DNA of 64,000 nucleotides. It comes from Quercus robur (taxonomy: Eukaryota; Streptophyta; Magnoliopsida; Fagales; Fagaceae). The DNA is taken from NCBI RefSeq assembly GCF_932294415.1, contig NC_065535.1, positions 69,247,362 through 69,311,361 on the forward strand, in the 5' to 3' direction. How positions within the stretch are numbered: position 1 is the stretch's first letter; each line of letters opens with the position of its first letter. The position numbers were made by a program, and so were the translations under genes. Shown one piece after another: positions 1 to 64,000 of this stretch. Under the pieces are notes generated by a model that did not search any database, was not told the DNA's origin, and worked only from the letters and a program-made list of their open reading frames with translations.

Positions 1-2
1 TC

Positions 3-438
3 TTCACGTGAACCCTATCCACTATCCAGTCAAATCACCTACACGCTCGTCAATACACAAATATGCAGATTTTTGCAATGCACCGTTTTCAATGATGCAG
101 AGCATCCTTGAAAAGTTTATGAAACATTTAATGCAACTCAGCACTGTCTCGTCAAGTCATGTCAGATGAAGCATAGGAATGCTGAATAGTCTTCACGTGA
201 ATAAACACACAACCTCCTTTGCAGTACACATCACCTGCCTTCTACTGTAGCATAAGCTATAGCCATATCAAACAGTTGCCTCAGCGAACCACGTGCACCA
301 ACAGGTGCCACTGTATAGCCAAGTCATGTTCGCAGTTAGTATGTGCTCCTCAACACCTCACTAAACAATACAATGTCGAGACATATCATCTTTATTCACG
401 TGAATACTTACCCTTACATATAATCACATCCACGTGAA
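3..438. promoter_or_regulatory. Repeated TTCACGTGAA palindromes upstream of a small ORF
   Basis: The 10-bp palindrome TTCACGTGAA occurs at 3-12, 192-201 and 395-404, with a near copy TCCACGTGAA at 429-438. Each contains the G-box core CACGTG, the usual target of plant bHLH and bZIP factors. Four copies in 440 bp just upstream of the ORF at 581 suggest a regulatory or transposon-terminal array. Binding is inference; only the sequence is seen. Confidence 0.5.
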
Positions 439-443
439 TATTT

Positions 444-550
444 ACCCTTGCAAAACTCTTGTATAAAGTCCTAGTCCCATTTACATCTACCCTTGCAAAA
501 CTCCTATATAAAGTCCCACTCCCATTTACATCTACCCTTGCAAAACATCT
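444..550 (+). repeat. 45-bp tandem repeat carrying TATA boxes
   Basis: Units beginning 'acccttgcaaaact' start at 444, 489 and 534, a 45-bp period, the third copy partial. Units one and two contain TATA-like cores (gtataaag near 462, tatataaag at 505-513). The second lies about 75 bp before the ATG at 581, so this looks like a duplicated core promoter for the following small ORF. Confidence 0.6.
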
Positions 551-580
551 ACAGATACCGATCATAAGTCACATTTTCCA

Positions 581-961
581 ATGTCAATGCGCAATTGGAT
601 GCTACCTCGTTTTCCAGATAACTATAGGAGGGAGAGAGATTCCGACGAGAGGGAATACTATGCCGGACTGCGGCGGGAGTGGGACTTTCGTGTGAACGAG
701 TCCAACGCTCTGCACGATGATCTCGTGCGAATCGGAGCGCCTCTTGTTGATCGTGTCTCACTCACACTATCACGACAAAATATGCATCAATATGAGCGTG
801 CAGTGACAAAAATAAAAAAAGAGAATAATCTGATGATACTGCGTAGGTCCAGGTATCACATGCTACAGCTAGCGGAAGAGCTGGCCGCCGCCACGAACCC
901 GCAACTCACTCCGACGGAACGTAACAATGTCCTCAACTACGAGGACTACCTGTCAGCGTGA
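581..961 (+). CDS. Hypothetical 126-residue protein, probably transposon-associated
   Basis: Function not recognised. The protein is charged and likely helical; its central part (REWDFRVNES to KKENNLMILRRSRY, residues 33-90) aligns by eye with the minus-strand ORF at 1322-1795 (RQEWDWLFCEQQ to REENNRMKIRLNRY), so the two are diverged paralogues placed tail to tail. The K/R-rich, heptad-like stretch could form a coiled coil. A TATA-like box at 505-513 and G-box palindromes lie upstream. The setting is repeat-rich and no introns are evident, so a transposon or retrogene origin is likely. I assign no function. Confidence 0.45.
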   Translation: MSMRNWMLPRFPDNYRRERDSDEREYYAGLRREWDFRVNESNALHDDLVRIGAPLVDRVSLTLSRQNMHQYERAVTKIKKENNLMILRRSRYHMLQLAEELAAATNPQLTPTERNNVLNYEDYLSA

Positions 962-1321
962 ATGCCTATGTGGTATGTGTGTTATGTCTAGGTTAAGTCA
1001 ATAATGTTAGTAGCATTAGTGTTCAATATGCAATGCATGCATATTGGTGACATCGTGTAAGTTACTTTAAGTTTTCTGTGTTATGTTGTAGGTGCTTATT
1101 GTTATGTTCTAGGTGCTTATTGAAAAACATCAATCATGTGTGGGAATATTTGACTTTTATGCGTTCTGTGGGAATAAACTAGATTACGAATAATGTGCAT
1201 GGTCCTCACAATCAATAATAAGGTTTACATAGTACAAATGCAACAATAGTGACCCACATACATTCAAAACATAGTTAACAAAAATAGTTAAATAACAAAG
1301 TCTAATTACACCACGACCCGA
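962..1321. other. Intergenic stretch between the two convergent small ORFs
   Basis: AT-rich, shared 3' flank of the convergent ORFs. A short direct repeat (gttatgttgtaggtgcttatt, then gttatgttctaggtgcttatt) lies near 1080-1120. Nothing else is recognised. Confidence 0.4.
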
Positions 1322-1771
1322 TTAGTCTTCATCTGACATCTCCACGTCTGACTGATAAATGGGATCAGCAAGAAGTGATTGCATGAATTGTGTGTGCTCG
1401 TACCACCCTCCCTCCACTGACTCTCGAATCTCGACTTGGGTCCGATATCGATTAAGACGTATCTTCATTCGATTATTTTCTTCTCTTATGCGGTTCAATA
1501 CTTTACGAAGTTCGTCAATCGTGTCTCTAGGCATCTGCGATGCGAGTCGCCGAGGCACTGGCAACTTAAAACCAGTCAACTCATCATAAAACATTTGTTG
1601 TTCACAAAATAACCAATCCCACTCCTGTCTCATGGTATTGTGAACATAAGCACTATTTCGCAGATTTGGATTGATTGGATAGCTAAACTCATCTTCCAAT
1701 ACCCAGCAATGACCCATAGCAGTGAACACATCGTGAGGCCTATAGAGTTGTGGGTTGCCAGAACCAGACAT
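1322..1771 (-). CDS. Hypothetical protein, paralogue of the ORF at 581
   Basis: About 149 residues from the preferred start MSGSGNPQ at 1771; an earlier in-frame ATG lies at 1795. The C-terminal tail is acidic (DVEMSDED). The block RQEWDWLFCEQQ followed about 35 residues later by REENNRMKIRLNRY matches the same arrangement in the plus-strand ORF at 581-961. The N-terminal half (LYRPHDVFTAMGHCW, PINPNLRNSAYV) has no counterpart there. No known domain is recognised. The reading frame is open over its whole length although surrounded by repeats, which suggests it is, or recently was, translated. Confidence 0.45.
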   Translation of the reverse strand: MSGSGNPQLYRPHDVFTAMGHCWVLEDEFSYPINPNLRNSAYVHNTMRQEWDWLFCEQQMFYDELTGFKLPVPRRLASQMPRDTIDELRKVLNRIREENNRMKIRLNRYRTQVEIRESVEGGWYEHTQFMQSLLADPIYQSDVEMSDED

Positions 1772-1862
1772 TGACACTGAATACAATAACATCAACTGAT
1801 CAAGTTAACAGTGTGCATCAATTGTTGGTAAATAATGTAATGCTGCATAAGATGGTACATGA

Positions 1863-2665
1863 CAGTGGCGGAGGTATGATTTCAATTCAGGGGGGGCAAG
1901 CTTAGAAGTCAATATTAACAAAAAAAAAAATTATATATATATTCAAAAAAATTATAAAAAAAACTATAAGTGTCATACAAAAACTATGTAAACTATATTT
2001 ACACATTTAAGTTAATACTATAAAATAAATTGTGGAAATAAATAAATTTTAAAAATATTTAAAATATAGCAATTTACTTGCAAAGTTGTATACACATCTC
2101 ACTATCTTTTCTTGATTGTTTTTGAAACTATAGGAAAAGTTCGACTTTCTTTTTATTTTACAAACTAATTAAAATTTTAGTTCATAGCATAAACCCACAA
2201 TTTAAAACTGAAATGTCAACAAATTGAGGACCAAAAAACAAAAAAAAAAATTGTGTACAATATAGGACTATCGATTGACATAAGAAAGACACTACAATGC
2301 ATTATTATTATGCTAGGCTTAAGTGCATGATAATTAAAAGCTAACAGCTAACAAGTTAAAGCTCTTGGTGTGTGTTATTGTGCTTAACGGAAATTCTTCT
2401 AATTATTTTTGCTTCTGTCACGAAACTTTTTCCTTGTTTCCTATTTTTTTTCCTTACACGGTGTCATTGACTTAGGTAAGCTTGTCATTTTCCCTCTATT
2501 TCAACAGGGCCAGGAAGCTTTTTTCCTGATTTGTGTTTATTTTTTGCATCAAGGAGGGTAAAGCATTCTAAATATTCCCTAATAGTAGTACATATGGAAT
2601 ATTTTTGGACAAGTCAAGGGGGGCACTTGCCCCCTCTCCTCCCCCCCCCCCCCGGCTCCGCCTCC
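1863..2665. mobile_element. Non-autonomous hAT-like TIR element (MITE-type)
   Basis: The left end reads cagtggcggagg and the right end ctccgcctccg, imperfect inverted copies. The element is flanked by a direct repeat ggtacatga (1854-1862 and 2666-2674), 8-9 bp long as expected for hAT. The subterminal 'ggggggcaag' and 'cttgccccc' blocks are also inverted. The interior is AT-rich with no ORF of note. Confidence 0.75.
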
Positions 2666-2674
2666 GGTACATGA

Positions 2675-3160
2675 CAAAGACATTCATCAATTTGTGTACT
2701 ATTACATGCTAAAAATTAAATACTAACACTCAAATTTTACCATAAGCATTACACACATAACACGCAATATAACCCAATGTACACACATAACATTTATCAC
2801 CATTTCTATAGCTTATTGTACGTTTCTTGTAACATCAAACAACACCAAACAACTAATATACCTCTAAAATACCATTCAAGAAAATACACATAACACTCAT
2901 TCAAGAAAATACCAAAGCATAAGTAATACAAATTATTAAATGAAAATTATACTCTAACAAAAAACATACATTATGATTGATAAATTTTTATAATATCTAC
3001 AACTATGTTTACCAACACAATAATAAAATTCTCAATGTATTTCAAAGAAGAGAATGAGTTAGGTAAACCTGAGATGATGGAGAGATAACACCAACTTCTG
3101 ACCGGAAATTCTTAGAATGAGGAGAATATTTGAAAATGATGAGGAGAATTGCATATAGCA
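2675..3160. other. AT-rich intergenic DNA
   Basis: Contains many 'acacataacac' and 'caagaaaatac' words but no recognisable gene or complete element. It lies between the hAT-like element and the palindrome array. Confidence 0.4.
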
Positions 3161-3165
3161 GAAGA

Positions 3166-3490
3166 ACTCGATTATAAAAGAATCGAGTACTATTAATAAC
3201 TCGATTTCCTATTAATCGGGTTCAGCTTCACGTGTGAACAACTGATGTGAAATGGCGTCAGAATAGCATAAAACTCGGTTATATGAGAACCGAGTAAAAC
3301 GAATAACTCAATTATCGGTTATTCGGGTTTTAAGTACTCGTTTTCCCCATTGACGAGTTCCAAACAGTAACGCTGGAATATTTTATTGCCCAAAAGCCAA
3401 GCTGGAACACCAGCGTGGCAAGCAGCTGCCCACAACTCGGTTTCTTCGTAATCGAGTTACTTAAGTAACTCGCCGTTACGGAGATCGAGT
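3166..3490. repeat. Array of about seven short imperfect palindromes (ACTCG...CGAGT)
   Basis: Units of 23-25 bp with stems such as actcgatt/aatcgagt or actcggtt/aaccgagt occur at 3166-3188, 3198-3222, 3273-3295, 3304-3328 (imperfect), 3336-3358, 3434-3458 and 3468-3490. Loops are A/T-rich and differ between units, so the stems are preserved more than the loops. I know similar ACTCGG/CCGAGT repeats from plant mobile-element flanks, but cannot assign a family here. Confidence 0.65.
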
Positions 3491-3751
3491 ATTCAAACAG
3501 GGGCACGCCCCTATATAGTTTCGAAACAGGGGCATTATGCCAAATATGTTTCCTAGAAAGGGCAAAACGCCAGAATCCTCAAAATTCCAATTTTAAAACT
3601 CATTTTTACATTCCTCCTTGGGCAACAAGATGGATCCACCATTGCGGTTTTGTTGGTCATATTAGACCAAACTATTTTAAGCTTAGGTCTCAACCAACAT
3701 CCCTCTCTAGACCTCCACGTAGGAAGCAAAGAAGTTCTAAGACTACTTAGT

Positions 3752-5118
3752 GCCCGTTTGTTTCAACGTTTTGAGCCCAAAAAGCATGTTTTGAAAAAAG
3801 CCAGCCCTTTATATGCGTTTGGTTCAGCACAAAACGCAACTTTTTGGAAAAAGTTTGCATTTTATATTTGTGAAGAAACGCGCATATCACTGAAAGGAGC
3901 TCAGAGCTCCATTTTGGAAAAAGCTCCGTGGGCATTTGAATCTATCTGTTGGACTCATAGGGCAATTACCAAATTACCCTTTCACACCATTCCTCATTCC
4001 TCTCATCTCTCTGCTCTGCCCTTTGCCCTCTCAATAATAAATTTCCAAATCCAAACACAAAAAAATCTATAACAAATTCCCAAATCAACTAAGGGAAAAA
4101 AAAAAAAAAAAAAAATCAATCCCTTGCAAATTAGGATTCCTCAAAATGCAAAAAAAAAAAAAAAAATTCAGAATATAGCAAAATCTTTCAAATGGAGAAG
4201 TGCATGGGTGTTACAGACGAAGTGCAAAGAAAAAAAAAAGGTGAGCTTTGGAATGTTCTGGAGTTTGGAGGAATGGTAGGAAAAAAAAAAAAAGATCATG
4301 GGTGTTACAGACGAAGTGCTAAGAAAAAAAAATAGAGAAAGAAGGAGAGCTCTGGAACGTTCTGGAGTTTGGAGGAATGGCAGGGAGAAAAAGAGGAGGA
4401 AAGAAGGAAAATAAAGAAAGGGTAAGGGTACGTGTGTGTGGAGGAGAAAAAACAGAGGGAAAAAAAAAGGAAAAAAAATAAAGAAATGTCGAGTGTGGAG
4501 GATAAAAAAGAGGGGGGGGGGGGGAAATGTTATCACAATACTTTCACAATAAATTTTAACAGGTAGGTTATTATTAGTTAATATTGGTGAGAAAAAAATA
4601 ATTTTAATAGTACGTTCAAATTAAAATCAGTATCAATTTTTATCACAATATTTTCACAATACTTTCACAATAAATCTTAAGTGGTAGGTTATTATTAGCT
4701 AATATTGGTGAGAAAAAAATAATTGTAATAGTACGTTCAAATTAAAATCAGTATCAATTATCATAATAATTTCACAATACTTTCATAATAAATCTTAAGT
4801 GGTAGGTTATTATTAGCTAATATTGATGAGAAAATAATAATTTTTTTAGAAAGAGAAAAATTGATTTAAGTATATGAAGTAGTTGATTTAAGTATGAAAT
4901 AAACTCTCTTATATATACATTGTATTTTTTTGGTAATTTATCCCTCAAACTGCCACTTTTATAAGTGCTAGCCAAACATTCAACTTTTTCAAAAAACACT
5001 TTTTAATAGCTTTTACCAAACACTCAGCTTTTTGAAAATGCACTTTTTCATTATGCACTTTTTGAAAACTCCACTTTTTCATTATGCACTTTTACAAAAA
5101 TCTGAACCAAACCCACCC
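3752..5118. mobile_element. Degenerate TIR element(s) with 'GTTTGGTTCA' ends
   Basis: The left side has 'cccgtttgtttcaacg' at 3752 and 'gcgtttggttcagcac' near 3818; the right side has the inverted form 'ctgaaccaaaccc' near 5101. Subterminal 'aactttttggaaaaag' and 'cactttttcaaaa' blocks are inverted repeats of each other. This is a common arrangement in non-autonomous hAT-like plant elements. The interior holds purine-rich and homopolymer tracts and a tandem repeat (4531-4845). I could not fix a target-site duplication, and more than one insertion may be nested here. Confidence 0.45.
4531..4845. repeat. Three tandem copies of a ~120-bp AT-rich unit
   Basis: The landmark 'ggtaggttattattag' recurs at 4562, 4683 and 4801 (spacing 121 and 118 bp), each preceded by 'cacaataaat' and the first two followed by 'gtacgttcaaattaaaatcag'. 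A related single copy appears inside the SEO intron near 11360-11510. Confidence 0.75.
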
Positions 5119-5770
5119 TTTTATTTTGCCAGTATTGTGGTGTTACTAGACACACTCATCCAAATTGTTTTAAATTAAAATCTAAGTGTTTTGTGTCTAA
5201 GGCATAAGAACCTGAGCCCTTTCTTGGAAAGCTATTAAAAGCCTTGAGTGTTTTTTACTACATTCCCTCCTCGAATTATCCATAGATGTTCTAGGATCAA
5301 TGCCTTCCCACCTTACCGCCCAAGACTTGTGATGTGTGAGTGAGAAAGGACTCCAAGAATTGGGTGTCATTCTTCCTGTACTCTGCTTCAATACTTCCTA
5401 TGTTGTGTCTGGCATTTCCTCTTTGACGACTCCTGCTACATTTCATTTTTCATTATTTATTCCAGGAGTATATGTACATTATTGCATGCAGTTCATTTCA
5501 CAGTTTCTATTCACTTCAGTCTTGCGTGTGTTTTTGTTTATAAAAAGAACAAAGAAAATTCAGAAAAATGAAAATTCCAAAAAGAGTACTGTTTTTTTAT
5601 GAGGATATAAATTTGTCTGGCCATAGTACAATAAGTCTATGTTAGCGTGCACATTATTGCTTAGACTAGCATTTGTATGCACTTATTACAATCTGGTTTG
5701 TACGTAACTGATCAAGTCAAGTTACCCACTAGAAACTCTTGAGGGAGAGGATTATCTCACACAGACTATT
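5119..5770. other. Intergenic DNA without recognisable gene
   Basis: Short open frames exist on both strands but none resembles a known protein, and none has convincing coding character. No element boundaries are evident. Confidence 0.4.
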
Positions 5771-5772
5771 AT

Positions 5773-6078
5773 GGATCTATTTGGATACAATTTATTTTGT
5801 TGAAAAATGAAAATACTGTAACAAAATAATTTGTAAATATGTGAATACTACCGTGGAACCCATTTTTAATATTTTTTTCTGAATAAAGTGTTTATGGGTC
5901 CCATGAACAGTGCATGAACGGTGCATGAACAGTAACTTTGTCTCTGCACAGTGTAATCATGTGCATGAACAATGCCAATTACTGTTCATAAGCGTTAAAA
6001 AAAATTAAAAAAAAAAAAAAGAGAGAAAACTCAAAACGTGCAAATGCACAAATGCAAACACGGATCCAAACCGCACCT
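5773..6078. mobile_element. MITE-like element with TTTGGATAC/ATCCAAAC ends
   Basis: The left end is 'tatttggatacaatt' and the right end 'ggatccaaaccg', imperfect inverted repeats. The interior contains repeated 'gtgcatgaacagt' words. This arrangement is typical of a very abundant non-autonomous family in tree genomes. A related member lies at 23512-23708. Confidence 0.6.
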
Positions 6079-6189
6079 ATATGTAACTAGCCACAAACCA
6101 ACGCGATGTGTAGGAATATAAATATCATGTAATAAAGTATAATATATAAAAAGTAAAATTTACTTGAAGTATTGTTTTTTGTTTAAAAG

Positions 6190-7439
6190 AATTCTACAAA
6201 TATTTTTTTTTATCCTTTTATCTCTACAAATTTTTTTTTATCCTTTTATCTCTACAAATATATCATTTTATTATTCTAACTTCTGTTGTAGTGTTTTATA
6301 TGTGCCTAATAGGCAACTAAACTTTATAAGTTTCGAATTTATTATTCAAATTTGTCATCTCTTAAGAAATAAGGAAATTATCATAATAATAAAAAATTAT
6401 CACAAAATTACAATGTTATCTTAGCCAAAATTAAAATGAAACTAAAAGAATAAAAAGTAGACTTTATAATAATTTATTACTCAAACAATTGGTAGGCATA
6501 TTCAAATTCCTTTTAAAATAAATAAATATAAACTCAAACCAAAATTTAACTAAACCTATAAAAGGGAAAGAGAAGACTTACTAATGGGAAATTAAATTTT
6601 TTTTTTTTAAAAAGAAAAAAAAACACACAATACCAAAACACATAAATAAAAAAGAAAAGGAAAAAGAACCATTAACCTTAATTAGAGTTATAAGAAATAA
6701 CAAAAATCCACCAAAAGAAAGTAGAGAGAGAGAGAGAGAGTACTCACAATTTTGTTTGAGAAAAATATGGATTGGATTAGGAAAATGATATCAAATTTAT
6801 AGAAAATAAAATGGGGAGAAGAAGAGTCAAAATATAAGAAAGAGGAATGAAATGTAACGGTAAAGTGGAGAGTAGGGAGATAAAAAGACAAAAATGAATG
6901 AGAAATGTTTGAAGAAGTGTAACTATAGGTGTGAACTAATAGGGAGAAGAAGAATTTTAAAAAAAAAATTCTACAAGTATTTTTTATCTTTTTCTCTCTA
7001 CAAATATATCATTTTATTATTCTAACTTCTATTATGGTGTATTATATTTGCCTAATATACAACTAGATTTTATAAGTTTCAAATTTATTATTCAAATTTC
7101 TCATCTCTTAAGGAATAAGGAAATTATCACAATAATAAATAAATAAAATCATTACAAAATTACAATGTTATCTTAGCCAAAATTAAAATGAAACTAAAGG
7201 AATAAAAAATAGACTTTATAATAATTTATTATTCAAAGAATTGGTAGGCATATTCAAATTCCTATTTCTAAAAAAAGTAAGTATATATTAACCCAAACCA
7301 AAATTTAATCAAAGTTATAAAAGGGAAAGAGAAGACTTTCTAATGAGAAATTTAAAAAAAAATACCAAAAAACACATTAAAAAAGAAAATAAAAAAGAAT
7401 CATCAATCTTAATTAGAGTTATAAGAAATAACAAAAATC

Positions 7440-7479
<40 letters not shown>

Positions 7480-7990
7480 TCAATTTTTTGTGGGAAAAAT
7501 ATGGATTAAATTGAAAAAATATATCAAATTTATAGAAAATAAAATAGGGAGAAGAAGAGTCAAAACAAAAGAAAGAAGAAGAAAGTATAATGATAAAATA
7601 GAGAGAAGTGGGAAAATAAAGAGACAAAAAGGAAGGGGAAAAGTTGAAAAAAGTGTAACTGTAGGTGTAAACTAACAAGGAGAACATTATTTTTTATTTT
7701 TTAGAATAGGGGGAAAAAGTTTAAATAAAGAAAGGAAAATATAGAAAATAAGTAGATGATGTGGCTCAACAGAAGTATAGCAACTATAAATGCTATGATA
7801 TCAAATTTATAGAAAAAATAAAATAGGGAAAAGAAGAGTAAAAAAAAAGAAAGTAGGAAGTGTAATGATAAAATAGAGAGTAATGGGGAGATAAAGAGAC
7901 AAAAAAGAAAGGGGAAAGGTTGGAAGAAGTGTAACTATAGGTATAAACTAGTAATAGAAAGAAGAAGAGTTTAAATAGAGGAAAAAAATT
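6190..7990. repeat. Direct duplication, ~780-bp units, plus a partial third copy
   Basis: Unit one runs from 'attctacaaat' at 6191 to about 6960 and unit two from 6968 to about 7690. Both contain, in the same order, 'tctacaaatatatcattttatt', the 'cataataataa' tract, a GA microsatellite and 'agaaaataaaatggggagaagaagagtc'. A third partial copy of the last part covers about 7797-7980. The words 'gtag.aactataaatgcta' recur near 7780 and 8010. No protein-coding content is recognisable. Confidence 0.7.
7444..7476. repeat. (GA)n microsatellite
   Basis: An uninterrupted GA run of about 33 bp lies inside the second copy of the local duplication. The equivalent run in the first copy (about 6723-6740) is shorter. 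Confidence 0.9.
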
Positions 7991-8040
7991 ATGTAATTCA
8001 ATAGGAGCGTAGTAACTATAAATGCTACGCTACATCTTTT

Positions 8041-8690
8041 ATATATATAATATGTCATCATACTTTCTAATTTAAAATTATAAAAAAGTAAAAAAATACA
8101 AAGTCATTGTTCTTGTATTCAGAAAAAAAATAAAAAGGTGAATAGGAATATAGGGAAAGTCTATGTTGATAAATAAAAAATAAAAATAAAAATAATAAGA
8201 GTTAATGATCGTGCATGAGTGATAAGTGATCATCAAACAAATTTCACTTATGGAATCTTTAAGGGGCGTATGTATCTAAGTACCATTAAAGGATAGTAAG
8301 CATGTTTAGTGCATCAACATTAGTGGTGTCAAAAATTTAGCAATTTGACTACTTTATATATTTAATCATTTCACTTTACAAAACACCCAATATAATATTA
8401 ATAAGTGGTTTTGTTTTAGCATTCAACACAATAAAATAATATAAATAACAAAATAAAATAATATATTCACTATAATAAACAAACAACCACTACCACTACC
8501 ACCGCAGCCATGGAAACGACCACCAAAACCCACACCACACGATCAACACACAACCTGACCTCAGTGTCTTAAATTTCATCTTCCATTAGCATCAGTCAAC
8601 TGCTTTGGTTTGGTTTTGCATCAAAAATGGAAAGCACTGACACTAGTTCGACAGTGAAAAGGTTTTTTTTTTTTTTTTTGTTTCCTTTAG
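8041..8690. other. AT-rich intergenic DNA
   Basis: Simple A/T-rich sequence with a short CCA-type repeat near 8490-8515. No gene or complete element is seen. Confidence 0.4.
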
Positions 8691-8694
8691 AGTT

Positions 8695-8867
8695 ATGCTA
8701 ACGAGTGCCCTTAGGGCACTGGTTAAGAATCCATTTTAGGAAAGTTTTAACATCACTTTTATGGGAAACGAAAAAAACTGTCAAAACATTAATCTTTTTT
8801 TTCTTTACCCATAAAAATTTTCTTTAACTGAATTCTTAACCAATGCCCTAAGGGCGCTCGTTAGCAT
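8695..8867. mobile_element. Short MITE with long inverted repeats
   Basis: The first about 35 bp (atgctaacgagtgcccttag and on to aagaat) are repeated inverted at the right end (attcttaacc to cgttagcat), with few mismatches. The whole element is about 173 bp and would fold into one hairpin. A clear target-site duplication is not visible, so the superfamily is left open. Confidence 0.75.
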
Positions 8868-9628
8868 TTCCCATAAGTTTATCTTTGAGCTACAGTAGAC
8901 AGACATTAATGACAATTCATTGTAGCTCAGTTGCTAAAAAATTTAGCAATAGCAACATCAATGTAGCTCTTTTTGTGTGATGTTGGTAGTTAAATTTAGC
9001 AATATAGCTTTTACCACCATCAATGCTATTATGCTTTATTGCTCTTATCCATTGTGTCATTAGCTATGCCAGTTACTAATTTCATATGCTACACCAATAA
9101 ATTACTCTCGTAGTGGTTTTCCTTCAAAGCTTTCTCCATCTGCTTTCTATTTCGTCATTATATTAGTGTCTATTGCATTATGACTTTTAATATTTTACTG
9201 TTTAGATATGGTGACTTGTTGGTTCTATTGATTAAATCGATATAATTGTGAGTACATAATTGGTTTAATTGACAATAAATTAACAAAACCACTACATAAT
9301 CAATTTGGGGTTTAAACCATTTCTCTCACAAAAAATTACAACAAATAAAAAACCCATATATTTCAAGAAATTTCATAACATTTGATGATACCAGCCTCCC
9401 CATGCTTTGGCTAAGATTAGGAGTCGCAATGATGATGCCTTAGTCACTATTGGTGTCTCGCCTTGCCTCATCGTTCTTTGGCCAAGATTAGGAGACGTTG
9501 TGATTGCAGCTCAACCATTGTCTGTTGACGACCTCGTCATGATTTAGGTAGATGGTGTTAAGAAATTATTTGCGCATGGACATGTGACACACATCACGCA
9601 ACTATATTCAAATTAGGGATTACAGATA
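8868..9628. other. Intergenic DNA without recognisable gene
   Basis: The stretch 9390-9550 is less AT-rich and holds a diverged direct repeat (tttggctaagattaggag near 9403, tttggccaagattaggag near 9477), but no open frame of useful length. Confidence 0.35.
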
Positions 9629-9999
9629 GGGTGTGTATGAGTTAAGTTGGATCAGTGGGTTATGCATACATGTTTTATATCTAGTAAACTATTAGACTTT
9701 TATTAATTATTTAATTTTTTTAATAAATTATTAGAATTTATACAGTATGCTTAAATTTTATTCCAAATTCATCAAAACTATTTCTTAAAATACCAAAATC
9801 AATCAAACTAAATAAAATAAAATAATGATAATAAAATAAACTTATCTACTTGGTGGGTTGGATTGGGTAAGATGATTTGAAAAAACTATCAACTCGAACC
9901 CAACCCTAGACTTAAAATAAAATTCCAAACCAACCCAAAGCGTCAAGTTGGGTTGGGTTGGATCAGTTTTGGTCGAGTTGGTAGGTTTCATGTACACCC
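9629..9999. mobile_element. Short TIR element with GGGTGT...ACACCC ends
   Basis: The left end 'gggtgtgtatgag' is matched inverted by 'ttcatgtacaccc' at the right end. Just inside, both sides carry 'ttggatcagt' and 'gggttgggttgg' type sequence. The interior is AT-rich. A target-site duplication could not be assigned with confidence. Confidence 0.5.
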
Positions 10000-10069
10000 A
10001 TAATTAGGGGACTATCAAGAGTAGGGCAATTTGGTCATTTCAAGAGTAGATTCTAGTGAGTTAAAGTAG

Positions 10070-10208
10070 TAAAATTTCTGATAGTTGAACAAAAGATTTA
10101 GGGTTCAATTTCTGCCTACATCAAAAACTGATTAGTGTCTTGATTTGATGATAAAGAACTATCATTAAGAGCGAATGTTATTAATTGAAACTCTCTTAAA
10201 AAAAATGT
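10070..10208 (+). mobile_element. tRNA-derived SINE-like element
   Basis: A B-box-like 'ggttcaattt' near 10108 lies 30-40 bp after an A-box-like region, followed by a body ending 'gaaactctctt' and an A-rich tail at about 10197-10206. This is the layout of plant SINEs. Target-site duplications are not clear. Confidence 0.5.
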
Positions 10209-10686
10209 GTAGGGGCAGTTTAGTCCTTTACTTTATAAAGGTCATGTGCCATGAAAGTGACCGTTAAAGTTAACAGTTGCTTCTCAAACAATAATAATAA
10301 TAATAATAATAATTTAACAGTTAATTAATGGTAGGTGCAGATTGCTAAGTTTTTCCAAATTAGAGTGTTCATTGCTAGTTTTTACAGTTTGCGGTGAATG
10401 GTGGTAGCACCCCTACAGTTCAATCTTCAATATAGATTTGTGAGAATAATATCAAAAAAAAAAAAAGTATAGGGATCCTTTCATTCTTGAGAATCACATA
10501 ATTACCACACTACTTAATTTCTTATTATATTTCAAATTTTAACAAAGAAGGAAATTCATAGTATGAACAATTACAATTTTTTTCATACTCACAAGCCACA
10601 CCTATTTTGTTTGGAACATGTTAGTAATAACATATTCATATAAATCATCAATGCTTAATATATATACCAGTACTATATGTTCCTGT
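10209..10686. other. 3' flank of the SEO gene
   Basis: Contains an (ATA)n run at about 10290-10312 and AT-rich sequence. The 3' UTR of the minus-strand SEO gene must lie here, but I cannot fix its polyadenylation site. Confidence 0.4.
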
Positions 10687-13600
10687 TTATTCATCACAGC
10701 ATTGATACATGACAAACTTCTCCATAGATCGGCCACATTCTGCACATACCACTCTATCTGGTATCCTCCCAGCAGTCCCAGGTAGCACAAGGCGACTGCA
10801 GTGATGTGGAGAGTGAAGCTTCTTAAGGTGGTCATTAATGGCTGCCACAAGACCCTTTTGCTGTACTTGACCCTTCCACTGTTCATATTCAGAAAAGCAA
10901 GTTAAGAATGTGCTCCCCTTTTCCTTGGTCATCTCAGCTGATCCTCTGCTAAGCAAGGCCCATCCACCTTCGCTTGCATCAAAGCTAAGTATTGACATGA
11001 TCTCCTGCATTATAGGATCGGTCTCTGCAGTTCTGCCCAGTTGCATCTTGGATTGCCACATACTTTCTATCCTAACCCAAAAAAACCAAACCAGAGCTAT
11101 GTCCTGCCAGCAATAACTGAGTTTTTCTGTGCTGATGGCCACAGTGTTTCTCCTGACTCGCTCTTTTGGGTTGCTCTTTCCCACATAAACCAACTCCAAG
11201 GAAATGCCTGTCGCTTGTGCCACAACACTAGCAGCATTTGTAAACTTTCGGATCCACTCCATATCCTCTCCTCCATACAAGCATATGTATTTTTCTTCTA
11301 ATATCTAAATGAAGCAAGGAATTGATTTAATATTTTTTTATAATAAAAAAAGAGAAATGTTATATTCACAATATTTTGACAACAAATCTTAAATGTGAGG
11401 CTATTATGAGTGGACAAATAAGTAATTTAAGTTATAGATTCAAATTAAAACCAATAATAACTTACCACTTATAATTTGTTGTAAGACAATTGTGGACGTA
11501 GTACTTCTCATAATAAAAAATAAAAATAAAATAGTTTACATGTGTGATCACTACCCCCATCCACTTAAATCCTAGCATGCATGGCGAGGGACTGCCAAAG
11601 CATTAGTGGGGGCTTGCCACAACTCGAATCCACGACTCTTAGAATGGATTTACAATGACTTCCTACCACTAAATCACACCTTAGAAATCTAGGATGGTAA
11701 TTGATTTAACATTTTAATTTTAGGGTCCGTTTGATTAGGGTGAAACAGGGAGGATAAAAAATGAGAGAGAGAAAATATGAGAGAAAATGGATTTTGTGGT
11801 TGTTTTGTTGGGGTGGAAAGTTTGAGGAATTTTGATGGGGACTAGCTATTTTCTCATTAATCCCACCAAAATGTTTTCTCTCCAATTTGAAGAGAAACCA
11901 CTATTACATTTTTGCCCATCTTTTCTAACGTCGAATAGAGACAACAACAATCATCCCTCTCTTCTAGTTTTTCTCTTGTCCTTAATTTCCCTCTTCTTCT
12001 TGTCCTTTTCTTCTTGTTCTTTCTCTTCTTTTCTTTTTTTTAATACTTTTTCTCTTGTGTTTTGTTTTGAAGTAGAAACATTTTTTTTCTTTCTGTTTTT
12101 CTTGTTCAGCATCCATCTCGATCTATGCTTTTTCTTTTTTCCCAATGTTTTTATAATAAAAAAAATGTAATAAATATAATAACAAAGAGAAAAAAAAAAT
12201 AATATAATTTTTATAAAATGTTATTTTATTAATTTTAATTGATAAATAAGTAATATTTTATTACAAAGAAAATAATTTCTTATATATAATAAAATAAGGA
12301 CATAAGAATAGATTTAGACAAATCACATTTTCTATCCTTCTTTTTTTTTTTTTTTTTCTCAACAAAAAAATAAGTTTTACTTTCCTTCATTTTTCCACCC
12401 TCCAACCAAACACAAATGAGAGAAACTAATTTCCTCTATCCTCCTACTTTTCTACCCTTTCCCACTTTTTCATCCTTCAACCAAATAGACTCTTAGTATA
12501 AGAAGCACAATGCACTTTTAAGATATAAATAGTAAATACACCAAGTAAGAGCTCTCACAATAAAGATGCTAAAATAATTCTAAAGTTATTTTAGCATCTC
12601 AACCACACAAAAAAGGCCCTACAATAAAGTTGGTATAGCTAAAAGTTTTAGCTATATTTTACCTTCATGCTATAGTGGGCTATTATCAATAACAGCTCAC
12701 TGTAGCATGTAGGTAAACATAAAAAATATTTTTTTATTCCCTCCTTTCTCATTTTTTTTTATTCCCTCCACTCTCTCCTCTCTCACTTCTCTGTTGACTG
12801 GGTTTGATTGTGAGATCGAATTGGCTATTCATGGGTCTAATTATGCTCTGATGGTTTTGTGGTTGTTCATGGGTCTAATTATGCTCTGGCAATTTCATGG
12901 GCATCGATGGTTTCATGGGTCTAATTGTGTTTCGGTGGATTGTACTCTAGTGGTTTCATGGTTATGAGATTGGATTCGTGGGCATCAGCGTGGTTGTGCT
13001 CTGATGGGTTTTGATTAGGGGCGTCAAATGGGTGGGTTTGGGGTGGGCATAATTAAGTTGGGTATATAAAACTCATTTACCCATTAAAACCCATTTAACT
13101 AATTTGTTTCTAACCCAAACCCAACCCAACCCAGTTATTATGGGTAAACCCCAACCCACCCAATTACCCAATTATCAAAATTACCGAAATGCCCCTAAAG
13201 TGAAAAACTCAAATCTCACTGCTCCACCCAGCCTTATGACCTTCTCTGGTTCAAAAAGTGAGGTTGGAAAATTTCATCAAATCTCAAAAAAAAAAAAAAA
13301 AAAAAATCACAGTAATCCCAAACTCTAATTTTCATCAAATCTCCAACTCCAATTTTCTCAGTAACCAAAGACTCCCCAAGAAATGGAAGTGGAAGTGAAA
13401 GTATACTACCAAACTCAACCTCACACCAAAAACTCTCTACACTCCTCTCCCCCATTCTACACCAAAACCCTTCTCACAGTAATCCATGCATCGGCGCGTG
13501 TTAGAGATCTCGATGATCCGTTCCTCGTCCCTGGGGATCAGTTCGTGCACGTTGATCCACGCATTGGTGTGCTGCCGAATCGACTTGATAATGCTCCCGG

Positions 13601-15625
13601 ACTTCCTGATCACCCCTTCGGCCTTCACGTCGTGGCACAAAATCCGAAACGACGTCATCACAATCAGTGACGGGTTCGGCTAGGGCTTCGCGACTCGACC
13701 CGACCCGCCTTTGTGGCGGTGGTGAGGCGAGCCTGGCGGAGTTGGAGCTGTTGTGTAGTGGTGGTTGTACCAAATTTTTTTTCCTTGCTTTGTCCCTTTG
13801 TTCTTTGTTTGTTTCTTGGGAAAATGGGATTTTTTTTCAAACTTGGAAACCCTAGAAAATGGAAGAAGAGAAGAGAGGCTGAAAGAGGGGTAGGGCTGAG
13901 TTTTTTATTTTTATTTTGGATGGGAAAGGATGGGTTGAATTTGGGTTAATTGTTTTTGGGTTAAATGGGGCTTAATGGGTTTTTAGTTAAAACCCAATAA
14001 TTATTAGGTCTAATTGGGTTGATGTCCATTTAACCCAAATAATAATTGGGTGAGTTTGGGTTCAATTAAAGTGAGTGGATTTGGGCGGGTAAATGGGTTT
14101 GGACTTATTTTGCCATCCCTAGTTTTGATTGGTTGTGGTGGTCAGATTCATGGGTTTGGCTGTTATGGATTCATGGTAGTCAGAATCATGGATTCGTGGT
14201 GGTCAAATTCGTTGGTTGGCTGGATTTTTTTTTTTTTTTCTATTGTTGTGGTTTATGGTTATGGCCAGTAGGGCGACGTTAGAGGTGGTAGAGGTGGCTA
14301 TTGTTGTTGCGTTGTTTTTCTTGGTGTCAGTGGGTTGCTATGGGTGTTTGTGGGTTGTGGTTGATGGTGGCAGTGGGGTGGGGTGGGTGTTTGTGGGTTG
14401 TGATCGACGGTGGTTGTAGGTTGTTGAGGTTAATGGTGGCTATGAGTTATGGTTTATTATATTTATTTTATTAGTTTGTTTATATTATTTTAAATTGGTG
14501 TATGTTAAAATAGAAGTATTGATGTTGGGTGTATTGTAAAGTGTGTTATTAAAATAGATAAAATATGTTTTTGAGTTACTAAAAACTAAGGGCCCGTTTG
14601 GTAGAGAAGTTTGAGTAATGTTGTTTGTATTTTTTTGAAATACATGTATATAAAAAAGTGTGTGAAAATGTGTGTAATGTTATTTAAAAATTGAAAATAT
14701 GTTGTTTAACTACTCTACCAAATAGGGCCTAAATTTTTTAGCTCTCTTACTATGAATACTCTAAAGCACTAAAAACAAGTCATTTAATACTAAAATAAAA
14801 CATGAGCTCAAAAAATCATATGAAGAAGTACATTTTCATATTAGTTGGCTTGGTTTTATTGGTTTGGAGTATCACTTATGATCCGAGAATACCTAAATAC
14901 TTATTCACAGGGGCAGAGTCAGGAATTTTTGTTTGGAGGACCAAGCTACAACAATAATATATTTATCATGACAACCCTCCATATGCACATATACACATGC
15001 TTTTTATTATACACACTTTTTTATTTGATAAGTTATATATATACACACACCCAAAAAAAAAAAAAAGCTTAGTATTTTCAATCAAAATTATGTTTGATGG
15101 CAATCTTTCATAAAATAAAATTCATTTTTATCATTTTTATAGTGAAATTCTTTAAAAAATTCATTTTCAATGCAAATTATCAAATTTTATACTAAAGTAA
15201 GGAAAAAATCTTCCAATTGAACTAATAAAATTTTCAAAAATATGAATGATCCAAAACTTGGAAGAATAAGTTAGGCGTCAAACATATTTGAAACTATTTT
15301 ACTCTAACCCATTATGTGACAACTAAAGAGACATTTCATATATAGTTTTAATGACATAATTTTTAAAATAAGTTAATGACTTGTTAATTGTCACATAACT
15401 AGCTGAAAAAGATATAGATTCAAATATGTTTGGTGCCAAACTTAGTTAAATATTTAATAGATATAACAGCGCATTTTACAATAAAAAATAGAATTATGAA
15501 AAAAATGTTGTCTCTATAACTATTAGACCAATTATTTTTTTTAAGAACATCATTGAACTAAATCAAATATTTGGGGGCCAACTCTTATTTTTATAGATTA
15601 AATTTTGAAAACATTAAAATAATTT

Positions 15626-15678
<53 letters not shown>

Positions 15679-18600
15679 AATTTCAAAATTTTGTAGGGGC
15701 CATGGCCCCCACCCTTACACATAGCTAAGCCCCTGACTTATTCCCTAAATACTTTTCTTATGTGTTTGATGTGAGCAATTTTGACATTCATGCACGCACA
15801 TGTGGATCAATTTGTACATGCGCGCATACATGAATAATGGCACATAATGGTTAAGTTTCTGTGAGAAAAAGCTGACAATTAATTGTGAAGATGCACTTAC
15901 CCACTTATTTATCAATGGATCAATGCTATCCACCAACAAATCAAGTTTCCAAGTCTCTTCCTTCCATAGAGCTTCCTCTCTAGCACTGGTGAAAGGGAAA
16001 GCAGTACCCCCCCAAATCCACATCATGTGGAGTGCATTTAGACTTGAAACTCGTCCTTGTGGGTCTATCACCACAAGAATTGCCTTCTTCCTGAAATTCC
16101 AAACCTCCTTGATGTACTTGACCACTGCCGGCTCGATCAAGGAAGGATGCTGCACACAGTACCATGGCATTGAAGCCTGCAGACTGTCAAATTGCTTTTG
16201 CCTGTTCTCAGTCCATGGGGCATTTGAGTCTAAGATTGGGAGCCACACAACTTCATGTTGCCGAGCGTCATTGTTTATCTGTTCAAGAATAGCAACCTCT
16301 TCTTGCGAGATGTCTACGTCTGATATGAGCAGTAAGACATATTTTCGCCTTAGGACATCAATGCTAACCTGATTTGGTCATTAAAAAAATATCACATATA
16401 GTTAGTACTGTAATCTGCGAAGATATTCTTACACCTTCTTGATTTGTATTAGCTAGTCATTCCATTTCACCTCCTTTTCCAGAGTTCCTATCAGTTCTTG
16501 CTTTTGACTAGTTCAGTAGTTCTTAATAGCAAAACTCTAGGGGGTGAAAATGCAACATTTTATTACATATGTAAAAAGTGTACAAATTTAGTTGTGACGT
16601 CGGACATTCAAAAGTATATGAATTCTAGAACTATATATAAGAAACATTTTTCAGCAAAAATATATATATATATATATATATATAAGAAACATTTAAAAAA
16701 TAAAAATTCATTCTAATAGAGAAAGACTTTGGAAATATATTTGTACACCTAAGAATTTAGGTGAGACAAAGGTAGTTCTCAATTTAATATATGTGGGCAA
16801 TAATGTTTAAGTTTTGTTAAAATGTAAGAGATGAAAGGATTGTATACCCTTCTTTTGGTGACTCCATCAAAAAGTGGCAGCAGGTCATCCTTTTGATAAA
16901 TCAATGCCTTGAGAACCTTCAGGTTGTCAATATGGATCATTTCCATCAAATGATGAAGGTTCTGATAAGCTTCCATTTGTTTTCTTTCATCTGCACCAGA
17001 TTATCCAACATTCATTTTATGAGTCTGATTTGCTTATTAAGTACACGCATCTATGACATCTCAATGCATCTAAACTCACCTATATGCTTATAGCATGTAG
17101 ACAATTGAGTTGCTAGGTGGCTTTGCATGTTGCCGACCTTGTGAGCCAAGCTAGATAGCTCCCAAGACTCTGTAGTTGATACTATGTGCCTGAAAGCAAC
17201 AGTCAATAACAATTCCAAAAGAGTATTATTGGTGATTGATTTTCTAACTGCTTAAACTTTTAGGAAGGTTATTAAGTTGTCAATGTACTAGAGCAAGTAG
17301 TCTTGAGTTTGAATGCTATCTTCACTCTACCTCTCATTTAAAAAGTTAAAAATTCTGCATGTTGAGCTTCTTTTATTAAGTGAGAATTTAGGTCACTCTC
17401 TTGTGAGGTAAGTGATCTTACATGATTTACTAGCATTGTATAGATGCAGGTTGCCAAACATCAAGAATTAGAAGAAGGAAAATTTGTGTACCATATGCAA
17501 GAGTTTCAAGAAGTTTGCTTCTAATTGCATAAAGGGCCAGACTTCCTTTTAATAAATGAGCCAAACAAATGGAGGTAAAGTAGAGAGTGAATTTGAATTT
17601 AGGAAAATGGTGATTGTAATCATTTAATTTTTTTTTTAAATTGTTTCTTAAAAAAAATATTTTCTCTAACATTAATTTGTATACCCATATTCCTCTTTAA
17701 GTAGGACTCAACACATGAAACACGAACTTTTCCATTTCAAGTCTTGTCAATTTCATCCATTTCAAGGTTCAATTCTATTTTTTAGAATTAAGTCATCTAA
17801 CAATGTATAGACTGCTACATCATTTAAAATGTTAAATGATATGACAATATGTAAACCTCTGGATTTGTAAAATTTAATGTAATGCATGAAATACGTGAAA
17901 TGGACAATACTTAAAATGAAAAGAATATTCTTTTACATTTACGATCGTGTAACACTATAGATACAAACTATTATTATGGCAAATTTTAATTGGTTTTCAA
18001 CTATGCCTATTACTGACATCATATTTTCACTTATCAATAACTATTCACTATATTAGCAAGTTGTAAAAAAAATTATAAATCTAACATTTTCTTTTACTAT
18101 TTTATATCAATATTCACAATTAATGTGTGAATGTCCACATTTTAACGCATAAAATATAAAAATAAAAGTGTGAATAAAAAAAAGCAGTTTTAAAAAACAG
18201 TGTAATTTTTTTTTTTTTTTTAAACCCTTCCTAAAAAAAGAAAATAAATAAAAAAAGAGAAGAGTCATGAATAGGAAACATACTCAAACCCCGTAAGGCC
18301 GGCAATCTGCGATGCACAAGCCACGACACCTCTGATGGTCCAATAGACAGCAACGGGTATATGGGTCATGGCCGTGGAAAGTGCAGTGACTTCAGTTGTG
18401 ATGTACTGAGGTGGTAGCTCCCTAAACTCCACAATGCACTTGGTAATGCCTACCATCACTTTTACAAGGTTATTTATCGTATCAAACCGGGGTTTCAGCA
18501 TGCTAGTTCGCTCCAATAGTTCAGGTATTTTTCTAAGGATTGCCACTGATTTGGCCAGTTGATTTGTGGTGCAATTATGGGCTAGAAGCCAGAATTCCCC

Positions 18601-19585
18601 AAAATTCACTGCACAGGCCGACAAGACTAGCACCAGTTTTGCATCCCATGAATAATTTGTTAGCATATTCAATATTGAGATTGCAATTGTATGTGCATCC
18701 CCGCTACCCGAACACTTGCAGGAGAGCTGTACAATTTTCAGTACTTGAAATAAGTAAATGACATACCACATAAAACATGAGAGAGAGAGAGAGAGAGAGA
18801 TCCCATTTTGAGCATGCCGAAGTTTTTTTCCAAAGCAGTTTGGATGGATCTCTTTCAACCTGTTATGTGACCATTCATATAATCATCCATATATGGATAC
18901 TTTAATGACATGATTTGTTAAATCATTTAAACAAATTTCATTATTATTAAACAGATCAACACATGACAAAAAACGTGTATATAATCATTTGAACCATCAC
19001 ATAATAGAGGTCCTTCAAACCAGTTTGGAAAAAAATTCTCTCTTTTGGTTTATAATAACCTCACACGCAAGTTGATCAATGAGGTATGCCAATGCTTCAG
19101 GCACATTAATGGAGCTGGCTTGGTTGGTCTTGCTCTCCAAAGCTTCTGCATGTGATTGAATGCCCTATACAGAGTTCAAAAAATAATGGATTAGCTAAGT
19201 GCCAAAAAGGTGCAACTAAATGGATGTCCTACAAAGTTATAACTACTTACTTTGACAACATGATAAATTACTAATTGTCACAAAATTTTAAACAATTAGG
19301 AAATTATGAATTTAATCATTTAACCATTCATTCTAAAAATAGAAAATATATAAATTTGCATTAAGTCATTACCGGCACAACAATGGCCTCAGTGGTTGGA
19401 GTGGCACGTTTGAATATGTCCTCAATGAGATGAAGAAGAGGCCTGACATCAACCTCACGGTCATCAGGAGCATGGGTTGCCTGAATTTGCTTCGACATCA
19501 CATTGTCATCGGAGGACGAGAACATTAGTCTGTCACCTTTTATCAGTCGCTGTGCATTGGCTAATGTTTGTGATGTGGTGGCCAT
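10687..19585 (-). CDS. SEO: Sieve element occlusion protein (P-protein, SEO family)
   Basis: Structural phloem protein that forms filaments in sieve elements and helps plug sieve plates after wounding. Seven exons join in frame: 19585-19373, 19164-19060, 18726-18284, 17189-17080, 16990-16848, 16368-15901 and 11304-10687, giving 699 residues, the normal family length. All introns are GT-AG; exon 2 ends at a weak donor (GTTATT). The N-terminal SEO region includes EALAYLIDQLACE, CKCSGSGDAH and NYSWDAKLVLVLSACAVNFG. The middle, thioredoxin-fold-like part begins RRKYVLLLISDVDIS and runs through VWLPILD, ALHMMWIWG and FPFTS. The C-terminal SEO domain begins EEKYICLYGGEDMEWIRKFT and ends in the conserved cysteine cluster CAECGRSMEKFVMYQCCDE. 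Intron 6 (11305-15900, 4.6 kb) is packed with mobile elements, yet both splice sites are intact. No frameshift or stop is seen, so the gene looks functional. The SEOa/SEOb subtype is not assigned. Confidence 0.95.
11590..11692 (-). mobile_element. SINE-like fragment in SEO intron 6
   Basis: On the minus strand a tRNA-like segment runs 'ggtgtgatttagtggtagg' to a B-box-like 'ggattcgagt'. The layout is that of a tRNA-derived SINE head, but the tail and target duplications are not resolved. Confidence 0.4.
11722..12495. mobile_element. TIR element in SEO intron 6
   Basis: The left end 'agggtccgtttgattaggg' and right end 'caaccaaatagactctt' are imperfect inverted repeats. Subterminal 'ggtggaaagtttgag' and 'tttccaccctccaacc' blocks also pair. 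The interior is pyrimidine-rich on one strand, with no real coding potential. It belongs to the hAT-like MITE class by appearance. Confidence 0.5.
13008..14130 (-). mobile_element. Pack-MULE carrying a KH-domain gene fragment, in SEO intron 6
   Basis: The element body (13017-14121) is flanked by a perfect 9-bp direct repeat gttttgatt (13008-13016 and 14122-14130), the size made by Mutator-like transposases. Its ends (aggggcgtcaaat and ttgccatcccta) and the flanking 'aacccatttaaccc'-rich sequence are imperfect long inverted repeats. The GC-richer middle encodes a KH RNA-binding domain fragment on the minus strand (see the entry at 13480-13661). There is no transposase, so it is non-autonomous and has captured host sequence. 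Confidence 0.85.
13480..13661 (-). pseudogene. Captured KH-domain exon fragment
   Basis: The minus-strand frame reads MTSFRILCHDVKAEGV, IRKSGSIIKSIRQHTNAW and INVHELIPRDEERIIEISNTRR, which is the first half of a plant KH-domain protein of the RCF3/HEN4-like group. The GXXG RNA-contact loop, normally GKSG, reads RKSG here, so its first glycine is lost. The upstream part (PPPQRRVGSS and neighbours) is in another frame, showing a frameshift. It is in the same sense as the host SEO gene. Judged a non-functional fragment. Confidence 0.8.
14131..14586. other. G/T-rich low-complexity stretch in SEO intron 6
   Basis: Many 'ggttgtggttgatggtggc' type words lie both here and, as 'gtctaattatgctctgatggtttcatgg' words, before the Pack-MULE (12780-13007). 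The Pack-MULE therefore inserted into a pre-existing low-complexity repeat. No gene is seen. Confidence 0.45.
14591..14733. mobile_element. Short MITE (GGGCCCGTTTGGTAG ends)
   Basis: Left end gggcccgtttggtagag and right end ctctaccaaatagggcc are good inverted repeats; subterminal 'aagtttgagtaatgttgttt' pairs with 'tgttgtttaacta' only loosely. The element is about 143 bp, a typical hAT-like MITE. Confidence 0.65.
14899..15743. mobile_element. hAT-like TIR element next to SEO exon 6
   Basis: The 8-bp direct repeat acttattc (14899-14906 and 15736-15743) flanks an element whose ends are (a)caggggcagagtcagg and ctaagcccctg. The subterminal 'ggaggaccaagc' and 'ggggccatggcccccac' sequences are typical of this class. 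It ends only 158 bp downstream of the exon 6 donor of the SEO gene (transcript direction is right to left). An AT microsatellite lies at about 15640-15662. Confidence 0.75.
17270..17345 (+). mobile_element. SINE-like fragment in SEO intron 3
   Basis: Reads 'actagagcaagtagtcttgag' followed by a B-box-like 'gagtttgaatgc', resembling the head of a tRNA-derived SINE. The ends are not resolved, so this is a weak call. Confidence 0.3.
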
Positions 19586-20908
19586 GTTGGTTACTACTGG
19601 TTAATCAAAGCAGGACACAGTAGATGTCTATAGTACTGTTCTGGTTGTTGAAGAAACAATGGTTTGTGAGTGTTTTCCTTGCAATAGCGGCTTATCCTTT
19701 TTATAATCATCAAAGAAGGAATAAAGTTCATTTGAATCACCTTCTTTGCTTCCAATGTGGTTCAGTTCTTTGGATAACTTAACACAGAGATACCATGGTG
19801 ACATTATTTACACAGCTCTTTTACTTTTCTTTTTGGCCCACAAAATTTGTACTTGATGCATGGCATGGGGTTACTTTCCTATATTATCATGTGAAACTCA
19901 ATATTTTTATTAAAAAATCAATCCTAGTACTTTTTATTTTTTGATGAATAATCCTAGTACATTATATTATCAATAAATAAATAATAGTCTTAATAGTACA
20001 TTCTGACTTGATTTTTTTCATGTAGAATGCTATATTTATGGGGACAAGGGAAAGCTTAGGCAGGTAATTGTTGACCCATTGTTTGCCTCAATGTAGAGGA
20101 TTCATTATGCAATGTAACTGTTGATTAACGTGCAGCGGTTTGTTGTACTTGTACCCCTAGAGAAATAAAGGTGTCTCAGACTTTCTTCATGATTGGGAAT
20201 CAAGCAAAGAGTTAAGTAAATTTAAAAAACAAAAGTGATATTGTTCTTTGCTTTCTCTTTTAGCCAAGAAAGGGTTCTCTTTTTCTCTTTCTCTTCTCTC
20301 TTTTTTGGTCATAGCCAGGTGACGTTTCTTAAAACCACAAACTTAGCAAGAAGCATAAAAGACAACAAACTTGTTTCTCTGTCACAATTCGAATTTTATC
20401 ATATTGCTTCTTCTTTTCTCCTTATGTTGGTTCCGTTTTTAGTTTTTATGCCCAACTGACCAGGGTCATTTGTTGAAAGTTCAAAACTATCCAGTGCAAT
20501 GGTCTGTTATCTTCCTAAAATCACTCTTCTAAAAACAAAAAGGGGTAGATGAGCTTTCTTTAGGAAGCCTTGAATGCCATTATTTAGTTGTATGTATGAA
20601 GCTGATTCAAGAATTTAATTTTACTAGGGAGGTGGGGGGAGGGGGGAATTTGAGAAAGAGAGATTTTATTCCTCAAATTTGGTGTACATCAGAAGAATTA
20701 ATTCTTTTTACAAAACTTGGTGAAGCTTCTATATAAACTTCATCTTCTTCATTGGTTTCTACATGTCTCACCAATGTGCGTATCGTATGTCAATTACGGA
20801 CTCTAAACTAACTCCCTATTTTAAAATAGAATTGGGAGATAAAATTGTCTTAGTCACACACACAAATGTAAACACCCTATATGACGATCGATATCAAATT
20901 CAAGTTTG
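19586..20908. other. Upstream region of the SEO gene
   Basis: The first few hundred bases must hold the SEO promoter and 5' UTR (transcription leftwards). The segment 'ccttttataatc' at about 19696-19707 reads on the minus strand as gattataaaagg, a TATA-like box about 110 bp before the ATG. A G-run lies at 20633-20646. No other gene is recognised. Confidence 0.4.
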
Positions 20909-21018
20909 AGTTTAAAACAAGGGAGTCAATACCGTACCGGAGGTTGTACCGATTTGGCCAGCGGTACAATATATTTCAAATACCGGTCAATACCGGTGTA
21001 CCGTTTCAGGTTTACCGC

Positions 21019-21051
<33 letters not shown>

Positions 21052-21792
21052 TAAAGCCCATATATATATAAATTCATAGATTAGACTAATTTGTAATCTT
21101 AAACCCACACAAACCCAAGTCCAAGCCAAAGCCCAAGTCTATACATCTGTATCTATAATAATGAATTCAAAATTAGGTTAAATTTAAAATACCAACCTTT
21201 CAGTACTTTCACACGCGAACTAACTGAGGGCTTAAAGAAAAAAAAAAAAAAAATAGAACAACTGACATGTGATGATGTGAGAGGACTTTTGACCGTTTTA
21301 GGGGCTAGGAAATAATTAAAAAAATGAAAAAAATCTGACATATGAAAGTTACTTTTGACTGTATACATCACTTTTGCAAACTATCAACTTTATTGGGTGT
21401 CTAAAAAAAAAGTTGAAATTCAAGCTATTTGGCATACATTCGACGCAACCAAGAAAAAGGAAAGAGAAAGTAAATCTAAAAGAGAGAAGGAGAACACCGG
21501 TTGAGAAGATCGATCTGGAATTTGAGGGATGAAAGATCGTGTACTATGAGTTTGAGAAACTGCGAACGCCGATGAGTGGAGAGATGAGAGAGTGAGAACG
21601 TTTTTTTTTTTTTTTTCTTCTTCTTTTTCTTGTTTCGGTCTGGTATGCATTTACCGGCCGAAACAATCAGATTTCGCTGGTACGGCCGGTATTTTTTCCG
21701 ATACGAAATAAAGGAGGTATCTGTACCGGTTTGCTAGCCGGTACAATATATACCGGCCGGTACGGTACGAAATTAACTTCCTTGGTTTAAAA
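20909..21792. mobile_element. MULE-like TIR element rich in ACCGGT words
   Basis: The left end 'caagggagtcaataccgtaccgg' (as two halves caagggagtcaat and accgtaccgg) is matched inverted at the right end (ccggtacggtacg, aaattaacttcctt). The 9-bp flanks agtttaaaa (20909-20917) and ggtttaaaa (21784-21792) agree at eight of nine positions, fitting a Mutator-type duplication. Both ends carry many copies of accggt/gtaccgg within 90 bp, a multi-copy subterminal motif. A TA microsatellite sits at 21018-21046. No transposase is present. Confidence 0.65.
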
Positions 21793-22491
21793 TAGTCATC
21801 ATTTCATAACCTTAAGAGTAAAAACGTCAAAGATTGTGAGTTCAATTTGAAACATCATAAGAACTTTTAATGATCAAACATACATTTTTGGGTGAATATC
21901 AAAACATTGCTTTGGAATATCATACAACATCAAGTTTTAATGACATCAGCCACCAAGAGCTTTGTAACTCAACTGGTACTTCTTGATATTTCTAACTAAA
22001 ACATCCAGCGTTATATTTTTAAGACATCTAATGTTCAAATCTTCTATCTCCTTGTGTAACTATCAAATTATCAAATATTAGAACATCAATTTGGAAAATC
22101 ACAAAAAAAAAAAAATACCTACAAATTAAATTATATACCACTGCATTAGAATCCATCACTCCGAAGGTTCTTTAACGCTCATCAAATCCAATTGCAATAT
22201 TCATGGTTTTACTAGGCACATCAAGATGAACTATCATTTGTTATCTCCAAATCGTCCTCAAGACATCAACAACACGTTCCCTTCATTCCACCATAGGGAG
22301 AAGTTTCATGGATCTTCAAATGAAAATGGAGGCTTGATCAATGAAAAGATTCATTCATTTGCAAACCTTGGAGAAGATCTACCACTAAAGCTTCTTTTTG
22401 GAGGCAGTGCATGCAAGTGGTATTTCTAACTCAATTTTTTTTTTTTTCTTATTTTTTTAATCATGCTGTGAACAATGTGTTTTTCTCTAAT
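21793..22491 (+). other. Unexplained region with a short open frame
   Basis: The frame 22226-22429 (67 codons, MNYHLLSPNRPQDINN to KLLFGGSACKWYF) has an even amino-acid composition and could be an isolated exon, but I recognise no family and see no neighbouring exons. The remainder is AT-rich. Confidence 0.25.
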
Positions 22492-23056
22492 GATACTGTG
22501 GGAACCAGCTATGAGACTATTGGGCTTTAACTTACTTGGGCTCACAATTTATTTGTAGTGGGTTTCAAGATTTCCTACTCTGGGTCGTTCTCGGCAGAGA
22601 GACTCAAAGCAACACTCAAACTTTCTTCTTCCTTGGCTGTTTTCTCTCTATTTTTCTGAACCCCTTCCTCTTCCCAAACTTCTGCTATTTATAGCTAAGG
22701 TTAGTGGGGAGATTATGATTACAGCCACCGCTAGTGCTATTGAAGGTCCAATATTATCTGATTTTAAGTGGGTGTTTAGGTGAGAGTAGGAGGCAACAAT
22801 TATGGCCTTGGAACTTGGTTCCAACTTAGTCGATTGTGCTCGGTAATGCAGTTTCCCGAGCAATTCATGATTTTCCCGAACACAATTCATACGCTTGTTC
22901 GGGAAAGCTTGCGCCGAACACTTCTCAGAATTCAAGGCCCAAAACTTGTTTTTACACTAAGGCAGTTTGAAGAAGGGCTTAGGGCAATGGGACTGTTCCG
23001 TTGGGCCTGGGCCCAAGGCCCATATGGGTCTTAGGATCTCGGTGCTGTACAGATAC
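22492..23056. mobile_element. Solo LTR with perfect 5-bp target duplication
   Basis: A 555-bp segment starts TGTGGGAACC (22497) and ends GTGCTGTACA (23051), with the TG...CA ends of an LTR, and is flanked by gatac at 22492-22496 and 23052-23056. It contains a TATA-like 'tatttatagc' near 22686. No internal retrotransposon sequence adjoins, so this is the product of LTR-LTR recombination. Its strand and family are not assigned. Confidence 0.8.
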
Positions 23057-23511
23057 TATGAATTTGAATTAAATTTTAAGGTTCAGTTGTGCATTAAATA
23101 AGAACTTCCCTATGAGATAATGAAGGATATGAGAAGATAAAGATTTTTGAAGAGCATAATCACATGAGATATTTGTCATCATTATGAAATATCATCAAAT
23201 GCGAATAACTTTGGAAAAGGTAAATCCATGAAAGTTTATGTGTAGCATGAAATGAGTTAAGTATGGATTCATGAAGCAAAGTAATAATCTTCCTTTTCAT
23301 GGATTTTGAGTTCTTTTTATTTAGTCTCACAGGTTATTTCTATGTTTTTTTTTTTTTTTAAATTATGTTTTATAGATTAGTGGATTAAATGATAGGATTG
23401 TTTGATTTAGTGATGATGTAATAATTTGGTCATTAATTCCTAGAACTCTAATTTTTAGATTTGGTGAAATGGATACCTAACACCTACTTATCTCGTCATT
23501 TAGTGTATGTT

Positions 23512-23708
23512 TGGATAGCATCTTGCACGTCCAGTGTCCAGCGTTTTTTTGTGAGTCTCATGCACTATTCATGAGACTCGCAAATACTTTAAAAAAAGAA
23601 AACTTTAAAACTGAGTCTCACGATACTATTCACACATTTAAAAATTATTTTGCTATAATATTTTTCAGTTTTTAGTTATCAGTAATAAGAGATATCCAAA
23701 CAGACCCT
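23512..23708. mobile_element. MITE-like element with GTTTGGATA/TATCCAAAC ends
   Basis: Left end 'gtatgtttggatagcat', right end 'gatatccaaacagaccc'. The middle holds repeated 'gagactc' and 'atgcactattcatgagactcg' type words and 'tcagtttttagttatcag'. It is related to the element at 5773-6078. Confidence 0.6.
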
Positions 23709-25285
23709 TAGACTTTGAGTTTAGATCAAAGGTTAGATTAGTGATCTTTTCCATGTAATTTTCTTTTTCTTAGGCTGTAACTAGAAAATAACGAAATGTA
23801 ATTTAATTTCCCTGGTCTTTTATATATGTCAACTTGTGATATTTAGCAAGAAGTAACTAAACAATAGCGTGTGGGTTTCACAAGAAGTCAAGAACCCACG
23901 TTTTGGGCAGTATGTCATAGCATAATTGGAGTCTTGGGTAGGGGGTTTTTTTTATGAGATTGCTATATGGTTTTTTTTTTTTTTTTTTGGTAAACGTTAA
24001 ATACTTAAATCATAGCTCAATTTGGTTTGTTACTAACTTACTATAAAGGGAACGGTGACTTTTGGATCTGTTATATTTATGAGATCATGTCCACTAGCAT
24101 TCATGGTGATTCAGCTTGATACTTATTGGGAATTTTGAGAGTCGACAGGTGTGAAGAGATGTACAAAAGGAATTTTTTGCATGGGGTTATCGTACAATGC
24201 ACTGTCCTTGGGCTTAAGAGTTCTATAAATTCTCCAGACTCATTTGGAAGTTTTCGTATGAAACTAAGATAAGTGAGAAAAAATCTTTTTATACAATAAG
24301 CCCGCGTGATTCTATATAGGGTAAATTTTTTGATACTCCTAGAACAGTAAATCAGGCTTTCGCAAAGGGGGTGGGTCCTATAGTGGGTCTCACATATGGG
24401 GCCCACCCCCTTTGAGAGCTCATAGCACTGTTCTGGAAGTGTGTAAGTTTTTTCTGCTCCATGTAACATAAATTTTCCAATATTTACTTTTTGTGGATTG
24501 CAAGTCAGTGAGATTCTCCAATGTAGGTTGCTAAAATGCTCTTTTATGCCCTCCAAACCTTAACTCTCATATCTTCCATTCTTCCCCCAAGAAAATGTAC
24601 ACATGGGTTTGGTCAATGTGTACATTTTAGAATGAAAATGTGTGTTTTTCTAAAAAGTAAGGATTGGGAGTTAGAATGCAAATCACTAATAACTCTTTAT
24701 CAACAAATTGAAACTTCTACACATTTTCATTTGACAACCTACTTTAATCCAAATAAATAGCATAATTATAAGATATTTTGTATTTTTATTAATTAATATT
24801 AAAACGTGCCAACAAATACACATAATCCCAATACATTCCATTAGTTTATGTTTTAGTTTTTTTCCTTTCCATGAAATTTCAAAGCCTATGAGATTTTATA
24901 CTACTTGGAAAAAATCGTTTATATTTTTAGGTTGTGCTTGATCTAATTGGTTAAGAATTTGGTTATATACTAAGTTGATAAGCTCATCCCTTTTCCTGGG
25001 ATTTTCACCTTTTGGAATGAGGATTAGGATTATAGGATTTAGTTTTTTTTTTTTTTAATAGTATTTTTGAGCACATAGACTTTGGGTTTTTGTTTTCATT
25101 AATATCTGGGAGATTGTTTTAGCAATTGAATTATTGAGGCTAGTTTTGGATTTCATTCAATACGATAATTCTTTGAGAATAATTAATACTTTGTAACGGT
25201 GAAAACTTTATAGTGTGTAATAGTTGTGACGTGTTTAACTCTTCCATCAGGGTGTGGCAAAAAAAAATTATTTTATTTTATATTT
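23709..25285. other. Intergenic DNA, one small palindromic segment
   Basis: At about 24318-24450 a possible short TIR element has 'cctagaacagt' and 'actgttctgg' ends around an inverted 'ggggtgggtcc...ggcccacccc' core; its outer limits are unclear. Open frames at 24101-24556 overlap it and are not gene-like. The rest is AT-rich. Confidence 0.35.
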
Positions 25286-25736
25286 ATCACTGTTAACGTG
25301 TATTAGGGTATGCGGGCTTTAGGCCCACCTTATTTACTTGTATAGCACACTTACTTGTATTGCACACTCTGCCTCCTATATAAAGGCACTTATGTATATT
25401 CTATTACTTGAGAAATACAATACAATCATTCAGTATTTCTAACATGGTATCAGAGCCACCTTCTTGTGGCCATGGTTTTCTGTCCTTGCGGTATATTTAA
25501 GAGCAATCTTTGTTTTCCTCGGTGTTTTTTTTCGCTGCATTCATCTTCTTTGGCTTCTTACTGCTGCCGTCAAAACTCTCCAGTACAGTCAAGCCACCAT
25601 TAGAAGTCGCATCAACACTGCAAAATCATTGCCTTCCTCAACCTACCGTCACAGAGCCAAACTTCATTCAAGGGATCTTCTCAACCTTATCAAATCTCAA
25701 GATTTCATCAAATTCCATCTTGAGTTTGAGAGGGGG

Positions 25737-26033
25737 TGTTAGAGATATATTAGCCCATTAGCATAGGCCCAAGCCTAATTCTACTTTGTGTGCAAGCCAA
25801 ATCTCCTACTTGTACTAGAAGTCTATTAGTCTAGGGTTTAGTCTACTATATATACACATGTTATGATTCATTGTAACACAGGATTTGTACTACACTATAA
25901 TATATTATTGATGTAGCCCTTTAGGGTTTCCTCCGTGGATGTAGGCCGTTAGGCTGAACCACGTAACTTTCGTGTGTTATTGTGTTTTATACTTTATGCT
26001 TTCGCTTCCGCATCTATACTAGCATATTCAACA
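25737..26033 (+). mobile_element. Second, unrelated LTR inside the Copia element
   Basis: A 297-bp segment starts TGTTAGAGAT and ends ATTCAACA, preceded by a polypurine tract (gagtttgagaggggg, ending 25736) and followed by a primer-site-like 'tggtgtatcaatgc'. It contains a 'ctatatatacac' TATA-like box. No 5-bp duplication flanks it, so it is not a simple solo-LTR insertion; it sits as if at an internal-LTR-internal junction. Confidence 0.65.
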
Positions 26034-26061
26034 TGGTGTATCAATGCTAATATTTAACACG

Positions 26062-27334
26062 GTTGCTCGTATCTCATCTGTTCGAGCTCTCTTAGCTGTT
26101 GTTGCTGCCAGAAAATGGGACCTTTTTTCAGATGGATGTCAAAAATGCATTCCTTAATGAGGATTTAAGTGAAGAAGTTTATATGCAACCTCCTCCTGAT
26201 CTCTCTGTTAAATCAAATAAGGTTTGTTACCTTCGGCGTGCTCTTTATGGCCTTAAACAAGCTCCACGAGCTTGGTTTGCCAAATTCAGTTCTACCATCT
26301 CTCGCTTAGGTTACATGGCCAATCATTATGATTCTGCTTTATTTCTTCGTCGCACTGACAAAGGCACTATTTTACTTCTCCTGTATGTGGATGATATGAT
26401 CATAACTGGTGATGACCTTAATGGCATTCAAGAACTCAAGGGTTTTCTCAGTCAGCAGTTTGAGATGAAAGATCTTGGACATCTCAGCTACTTCTTGGGT
26501 CTTGAAATCACTCATTCTATAGATGGACTTTATATTACTCAAGCCAAGTATGCCTCTGAATTCTTGTCTCAAGCTGGACTGACTGATAGCAAGACTGTTG
26601 ACACTCCAGTTGAGTTTAATGCGCATCTGACTCCGTCAGGGGGGAAACCGTTGTCTATTCCCTCTCTTTACAGACGCTTGGTTGGCAGCCTAGTTTATTT
26701 CACTGTCACTCGTCCAGACATTTCCTATGCTGTTCACCAGGTGAGTCAGTATCTGACTACTCCACGATCGACTCACTATGCTGCTATTCTGCGCATACTT
26801 CGATACCTAAAGGGCACTCTCTTCCATGGTCTTTTCTACTTTGCTCAGTCTCCTCTTGTTCTCCGTGCATTTTCTGATGCTGATTGGGCAGGAGATCCCA
26901 CTGATCGCAGGTCCACCACTGGCTATTGCTTTCTTCTTGGTTCTTCTCTGATTTCTTGGCGAAGTAAGAAACAAACTCATGTGGCCCGCTCTAGTACTGA
27001 AGCAGAATATCGTGCCCTTGCTGATACCACATCTGAGCTCCTTTGGTTACGGTGACTTCTCAAAAACTTAGGTGTATCCACATCTTCTGCTACTCCTCTT
27101 TATTGTGACAACCAGAGTGCCATTCATATTGCTCACAATGATGTCTTCCATGAACGAACTAAACACATCGAGATCGATTGTCATTTTATCTGTTATCATC
27201 TTGTCCATGGTGCTCTCAAGCTGATCTCAATTTCTTCTAAAGATCAACTTGCAGATATCTTCACCAAGTCACATCCTAAGGGACGTCTTCGCACTTTGGT
27301 TGACAACCTCAAGTTGGTCTCACATCCACCTTGA
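26062..27334 (+). pseudogene. Copia pol remnant: reverse transcriptase and RNase H
   Basis: The frame VARISSVRALLA to KWDLF is followed by a +1 T insertion in a T-run near 26121-26126, then continues as QMDVKNAFLNEDL. Further on are YGLKQAPRAWF, the catalytic LLLYVDDMIITG, and RNase H (FSDADWAGDPTDRRSTTGYCF, then SSTEAEYRALA). An in-frame TGA at 27053-27055 replaces a tryptophan codon just before the last RNase H segment (YCDNQSAIHIA, KHIEID, LADIFTK). The frameshift, premature stop and missing upstream domains make it non-functional. Confidence 0.9.
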
Positions 27335-27596
27335 GTTTGAGGGGGGTTGTTAACATGTATTAGGGTATGTGGGTTTTAGGCCCACCTTGTTTACTTGTAT
27401 AGCACACTTACTTGTACTGCACACTCTACCTCCTATATAAAGGCACTTATGTATATTCTATTACTTGAGAAATACAATACAATCATTCAGTATTTCTAAC
27501 AATCACAAACTTTAAAAAAATGAAGATTATTTTTACAAGATTTTGGGATCGGTATCTTTTTTATTTGAATCAAAATTTGTGTAACTTTCTTTTCCT

Positions 27597-29239
27597 TTAT
27601 TTTTTGGGATAATTACAGAAAACCCACCTGAGGTTTGGCCAGTTTACACTTTACCTACCCGTGGTTTAAAACTTATCACTTTGCCCACCTGAGGTGCCTT
27701 CCGTTAGAGATCTGTTACCCACCTCTCCCTTTACCGTTAGAAAAACACATTTTTAGAGAAAAACAAACATAACAAAGATCAAAAAGTTAGGGCTTTTTTT
27801 TTGCTTAAGAACTTCTTTTAGAACAAAACACAAACCAACAGTATTGCTATTCTCTTGTCCATTGGTTATTCAAACATGTATTCAATCCTTCACCCTTGCA
27901 TGGAGCTTTGCACCCACCTTTCCTCCCGTAATTTCCACACTACCCTCGTCACTCCCTCCATCTCCGACACCACTACCACTCATATTTCCTCTTCCTTCTC
28001 TCAAAACCCACTCATCTCGGGTCCTCCTATGCGCCCTAGATCTAATCCGACCCGCCAGCAATCTGCCCTCAAACTCCAAGCCTATATCACCACCAACCAC
28101 TCTCAATCCCAACCTCCCATCATCTGCACCATCGTCAACTTCCAGGTCGGGTGGACCAAAGAGGTCTTCCAAAAATTCAACATCCCCATCGTCAGCTTCA
28201 TCACCTTCGGCGCGTGCGCTGCTGCCATGGAGTTGGGCTCGTGGAAAGCCTAGGCCGGTCAGTTCAACCCGGGCGAGGAGGCCTGACTCATTCTCGGGTT
28301 ACTCGAAGAAATGGCCATTACGCCTTCTCGGGTTTTAATCGCATGCGTTGGAATCCACTTCTTCCAACAGTGTTCGGGGATTGACTCAGTGGTTTTGTAC
28401 AGTCCTAGGATCTTTGAAAAAGCTGGAATCACTTCCTCAAGCAAAAAGCTACTCGCTACTGTAGCCGTTGGATTTGTTAAAACGATGTCTATTTTGGTTG
28501 CTACTTTTTTGCTTGATAAGATCTGATGGTGGCCGTTGCTTTTGAGCAGTGTGACTGGGATGATGGTATCACTCACCGCCTTGGCATCTGGGCTCATGGT
28601 GATCGATCATTCTGATCGTAAAATCACATGGGCTTTGGCTTTGTGCATAATCATGTTGTTGGCTTTTGTGGCAAGTTTTTCAATTGGAATGGGACCCATT
28701 ACGTGGGTCCAGCTCTAGGTCCTCCACGTGGCGGCCCACCTGGAGGCGGAGGTGGTGGCGGTTCGCCTAAACCGAGTGATCAGCCACCGTGGGTTCCAGA
28801 AGTTGAAGGCACGATCGCGTTGATGTTCAACTTCTTTTCTTTTATTACTCTCCTAAGACTCCGACTCCAAGAACTCTCTTTATCTCTCTCTCTTTTGTCA
28901 TAACAAATGATAGATTTAGAGTTTAGAGATTACAACACTCACAGATCTCTCTCTCCTTTTCTTCTTCCTTTGATTTGATTCATAAGAAAGAGAGAGAGTT
29001 TGAGTTATGCAGTTTTAAGGCGAAGTTCTTAAACAATAAAAAACCCTAACTTTTTTATCTTTATTATGTTTGTTTTTCTCTAAAAATGTGTTTTTCTAAC
29101 GGCAAAGGGAGAGGTGGGTAATAGATCTCTAACGGAAAGCACCTCAGGTGGACAAAGTGATAAGTTTTAAATCACGAGTAGGTAAAGTGTAAACGGACCA
29201 AATCTCAGGTGGGTTTGCTGTAATTATCCCTTTTTTTTT
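27597..29239 (+). mobile_element. Pack-MULE-like element with ~210-bp TIRs and captured host genes
   Basis: The ends 27606-27815 and 29021-29230 are long inverted repeats (left gggataattacag, right ctgtaattatccc), matching with scattered mismatches over about 210 bp, as in Mutator-like elements. Flanking 9-mers are T-rich and agree at eight of nine positions (27597-27605, 29231-29239), which is weak because of composition. There is no transposase. The interior holds fragments of two host genes (27855-28320 and 28720-28840 from one, 28320-28707 from another). Confidence 0.8.
27855..28841 (+). pseudogene. Chimeric captured fragment: UGT-like / polyol transporter / UGT-like
   Basis: 27888-28317 encodes LHPCMELCTHLSSRNFHTTL ... 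WTKEVFQKFNIPIVSFITFG ... GEEA and EEMAIT, which I read as the N-terminal half of a plant UDP-glycosyltransferase. In the same frame it then switches to RVLIACVGIHFFQQCSGIDS, VVLYSPRIFEKAGITSS, a TGA, PLLLSSVTGMM and FSIGMGPITWV (to about 28707), the middle of a polyol/monosaccharide transporter (MFS, PLT type). From about 28710, in another frame, GPPRGGPPGGG ... DQPPWVPEVEGTIALMFN resumes the glycosyltransferase-like gene. In-frame stops at about 28252, 28285 and 28524 rule out the normal products. Confidence 0.7.
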
Positions 29240-29612
29240 TCATACCATAATCCATACCATTCTTTAAATAAATAAATAAAAAGATTATCCATTTTAGACC
29301 TTTTTAAATATTTAATTATTTTCTTGAGAGCTTACAGTCCTCCCATTTTATGCACGCACTTATACGTACCTTTCAATTTTTTTCGATAAAAGGTTAGAAC
29401 ATCAGTACAGCTCTTAAAAAAAAAAAAAACTACTACTTTTTTTGACAAAATTCTTTTATAAAGTGCATAAAAACAACCTTTTTTTCTTTCTTTTTTTGAC
29501 AAAGTTCTTTTATAAAGTGGTGAACATGGGAATGATGATGTGTAGTCAGTCATTCATTGAGATTGAGTCCCATTTCCCTTATTATTCATTGAATCCCATT
29601 TCCCTTATTGGA

Positions 29613-29813
29613 TATTTATATACACACTCTGTTACGTTTGGGATTTAAATTCCTTACCTTTCTCACGTACACAACAGTCACAGACAACAAAAACACATTC
29701 CAATTAACGAATTTAGCTTCTTCACTCTCTCTCTCTCTCTCTCTCTCAACTCTCAACCCTCAACCTCGTACCATTCTCCGTTGCCCATTTCTCTCCTTAC
29801 ATTTGTCAATCAC
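29613..29813 (+). promoter_or_regulatory. Probable promoter and non-coding first exon of the NET-domain gene
   Basis: A TATA-like tatttatata (29613-29622) is followed at about 30 bp by a CT-rich leader ending at a consensus donor (cac|gtaagc at 29814). This fits a 5' UTR exon of about 29645-29813 spliced to the acceptor at 33613 or 33616. CT-rich leaders are common in plant housekeeping genes. The Pack-MULE-like element ends only about 375 bp upstream. The transcription start is inferred. Confidence 0.6.
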
Positions 29814-29844
<31 letters not shown>

Positions 29845-30248
29845 GTGACATGTTTTTGCTCAAATTTCCTGAGATTTTCTTAGCTTAAGTTCTGTTTGGC
29901 TGTCCCCAAAAAACATGGCAACTAAGTTTCCGAAGCTTTTTTTTTTTCCGTTTCTAATGCTTTATCTTTTTCTGGGGCAATTTTGTTTTCCATGTATGCC
30001 CCAGATTTTTTTTTTTTTTTTTTATTTTTTATTATAGCTTTCTGAAATTTCTAGAATATGGTTATATGGTATTAGTTCATTGTGTGTGAATGCTTTTAGG
30101 GTATGTCGGTAATTAGAATCTTTTTTTTTGGAATATTATCTACTTGTCAATCAAGTTTTATGTAGCCTATATATTGGTCCTTATTATTCAAGTTGTTTTT
30201 TAAGGTTTAGTTGGGTACTAAACTTGCACATATAAAGAGAAATCTAAA

Positions 30249-30250
<2 letters not shown>

Positions 30251-30292
<42 letters not shown>
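30251..30292. repeat. (AT)n microsatellite
   Basis: About 42 bp of uninterrupted AT in the first intron of the NET-domain gene. Confidence 0.95.
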
Positions 30293-30295
<3 letters not shown>

Positions 30296-31775
30296 AGTAC
30301 CAATGAAACCCATTTTCTTTCTCTTTTCTTTTTTTCATTATGTTTTCGTGTTGATTAGGAAAACCTAAATTTTCAAACTGAGCTCTTGACAGAGAATTGA
30401 AGACTGAATGGGCTCTGATACCAATTTTGATGTAGGATATTTAAGAGTTCAGCACTAAATTAGATTTCTTATTGATATCTTGAAGGGTTCTTGAATAAGA
30501 TTTGATGGCTCTATGGTGTTAAAACACTGAATTGAACTTGAAATAAATAAAGATAAACACTAGGCAATCACACCCTTAGAACTTAAAATAAACTGCTGGA
30601 ATATTATTAAAAGTAATCTTACTATCAATTCTTGAATCTTTTGGTATTTAATCTTATTCTTCTTCTATTCACTTGCATTCTCTTGTTGGAATATTAAACT
30701 GTAAGTTGTGTGGTTGATTTAGTCGAGTTGTATGTTGGGTAGTTATGATAAGAGAAAATGGTTAACATAACACTGGTGACTGGCTTAAGCTTTTGGGTTA
30801 AGGTGATGTCACAACATTTGTATCAAGTCACTGAGGTGTTAACTCTCAACTCTCACAAACCTTGGATTTTCTTTATAATGTCTATTGATCTTTGTGTTTT
30901 TCTCAAATTGTTGGATTCTATGGTTTTGGTGGACTTGCTCTTGTTGAAGAAAAACTGAAGTACAACTCTAATAAGATAATATGGGGTCAAGATGAACTTG
31001 GATGGTTCATTATTAAAGATTACATGATGAATTTTCAGACTTACATTGACTACAAGTGACATGGATTAAGTTTCTTTGGAATTTCGGAAGAAAATGTATG
31101 CCTGAAAATAAGGTGAATGAGCACATAATCCATAATTTTTGTTCGTTGAGCCTTATTTTTAGGCCTAAATTTACTTATATTATCTCATCTTATTTTATTA
31201 CATTAATTTAGCCTTTCTGCAAAGTTGTAGGGCATTTAAGATCATTTTTTAAAATTTTATATTCAAAGAAGGCTATCAAACGCGCTAAAAAGTTCCTATA
31301 ACTATGCATTGGTCAGATTGGAATGAAATGGTTCTCTGAGAATTTTTCAATTTTTTAGTGTATTAGATTCTGTTATTTACAATTTCAAGTTATTCATCAA
31401 ATATCTAGCCTACTGCTTTTCGTTCTAAGTTAACAATTGATTTAACAATTTGAATGTGGGCAAGTTAAAATTTTGGTTGTAGCTCAGTGGGAGAAGGACT
31501 CAAGCTCTAATGCACAAAATACCTTATCTAGATTTAACAGAATTGTGATTTCCAGCTTGGTATTTGAAAATTTTTGAGACAGAATGATGCCCTGACTAAA
31601 TATCTGGGACTCTTGTTTGATGGTTATACCACTAACTTTTGATAATGGCTGGAGAGATTTGTGTGGCATCTCTAACAACTAATTAATTTAGTAGATTATA
31701 TGTTTAGATATCAGACTTACCTCTTTTTAGTTGCCTTCTTTGTAATTTATTTAAGATAAAGAAATTGATGATAGC

Positions 31776-32826
31776 TAAATTTTAGCTGGGGCGATGGAGT
31801 TTGAAGTTGGGTAGGGGTTCTTATGGTTGTGGTCTTTGGAGGAGTATTAGGATGGGTTGGGAGGGGTTTAGTCAGAATATTCTGTTTAAGATTGGTGTAG
31901 GTAGTCAAGTTCGGTTTTGGCATGATTGTTGGTGCAGTGACCAACCTCTCAAAGTGGCTTTCCTTGTCTTGTATGAGAATTCTTTTAAGCGGAAAGCTTC
32001 AATTGAGGCTTTGTTGGTGAGGCAGATGGTGGGGGAGAGGTGGAGTTGGGATGTGATGTTCCATCAAGATCGTTGGAAACTGCAGATGTGACGACTTTAC
32101 TTCATCATTTGGACTCTCATACTCCTTACACTGAGGGTAGTGACTGGGTGGAGGATGAAGAAAAATGGGCCCTTTGACATTCGCTCCTATTATAATGCTT
32201 TGGGGGCGTTTTCTTGTCACTTTCGCTTGGAAAGGTAATTGAGGTGTGAAGGCCCCTAGGAGGGTTTCCTTTTTTGTTTGGACGGTGGCATGGGGGAAGA
32301 TTCTCACTCTGACAACCTAAGGAAAAGAGGTTATACTATAGCAGATCGGTTATGTATGTGCCAGTGTAGTGGGGAGACAATGAATCATCTTTTGATTCAC
32401 TGTGGAGCTTTGTTTTTAAACCGTTCAGGGTCTCTTGCGTGTTACCAGAGAGAGTAATTGGCCTTTTATTTGGGTGGAGCGACTGGTTGGGGAAGCATTC
32501 ATCAAATATTTGGAATTTGGTTTTGTTGTGTTTGAGGTGGATTATTTGACTGGAGCATATCAGTCTTATGTTTGTGGATAAGGATAGATCAGGGGATCAT
32601 AGGCCCATTGTTTGATTGGGCTCGAACTTGGGGATTCACATCTAGTGATTCCATTCCAATGTTTATAGAGTCTATTTCTTCTTGTACATAAGCATGTTGT
32701 TCTTTGTCTGTAATGTAATTATTTGGCTACTTTGTGCCTTTTTGCATGAAGTAGTCCATTTTCAATAAAGTTTATTGTTACTTATAAAAATAAAATAAAA
32801 ATAAATAAAAAGTAAATTTTAGCTGG
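31776..32826 (+). mobile_element. 5'-truncated LINE in NET-gene intron 1
   Basis: A 14-bp duplication taaattttagctgg (31776-31789 and 32813-32826) flanks a fragment of an L1-type element ending in an A-rich tail (about 32786-32812). The plus strand encodes GSYGCGLWRSIRMGWEGFS, then GSQVRFWHDCWCSDQPLK, the region between reverse transcriptase and the C-terminal zinc-finger domain of plant LINEs. Several stops and frameshifts follow. It has the same sense as the host gene. Confidence 0.85.
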
Positions 32827-33631
32827 TTGAATATTTTGTGTTTGAGTTATGACTATCAAGCACTTGGAGATATGATAATTGGTGATGGGAATGGGCAAAA
32901 GAACAACACATTATTTCTAGTTGATTGTAGATGGTTGAGAGTAGAGACAGATCTTTGGATGCAGATGGTTTGTTTTCCCTCCCTTTTTCCTATAGATTTT
33001 TTTTTTTTTAATTATAATTATTTTAGGGAGCTTAAATGCTAATATTTTCATTTTTCTTATTGATGTTTTGTTTTTTAAATTATAATATTTTGACTTTTGA
33101 GGGAGCTTGAATGCTATCTTTTTGGCCTTCCTGTGTGTTAAACTTATTTGCTTCCATTATGTACCTGATAACTTTATTGACTATTTCAGTCACCTTCTTC
33201 TCGACACTTCAACGTATATATTTCTGGTGACTTTATAGTAATGACTATGTTGGTGTCAGACATTTTGCATCCTCTTTTGAACTTTTTACTTTGTGTGTAT
33301 AATTAATAATGCTTGTAAGCAGTAACAAGGACACTAAAGACTGGTGGTAAATGTTTGACTCAGATATCAGGTGCTTGACACTGCATCATCACAACATATG
33401 AATCAGTACCACAAAAGGGTGTACAACATGCACATGTGTTTGTTATTGGAAGAGAAAAGGATTTGCTAAGAGTTTATTGTGACATAAATTGTAAGGGGTT
33501 GCAATTTTTTGTTTTAAAATTGTTACGTCACAGCATGCAATTTCTTTTTCACTTTAAGAGTGAGGGGGTTTCATTATCATTTAATTTTCCATAATCTCTA
33601 GTTGTCATTTGCAGCAGTTGCTTTCCTTGTT

Positions 33632-36600
33632 ATGTCAGAAGCTTCAAGGAACACAGTCACCAGATCGGAATTAACTCGTATAGGACCAGATTACTTTGGT
33701 TACTATACACGCGAAGTAGTAGAACTGTTGTCTCAAGATGATGATATTCTGCCTTCTGCTTCCCAAACATCTAGTTTATCTGGAAGAAAATGTGGGGAGG
33801 TCGTGGGGAACAATACAATTGAGTATAGGAACAAATTTTCTGGTTCTTTATTAACTAATAGCATAGGAGCTGGACTTTCAGATTTCAAAAAAGAAGGATT
33901 GAAGGCATTGCTGCGGCAGAGTATATCTATTCTTTCACCAGAAGTTGATGAGGTATTTCAGGATTCCTTTTTTTGCTCATAAATGGATGATGGAAAAGGA
34001 CCATATACTTACATTAAATGATTCTGAGTAATTTCAATTTTGTACAGTGTTGTCTTTGAGCAACAGTAATGAAGTTACATATTACTTGGGTCCTTAAGTT
34101 GTTACAATTTAGTTGGGCTAGCCTATGTTGGGTGACGTTTTAGTAAGATTGATGAGACCTCACTGTCCTAAAGCTAGAGAGATGTGGAATATGGTGTTTT
34201 CACTATTTGGGGTTCATTGGGTTATGCGGTGTTGTGTTGTGGAGCTTCTAGCTAGCTGGCCAGGCAAGTTTAGCAAGCACAGAACTGTTGTGATTTGGAG
34301 CATGATCCCTCATTGCCTTATCTAGGGTATTTGGCAGGAGAGAAATGCTCGTACTTTGGAAGGGAGTGAGAGATCAATTCATGACTTGAAGCTTTCTTTG
34401 TTCTAGACTTTGTTCGAGTGGAAAAATGCTTTGGGCAGCTTGATAGTTGTACTTTCCATGCTTTATAGTTTTGACACTTTGCTGGTTCCTTAGTACACTG
34501 CCTGTGGGCTTTAGTTCTTTGTATTATTTCATCTTTTTTTCAATGAGGCATTATTACTTATCAAAAAAAAGATTGATGAGACCTAACTCAATATAATATA
34601 TATTGCAATAACCATGCAATGTAAATGCAGATGCTGGATCCTGTTCTAGCTGTCTGTCGGTTAAAATCTGAAGTAAGAAGGAGAAAGCGTCCATTGAGTC
34701 ATACGAGTGCCACATATGACAGTGATGCAGGGCAGGTTCCACATAAGAAACTCAAGGTTTTTTCTTCTTCCTCCAGTTCATCCTGTCGTCCTATCTCCCT
34801 GCGCATGCTATTCCTGTGAATCACAATTCTAGTTGCGTACTTTTCTTTTTGGCATTGTTTCTACTATTTTTACATTTTAATACGGTTGGAAAATGCATCA
34901 CGAAAACAATCATGTGTACATGCTTTTGAAATGGTACAATAGTTCATGGAGACATCCTTGATGAGTTAAGAGTCTGCAAACCCAAATGATTCCAACCTAG
35001 GACTATTGATTTTCTTTATAATTTTTTTCTGGAGACTATTGAGAAGTTAATAGAGGTTTGGTATGATTTTATCAAGAAACAGTGTGTACCTAGATTCTTT
35101 TGCTCTACTCTGGGTCAAAATAATAATTACCAGAGTCATATGTTTATGTTATCAACTACCATAGTAGGAAGATAGATTTGGCTTGAAGGATGTTGTGGGA
35201 GACAGGTTTTTCCAATGTCAAAAAATGTGATAGTCCCATTGCCATGAATTGTCGTTGAAGTTGAACAGAAAAGCATTTATCGAAGAAGTCCATGGGATCC
35301 AGATTTCACTATCTTTCAAGAGTATCAAAGAGGCTGGATAGCCAGATTAGTTAAGATAAAAAGATTTATAGGGAGATATGGTGCCTCATCACAAACTTAT
35401 CTATGATTTCTTGTTTTTGTTACCTTCACTGTCTTTTTATGCTAGGAAGATTTTCTTTTTCATTTTACTCTATTCTAATTATTATTGTTTCTTCACTATA
35501 AATTAGTTACATTGATTGCTTATTCTGTTTTGCTCATTTCCAGACTACAGAAGCCCCTAAGAAGAGTGCTGCTCTGGAGGGGTCTAAGGTGACTACTGAC
35601 TAGTATTCTGCATTCTTTCATTTTCTATGGGATCTGACATGCAGACCAATACACACTAATTTTTACTGATCCATTTTGAGTCTTGTACTGCTTTACCGTC
35701 ATTTTTAAACTGGGAAAGGAGTTTCATTTGGAATCAAACAGAGGTTCTGAGGAAGACCACAGAGAGGTGACAACATTTTTGATGCCCAGAGTTGGAGTAG
35801 CTTACTGGATTTGGGATGTTATATATTGTTAAAAATGATAGAGTGCATCTGGATGAGGAGAGAAGTAGATAGGAAATGAATGATTCCTCCCTCTCCCCTC
35901 CCCCCCCCCACCCCCCCCAAAAAAAAAAAAAAAAAAAGGATATACGTGCATTTTCCATGTACACACTTTTAGTTCAACTTGATCTTATACTTGTTTAGCT
36001 CAAAATTATCTGTAAACTGATAAGAATATTTTTATTTCCCCTTTGTACGAGTATGGTTAGACCTTGTAAAATTTTAAGATCAATTTTTTTCCACTATTCT
36101 TTAACTTCATTGCTTAAGTAAGGATCTATTCCTTTAGAAAATGAATTAAACAATGAACAAGAGTTTACTTTATGTGAAGAAAGAAGAATAAGAAAAAGTG
36201 TAAAAATATTTTCTCAGGTGGTAAGGGCAGGGTGGGGATGTGGTAGTCTTAGGTTCAAATCTTATAAAGCCAAAAAAAAAAAAAAAAAATGAGGGTTGGT
36301 AGTCAGTAGGATTGGCAAAAGGGAACTTAATATGCAAGCATGCTTGTATGTGTGCGTGTAATATATTAGTTTGTGTACTTTACAATGTGCTCTTGGTCAT
36401 CCACAACTTAATGATGAAGATAGTTCATGTTTCATAGTTTTTGCCTTTCTCCAGATGGATGACTTGCAGTTCTTTCTAGAGAATGATACCTTGGAGGTTG
36501 AGGATACAGTGAACAAATTTTCTGATGAACTCTCTGCAAAAGTAATTTTCTGAAATTCTTCTCGATATTACAAAATATGGCATATTCTTTAAATAGCATC

Positions 36601-39514
36601 TACTGTTACGTCACCAACACTTTCATACTGAGGGTGTGATGTTGACTCCATGTCAGAATATGTTGTGAGCATGTTTTAGAATTATGTTCAGAAATTGCTG
36701 AGTTTAGGTTACTGTTTGTTTTTCAGTTAGGCTACATTGAGCAGCAGCTTGAGGAGCTTCTTGGTGCTATAATGTCCACGTGCAGGTATGTTGTGCTCCA
36801 TTTAATTAAATATGGAAATAAATTTGGGTTAATTACCGCTTCCTCTCTTTTTGTGTTTTTCTCAACTGCAGTGGCATTTGACTACAAGTTAAATACCTTT
36901 TTGAAATGTATGGCCTAAAGGGATACAATGTGCTTTTGAGAGTTGAGAATTAGACTAGAGAGAACAATGTACTGTTCTGGGACGTGGATGGTTTTGTAAT
37001 AACAGTATAACACCCTCTAATCCCGTTATGTACCTAGAAAGACATTGAGTTCAGTAGAACAAATTTAGATGGCCATGTGTGTGCTTCAATGCTTAGTAAT
37101 ATATGTATACTTTCCTTCTTTTTGACAAGTAATATTGAGGCTTCATATGTCCCTAAAAAAAAAGTTGATACATTAGAAAGCTACTGGATTTCCAACAAGC
37201 CCTGCTAGGGAAATGGTTGTGGCACTTCAGGGTGGAGAGGCATTCCCTTTGGGGAAGAGTGATAGAAACCAAATATGGGACCTTTCGGAGTGGATGTTGC
37301 ACAGAAAATGCGGAGGGGTCATATGGTGTGAGTTTATGGAAATACATATGCTAAGGTTGGTTAAAGTTTGAGGATTTTATAAGATACAAGGTGGGACAAG
37401 CACAAAGATCTTATTTTTGGTAATGACTGTTAGTGGAGCGATGAGGGTTTCAAGATCCAGTACTCTGAAGTTTTTCTTGATTGCAAGGAATAAAGATGCA
37501 AAGGTGGCTGACTATTTGGAGATGTCAAGGAGTATTCACTGGAATGTTTCTTTCACTCAAGCAGTCCAAGATTGGGGGTTAGTATCCAATATCCATGGAT
37601 CCTTTCTTGGAGTATTTGTATGCTACTAAGGGGGGTATAGCCATATAGGATGATTTGGATTCTCTTGAAAGCTCATAGTTCTAACGTAAGTAGTTGTTAT
37701 AAGCCTTTGAGAAATGGGGGGACTAGCATTTCCCTTGGAGAACTTTTTGGCTCTTTAAAAAGTGTAAAATTTTAACAATGAATAATTTGAGGAAAGGGGT
37801 ATCATTATTATAAATTGGTATTGTATATGTAAATATTTGAGGAAAGGGGTATCATTATTATGAATTGGTGTTGTATGCATAAGTTTGACGGGGAGACTTT
37901 AGGTCACCTCTGATGCAGGACAGACCAAAATGATGCAACTGAAATTAAGAAAAATAAATAAATAAAGGATAGGTAACATAGAAGTCAGCACCAAGCAAAA
38001 GAGAACAGCTCAGAGACAGCACATTAATCATTTGAAGAATTTCAAGAGAAATTTTATTCATTGTCAAAATAATCAGTCTCAGAGTACAAGATTATGCTTA
38101 TATAGACTACTAAACCCTAATTCTATGACTTTTAGGAAACCAAATTTGAAATGACCTGGGAAATCCCAATTATCCAAGTCCAAAAACAAAAATAGCCTTA
38201 ATTCTGGGACATTGAATACAAATACTAATAAACCTAATGAAGTGCTAATACCTAAAATAAAATTCAATTTCCTCCAATATTAAATAAAATACTAAATTAA
38301 AATAGATATCTCTTTGTTTTACCCACAAAATATATATATATATATATATATGTATATCTCTGTGTCTCCTGCATCATTCTCCCTTGGCTGGAGAAAACTT
38401 GAACTCAAAGTTTTGAAGTATCGAAGAATAAGAATTGTACCATTGGATGCTTGCTTTAATTTTGGTTGAAGAATAAGAATTGTAGCATTGAATTCTTGCT
38501 TTAATTCCAAAATCACCTTTGGGAGCATTGAGAATAAAGAAGGGAGTAAAGAAGCCTTTGGGTTTTACATCATTAAATTCATTTGGAATTACAAAGTCTT
38601 GGAATCAAAGTTGCAAATGAGACAACCTTTTGTTGATCCATAGAATCCACCATTGTATCAATATTTTCCTCTTCATCAAGCTTTTTAACTTCATGCACCA
38701 TAGAGGGCTGACAAGTTGCACATACATCAAACTCAATTTTCACATCGTGTGCACCCACTGTTATGTTGCTCTCAAGTTGAACTTTCTCATCATCAACGAT
38801 AAGCAACATATCTGAATCTTTATCAGGCTGAATTAAATCTACTACAAATTATTCAAATATTTTACTATTCTGTTTAGGCTCTTCAATGTGCTCTTCTAGC
38901 TGCTCTAGCATTGTAGCAATACCTTTTGATACCTGTACCTCCATTTCAACACTAGGTTTTTGTGGTACTTGATGTCCTTTTATTATTAAGGTCTCATGTC
39001 TCCTTTATGGGAAGCATTGAGTTCATTGCTATTTGTCAGCCATGGGGTTTTCAATGAATTGAGGCAGGTATTGGTTTACTATGCATTTGATTGACTCTGG
39101 CAGACATGTCTTGAAAGGTTTTCACTAGATTCTCTAACATTTATTTTGTGGTAGACTGGACTAGAGTGGGCTTAGGACTAGAAATTGTAAGTGAGGCACT
39201 CATAAATATTACTCAAAGTGAACATTTCTCCCATTCACAATGTGATGGATGGGATATAGGATAATGTAGAGATATTTCTTACTCTTAATAATGTTGTCAG
39301 TTGTTACAAAATATGTTCTTATGTAAGCTTATTTGTTTCTAACTTCTATTAGTTCAGTCACATGTCACATGTCCATGTGTAGGACAATTGGCTTACTTAA
39401 AAAAATAAAAGTAAAAATAAAAAATCGATTTTTGCATCATAGCATTGGAGCTTTGTGGTAGTCTTTTACTGTTTTTTGTGGTTGCAGACAGTTTTTGCAG
39501 CTTAGGCCATGTCT

Positions 39515-39554
<40 letters not shown>

Positions 39555-40039
39555 CTAGGGGTAAACTCCCATATTCTCTATTGTTTGTTTATTGTGCATG
39601 AGCAAGAAAGAAAATACAGAATGTGCATCCTTCCCAGCCTCTCCAATGCAAAACCTTAGAAAAAGAATTTGTGAAAGGACCATGAAATGCAATTCAGATG
39701 TTGTCACATCACTATGTAATACATGCCTCAAATTTCAACTTTAATTTCAGGGCTATGACTCTTACCGAGAAGCAACAGCTTCGTAAATTGATCCAGAAGC
39801 TACCACCAAAAAATCTTGACCGTGTAGTGGAAATCATCCAACATGGCAAGCTGGCAGAACCACAATCACGTGATGAAATTTTTGTTGATCTTGAAAAAGA
39901 GGTAAATCATGAAAATGTTTAATGAAATATATTTAGAATTTTTAATTCTTCATAAAATGTCGTTGTTTTGCAGAATAATATAACACTTTGGAGATTGTAC
40001 TACTATATTGGAGCAGTTGAAAAAGCTAGAATGACTTAG
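33632..40039 (+). CDS. NET-domain nuclear protein, seven coding exons
   Basis: Exons 33632-33952, 34631-34756, 35544-35588, 36455-36541, 36727-36785, 39751-39901 and 39974-40039 join in frame to 284 residues, all GT-AG. The N-terminal part has SELTRIGPDYFGYYTREVVELLSQD; residues 108-149 have MLDPVLAVCRLKSE and a basic RRRKRPLS stretch that could act as a nuclear signal. Residues 165-213 are acidic and helical (FLENDTLEVEDTVNKF, EQQLEELLGAIM). Residues 215-278 match an extra-terminal (NET) domain: MTLTEKQQLRKLIQKLPP, LDRVVEIIQ, SRDEIFVDLEKE, ITLWRLYYYIGAV. NET domains bind chromatin and transcription partners, but no bromodomain is present. The first ATG follows an acceptor, so the 5' UTR is interrupted by a 3.8-kb intron. 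No damage is seen. Confidence 0.87.
34145..34584 (+). mobile_element. 5'-truncated LINE in NET-gene intron 2
   Basis: A 16-bp duplication aagattgatgagacct (34145-34160 and 34569-34584) bounds a 408-bp LINE 3' end with a short A tail (tatcaaaaaaa). The plus strand encodes AREMWNMVFSLFGVHW and VVIWSMIPHCLI, then (after a stop) GIWQERNARTFEG, a C-terminal zf-RVT/RNase H-like remnant. The insertion site is 46 bp upstream of exon 3, close to its branch-point region. Confidence 0.88.
36200..36290 (+). mobile_element. SINE fragment in NET-gene intron 4
   Basis: 'ggtggtaagggcaggg' (A-box-like) and 'ggttcaaatc' (B-box) are spaced about 30 bp apart and followed by a run of about 17 A at 36272-36289. 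This is a tRNA-derived SINE head with a tail. Confidence 0.55.
37175..37690 (+). mobile_element. LINE fragment in NET-gene intron 6
   Basis: The plus strand encodes ALLGKWLWHFRVERHSLWG, VIETKYGTFRSG, EGSYGVSLWKYI and, after stops, ARNKDAKVADYLEMSRSIHW and NVSFTQAVQDWGL. This is the same LINE region as the fragment at 31790-32812 but extends further upstream. The sequence is decayed and no clear target duplication was found. It has the same sense as the host gene. Confidence 0.75.
37785..37886. repeat. Two tandem copies of a ~51-bp unit
   Basis: 'atttgaggaaaggggtatc' occurs twice, followed in each case by 'attattat.aattggt.ttgtat'. The second copy is slightly diverged. Confidence 0.75.
37911..38990 (-). 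mobile_element. Gypsy-type 3' LTR and adjoining internal remnant
   Basis: A 466-bp LTR (37911-38376) has perfect terminal inverted repeats TGATGCAGGA...TCCTGCATCA. On the minus strand a polypurine-like 'ccaagggagaa' directly precedes it, and the codons before that read LKVFSSSFLQPRENDAG-like sequence typical of the end of a Gypsy polyprotein. Decayed internal sequence continues to about 38990, including a frame with IEFDVCATCQPSMVHEVKKL. It lies antisense in NET-gene intron 6. A TA microsatellite lies at 38328-38352. Confidence 0.6.
39521..39550. repeat. (CT)n microsatellite
   Basis: About 30 bp of CT about 200 bp upstream of NET-gene exon 7. Confidence 0.9.
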
Positions 40040-42479
40040 CAGAAAAAAAAAAAAAAAAAAAGGCTAGGATGCTTTCAAAGTAGTGTCATGCCTTTATGAG
40101 ATGAATGGCCTACGTCTGCTCAGTCAGGGCCACAATCTGTTGCTAAATCAATAGAGGATCAGATTATTCCCACTGCCTTGAAGAAGCTGTAAAGGTTTTA
40201 ACTGTCATTGTGGCTCAGCAGGATCACTTTGCAAGGTCTTTAGTGAAGTTTGTTAATATGTCTGTACACAATTGCATACAAATCTAACCAGTTAATATGG
40301 TTATTTGAGCACAAAGGGCAGGAAAGCATTCTTTTGATGTACTTCCGAAATCCACCAAGATTGAGTGAACTTCGGATCGTAGTTTTGTGCTTCCTTTAGC
40401 ACATGGCTCCTTTAGGTAGAGCCTTGTTACAATTCTTAATTCAGGGCCCTTTGCCACGTATTTCAGAAGTGCCATTTGAACCATCATATGAGTACATGAT
40501 GCTGTAAATGAGTGACCAAACTAACGGCATTGGTTTTTTGTTAAAGTTTCTCTTTTTGGTTTCTGGGGCTTCTTTTGCATCCTATTATTTTCCATTTAGA
40601 GACGCTGTGGTTTGGTGATTAGATTCATCAGAAATGTCTTAACCATCTTTAGCGCATGTCATCATGACATGCCTCGTATGTTACTGTTTGCATTCCCAGG
40701 AAAAGAGGAAGGTATGATTAATGCAATATGAAGAAGAGTCATTCTTAAGTGTAACAAATGATTCAAATATTCCTAACACTCATCAATATCAGAACATCAA
40801 TGGCCTTGTTCGTATTTCACATTTGTACTATTGCTCTTCTGGTAATTATGGTTTTTCTTCTAATTTAACACAACTAGGTTAGTAGGTAAATAAAAAAATA
40901 ACCAGTTGAAAAGAAAAGGGGTGAGAGGAGTGGGGGGAGAAAACACAAAATTACATCTTATAAGATTAGTGAATTGTCATTTTAGTTTGCTAAAATTAAT
41001 TTTTTGTCATTTCATTCTATTAACTTTTAACAATTATGTCAGTTTTGTCCTTCCATCCATTAAAAATGATTTAAAACAGCATTTTAAGAGAGTTATCCAT
41101 GTTTTTTAAACGACAATGGAGAGAGAATTAACAGACAAAAATAACAAATTTAAACTTCACAAACTAAAATGACGACTCACCAAACTTATAGAAGGTAAAT
41201 TGTGTGTGTGTATATATATATTTCAAAATAAACAAGGGATCCCTCCTTAAATGTATTCCTAATATTCACACATTCCTTTTTACATGATATAATTTCCTCA
41301 TGTTAGGTATATACAGATGAGTGCGAATTTCACATCAAAAAAAAAAAAAAAAAGTATAGTAAAGAAGTTGAGAATAATTGAGTCTGAAAAATTCATAGGC
41401 TTAAGGCTTAACCAAGTTGTTGACACGTGGTTTCTTGGTGAAACTTTTTGGAAAGAAACTGAAACGGCACTTCATTCTCATCGTGCCCCTTTGGTGAAAG
41501 TGTTCGGAAAGAAAGGGATTCAGTTCACAGTTTACAGGCCTGAAAGCGGAAAGACAACCTGCGATTTGACATTAACACCCTAAGCAGGCTTTTACCATTC
41601 CAAATAAAAAGTTTCTGCATGCAAAATAATTTATGGTGGACTACAAAGCCCATTTGAAACCTTGAAATATACATTATTTTCAAATGCAATCCAGAATTGA
41701 CAAATTAAACAGCAATTGAAACGGCACAAGCTTAGAGAAACTTGTGCGGAGCTGAAAATATTATTTAGCAGTAAAATAGACCAACTGAGACCATTTTTCA
41801 ACTAATAATAATAACGAAAATGTTCCAAGGTACATGGATATATATATATATGTGTGTGTGTGTGTGTTATGTGCTTCAGAAGCCAAAACATGAGACCTCT
41901 CATTGCAAACCTTATGAAAGAAAAGATGCAGTTAGAAACTTAGAATTACAGTTTTACCTGAAAAGAGAAACGAGAGAAGAAAGAGGAGTGGTATAAAGAC
42001 CATCAATATTAATCAAAGGAGAGATGGGTCATGCTTGATGCTTTAAATGGCCATAGTATGTAAGACATTGAGAGCAGAGAGCTGACTGCAACTTGCAAGA
42101 GCAGTGAGAAGAAAGAAAATATTCTATGTAGCCAACATGCAGCTTCAAAACACCTCATATGAAAGAGCATTATCACAGTTCCCATGAGATTTGGCATAGG
42201 ATGACTTTCTTAGTAAGAGTTGACAAAATGAGGAGAATGTGACAATGGTACTCAGATTGATAAAATGTAATGACAATAGATTATGGATATCAATTCATCA
42301 ACATACCAAAAAGCAAAAAGAAAAGAAATATGAATAGAGAAAATTTAATATCCTAATACAGAACTTTCCTCTTACCATCCTCGACAAAGAAAAAAACTAA
42401 AATGATGATCAAATTCCATCTTCCAAGAGAACTATACCAGGCTTGAAGAGTTAATGTAAAATCTTGAACAACAATTCTC
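40040..42479. other. Intergenic region between convergent NET and CP31 genes
   Basis: Must hold the 3' UTRs of both genes. The only frame of note is 41317-41583 on the plus strand (88 codons; LRLNQVVDTWFLGETFWKE and PLVKVFGKKGIQFTVYRPES), which is not low-complexity but is not recognised and has no evident partner exons. A TA/TG microsatellite lies at about 41840-41868. Confidence 0.4.
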
Positions 42480-45007
42480 TTAAAAAGAAAATGCGCCACG
42501 CCTTGGTCGTTCTTCAGCAACGTTTACTCTGATCGCTCTGCCCTCCAAACTCTGCCACCAGCAATGAAAAATAAAATCAGGTTGTTTGTCAACAAAAGAA
42601 TCTTTAGCAAGAAGCACATTTTGCCACTACAGAGATGTGAAATCCTGTTTATTAGCAAATTAGTACTAATAATAATTATTATTAATAAACACAGGCCTAG
42701 TAATCAAGAATATTAAAAAGAAAAAGGATTTGTGTGGGAACATACGGTTTTAATTACAAAAGGATTTAAATACATTTTATTTACCCCAAAAGGACAAGTA
42801 CTATAACGTGTACCATGCACCTGAATTTACATAAATAATATCCATCTTTTACCAAAACAAGTCATTTAGACATATTATCAAGATCTTCTTCCTTTATATA
42901 TGGAATTAATGTCCAAAAGGACTGCTTAATTACCATGATTAAATTTCTTAAATAAAATTCAACCCAGGTTAAAAAAAATATCAATGACTACAAGATGTTC
43001 AGATAGGGAATACAAATGCAGTTGCAGATGATAATAGCACTAGATGGATTGCCCAAATGTTGGCTTTAACATAACCAACATAAAATCTGAAATAAGCATA
43101 TTAAAGCATTATGGCTCCTTCCATAATCTGAAATTAAAAAACATAATTCAAATTTCTAAATGTAACAAGGTATAGAAGTTACCTGTCCATCAAGAGCAGC
43201 AATCGCATCATTCAATTCTGTCTCACTAGCCATTGTAACAAAGCCAAATCCACGTGAACGGCCTGTTTCCCGGTCATAAACTACCCTGGCATTAACCACC
43301 TTCCCATGTTCGCTAAAAACCTGCTCCAGACGAGCATCATCCACTTGCCATGGCAGGTTACCAACATAGATTCTGAATGAAGAATCATTCATTCTAGGTC
43401 GTTCTAAACGTGACCCTCTAGGAGCAGCCTTGTTTACAGTTAAAAGCCTTCCATTTAAATCCTGTTTAGAAATGTATGCTGGCGTCAGCTACTTGGATAA
43501 TACAGTCACAAACACTTGATACTCAACAAGAATGGATATAATGTAAAGCTTTTATACAACCGCACGCTACTCACTAACCAATGATTGATTGAACTATCAA
43601 ATTCAGCATATAAACCTCCCATTTTGAGAAATTCGACACATTTTCACTCACCTATTGGTTTCTATGCAGCTAATAAGAAAGCTCTTACAGAAATGTCTTT
43701 TAATAGAAGCAAACCAGAAGGTAGTAACAACACGCTCACTTGGACCATATAAGTGGGAGGCACTGTTTAACATTAAGCATTGCGTGATAGTGTGCCATTA
43801 GATTGCGGTTGGACCATTCCCCACACAGTATGAACATTGCCCTTCATTCTATCTCATTCTCCAAAACAAGTGTACAAGAGCACATGAACTCTTATAAGCT
43901 ATTTAAACCTTTTTTTTTAATAAATAAAAATAGGAACAGTTGTCAGAAGTGAGATTTGAACTCACACCCTCTCACAACGATCAGAACTAAATTCTGGTGC
44001 ATTAGCCATTTAAAGTTAAAAAATTATTCTCAATGATTACCCCAAAATTTTGGGACCAAGAGTCGGTAAATTCCATCAAGACTACAAAATCCAAAGGGGC
44101 AAAAGTGAAATTGTGGCATAAAGGTACATAAAAGGAAGCACATGAAATGTAATAGACTATATCAAGCCAAGCAAGCTCCAATTACACAATGAACTACAGA
44201 ATTGAACGTGCTTATATTTGCTATATTCTAACTCAGCTATTAATTTTGTAATCATATAACATAGTTCAGACAATAAATAGATAATTCAAAACTAAAGAAA
44301 AGAGCAACTTACATAACGATGGAAGATATCCACAGCCTTCTCAGCTTCTTCAACAGTACTCATAGTTACAAACCCAAAACCTCTACTCTGGTCTGTCTCC
44401 CTATTGTAAATTACCTGTAACAAAACCAGCAAAATAATATAATTCCATGTCAGAAAATTTGCCAGCTTCCAGTATTGCTCTTGCAAACAAATAAAGAGAG
44501 AAAAAAAAAAAATGAAAACTTTACCTCAGCAATTTCAACAACCCCAGCTTGATTGAAGACCTCAGCTAGTTTCTCACTATCAACATCATAAGACAAATTA
44601 CCCACAAAGAGTTTGGCCTCTTCAGATGGCTCTGGATAAAATTCTTCACCCCCACCCAAAACCCCCTCTCCAGAACTCTCTTCTTCTTCTTCACCTTCAG
44701 GCTCACTTTCATCAGAAGCAGCACTAGCCACTGTCTCCTCCAACCCTTGGCCCTCCCAACTCAAACCCTTTTCAACTTGGTTCTCTTCCCCTTCTTCTTG
44801 TTGAGCCCAGTCTGAGGTCTGAGCCACGAGTGGGACTAGTTGGAAAGGCAAAGACTTGTTTTTGAGGGAGACCCATGAAGGGAAAGATGGTGAGGATGAG
44901 AATGAGAGGTGTGTGAGCTTGGTGGGTTTTGAGGGAAGTGAGAGAAATGGGGATTGGTTTTTAGTGGTGAAGAGTGTTGGTGTGGAAATTAAACAACTTT
45001 CTGCCAT
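42480..45007 (-). CDS. CP31: Chloroplast 31-kDa-type ribonucleoprotein (two RRMs)
   Basis: Nuclear-encoded chloroplast RNA-binding protein of the cpRNP family, which stabilises plastid mRNAs and supports C-to-U editing. Exons 45007-44525, 44414-44313, 43461-43183 and 42551-42480 join in frame to 311 residues. Residues 1 to about 60 are Ser/Thr-rich with few acidic residues, a chloroplast transit peptide. Residues about 70-130 are strongly acidic ([15 protein letters not shown]), the domain that marks the CP31 subgroup. RRM1 has RNP2 LFVGNL at 133-138 and RNP1 SRGFGFVTM at 171-179; RRM2 has RNP2 IYVGNL at 226-231 and RNP1 SRGFGFVTM at 264-272. The protein ends [15 protein letters not shown]. 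All introns are GT-AG and the frame is intact. Confidence 0.95.
43935..44005 (-). mobile_element. SINE-like fragment in CP31 intron 2
   Basis: On the minus strand a B-box 'gagttcaaatctcac' follows an A-box-like 'ggctaatgcaccag' region, preceded on the plus strand by a T-rich tract (43911-43919) that would be its A tail. It resembles a tRNA-derived SINE in sense with CP31. Confidence 0.45.
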
Positions 45008-45120
45008 TGATAATGGCTTAAAGAGAAGAGAAGAGTGGCTGCAGAAGAGAGACAGAGAGAGCGAGAGAGAGGATAAGGGGTTGTGGGGAAGGAGAGGAAA
45101 GAGGTTGTTTGAGCCACATT

Positions 45121-45870
45121 AAGCTTTACAAATAGGATGGTCCAAAATTCGGCCTAGGATTTGCAGATGTAGATAATTTGTCAAAATACATAATTCAGGA
45201 GTTTGGGGTTTAGATATTTTTACTTAAAATATATTTTTTACTTATTAAATAATTTTGCTATGATTTTGTTTGTACTCTTTTTTTGTCTTATTTCATAAAA
45301 ATAAATTAAATATATCAAGTTAGACAGACAATCTTCTATATTTTGCTTCCTATTATTTCTACTTCTAAGCATTTTTTTTTTTTCGACACTAAAACATATA
45401 TGAATTTTTTTTTAAAGAGAGAGAGAGAGACAACTTTGTCTCTTTTTTATAAATTGCATATTTTAACTTTGCATAATTCTTTTAAAAAAATTGTATGAAA
45501 TTTCAATTCAATCCTGTAATTTTTTAATTATTGTCAATTTAGTTCTTCTATCTATTCTATTAGAGGGTTTGTCGTAGTGTTCAAAAACAAAATAATTTTG
45601 GTATCTTTGAATTTTTTTTATAAAAAAAATTCATTATTTTTAGAACTCCTAATAGCAAAAAGTAAAAAATTACTACAAGACATCAAGGAATAGATCATAG
45701 CTATGAAGTTTTTTTTTTGAGGGAATAGCTATGTAGAATTTTGAATAAAGTTAAAAGTGTGTAATTTATAATTTAGCCTTAAATAAATCAAACTTCTAAG
45801 ATAATATGCTCCATGTTATAAACTCAAAAAAAAAAAAAAAAAAAAAAAAAACTGTGGCTTCTACCAATAT
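45121..45870. other. Upstream region of CP31, AT-rich
   Basis: Contains the CP31 promoter near its left end, a short GA run at 45417-45430 and a 30-bp A run at 45825-45850. No gene is seen. Confidence 0.4.
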
Positions 45871-47264
45871 CTTTTTGTAGGGTCACGCTTTTCAGGCCAA
45901 ACCCAAAATGAATGGGACTTTAGACCTGTGAGCCCGGTACAATGAATTTGTAGAGAGTGAGCCAAAAAGCTAGGCTTTAGCATATGAATATTGGTCATCA
46001 TGGTACTCTTTACGATCAAGTTGAGGTGGACCAGATTCATCAGAGAGGATCGGTCCTTGCCACGGTCTGGGGAGCCTTTTCTTTTCGGTGCCTCTGGTGT
46101 GTTGGGGGGTCTCCATCCCGCCCTTTCTGTCTCACTTTACTCCTTTTTATATTAGTTTCCTTCCTCCTGAATGAGGCCCCTAAGGTAGGTACTTGTCCTA
46201 TCAGTCCTTCCTTCCAGTTGTTGGGAGTGGTTGTAAAGACAGAGAAGTATGGCCGTGTCAGGCACAAGGCACCGAATGTGATAATGGCAACCTTTCCTTT
46301 CAACACTTTCATTGCCCTTTTCTGTTTTAGTACTTTTCCCGCTCCGTGAGATGATAGGAAGTGTCACTACCGGTGGCAGGTTACCTCCTCCATCCTCGGC
46401 TACATTGTGCTGAGGAGGACTCTCCCCACGGCCAAGGAGAGATTTTTTCCATGGGCTGAGCCTTTGGCCCAATGTAGTCATCGACATAGGCCTACTGGTC
46501 TTTTACCCCACACAATAGCCCCTCAAAATCCTGCCATCCGGCTCCTCGGGCGGAGAGGAGGGTTTTGGTGATATTGGGCCTCTGTTTCGGCTTGCCACGT
46601 CAGGCCCTCCACTAAAGGCCAGAGCCTCTTCGTTTGCCCAAGGCGCGGTCCCAACTGCGAGACATTCTTTTAATCCATCCAAGCCACGTCCCTGTCGCTT
46701 CGGTATACAAGGCGTGCTTTAATGAGAGTTCCTTCACGAGGTGACATAAATTCAACGGTTGAAGATCACTTTGGAAATTAAGCAAGATTTATTTCGCTTG
46801 TAATTTCTTTTTGGAGATTTGGGGGAATTGATTGTCACCAAATTTGCCTCCCATATAAGAAGCACGGTGGGAGGTAATTCCCTTTATTTGCAGACCCTTT
46901 AAGCTTTCAAATTCCTAACTCTCCAATTGTGCCCAAAGTCCTCATTACTAGTGTGACTGAGCCTTAGAAGGTGAAATGGTCAAGACTAGGGTGAGGGTGA
47001 AGGAACCATACCCTCTTCAGAAGCCTTGGGTATCCTCAAGATTCAGAATAGCCTGGTCAGGGCAAGGGAGACAAAGGCTCAAGACATTTTTTCTCCTCGA
47101 CAAGGTAAGAAAGGAGCCTCTTCTTCCTTCAGCCAAAATCCGAAGCGGGTGGGGGTCGCATCAGATTTTTGGTGTGACAGCACTGGGACCTCCATCCGGT
47201 GCCGTATGTCATACACGTAAGGGCTTGGATTTCCCATCACCGGTACCATCCGTGCTTGCTCGAT

Positions 47265-47470
47265 TGCTGTTAGAACAATACTTGCTCGGTTGCTGCTAGA
47301 ACAGGTATGGGGATTGGGCATCCCCGCTTCTTCCTCTCTTCCATCACTGGTGCCACCCAGGCTTGCCTAGTCGCTACTAGAGCAAGGTTGCGAACCAGGT
47401 GCCTCTACCTCTTCTTTTCTTCCCTCACTGATGCCATCCAGACTTGCCTAGTCGCTGCTAGAGCAAAATT
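47265..47470. repeat. Imperfect direct repeats in the LTR-element interior
   Basis: The words 'gcttgcc/tagtcgctgctagagcaa' recur with a period near 95-100 bp, for example at about 47362 and 47450, with more diverged copies upstream near 47260. They have no coding meaning. Confidence 0.5.
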
Positions 47471-48088
47471 GAAGGATCTATCGTCCCCGTGTATTCCTTC
47501 TTCTTCTTCTTTTTTCCTTAGTTAGCTTATGATTACAAGCTTGTCTAAGCCCTTTTATGTATTTTGTACTATCTCTTTTTCTAATAAAAGATGATTTTAT
47601 CGTATTTTATGTATCCTTTATTTTCTGCAATAATCAGTTTGTGAATGAATGTGCCGGTGTCTTTTCTTTTGAACCGCACTTAGAACCGATGCCCTTGTCG
47701 GTAAAGAGTTATTACTTTGAACTTATCGGAACCCACGGGCACAACAACGCCGACTTTAAATAGGTTAACTATATAAGACTAACTGAGATAACAGTCATAC
47801 GTTCTGTATTGCGAACGGGGTGACTGCCTGAGGACGTGTAATCTAAAATAAACTATCCGAGGGGATCGTTGGGTCCTAGGGTTCTTTCTCGCTTTTCCAA
47901 TGATATCCGTAGCTTTAACTCATTTTAGGTGTTTGGTCCGAGGACCGAGGCATGACCGTACCTAGTCTAAACACTCAAAAAGGCACCCCCGTGTGTTAGC
48001 CTTCATAAGGCCGGGAGGCCGAGGACCACACGAGACCTCCATTCCGCCTAGGACTTAGGCCTTTCTTGAAGTTGCTAGTTTCCCGTAG

Positions 48089-48362
48089 GTTTGAGTCCGA
48101 GGACCATGCAAGATCTTGGTTCTATCTAGCACTTAGGCTCTTGGAGTGTCTAGTTTCCCCATAGGTTTAAGTCCGAGGACCATGCAAGACCTTAGTTTTG
48201 TCTAGCACTTGAGCTCTTGGAGTGTCTAGTTTCCCCATAGGTTTGAATCTAAGGACCATATAAGACCTTGGTTCTGTCTAGCACTTCGGCTCTTGGAGTC
48301 TAGTTTCCCCATAGGTTTGAGTCCGAGGACCATGCAAGACCTTGGTTCTTCAAGAGATTCCG
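48089..48362. repeat. Four tandem copies of a ~75-bp unit
   Basis: Units beginning 'gtttgagtccgaggaccat' start at 48089, 48165, 48241 and 48315 (spacing 76, 76, 74). The fourth is partial. The 13.2-kb duplication junction at 61508 corresponds to a point inside the fourth unit (48317), so this repeat may have helped the rearrangement. Confidence 0.85.
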
Positions 48363-50809
48363 GTTTAGCCCTCGGTTCCCCTATCCGTAGGGGATTCAGT
48401 AGACCGGAATATTATAGGTCTCAAGAGATAGCCCCTTGACAAGTGCATGGGGGCGCATATCTGATGTCCGAAGCCCTTTGAACTGCGCTGTCTAGCGATC
48501 CTCCCCTCGTAATGAATCATTTCGAAGTGTGACCAAAAACGGAGGCTAAGCTATGATGATGGCGGTGTGTTCCTGGAAATGATGGGGGGCTTCAGTGCAG
48601 CTCACATCGCTGCCAAAACTATCCTCCCAAGGGATTCTTGTAGCTTAACCATGACTAACCGTTATATTTGCCAACGCACAAGCTTTTCCCGCAGACGGCG
48701 CCAATTGTAGAGTCACGTTTTTCAGACCAAGCCCAAAATGAATGGGACTTTAGACCTGTGAGCCTAGTACAATGAATTTGTAGAGAGTGGGCCAAAGAAC
48801 TAGATTTTAGCGTATGAACAACGGTCATCATGGTACTCTTTACGATCAGGTTAAAGCGAACCGGATTCATCAAAGTGGATCAATCCTTGCCACGGTCTGG
48901 GGAGCCTTTTCTTTTCGATGCCTCTGGTGTGTTGGGGGGTCTCCGCCCCGCCCTTTCTGTCTCACTTTACTCCCTTTTTATAGTAGTTTCTTTCCTCCTG
49001 AATGGGGCCCCTAGGGTAAGTACTTGTCCCATTAGCCCTTCCTTTCAGTTGTTGGGAGTGGTTGTAAGGACAGAGAGGTATGGCCGTGTCAGGCACAAGG
49101 CACCGAATGTGATAATAGCAGCCTTTCCTTTCAATACTTTCATTGTCCTTTTCTGCTTTAGTACTTTTCCCGCTCCGTGAGATGATAGAGAGTGTCACTA
49201 CCGATGGCAGGTTACCTCCTCCATCCTCGGCTACATTGTGCCAAGGAGGACTCTCCCCGCGGCCAAGGAGAGATTTTTCCCTTGGGCTGGGCCTTTGGCC
49301 CAATATAGTCATCGACATGGGCCTACTGGTCTTTTACCCCACACACTTTTGTAACAATGAAATGTTACTAAAACGTTTATTGTGGCAACTAGCTTCCCTC
49401 TGGGCCCTGGTTTTCGCCTCTACAAGTTCCTCATTAGAGAAAAGAAGATTTTCCCTATGCCTATTGGGATTTTTTTTTTTTTTTTCCTCAAAATTTATAT
49501 ATGCTTACTGACACAACTTTGTTTCTAGCACATGGATTTTTCACTATAACAAAACATAATAACAAAACCCTTTAAAGCCCCTAAACATTATAATTGTTCG
49601 TTCATCCATTTTTGTTTTTAAATTTTTTAGTAGCACATTGCAGAGATCCGACTGAACCCCCAAAAAGAAAAGGGAGGGGCTGATTTAGTGATTTTAGAGA
49701 GGTCTACAATCAAATTTATCGAAACACATCATATTTGTGTGCGTTTCAAAATGCTCAGATGTCAGATGCATCATGACCAATTCAGGAGTTGAAAATTACC
49801 AAAAAAATAATTTGATGCACTTGTATATATTAAACTACTTTTAGATTTAATTTTATGATAGCTATATTGCTAGAGCAAAAGCCATTACTTTTTTTTTAAT
49901 TCCAAAAGGCATGTCAATATATTAATTAGACTCAAAAGAAATAAATAATTCAAAAATTTTGGAGAGTGAGTGACACGTATACATGGCTAAAGGCACAAAC
50001 ATATAGTATATGCTCCAATGCAGATGTTCCATATAAAAAGGCTAAGCACATGTTCATTCATATGTTGGTCTGAAGTTCTTATAAGCTATCACTGAATAGA
50101 AAGGGTCAGATCCAGACAACAATCCCAGCAGCTTCCTGATCCAACTGAATGGTGATTTGTCCTCTTGAGCACCACCAGTAGCTGGTAACTTTCGAATAAT
50201 TTCTGGTTGAGTGAATCCTTCCACACATTGGAAGTACTGCACTACTAGTTGGACCCTGCCATATCCAGTCGCATCTCTCCATGCACTTATGGCTTTCTCG
50301 TAGAACAATCGATTGCTAAAGCTCACAATGAATGCCCCTCCTGGCCTTAGCACCCGAAACACCTCTGCAAATACCTGCAAATTGCAATGATGTTAGTCAA
50401 TAGTTTTCTTCTCCTTCAATTTTAGTTCTGAGTTGGCTGCTGAATACCCTTTCACCAGTTTAATCTATTAACCATGTCTCTCTTTGGTTTCAGTTGTAAT
50501 TTTCAATATGTGATTGCTTTTCAGGGTTGATGTTTGCAAGCATGCGGATCATGTCAGACGAGAATTTTTATAGGATTGTAACACTGGTTGCATATTCTTT
50601 GGTTTTGGGGCGTGGGGGGAGGGTGATTATGAAAGAACTGTTACATGAACTAGAACATTGCAGTACATTATGTTGAGTTTTTTGCTGCTCAAGTCTTGTC
50701 AGAATAAATAAATTTTACACTATGGAAGAGAGTATCTTTTGAAATTAGTCCCACTACACTCAAGCAGAATACACAAAGGAGTTCTTTTTGAAAAATAAGT
50801 TTTATTGAT
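48317..50809. repeat. First copy of a segment repeated at 61508-64000
   Basis: This 2.49-kb segment (end of the LTR-element interior, its right LTR, flank, methyltransferase exon 2 and part of its intron) recurs at a constant offset of 13,191 bp. In reading the two I found one clear substitution (50095 a, 63286 c) and no indels. Confidence 0.95.
49351..50053. other. 3' flank of the methyltransferase-like gene
   Basis: AT-rich with a T-run at 49470-49486; carries the 3' UTR of the minus-strand gene. No further gene is seen. Confidence 0.4.
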
Positions 50810-52567
50810 ACTTAACACATTACACAATTTTCTACACACCACACACTCTTTGCACTTCTACCATTGCTACTTATAACTACACTTGCCAGTAAAGCTTCAT
50901 AAAGAATACAGGAAAGACAACTAACCTATACTGTAATCCAAAACAAAGGAGACAAGAAAATAAAAGAATGATACATTTCAGTGAATGGCATTCATGTTTG
51001 AAGCCAGACTTATTTCACCCTTTGATAGTCAAAGACAACAACTCAACAACTAAAGTGAGAAATTTCCTGTTTGAGTTGGAAGAGGCTCCAAAGGCAATAA
51101 ACATTTAAGCCATGAACTCAGCTTCTGCCACAAGTTACAAGTATGATTACTATTCCCTGTTGAAAGATAACAACCAGAAACTGGCATTTGTTGTTTTAAT
51201 TAGAAGACCAACATTTTTGGGGACTGGAAAGAGATGTATAAAAAAAATGTTGTTCAAAAGTGAGGGAGAAGTAATTTGGTGAGGCTCCAAAGATGGAGAA
51301 TAATTTTGATTTGGGGAAGGGGATTGGGAGTGCACAGATAAGCTATAGATTAGGATTTGGAAACTGAGAAACTTGAGAAAAGAAATCCCTCCACTTCTGG
51401 AGTTTACCTGAAGGAAATCTTCTTAGTAAATTAGTATGGTGATTTTTTCTTTATATAGAAAATTAGTATTGTGATTTGTGCAGCCAGTGCTGTTAGCATT
51501 TCCTTGCTGAGTGGGACGACTGAAGCTTATATGCTAGCCTTGGAAGATCTAGGAAATGCTACTGAAACAAACCAAAAAACTAAAATCGGGGCTCTATCAT
51601 TACTATTAATTGGTTGAAAACTCCACGAGAATTCAAGAGGCACAAAGCCCAGTTCAACCTAGCAAGCTGTAAGATCAATGTCCACATCATAGAACTAAAA
51701 GTTTCGATATAATTTAGTGACATTGAAGGAATAATCAATCATCCAACTTCATTACACTAAAACATATATTAGTATGTACAGTTTAAGGTAGTTTTACAAG
51801 TGTATGACCACAGAATTTTTGGTGCTAGCTTACCAATAACTCAACTGTAAAAAGTGAAAATTTTTCTCTTGTAAAAGATGTCCCCATTTCAGGATCAGTA
51901 GTGTAGAGAGCAATTTGATTAAAGTTTCAGAGTGATCAAAGTTTTTTCAGTGCATGGCATGCTTGTATGCCTATAATTAAGACACTACAAAAAGACTTCT
52001 TTTTTCTTATGATCTTACCTTCTCTGGCTGTTGAAGATACTGTACACTCACAGTGCATAGCACTGCATCAAAGCTACAACTTTCCAATTCAAGCTTTTGA
52101 TCCTGATTGAGATCCTTCACAAAGAAATAGTCCAGCTGAGAGTTCTTTGCAAGCTCTTGTGCATTTAGTCCATGTCCCACCACTTTTTTGTATGTTACTT
52201 CCTTAGGTAGATGGCTAATCCATGAACTCATGAGGTCAAGAATTTCCCAACTTGGTCTCAACCTTTCTTTATAGATATTGGTCAATGTGGATATAAATCC
52301 ATCATCAACATGGGTCACAAACCTTGGATAAGCATAGAATTCTCGGTCCGGGTAGGTGTTTAGTTTTGATCTACCTTCTTGGGTCAGAACAAGGCGTTTG
52401 ATTTTGCCTGCTGAGGATTGTTTAGGTTGCTTGCCTTCATTTAAAGTGTTTGCAATTTGGAATGGAAGGATTTTGGTTTTGTATAACGTAGAAGAGGTGG
52501 TATGTGAGTGTAAATTGGTTGGAACATATTGGTGCCATGGCTTGGAGTTTGGATGAAAGGTGAGCAT
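50054..52567 (-). CDS. Methyltransferase-like protein (UbiE/type 11-like), two exons
   Basis: Exons 52567-52019 and 50374-50054 join at GT-AG sites to 289 residues. The C-terminal two-thirds follow the class I SAM-methyltransferase order: ERLRPSWEILDLMSSWISHLP (108-120 in the motif I position, with the usual GxGxG replaced by DLMSS), YKKVVGHGLNAQELA, LDYFFVKDLNQDQ, SFDAVLCTVSVQYLQQPEK (motif II) and FRVLRPGGAFIVSFSNR (motif III). I know this as a conserved plant family, often annotated only as 'methyltransferase type 11'; its substrate is unknown to me. The first 45 residues are Ser/Thr-rich and could be an organelle-targeting peptide. A decayed relative lies upstream (53735-54600), and exon 2 is duplicated at 63245-63565. 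Confidence 0.85.
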
Positions 52568-52854
52568 GTGTAATGAAGTTTTTCAAATAAGACTGTGTGG
52601 GTGTGTTTTAACAAAAATTTGCAAATTGTTGGAGATAACATGTTAATGGTTGTGAGAAATTGTAGAATCATATTTGCGGCCTAATTGGTTGTTGGGCTTA
52701 TGCATACTGTATTGACTGGCCCACAGTTGTCCATTTGGGCGCAATCATAGCTAGTGGTATGCTTAGTGACATTAAAAATGCCACACTCACTCGAGATATG
52801 ACACAGTACACATTGTTCAATGGTTGATGCACACAAACACAATTAGTTAATATC

Positions 52855-53180
52855 ATAATGAAATTTTTTATTTATAAGGAAGTGGTGCTTTAGTTTTTGC
52901 CCAAACCATTTCAAATTATAAATTTTTGGTTAATGATTTAGCTTTTGCCCAAACCATTTCAAATTATAAATTTATGGTTAATGATTATTATAATTGGGTT
53001 GAAATCATTATTTTTTAACTTAATAGCTTAAAATTTTGATTCTTTTATTTGTATTTTCAAGAAAAAAAAAAAAAGATTGTTATATTAAATGAATGTTAGT
53101 TTGGATTTTCAAGGAAAAAAAAAAAATTTGTTCATACTTCAGCCCCCCTCAATGGAAACTCCTGGCTCCGTCCCTGATCT
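52855..53180. mobile_element. Right end of a hAT-like element
   Basis: 'cagcccccctcaatggaaac' followed by 'tcctggctccgtccctg' at about 53140-53177 is the familiar right terminus of non-autonomous hAT-like elements. A matching left end could not be located; a 60-bp direct repeat (ttttgcccaaaccatttc at about 52898 and 52945) lies inside. Confidence 0.4.
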
Positions 53181-53734
53181 TACTGGGCCACTTGTCCGAA
53201 GTGGAGAAATGAAAATCACTTAATCGAAAAGCACCAATGTGGTACTAGCCTAAACTTCTCTTAAACTAAAATTAGAACTTACAAAATCCAAAAATACTAA
53301 AAATAATGGAGTTTCTAGAGTTTTTCACCCATACATTGGATTGGGTGTTATATGGGGTTTATTTAAGAGGTTTATGATCATCTCTTCTATGATTTTTTCC
53401 ATTTTTCGGAGTCATGGCATAAGTATAATTGGTACTGTGACATTTATGAAAAATGAGAATCTCAGGATTTGTACCCATAACTAATTAAGATTTTAGATTC
53501 ATTCATTACAAAAATCTATTGAAAAGATACACTTTATTTTTTGGAATATGGTATTGTTTATAAAAAATTTCATGGAATGTAGACTTGAGTTAGATAATTT
53601 TTATATGGCTTGAAAATAATCCAAAATTGGAGAGGCGGTAGACACAAAGTTACAGTGGATTTGGTTTCTATTTGTACAATTCTGGGGCAACAAACAAAAA
53701 AAATTAAAATTTGAGGTATGCCATCACTATTTAA

Positions 53735-54600
53735 CTGCTGGTTGAAAGCTTCAAACTGGAAAGAGAATGAAATCTAGAGGCACAAAGCCCAGCACTGCCT
53801 TAGCAAGTTGTTGAATCAGTATACATCATATAACAGAAACTATCAATTTAACTTGGTGACAAAGAAGGATTGGATTAAAGTTAGATATTGCAGAGATTTA
53901 TGTATTAGTATGTACCGTCTAAGGTAATTTTACAAAATTGATGGTGGGTTTGACAGTAAAAAAATTTAGTGTTAGTTTATGTTTTTTGATAAATGAGTAA
54001 GCCCATTAAATAATTTAGTGTCCAACCGTGAGTTATGTCACTCCACTTCAAAACTAATTAGTGACGAGAAAGACATGCTCGAGTCTTTTATGACATTTGA
54101 CATATATACGTGCTTGTATGCCTTTAACTAGAACGCTACAAACGTACTCATCCTGAGTACATATCTGACCTTGGCTGTTGAAGATACTTCACACTCATGG
54201 TGCATAACAGTGCATATCAAAGCTCCTGACCTTGATTTAGATTATTCACTATGCATAGGTTTTTCTTTTAACCAAATTAAGGCAATTAATCATTTTGTTG
54301 GAGAGAGAGAGAGAGAGAGAGAGAGGTTTTGAATAATGTAGAAGAGGTGGTATGTGAGTGAAAATTGGTTGGAACATATTGTTGCCATGGCTTGGAGTTT
54401 GGATGAAATGTGAGCATGTGTAATGAAGTTTTTCAAATAAGACTGTGTAAACAAAAAGATGCAAATTGTTGGAGATAACATGTTCAGGGTTGTGAGAAAT
54501 TGTAGCTTCATATTTGAGGCTAACTAGTTGTTGGGCCATAAGTGGGCTTAGCCATACTGTATTTACTGGCCCAATTTGGGCCCAATTGTAACAACAGACC
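53735..54600 (-). pseudogene. Decayed tandem copy of the methyltransferase-like gene (5' part)
   Basis: 54330-54590 matches the start of exon 1 and upstream flank of the intact gene (52480-52740), reading MLTFHPNSKPWQQYVPTNF, then SHTTSSTLFKT, and then breaks off at a GA microsatellite. 54170-54245 matches the end of exon 1 (tggctgttgaagatac near 54171) with an internal deletion of most of the coding part. 53740-53945 matches the intron at about 51610-51800. So an older duplication copied exon 1 and intron; the coding core has since been lost. Confidence 0.85.
54301..54326. repeat. (GA)n microsatellite at the pseudogene deletion point
   Basis: A 26-bp GA run sits exactly where the pseudogene's exon 1 sequence stops. 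Confidence 0.85.
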
Positions 54601-55446
54601 CACGTTTACACAACCCATCTTTCTCCCTTGCAAACTATTCTCTCTGCAAGTTTTACAGGCCCCATCCTTGGAAGATAATGAAGTAGTACAATAGAAAGAA
54701 AAATAATGAAAATAATCACAATCATGCTATTAAAAATAAGACTAGATTTTATTTTCAAATGATATTTATTTATTGATATTTAATTATAAAAAAAAATGCT
54801 AAACTTAAAATTATTGTCTTATTGTATAGAGTTTTAGAGAATTATTTTAGTAAATATGAAATTACCTCTTTTGTGTGATGTAGAACTCTCTTTGAGCAAG
54901 CTTGAATGAGACCAGTGGCGACTCCAGGATTTTTTTATAGGGAGGTCAATAGTGTCTTGAGCTAAGATTTTGTTGTGGGGAGTAAAAAAATAAAATGATT
55001 ATTACTTTTTTTTTGCATATACAATTGTCATATTACATACACTAATTTAACATAATATTCTAAATAGTATACAATACAACTATACTGTACAATAGTCTTA
55101 AAAAATAATTAATAGTTTAAAGATTAGTAAGAAAACAACAATTGAATGCATAAATAAATAAAAATAAATAACTAACCATAATATTTGTCAAATTAATAAT
55201 AATTTATTATAATCATATGTAATATCAATTAAATAAAAATATATGATAAAGAAGAATAGTAACACACCTAAGAGTATGTCTGGGAGTAAACGTGATATTA
55301 AGGAAAAAAATAGTAACTTATATAAGATTATGCTTTTGAAATGTATGGATTTTTAACCACACACGTGGTCATTCTCTTGGAATTTGAGCAAACACTAAAA
55401 GACTTTTTGGACTCGAAAAACTATAGAACACTTATCAAACTAACTA
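54601..55446. other. AT-rich flank of the LINE
   Basis: A left hAT-like terminus (cagtggcgactccagg at about 54914) is present without a clear partner. The rest is AT-rich with no gene. Confidence 0.4.
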
Positions 55447-55486
55447 TTTTTTTTTTTTTTTTGAGAAAGAAGACAAAGATGTTTTA

Positions 55487-58400
55487 TTAAGGCAGGCTAG
55501 ATAAATCTGCCTGGAAAACTGATACAAGGTCTGGTGGGATGTCACCCATCCAAACGGTCATAACAGGTAGACCTTTTGCCTTACGAGCTAGGGAGTGGGC
55601 CAGCTTATTGCACTGGCGTCGTGCCCAGGATACAGAAAAAGTTGTAAAAAAGGAACTGAGGAATAAAATATCATTTATAAGATGACCATGCTGTGCTAAA
55701 CTTCTACCTCTGTTTTTCAAAGCTTTAAACAGAGGTTCATTGTCGCCTTCCAGAACGATGTCTTCTAGTCCGAGTTCCAGTGCAAGCTCCGTCGCTCTCC
55801 GTGCTGCAAGTGCTTCGGTCTCGATCACAGTGGCTGGCAAAGGTATTTGTTGCGTCAGTGAGACCAGTGCGTGACCTTCACTATTCCGTATTACAATTCC
55901 CAGTCCAGCTGTATTGTCTTCAACGAATATTGCCGCGTCGTAGTTTATCTTGTATCGTTGAGCTTCCGGCGAAGACCAGGCCATCTGATGTTGACCCCGG
56001 TGCAGAGATGGATTCGCTGAAGGTGCGAGAGCTTCGAGTTGTCTTTCCCGAGCATGCTCTGTTATTTTGTCTAAGGGCAGAGCTGTTTTGCCGAGGCGAA
56101 GATTGTTGCGGCGATTCCATAGGTTCCATATGACAAGAGAGAATAGTTCCGGGTCCTTATTACCTGCAAAAACAAAACCCATAACGTCAGTGAAACTTTT
56201 GCTACCCTTGAGTGCTTCATGATTCCATATTGGAGTTTGATTCCATAAGGAACTCAGCACTGGGCAGCCATACAGAGCGTGGACCGTGTCTTCTTGGTGC
56301 ACTCTGCAGATATCACACAAACCATCAGAGGTGATTTTACGGCGAGCCAGGTTCACTTTAGTGGGTAAGGAATTTAAGCATGCACGCCAGATCAGGTTTT
56401 TAACCTTATTTGGCACCTCCAAACTCCATACTTTACTCCAGAGAGGTTTCATGGCTTCAGCATTCGAGGGTCCCGGCTGTTGGAGTGTGTTTGCTTCGAA
56501 TAAGAACCTGTACCCTGATTTAACAGAGTATTCTCCGTCCGGATTAAAAGGCCAAATCAGGACATCTTCTTGAATGGAGCGACACAGAGGAATATTCTTA
56601 ATGGTAGCTGCTTCAAAGTCATAGAAGAGTCGGTCAAGCATATCATCTTTCCACGTTCTGTTCAATGGGTCAATCAAGTCACTCACCCAGACAGTACCAT
56701 CCCCATCCGGTTTTGGTGTTAAAATTCTGGGTTTGTGTTTCACAGGGAGCCAATTATCTCCCCACACCCGTATTGAAGTTCCCGTACCTATTCTCCACAC
56801 CGCTCCACGCTTTATTACCTCCCTTCCTTTTAATATGCTTTTCCAAGCATATGAAGCATTACTTGGGGATCTTGCTTCCATCACAGAGGTATTGGGAAAA
56901 AACTTGGCTTTGAAAACCTTGTAGAACAATGATTGGGTGTCATGCAGAAGTCTCCACGTTTGTTTTGCCAAGAGTGCATCATTAAACATGGCTAAATCTT
57001 TGAAGCCCATGCCTCCTTGTGATTTAGGCTTACATAATTCCGACCATTTCACCCAATGAATCTTTCGATTATCACCTCTTTGACCCCAAAAAAATTTGCG
57101 AATTAAGGCCTCAATCTCATTGCACAAAGTGAGTGGTAACTTAAAACAAGACATGGTGTAAGTGGGGAGAGCTTGTGCGACAGCTTTAATAAGAATTTCT
57201 CTACCCGCTTGAGATAAGAGCTTCGACTCCCATCCTTGTAGTTTCTTCCAAATTTGTTGCTTTATGTGGGTGAAGCTCTCAGTCTTGTTTCTACCCACTA
57301 GGGAGGGGAGACCCAAATACTTCTCATATTGTTGAACTACCGTTACTCCAAGCATATCCTTGATCCTATCTTGGATATCAGTATTGGTGGACTTGCTAAA
57401 AAAGAGTGTGGTTTTAGCTCGGTTTATTTGTTGACCAGAGGCACGCTCGTATTTAGCAAGAATGTTCAACAAAGCTTGGCATTCATTCTCCATAGCCCTA
57501 CAAAAGATTAAGCTATCATCAGCAAAAAGTAAATGGGTAAGTTTAGGACCGTTACGACTGATTGATACTCCGCGAATATCACCATGTGTTACTGCTTTAT
57601 TTATCAATCCATGCAGCCCCTCTGTGCACATGAGGAAAAGGTATGGGGATAAGGGATCCCCTTGTCTAAGACCCCTTGATGGTGTGATGTGACCGTGGGG
57701 TTCCCCATTTATCAACACCGAATATGAAGCCGTAGTGATGCATGCCATCATCAGTTTCACCCATCTCTCTTGGAAACCCATTTTCACCAAGACTCTCTCC
57801 ATAAAAGACCACTCTACCCGGTCATATGCCTTACTCATATCGAGCTTCAAGGCCATAAATCCTGTCTTCCCTTTATTATGATTTCTCATGTAGTGCAGTG
57901 TTTCAAAGGCCACCAGAATGTTATCTGAAATCAAACGATTAGACATAAAAGCACTTTGGTGTTCTGAAATGAGATGAGGCATAATAATTTTCAATCTATT
58001 AGCCAGAACTTTTGAGAAGATTCTATAAAGCACATTACTCAAGCTTATTGGCCTAAATTGAGACACATATTCTGGATTCTTAACTTTCGGTATCAAAGTG
58101 ATAAAAGAGTGGCAAAGTGATTGCGGGAGCACACCACTATTGAGATAGTGCAAAATGGAGTGAGTAACATCAGACCCAATCAAAGACCAATAGTTTTGGT
58201 AAAACAGAGGGGGCATACCGTCGGGGCCGGGAGATTTAAGGGGAGCCATCTGCTTTATTGCCACCTCCACCTCTTCAATAGTAAACTCCCTGTCAAGCTG
58301 AACATTCATGTCGGGGGTAACCACATATGGGATAACGTCAATCACTTCGGTCAGGTCATTTGGCTCAGCGGATGAGAATAGATTCTGGTAGAAATCAAGA

Positions 58401-59578
58401 ATAGTAGTATTCACTTGTTCTTGCCCACCACACCAGTTACCCGTGGCATCTCGTAACTTAGTAATGTAATTCCGTCGGCGACGTTGTGAAGCTTTGCTGT
58501 GAAAGAATTTTGTATTACGGTCACCATCTCTAAGCCACATTACTCTTGAGCGCTGGCCCCACATCTTTGCTTCCTTATCCAGCAACTGGTTAACTTCCCT
58601 TTCTAACCACTTCATACGGGTTGAGTTTCCAGTCCGAGCTGTCTCATTTTCTGCCTGCTTGAGTTGCTTACGCTTTGTTTCAAGGTCTCTTCTAACACTT
58701 CCAAAACATTTTTTACTCCACCTAGTCAGCTCCCTTCCGCACTTATCTATTTTATTGAGAACCCTGGTGTCCCACGGGTCTACAACTCTCTCCCTCCACA
58801 CGGCCTCAACTGTAGTAGTGCACCCTTCATCCGTAAGCCACATTTGTTCAAATCTAAATGGTTTGTGGAAACTCGAATCCATCCCTTCCGGAGTTATCCA
58901 CAACGGTTTGTGGTCAGAGGTTGTAACATCTAGATGGTGGATTTTTGTACCCGGGAATCTAGTGAACCAATCTGTGGTGGCTAAACCTCTATCAAGTCTC
59001 TCAAAGACTGTATAATCTGTAAAGTGTTTATGCCAAGTGTACGGGAAACCCACGTATCCCAAATCCATGAAACTACAATCATCAAGAGCATCCCGAAAGA
59101 GTTGCATCTGTGAATGTGGCCGGGTTCTTCCCCCTAATTTTTCCGATTGCCGAGTGATCTCATTGAAATCTCCAGCACATAACCACGGTGAAGTTCTCCT
59201 CATTTTCAAGTTCCTCAGCTTATCCCATGATTCATGTCTTTTTTGGGTGTCTGGTTCACCGTAGAAACCGGTGAATCTCCATTCCTCAGGTGTATTTTTA
59301 TTAATTATGGTGTCTATATGGTTCGGGGAGAAAGTTTCAATATCCAGGTTGAATTCTTCCTTCCAAAATAGTGCTAGACCACCTGCTTTATTTCTTCTTG
59401 GAACCTCAAACAGATTCTTGAATTGAATTCTTCTTTGCACTTGTTCTAGCCTAGCTTTATCTGTCCATGTTTCGGCTATAAACACAACAGAGGGATCTTT
59501 TGCCCACACCAGTTCTGCAAGCTGATCAACTGTCAATGGGTTCCCAAGCCCACGACAGTTCCACACTAGGAGACTCAT
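55487..59578 (-). CDS. LINE ORF2: endonuclease, reverse transcriptase, zf-RVT, RNase H
   Basis: 1363 residues. The apurinic-like endonuclease spans about 1-230 (VWNCRGLGNP at 6, AETW near 35, GDFNEI near 137, TSDHKPLW near 220). The reverse transcriptase, about 450-760, has RPISLSNVLYRIFSK, LKLDMSKAYDRVEW, GLRQGDPLSPYLF and the catalytic LLFADDSLIFC. A zf-RVT region lies near 1060-1130 (VPNKVKNLIWRACLNSLPT, GLCDIC, HALYGC). The C-terminal RNase H-like domain has INYDAAIF, ETEALAARRATELA and LEGDNEPL, keeping the D-E-D triad. All expected catalytic signatures are present. It starts at the ATG inside the ATGA overlap with ORF1, so translation by termination-reinitiation is plausible. Confidence 0.95.
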   Translation of the reverse strand: MSLLVWNCRGLGNPLTVDQLAELVWAKDPSVVFIAETWTDKARLEQVQRRIQFKNLFEVPRRNKAGGLALFWKEEFNLDIETFSPNHIDTIINKNTPEEWRFTGFYGEPDTQKRHESWDKLRNLKMRRTSPWLCAGDFNEITRQSEKLGGRTRPHSQMQLFRDALDDCSFMDLGYVGFPYTWHKHFTDYTVFERLDRGLATTDWFTRFPGTKIHHLDVTTSDHKPLWITPEGMDSSFHKPFRFEQMWLTDEGCTTTVEAVWRERVVDPWDTRVLNKIDKCGRELTRWSKKCFGSVRRDLETKRKQLKQAENETARTGNSTRMKWLEREVNQLLDKEAKMWGQRSRVMWLRDGDRNTKFFHSKASQRRRRNYITKLRDATGNWCGGQEQVNTTILDFYQNLFSSAEPNDLTEVIDVIPYVVTPDMNVQLDREFTIEEVEVAIKQMAPLKSPGPDGMPPLFYQNYWSLIGSDVTHSILHYLNSGVLPQSLCHSFITLIPKVKNPEYVSQFRPISLSNVLYRIFSKVLANRLKIIMPHLISEHQSAFMSNRLISDNILVAFETLHYMRNHNKGKTGFMALKLDMSKAYDRVEWSFMERVLVKMGFQERWVKLMMACITTASYSVLINGEPHGHITPSRGLRQGDPLSPYLFLMCTEGLHGLINKAVTHGDIRGVSISRNGPKLTHLLFADDSLIFCRAMENECQALLNILAKYERASGQQINRAKTTLFFSKSTNTDIQDRIKDMLGVTVVQQYEKYLGLPSLVGRNKTESFTHIKQQIWKKLQGWESKLLSQAGREILIKAVAQALPTYTMSCFKLPLTLCNEIEALIRKFFWGQRGDNRKIHWVKWSELCKPKSQGGMGFKDLAMFNDALLAKQTWRLLHDTQSLFYKVFKAKFFPNTSVMEARSPSNASYAWKSILKGREVIKRGAVWRIGTGTSIRVWGDNWLPVKHKPRILTPKPDGDGTVWVSDLIDPLNRTWKDDMLDRLFYDFEAATIKNIPLCRSIQEDVLIWPFNPDGEYSVKSGYRFLFEANTLQQPGPSNAEAMKPLWSKVWSLEVPNKVKNLIWRACLNSLPTKVNLARRKITSDGLCDICRVHQEDTVHALYGCPVLSSLWNQTPIWNHEALKGSKSFTDVMGFVFAGNKDPELFSLVIWNLWNRRNNLRLGKTALPLDKITEHARERQLEALAPSANPSLHRGQHQMAWSSPEAQRYKINYDAAIFVEDNTAGLGIVIRNSEGHALVSLTQQIPLPATVIETEALAARRATELALELGLEDIVLEGDNEPLFKALKNRGRSLAQHGHLINDILFLSSFFTTFSVSWARRQCNKLAHSLARKAKGLPVMTVWMGDIPPDLVSVFQADLSSLP

Positions 59579-61335
59579 TGCTTCTGGCAGGGCTGTTGAA
59601 CAGCCTCTGCCAATATCTGAACATTTTCCTTACCAAGCTGAGAAACCGCCATTTTCTTGTTGGGTAACCCAGTATGGTCTGCATGGTTGTTTGCTGGCCT
59701 CTTTTGTCCCAGAATGTCAAGTGTGTCCGAGGGTGGTACCCCTCCATTTCTGAGTAAACGTTTCCAGGTTGTAAGGTTGGTTTTGTTTTGTGGAGTTACG
59801 TTTAGGATGGAAGTATCAGAGAGAGGTTTGGGTGGTGTAAGTGTCGAGGTAGAATTTTTGAAGGGAGTGGCATGGTATTGTGTTGGTATGGTATCATGGG
59901 TTAACGTGGGATTAGCTTTTTTTGGAGATATTTTCATGTTGGAGGCATCAGAGAGAGGTTTGGGTGGTGTAAGTGTCGTGGTGGAGTTTTTTAAGGGAAT
60001 AGCATGGTACTGTGTAGTTATGGAATTATGGGTTAACGTGGGGTTAGCTTTTTTGTGTGAAGGTACTGTCAGGTTGGAAATATCAGAGAGAGGGATAGGT
60101 GGTGTTGGTGACGTGTTAGGACATTTGGGATGAGAGGTGGGGTCATGTAAGTCATGGGTATTTTGGAATGACGTAGTATGTATTTTGGTATGAGAGGTGG
60201 GGTCATTTGTTTTTGGGATATTATGGGGTGACGTGGGGTGGGTGATATTTTGGGTTGGGATATTATGGGAGTTATTTTCAGGCAGAGGCAAATCATATTT
60301 GCTTAGATCGCGGTCTATATCTTCAAGAACAGTCTGGAAATCATTCATGTGAGTAGAGTGCGGCATAAATTCCGGGTTTGATGGAGACAAGTTTGCAGTG
60401 GCCTTACCAGCAAGGGAAGTATCTTCTGCCTGCGGATTTGACGCCATTTCCGAGTCTGTACTTTCCATCTCGGGCTGTGTTGCCTTTTCAAACCGGTTTG
60501 ACTTCTCAGTCACTGGCGCGTGACGGGTGGGTCGCTGGGAATGTTCTCCGGTCTGCTTGGCTGCCTTCGACGCGTAAAAGCCCGGGACTGAGAGCACCGA
60601 TTTGCTCTTTCCATTAAACGGCGAAGCCTTGATCCATGATCCATACCGTTTCTCCGATTCAGGTAACGTCCCTTCACTTTCGATCCATAGATCGCAGTCT
60701 TTATCACTGTGCGTCAAGCATCCGCACCAGTAACACAGGTTAGGAAGTCGTTCGTATTTGAAAGTGACCCATTGCTCCCTACTGTCATCAAAGGCTATCA
60801 CACGCCCCCTGCACAGGGGCTGAGATATGTCCACTAACACCCGGACCCTCATAAAACTCCCCCCGTCCTCTGTTGGAGCATTCTGCAAGTGGCACACCTG
60901 ACCGGCTGTCTCACACAGCCCCTCTGCCACTTTGTTGTTCATGAACCTCACCGGAATCCCATGCACCTGAACCCAAAAATGAGTGAGGTTAAAGGACAGA
61001 TTTTCAACTTCAGAGTCCGCTTCGTACCGTTGCAGAATCATAAGATTTTTATCGTAGCTCCATGGTTCGTTTGCAAGGATATTTTCAACGTCAGTTTTAC
61101 TGTCAAAAATGAATAGTACAATATGGTTTCCAAGATTTTTCAATCGGAAACCATTTTTGGATCGCCATAAAGGTTGAAAAGTAGCTGCAATGGCGTCCAT
61201 ATTTAAGGCTCTTTTTGTTAAGAATTTGGCTGCGATAATATACTCCGTCGTAGCCAAATCTGATCTCATCTGAAACTTGGGACCTTCCCGTTGAGAAAGA
61301 GAGAGTCCGTTCCATTTTTTTGTGAGTTCGTCCAT
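59575..61335 (-). CDS. LINE ORF1: DUF4283 and CCHC-type RNA-binding protein
   Basis: 586 residues from MDELTKKWNGLSL at 61335; an in-frame ATG at 61392 would add 19 hydrophobic residues encoded by a T-run, which is less likely. The N-terminal DUF4283 domain (about 20-180) has FQPLWRSKNGFRLKN, NHIVLFIFDS, NEPWSYDKNLMILQRY and FWVQVHGIPVRFM. A zinc knuckle of the CCHC_4 type follows (LCYWCGCLTHSDKDC). The C-terminal half is Pro/Ser/Thr/Asn-rich with internal repeats: TLTPPKPLSDAS and KANPTLTH occur two to three times, reflecting a 120-bp DNA repeat at about 59800-60100. It presumably coats LINE RNA. Confidence 0.92.
   Translation of the reverse strand: MDELTKKWNGLSLSQREGPKFQMRSDLATTEYIIAAKFLTKRALNMDAIAATFQPLWRSKNGFRLKNLGNHIVLFIFDSKTDVENILANEPWSYDKNLMILQRYEADSEVENLSFNLTHFWVQVHGIPVRFMNNKVAEGLCETAGQVCHLQNAPTEDGGSFMRVRVLVDISQPLCRGRVIAFDDSREQWVTFKYERLPNLCYWCGCLTHSDKDCDLWIESEGTLPESEKRYGSWIKASPFNGKSKSVLSVPGFYASKAAKQTGEHSQRPTRHAPVTEKSNRFEKATQPEMESTDSEMASNPQAEDTSLAGKATANLSPSNPEFMPHSTHMNDFQTVLEDIDRDLSKYDLPLPENNSHNIPTQNITHPTSPHNIPKTNDPTSHTKIHTTSFQNTHDLHDPTSHPKCPNTSPTPPIPLSDISNLTVPSHKKANPTLTHNSITTQYHAIPLKNSTTTLTPPKPLSDASNMKISPKKANPTLTHDTIPTQYHATPFKNSTSTLTPPKPLSDTSILNVTPQNKTNLTTWKRLLRNGGVPPSDTLDILGQKRPANNHADHTGLPNKKMAVSQLGKENVQILAEAVQQPCQKQ
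59790..60110. repeat. ~120-150-bp in-frame tandem repeat in LINE ORF1
   Basis: 'gagagaggtttgggtggtgtaagtgtcg' recurs at about 59819 and 59952, with a third diverged copy at about 60086; 'gtgggattagctttttt' and 'gtggggttagctttttt' recur between them. The frame is preserved through all copies, so the disordered ORF1 tail varies by repeat number. Confidence 0.75.
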
Positions 61336-61906
61336 GGAGGTAAAGTACAGTGTTTCCCAAAGACCCAAGAAAAAAAAAAAAAAAACCAACAAACCTTAGT
61401 GTAAACTTGTTACTCTAAGGGACAGAGGCACCTCCAAAGAGGGACGACACTTCTACGGTCTAGGAGAAGTTAGAGTTTCTAACTTTCACTAGTAGCCGAG
61501 AAACTTGTTGAGTCCGAGGACCATGCAAGACCTTGGTTCTTCAAGAGATTCCGGTTTAGCCCTCGGTTCCCCTATCCGTAGGGGATTCAGTAGACCGGAA
61601 TATTATAGGTCTCAAGAGATAGCCCCTTGACAAGTGCATGGGGGCGCATATCTGATGTCCGAAGCCCTTTGAACTGCGCTGTCTAGCGATCCTCCCCTCG
61701 TAATGAATCATTTCGAAGTGTGACCAAAAACGGAGGCTAAGCTATGATGATGGCGGTGTGTTCCTGGAAATGATGGGGGGCTTCAGTGCAGCTCACATCG
61801 CTGCCAAAACTATCCTCCCAAGGGATTCTTGTAGCTTAACCATGACTAACCGTTATATTTGCCAACGCACAAGCTTTTCCCGCAGACGGCGCCAATTGTA
61901 GAGTCA

Positions 61907-62536
61907 CGTTTTTCAGACCAAGCCCAAAATGAATGGGACTTTAGACCTGTGAGCCTAGTACAATGAATTTGTAGAGAGTGGGCCAAAGAACTAGATTTTA
62001 GCGTATGAACAACGGTCATCATGGTACTCTTTACGATCAGGTTAAAGCGAACCGGATTCATCAAAGTGGATCAATCCTTGCCACGGTCTGGGGAGCCTTT
62101 TCTTTTCGATGCCTCTGGTGTGTTGGGGGGTCTCCGCCCCGCCCTTTCTGTCTCACTTTACTCCCTTTTTATAGTAGTTTCTTTCCTCCTGAATGGGGCC
62201 CCTAGGGTAAGTACTTGTCCCATTAGCCCTTCCTTTCAGTTGTTGGGAGTGGTTGTAAGGACAGAGAGGTATGGCCGTGTCAGGCACAAGGCACCGAATG
62301 TGATAATAGCAGCCTTTCCTTTCAATACTTTCATTGTCCTTTTCTGCTTTAGTACTTTTCCCGCTCCGTGAGATGATAGAGAGTGTCACTACCGATGGCA
62401 GGTTACCTCCTCCATCCTCGGCTACATTGTGCCAAGGAGGACTCTCCCCGCGGCCAAGGAGAGATTTTTCCCTTGGGCTGGGCCTTTGGCCCAATATAGT
62501 CATCGACATGGGCCTACTGGTCTTTTACCCCACACA
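61907..62536 (-). mobile_element. Duplicated copy of the Gypsy-type LTR and primer site
   Basis: Corresponds base for base to the LTR at 48716-49345, with the primer site at about 61889-61904. Only one LTR and about 400 bp of interior are present here because the duplication started inside the element; it is therefore a truncated copy that did not arise by transposition. Confidence 0.92.
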
Positions 62537-63244
62537 CTTTTGTAACAATGAAATGTTACTAAAACGTTTATTGTGGCAACTAGCTTCCCTCTGGGCCCTG
62601 GTTTTCGCCTCTACAAGTTCCTCATTAGAGAAAAGAAGATTTTCCCTATGCCTATTGGGATTTTTTTTTTTTTTTTCCTCAAAATTTATATATGCTTACT
62701 GACACAACTTTGTTTCTAGCACATGGATTTTTCACTATAACAAAACATAATAACAAAACCCTTTAAAGCCCCTAAACATTATAATTGTTCGTTCATCCAT
62801 TTTTGTTTTTAAATTTTTTAGTAGCACATTGCAGAGATCCGACTGAACCCCCAAAAAGAAAAGGGAGGGGCTGATTTAGTGATTTTAGAGAGGTCTACAA
62901 TCAAATTTATCGAAACACATCATATTTGTGTGCGTTTCAAAATGCTCAGATGTCAGATGCATCATGACCAATTCAGGAGTTGAAAATTACCAAAAAAATA
63001 ATTTGATGCACTTGTATATATTAAACTACTTTTAGATTTAATTTTATGATAGCTATATTGCTAGAGCAAAAGCCATTACTTTTTTTTTAATTCCAAAAGG
63101 CATGTCAATATATTAATTAGACTCAAAAGAAATAAATAATTCAAAAATTTTGGAGAGTGAGTGACACGTATACATGGCTAAAGGCACAAACATATAGTAT
63201 ATGCTCCAATGCAGATGTTCCATATAAAAAGGCTAAGCACATGT

Positions 63245-63565
63245 TCATTCATATGTTGGTCTGAAGTTCTTATAAGCTATCACTGCATAGAAAGGGTCAG
63301 ATCCAGACAACAATCCCAGCAGCTTCCTGATCCAACTGAATGGTGATTTGTCCTCTTGAGCACCACCAGTAGCTGGTAACTTTCGAATAATTTCTGGTTG
63401 AGTGAATCCTTCCACACATTGGAAGTACTGCACTACTAGTTGGACCCTGCCATATCCAGTCGCATCTCTCCATGCACTTATGGCTTTCTCGTAGAACAAT
63501 CGATTGCTAAAGCTCACAATGAATGCCCCTCCTGGCCTTAGCACCCGAAACACCTCTGCAAATAC
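63245..63565 (-). CDS. Second copy of methyltransferase-like exon 2
   Basis: 107 codons including the stop, with the same acceptor (cag before 63565) and the same sequence as 50054-50374 except one residue near the C-terminus (DPFYAVIAYK here, DPFYSVIAYK in the first copy). Exon 1 would lie about 1.6 kb beyond the acceptor, outside this window, at a position equivalent to 65,210-65,758 if the duplication is complete. Whether a full second gene exists cannot be seen. Confidence 0.85.
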   Translation of the reverse strand, partial: VFAEVFRVLRPGGAFIVSFSNRLFYEKAISAWRDATGYGRVQLVVQYFQCVEGFTQPEIIRKLPATGGAQEDKSPFSWIRKLLGLLSGSDPFYAVIAYKNFRPTYE

Positions 63566-64000
63566 CTGCAAATTGCAATGATGTTAGTCAATAGTTTTCT
63601 TCTCCTTCAATTTTAGTTCTGAGTTGGCTGCTGAATACCCTTTCACCAGTTTAATCTATTAACCATGTCTCTCTTTGGTTTCAGTTGTAATTTTCAATAT
63701 GTGATTGCTTTTCAGGGTTGATGTTTGCAAGCATGCGGATCATGTCAGACGAGAATTTTTATAGGATTGTAACACTGGTTGCATATTCTTTGGTTTTGGG
63801 GCGTGGGGGGAGGGTGATTATGAAAGAACTGTTACATGAACTAGAACATTGCAGTACATTATGTTGAGTTTTTTGCTGCTCAAGTCTTGTCAGAATAAAT
63901 AAATTTTACACTATGGAAGAGAGTATCTTTTGAAATTAGTCCCACTACACTCAAGCAGAATACACAAAGGAGTTCTTTTTGAAAAATAAGTTTTATTGAT

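Follow-up and report, generated by a model that had tools for sequence, protein, structure and literature searches.

The question raised by this locus is whether a LINE lying within a very recent head-to-tail repeat was carried along as a passenger or made the repeat. A first-pass annotation of the window (the whole 64,000-nucleotide stretch of Quercus robur DNA analysed) had described two copies of a 13.2-kb unit, either real or an assembly duplication, with the LINE as cargo. The segments 48317-50809 and 61508-64000 do repeat each other at the 13,191-bp offset it gave; across the 2,493 bp they differ by a single substitution (50095 A / 63286 C), and there is no indel. To the left of the repeat, identity breaks off at 48316/61507. 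As a control, 300 random 120-bp stretches were taken from the window and each was compared with the 10 kb between 6 and 16 kb ahead of it; none gave a same-strand match of at least 95 bp and at least 90% identity there.

Coordinates above 64000 are extended window coordinates, read in the surrounding chromosome; junctions and copy number were read from one assembly. The match runs on past the window to 68637, giving 7,130 bp with the same lone mismatch, and the junction at the start of the second copy is seen again at 74696/74697. The chromosome thus reads D-LINE-D-LINE-D, where D is a 7,130-bp target segment present as D1 (48317..55446), D2 (61508..64000 in the window, on to 68637) and D3 (74697-81826, outside the window), with two near-identical LINEs in between. 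There is no third LINE, and the array stops at 81826 in the third D. The period is constant at 13,191/13,189 bp. All D copies align over 7,130 bp without gaps; relative to D1, D2 has 1 mismatch and D3 has 3. The two LINEs show no substitutions, their sole difference being one 2-bp homopolymer length. The description as a head-to-tail repeat of very recent origin, whose period is 13.19 kb, therefore holds, together with the anticipated second LINE beyond 64,000 (68638-74696), while the duplicated unit is D rather than 13.2 kb, and the array comprises three D copies and two LINEs instead of two units.

D1 contains the 3' part of an LTR element, a methyltransferase-like gene with its upstream region, and part of a dispersed repeat. 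The LTR element (45875..49345) is complete at D1 only; D2 and D3 start within it. Its LTRs (45875-46514 and 48705-49345) are 91.3% identical, matching the earlier estimate of about a tenth divergence, and the left edge of D falls, as had been noticed, in a 75-bp tandem repeat of this element, namely in the last unit of a 75/76-bp array at 48015-48349. The methyltransferase-like gene lies on the reverse strand, with exon 1 at 52016..52567 (from the ATG) and exon 2 at 50057..50377; the joined exons contain a Methyltransf_11 domain (E 1.4e-10). Copies of exon 1 are present at 65207-65758, where one had been expected near 65.2-65.8 kb, and at 78396-78947, and at full length exon 1 was found in the three D copies only. 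The earlier proposal was right in that the repeat copies the methyltransferase-like gene in full, along with a LINE that has open frames. Note that the only D1/D2 difference, at 50095, lies in exon 2, where D1 encodes Ser and the other two D copies encode Ala.

LINE copy 1 occupies 55447..61504 on the reverse strand, with its 5' end at 61504 and a 3' poly-A of 16 T at 55447-55462, up to three of which may be derived from the target. Copy 2 lies at 68638-74693, or to 74696 with the extra nucleotides described below. In copy 1 the ORF1 frame (59575..61395, reverse strand; 606 codons stop to stop) has predicted DUF4283 (2e-22) and zf-CCHC_4 (8.9e-16) domains. The ORF2 frame (55487..59629, reverse strand; 1,380 codons) encodes a predicted endonuclease (Exo_endo_phos, 4.2e-15), reverse transcriptase (RVT_1, 3.3e-35), zf-RVT and an RNase H-like domain (RVT_3, 1e-24). 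By this predicted domain content, the element is a plant LINE of the DUF4283/endonuclease/reverse transcriptase/RNase H type. A search for relatives in viral contigs, plasmids and bacterial or archaeal genomes confirmed none. Dispersed family members have the same 5' end: among five of them, the match starts at the equivalent of 61504 in four and of 61505 in one. This supports the first-pass view that the far side of the junction is a LINE 5' end, and a junction within a longer LINE was rejected, as family members begin at the same place. Between this end and D2 lie 3 extra nucleotides (61505..61507), as defined by the family-member matches.

The edges of D thus coincide with the ends of the LINE: D starts 3 nt from the family-defined 5' end and stops at the poly-A. 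This argues for the LINE as agent and spacer, not as the passenger first supposed. D1 and D2 end at the poly-A, while D3 runs into a different flank, where the uninterrupted site reads TCTAATC/AAATAGTTAG on the LINE-sense strand. When a 201-bp query spanning this join (at base 88/89) was compared with the genome, 40 of 218 candidates were scored, and at least 39 other matches at 83-96% identity were listed. All of these listed dispersed-repeat copies run across the join, indicating that it represents the intact target. An independent copy of the LTR element (L008) aligns across the left edge in a single unbroken BLAST match (90.8%, 6 gap positions), in a tandem array where the register is not unique; the continuity over the edge suggests that the left side of D1 is ancestral too. 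The L1 endonuclease site is TTTT/A, and the primer strand at the 3' junction of the array LINE, 5'-ATTT/G, is degenerate against it. An ordinary short target-site duplication at the array LINE was rejected by eye: TTGAGTCC after the LINE 5' end and CAAACTAACTA before the poly-A do not match.

These features suggest that the repeat is very probably a giant target-site duplication (D-LINE-D) made by LINE insertion, because the LINE 5' end is joined 7.13 kb from the poly-A site in the direction that produces a duplication, and D3 continues into uninterrupted target with no LINE. That a segment already carrying the LINE was simply duplicated or triplicated in tandem, as a 13.19-kb unit, would account for the constant period and the near-identity of the copies, but is highly improbable. 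This reading predicts a LINE ending every unit, and was rejected as the last unit, as assembled, lacks one and runs into the intact target. Moreover, the period edge is only 3 nt from the family 5' end of the LINE and the right end of the array is the LINE 3' boundary, so that the units neither contain the same parts throughout nor have edges independent of the element ends. Nor do we give much credence, to about the same small degree, to the entire repeat being an assembly artefact: mis-joining would not be expected to yield edges coinciding with both LINE ends and an intact target repeat, or the older, diverged second case described below, and does not predict a third copy ending in an intact target site.

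A partial artefact deserves more weight. The true locus may be D-LINE-D, with the third D and second LINE added in error when the 7-kb repeat was assembled or haplotypes were joined across it. Repeats of 7 kb favour such errors, and the D copies are only 1-3 substitutions apart and the LINEs one 2-bp homopolymer length apart. However, D1 and D3 carry private substitutions, and no leftover haplotype copy is visible, as full-length exon 1 was found only in the three D copies. We consider such an over-count unlikely and the third D probably real. A crossover mosaic was sought among the D-copy substitutions and none was found; each of the three occurs in a single copy (48458 and 48460 in D3, 50095 in D1), an uninformative pattern.

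The giant target-site duplication very probably arose when one LINE RNA was integrated by target-primed reverse transcription. The sequence shows the 3' poly-A joined to the site whose uninterrupted form persists at the end of D3, and the full-length 5' end with 3 extra nt joined 7.13 kb from there, on the duplication-giving side, so that D lies on both sides of the LINE. Joining of the cDNA end may have involved a second nick 7.1 kb off and fill-in, or a broken sister chromatid; the sequence fits both. Both LINEs have the same 3-nt junction and no substitution between them, suggesting one insertion that was copied later. In a second step, unequal exchange between D copies seems to have converted D-LINE-D to D-LINE-D-LINE-D, so that the gene is now present three times and the LINE twice. 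The gene copying usually ascribed to LINEs takes place at the RNA level, giving intronless retrocopies. At this locus a two-exon gene seems to have been duplicated in full at the DNA level by a LINE insertion, and the long direct repeats it created seem to have recombined afterwards.

Multi-kb L1 target-site duplications are known from human repair-deficient cells and tumours, and a comparable one appears here in a plant chromosome. In excerpts of a study of L1 in nucleotide-excision-repair-deficient cells, direct target repeats of up to 5.3 kb flank a single insertion, and target-site duplications of 5,896 and 6,765 are also listed in its insertion table (PMC5223499). The oak locus shares the single insertion between multi-kb direct target repeats, but differs from the engineered L1 in cultured cells reported in those excerpts in that it is a natural insertion into a plant chromosome, has an entire gene inside the repeat and was seemingly amplified later (PMC5223499). 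The text excerpted from a tumour study describes a somatic 22.6-Mb tandem duplication bridged by a small L1, with its 3' end at an endonuclease motif and its 5' end joined downstream, for which sister-chromatid bridging was proposed (PMC7058536). There too a LINE lies between two duplicated copies, whereas here the segment is 7.1 kb, the element full-length and the genome assembled. Among plant LINEs with a DUF4283 ORF1, poplar Celine, as excerpted, similarly has ~6 kb, two ORFs, endonuclease, reverse transcriptase and a short poly-A (PMC11288735). Its target-site duplications are 10-30 bp, detected (at least 10 bp) in 43 of 58 full-length elements; unlike here, none of kb size is described in that excerpt. 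The literature searched yielded no plant case of a multi-kb LINE target-site duplication.

We surveyed 16 LINE insertions besides the array, picked from genome match lists; those left out were mostly more distant copies. Short target-site duplications were found at 12 of the 16 and a multi-kb repeat at one, corresponding to 1 of 13 classed insertions with the array excluded. A direct repeat with the LINE 5' end on one side and the poly-A on the other is seen at the array and in a second case, a relative at C38:30.05M, where a 2.3-kb flanking direct repeat is bounded by the LINE 5' end and an A-rich 3' end. The insertion site is A-rich, and its exact base is ambiguous. This case has the same architecture as the array and is older and diverged. 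It is quite possible, if short of probable, that multi-kb target-site duplications recur in the germ line as an outcome of insertion by this plant LINE family, duplicating entire genes as DNA together with their introns and upstream regions, the giant repeats then seeding further copy-number change via unequal exchange. The signature (repeat edges at LINE 5' end and poly-A) is easily scanned, making the share of LINE-made young plant tandem gene duplicates testable; control by plant repair genes, as reported for excision repair in human cells, is testable as well.

Three of the 16 insertions are without class (C4:4.08M, C35:19.44M and C6:8.79M). At C4:4.08M no repeat of the 5' flank was found up to 10.25 kb downstream, and at C6:8.79M the LINE 3' end was sought and not found. 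A further 12 LINEs, more distant ones, had 100 bp of their 5' flanks compared with the genome in sets of 7 and 5, and no near-identical second copy up to 20 kb downstream was among the matches listed (best 40 scored candidates per set; in the set of 7, much of the listed matches came from flank L043, a common repeat). From 20 flanks, L053, L054, L056 and L058 were left out, as were L041 and L048, each the second member of one of two segmentally copied pairs; L039 and L050 were counted in the 16-insertion survey.

Exact target-site duplications were matched by script at C2:35.47M (15 bp), C1:13.18M (19 bp), C1:6.89M (11 bp), C1:24.71M (15 bp), C2:43.22M (17 bp), C4:60.68M (9 bp) and C2:37.92M (18 bp). 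Flanks read by eye gave 12-17 bp at C35:10.48M, C40:50.04M, C1:20.69M, C37:46.23M and C35:48.57M. Two of the 12, C35:48.57M and C2:37.92M, are LINEs of greater distance, at 70-74% across the 5' region. Some of the duplications read by eye are imperfect, and extra nucleotides precede the LINE in most.

The window corresponds to positions 69247362-69311361 of contig C2 in the assembly (G000; 785.7 Mb, 42 contigs), and the next 39.5 kb past it were compared in extended window coordinates. The first-pass annotation had claimed that 61508-64000 repeats 48317-50809, which was borne out with one substitution. A 221-bp junction query had two complete matches in the assembly, spaced 13,189 bp from each other, indicating more than one junction, and the second LINE looked for beyond 64,000 was present at 68638-74696. 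The array has the order D-L-D-L-D, where D is a 7,130-bp segment and L the LINE. D1 spans 48317-55446, D2 61508-68637 (1 mismatch to D1) and D3 74697-81826 (3 mismatches to D1), both alignments being gapless. The first LINE copy occupies 55447-61507; 3 extra nucleotides are counted into each copy. The two LINEs show zero substitutions and a single 2-bp homopolymer length difference near the 5' end. D3 continues into a different flank, with no LINE after it.

On the plus strand, every copy of D ends in ...CAAACTAACTA, followed by the T run of the LINE after D1 and D2, and by TTTGATTAGACAG after D3. At most 3 T are common to the end of D and the LINE, giving a target-site duplication of 7,130-7,133 bp. 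A 201-bp query across the D3 edge (L010:7900-8100, fetched from the assembly; join at base 88/89) was found at at least 40 places including itself when the best 40 of 218 candidates were scored; the other 39 of these were 83-96% identical and all crossed the join. These 39 copies show that the D3 edge is old contiguous sequence, which the LINE breaks at D1 and D2. Window positions 48015-49350 are covered by a single BLAST match to a further copy of the LTR element, L008, at 90.8% with 6 gap positions. This unbroken match argues that the left side of D1 is likewise old, its edge falling in a tandem array where the register is not unique. D2 and D3 start in the middle of the LTR element, directly against the LINE. 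The LTR element (45875-49345) bears a 75/76-bp tandem array, and related interiors occur at many genomic places.

Among five members of the LINE family, each with its own distinct flank, the match started at the equivalent of 61504 in four and of 61505 in one. The window LINE has 3 extra nucleotides before D (TTG on the plus strand). Members whose target-site duplications are short carry additional bases at this joint too, 5 nt in C2:35.47M and 9 nt in C1:13.18M, so the 5' joint looks like the usual one of its family. The LINE contains an ORF1 frame of 606 codons (DUF4283, zf-CCHC_4) and an ORF2 frame of 1,380 codons (endonuclease, RT, zf-RVT, RVT_3); stop to stop, the frames of copy 2 measure 610 and 1,380 codons. 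Within the ORF1 frame, 59786-60184 holds three ~132-bp tandem units, 84% and 64% identical to the first.

D-L-D would arise if the LINE 3' end lay at the nick and the 5' end was joined 7.13 kb off, on the duplicating side. Such an outcome is described as large target-site duplications in PMC5223499 and as an L1-caused tandem duplication in PMC7058536. D-L-D would then provide 7 kb of homology, and a single unequal exchange could produce D-L-D-L-D. The same junction at both LINEs, together with their lack of substitutions, says that one LINE insertion was probably copied afterwards. The D copies differ pairwise by only 1-3 positions per 7,130 bp, which points to a very recent event. At woody-plant substitution rates between 2.5e-9 and 7e-9 per site per year, its age would be in the tens of thousands of years. 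As a count, three D copies comes from one assembly and could be wrong; the D-L-D core, based on the element ends and the intact target sequence, appears much safer.

Each D carries a two-exon Methyltransf_11-type gene. A search with exon 1 found complete copies in the three D segments only, plus an older partial copy per D. The sole difference between D1 and D2 gives a Ser codon in D1, against Ala in both other copies. At the two bases specific to D3, L008, as one outgroup, matches D1/D2, so the D3 state looks derived. The older, diverged partial copy of the exon 1 region (54325-54573 and 54111-54224; ~85% and 73%) indicates that the gene was partly duplicated before.

A second LINE of the same family (pieces 72-85% identical; 5' end near 30,049,800 on contig C38) has a ~2.3-kb flanking direct repeat (C38:30038345-30052087; L031, L036). 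The repeat comprises 2,273 bp upstream and 2,307 bp downstream (85.9% identity, with 146 mismatches and 190 gap positions); when somewhat longer stretches were aligned with MAFFT, 2,055 positions matched and 189 did not, so that 91.6% of the ungapped columns were identical. The upstream repeat stops ~6 nt before the LINE, and the downstream one starts ~34 nt past the end of the LINE match, behind an A-rich and TA stretch. This case is older than the window array, and its LINE is interrupted. As a control, 300 stretches of 120 bp were drawn at random from the window's first 27 kb; none had a same-strand match of 95 bp at 90% identity within the 10-kb interval 6-16 kb ahead of it. Of 16 other LINE insertions surveyed, 12 showed short target-site duplications and one showed a multi-kb duplication; thus, kb-size duplications are a minority. 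Among the literature matches listed, covered at the level of titles and abstract starts and with subscription literature mostly outside, none reported a target-site duplication of kb size for a plant LINE; the claim that such duplications have gone unreported in plants is therefore weak.

A 5'-truncated, 99% identical LINE (C4:4075832-4079687; L061, L062, L072, L073) had no clear short target-site duplication, and its 5' flank was unrepeated within 10.25 kb; it is possibly an insertion with deletion. Opposite-strand LINE pairs with a common 5' flank were observed at C4:8.81M and 9.40M (L041, L040) and at C1:53.89M and 54.65M (L048, L047), which hints that segments were copied in inverted orientation, at a distance of 0.6-0.8 Mb.
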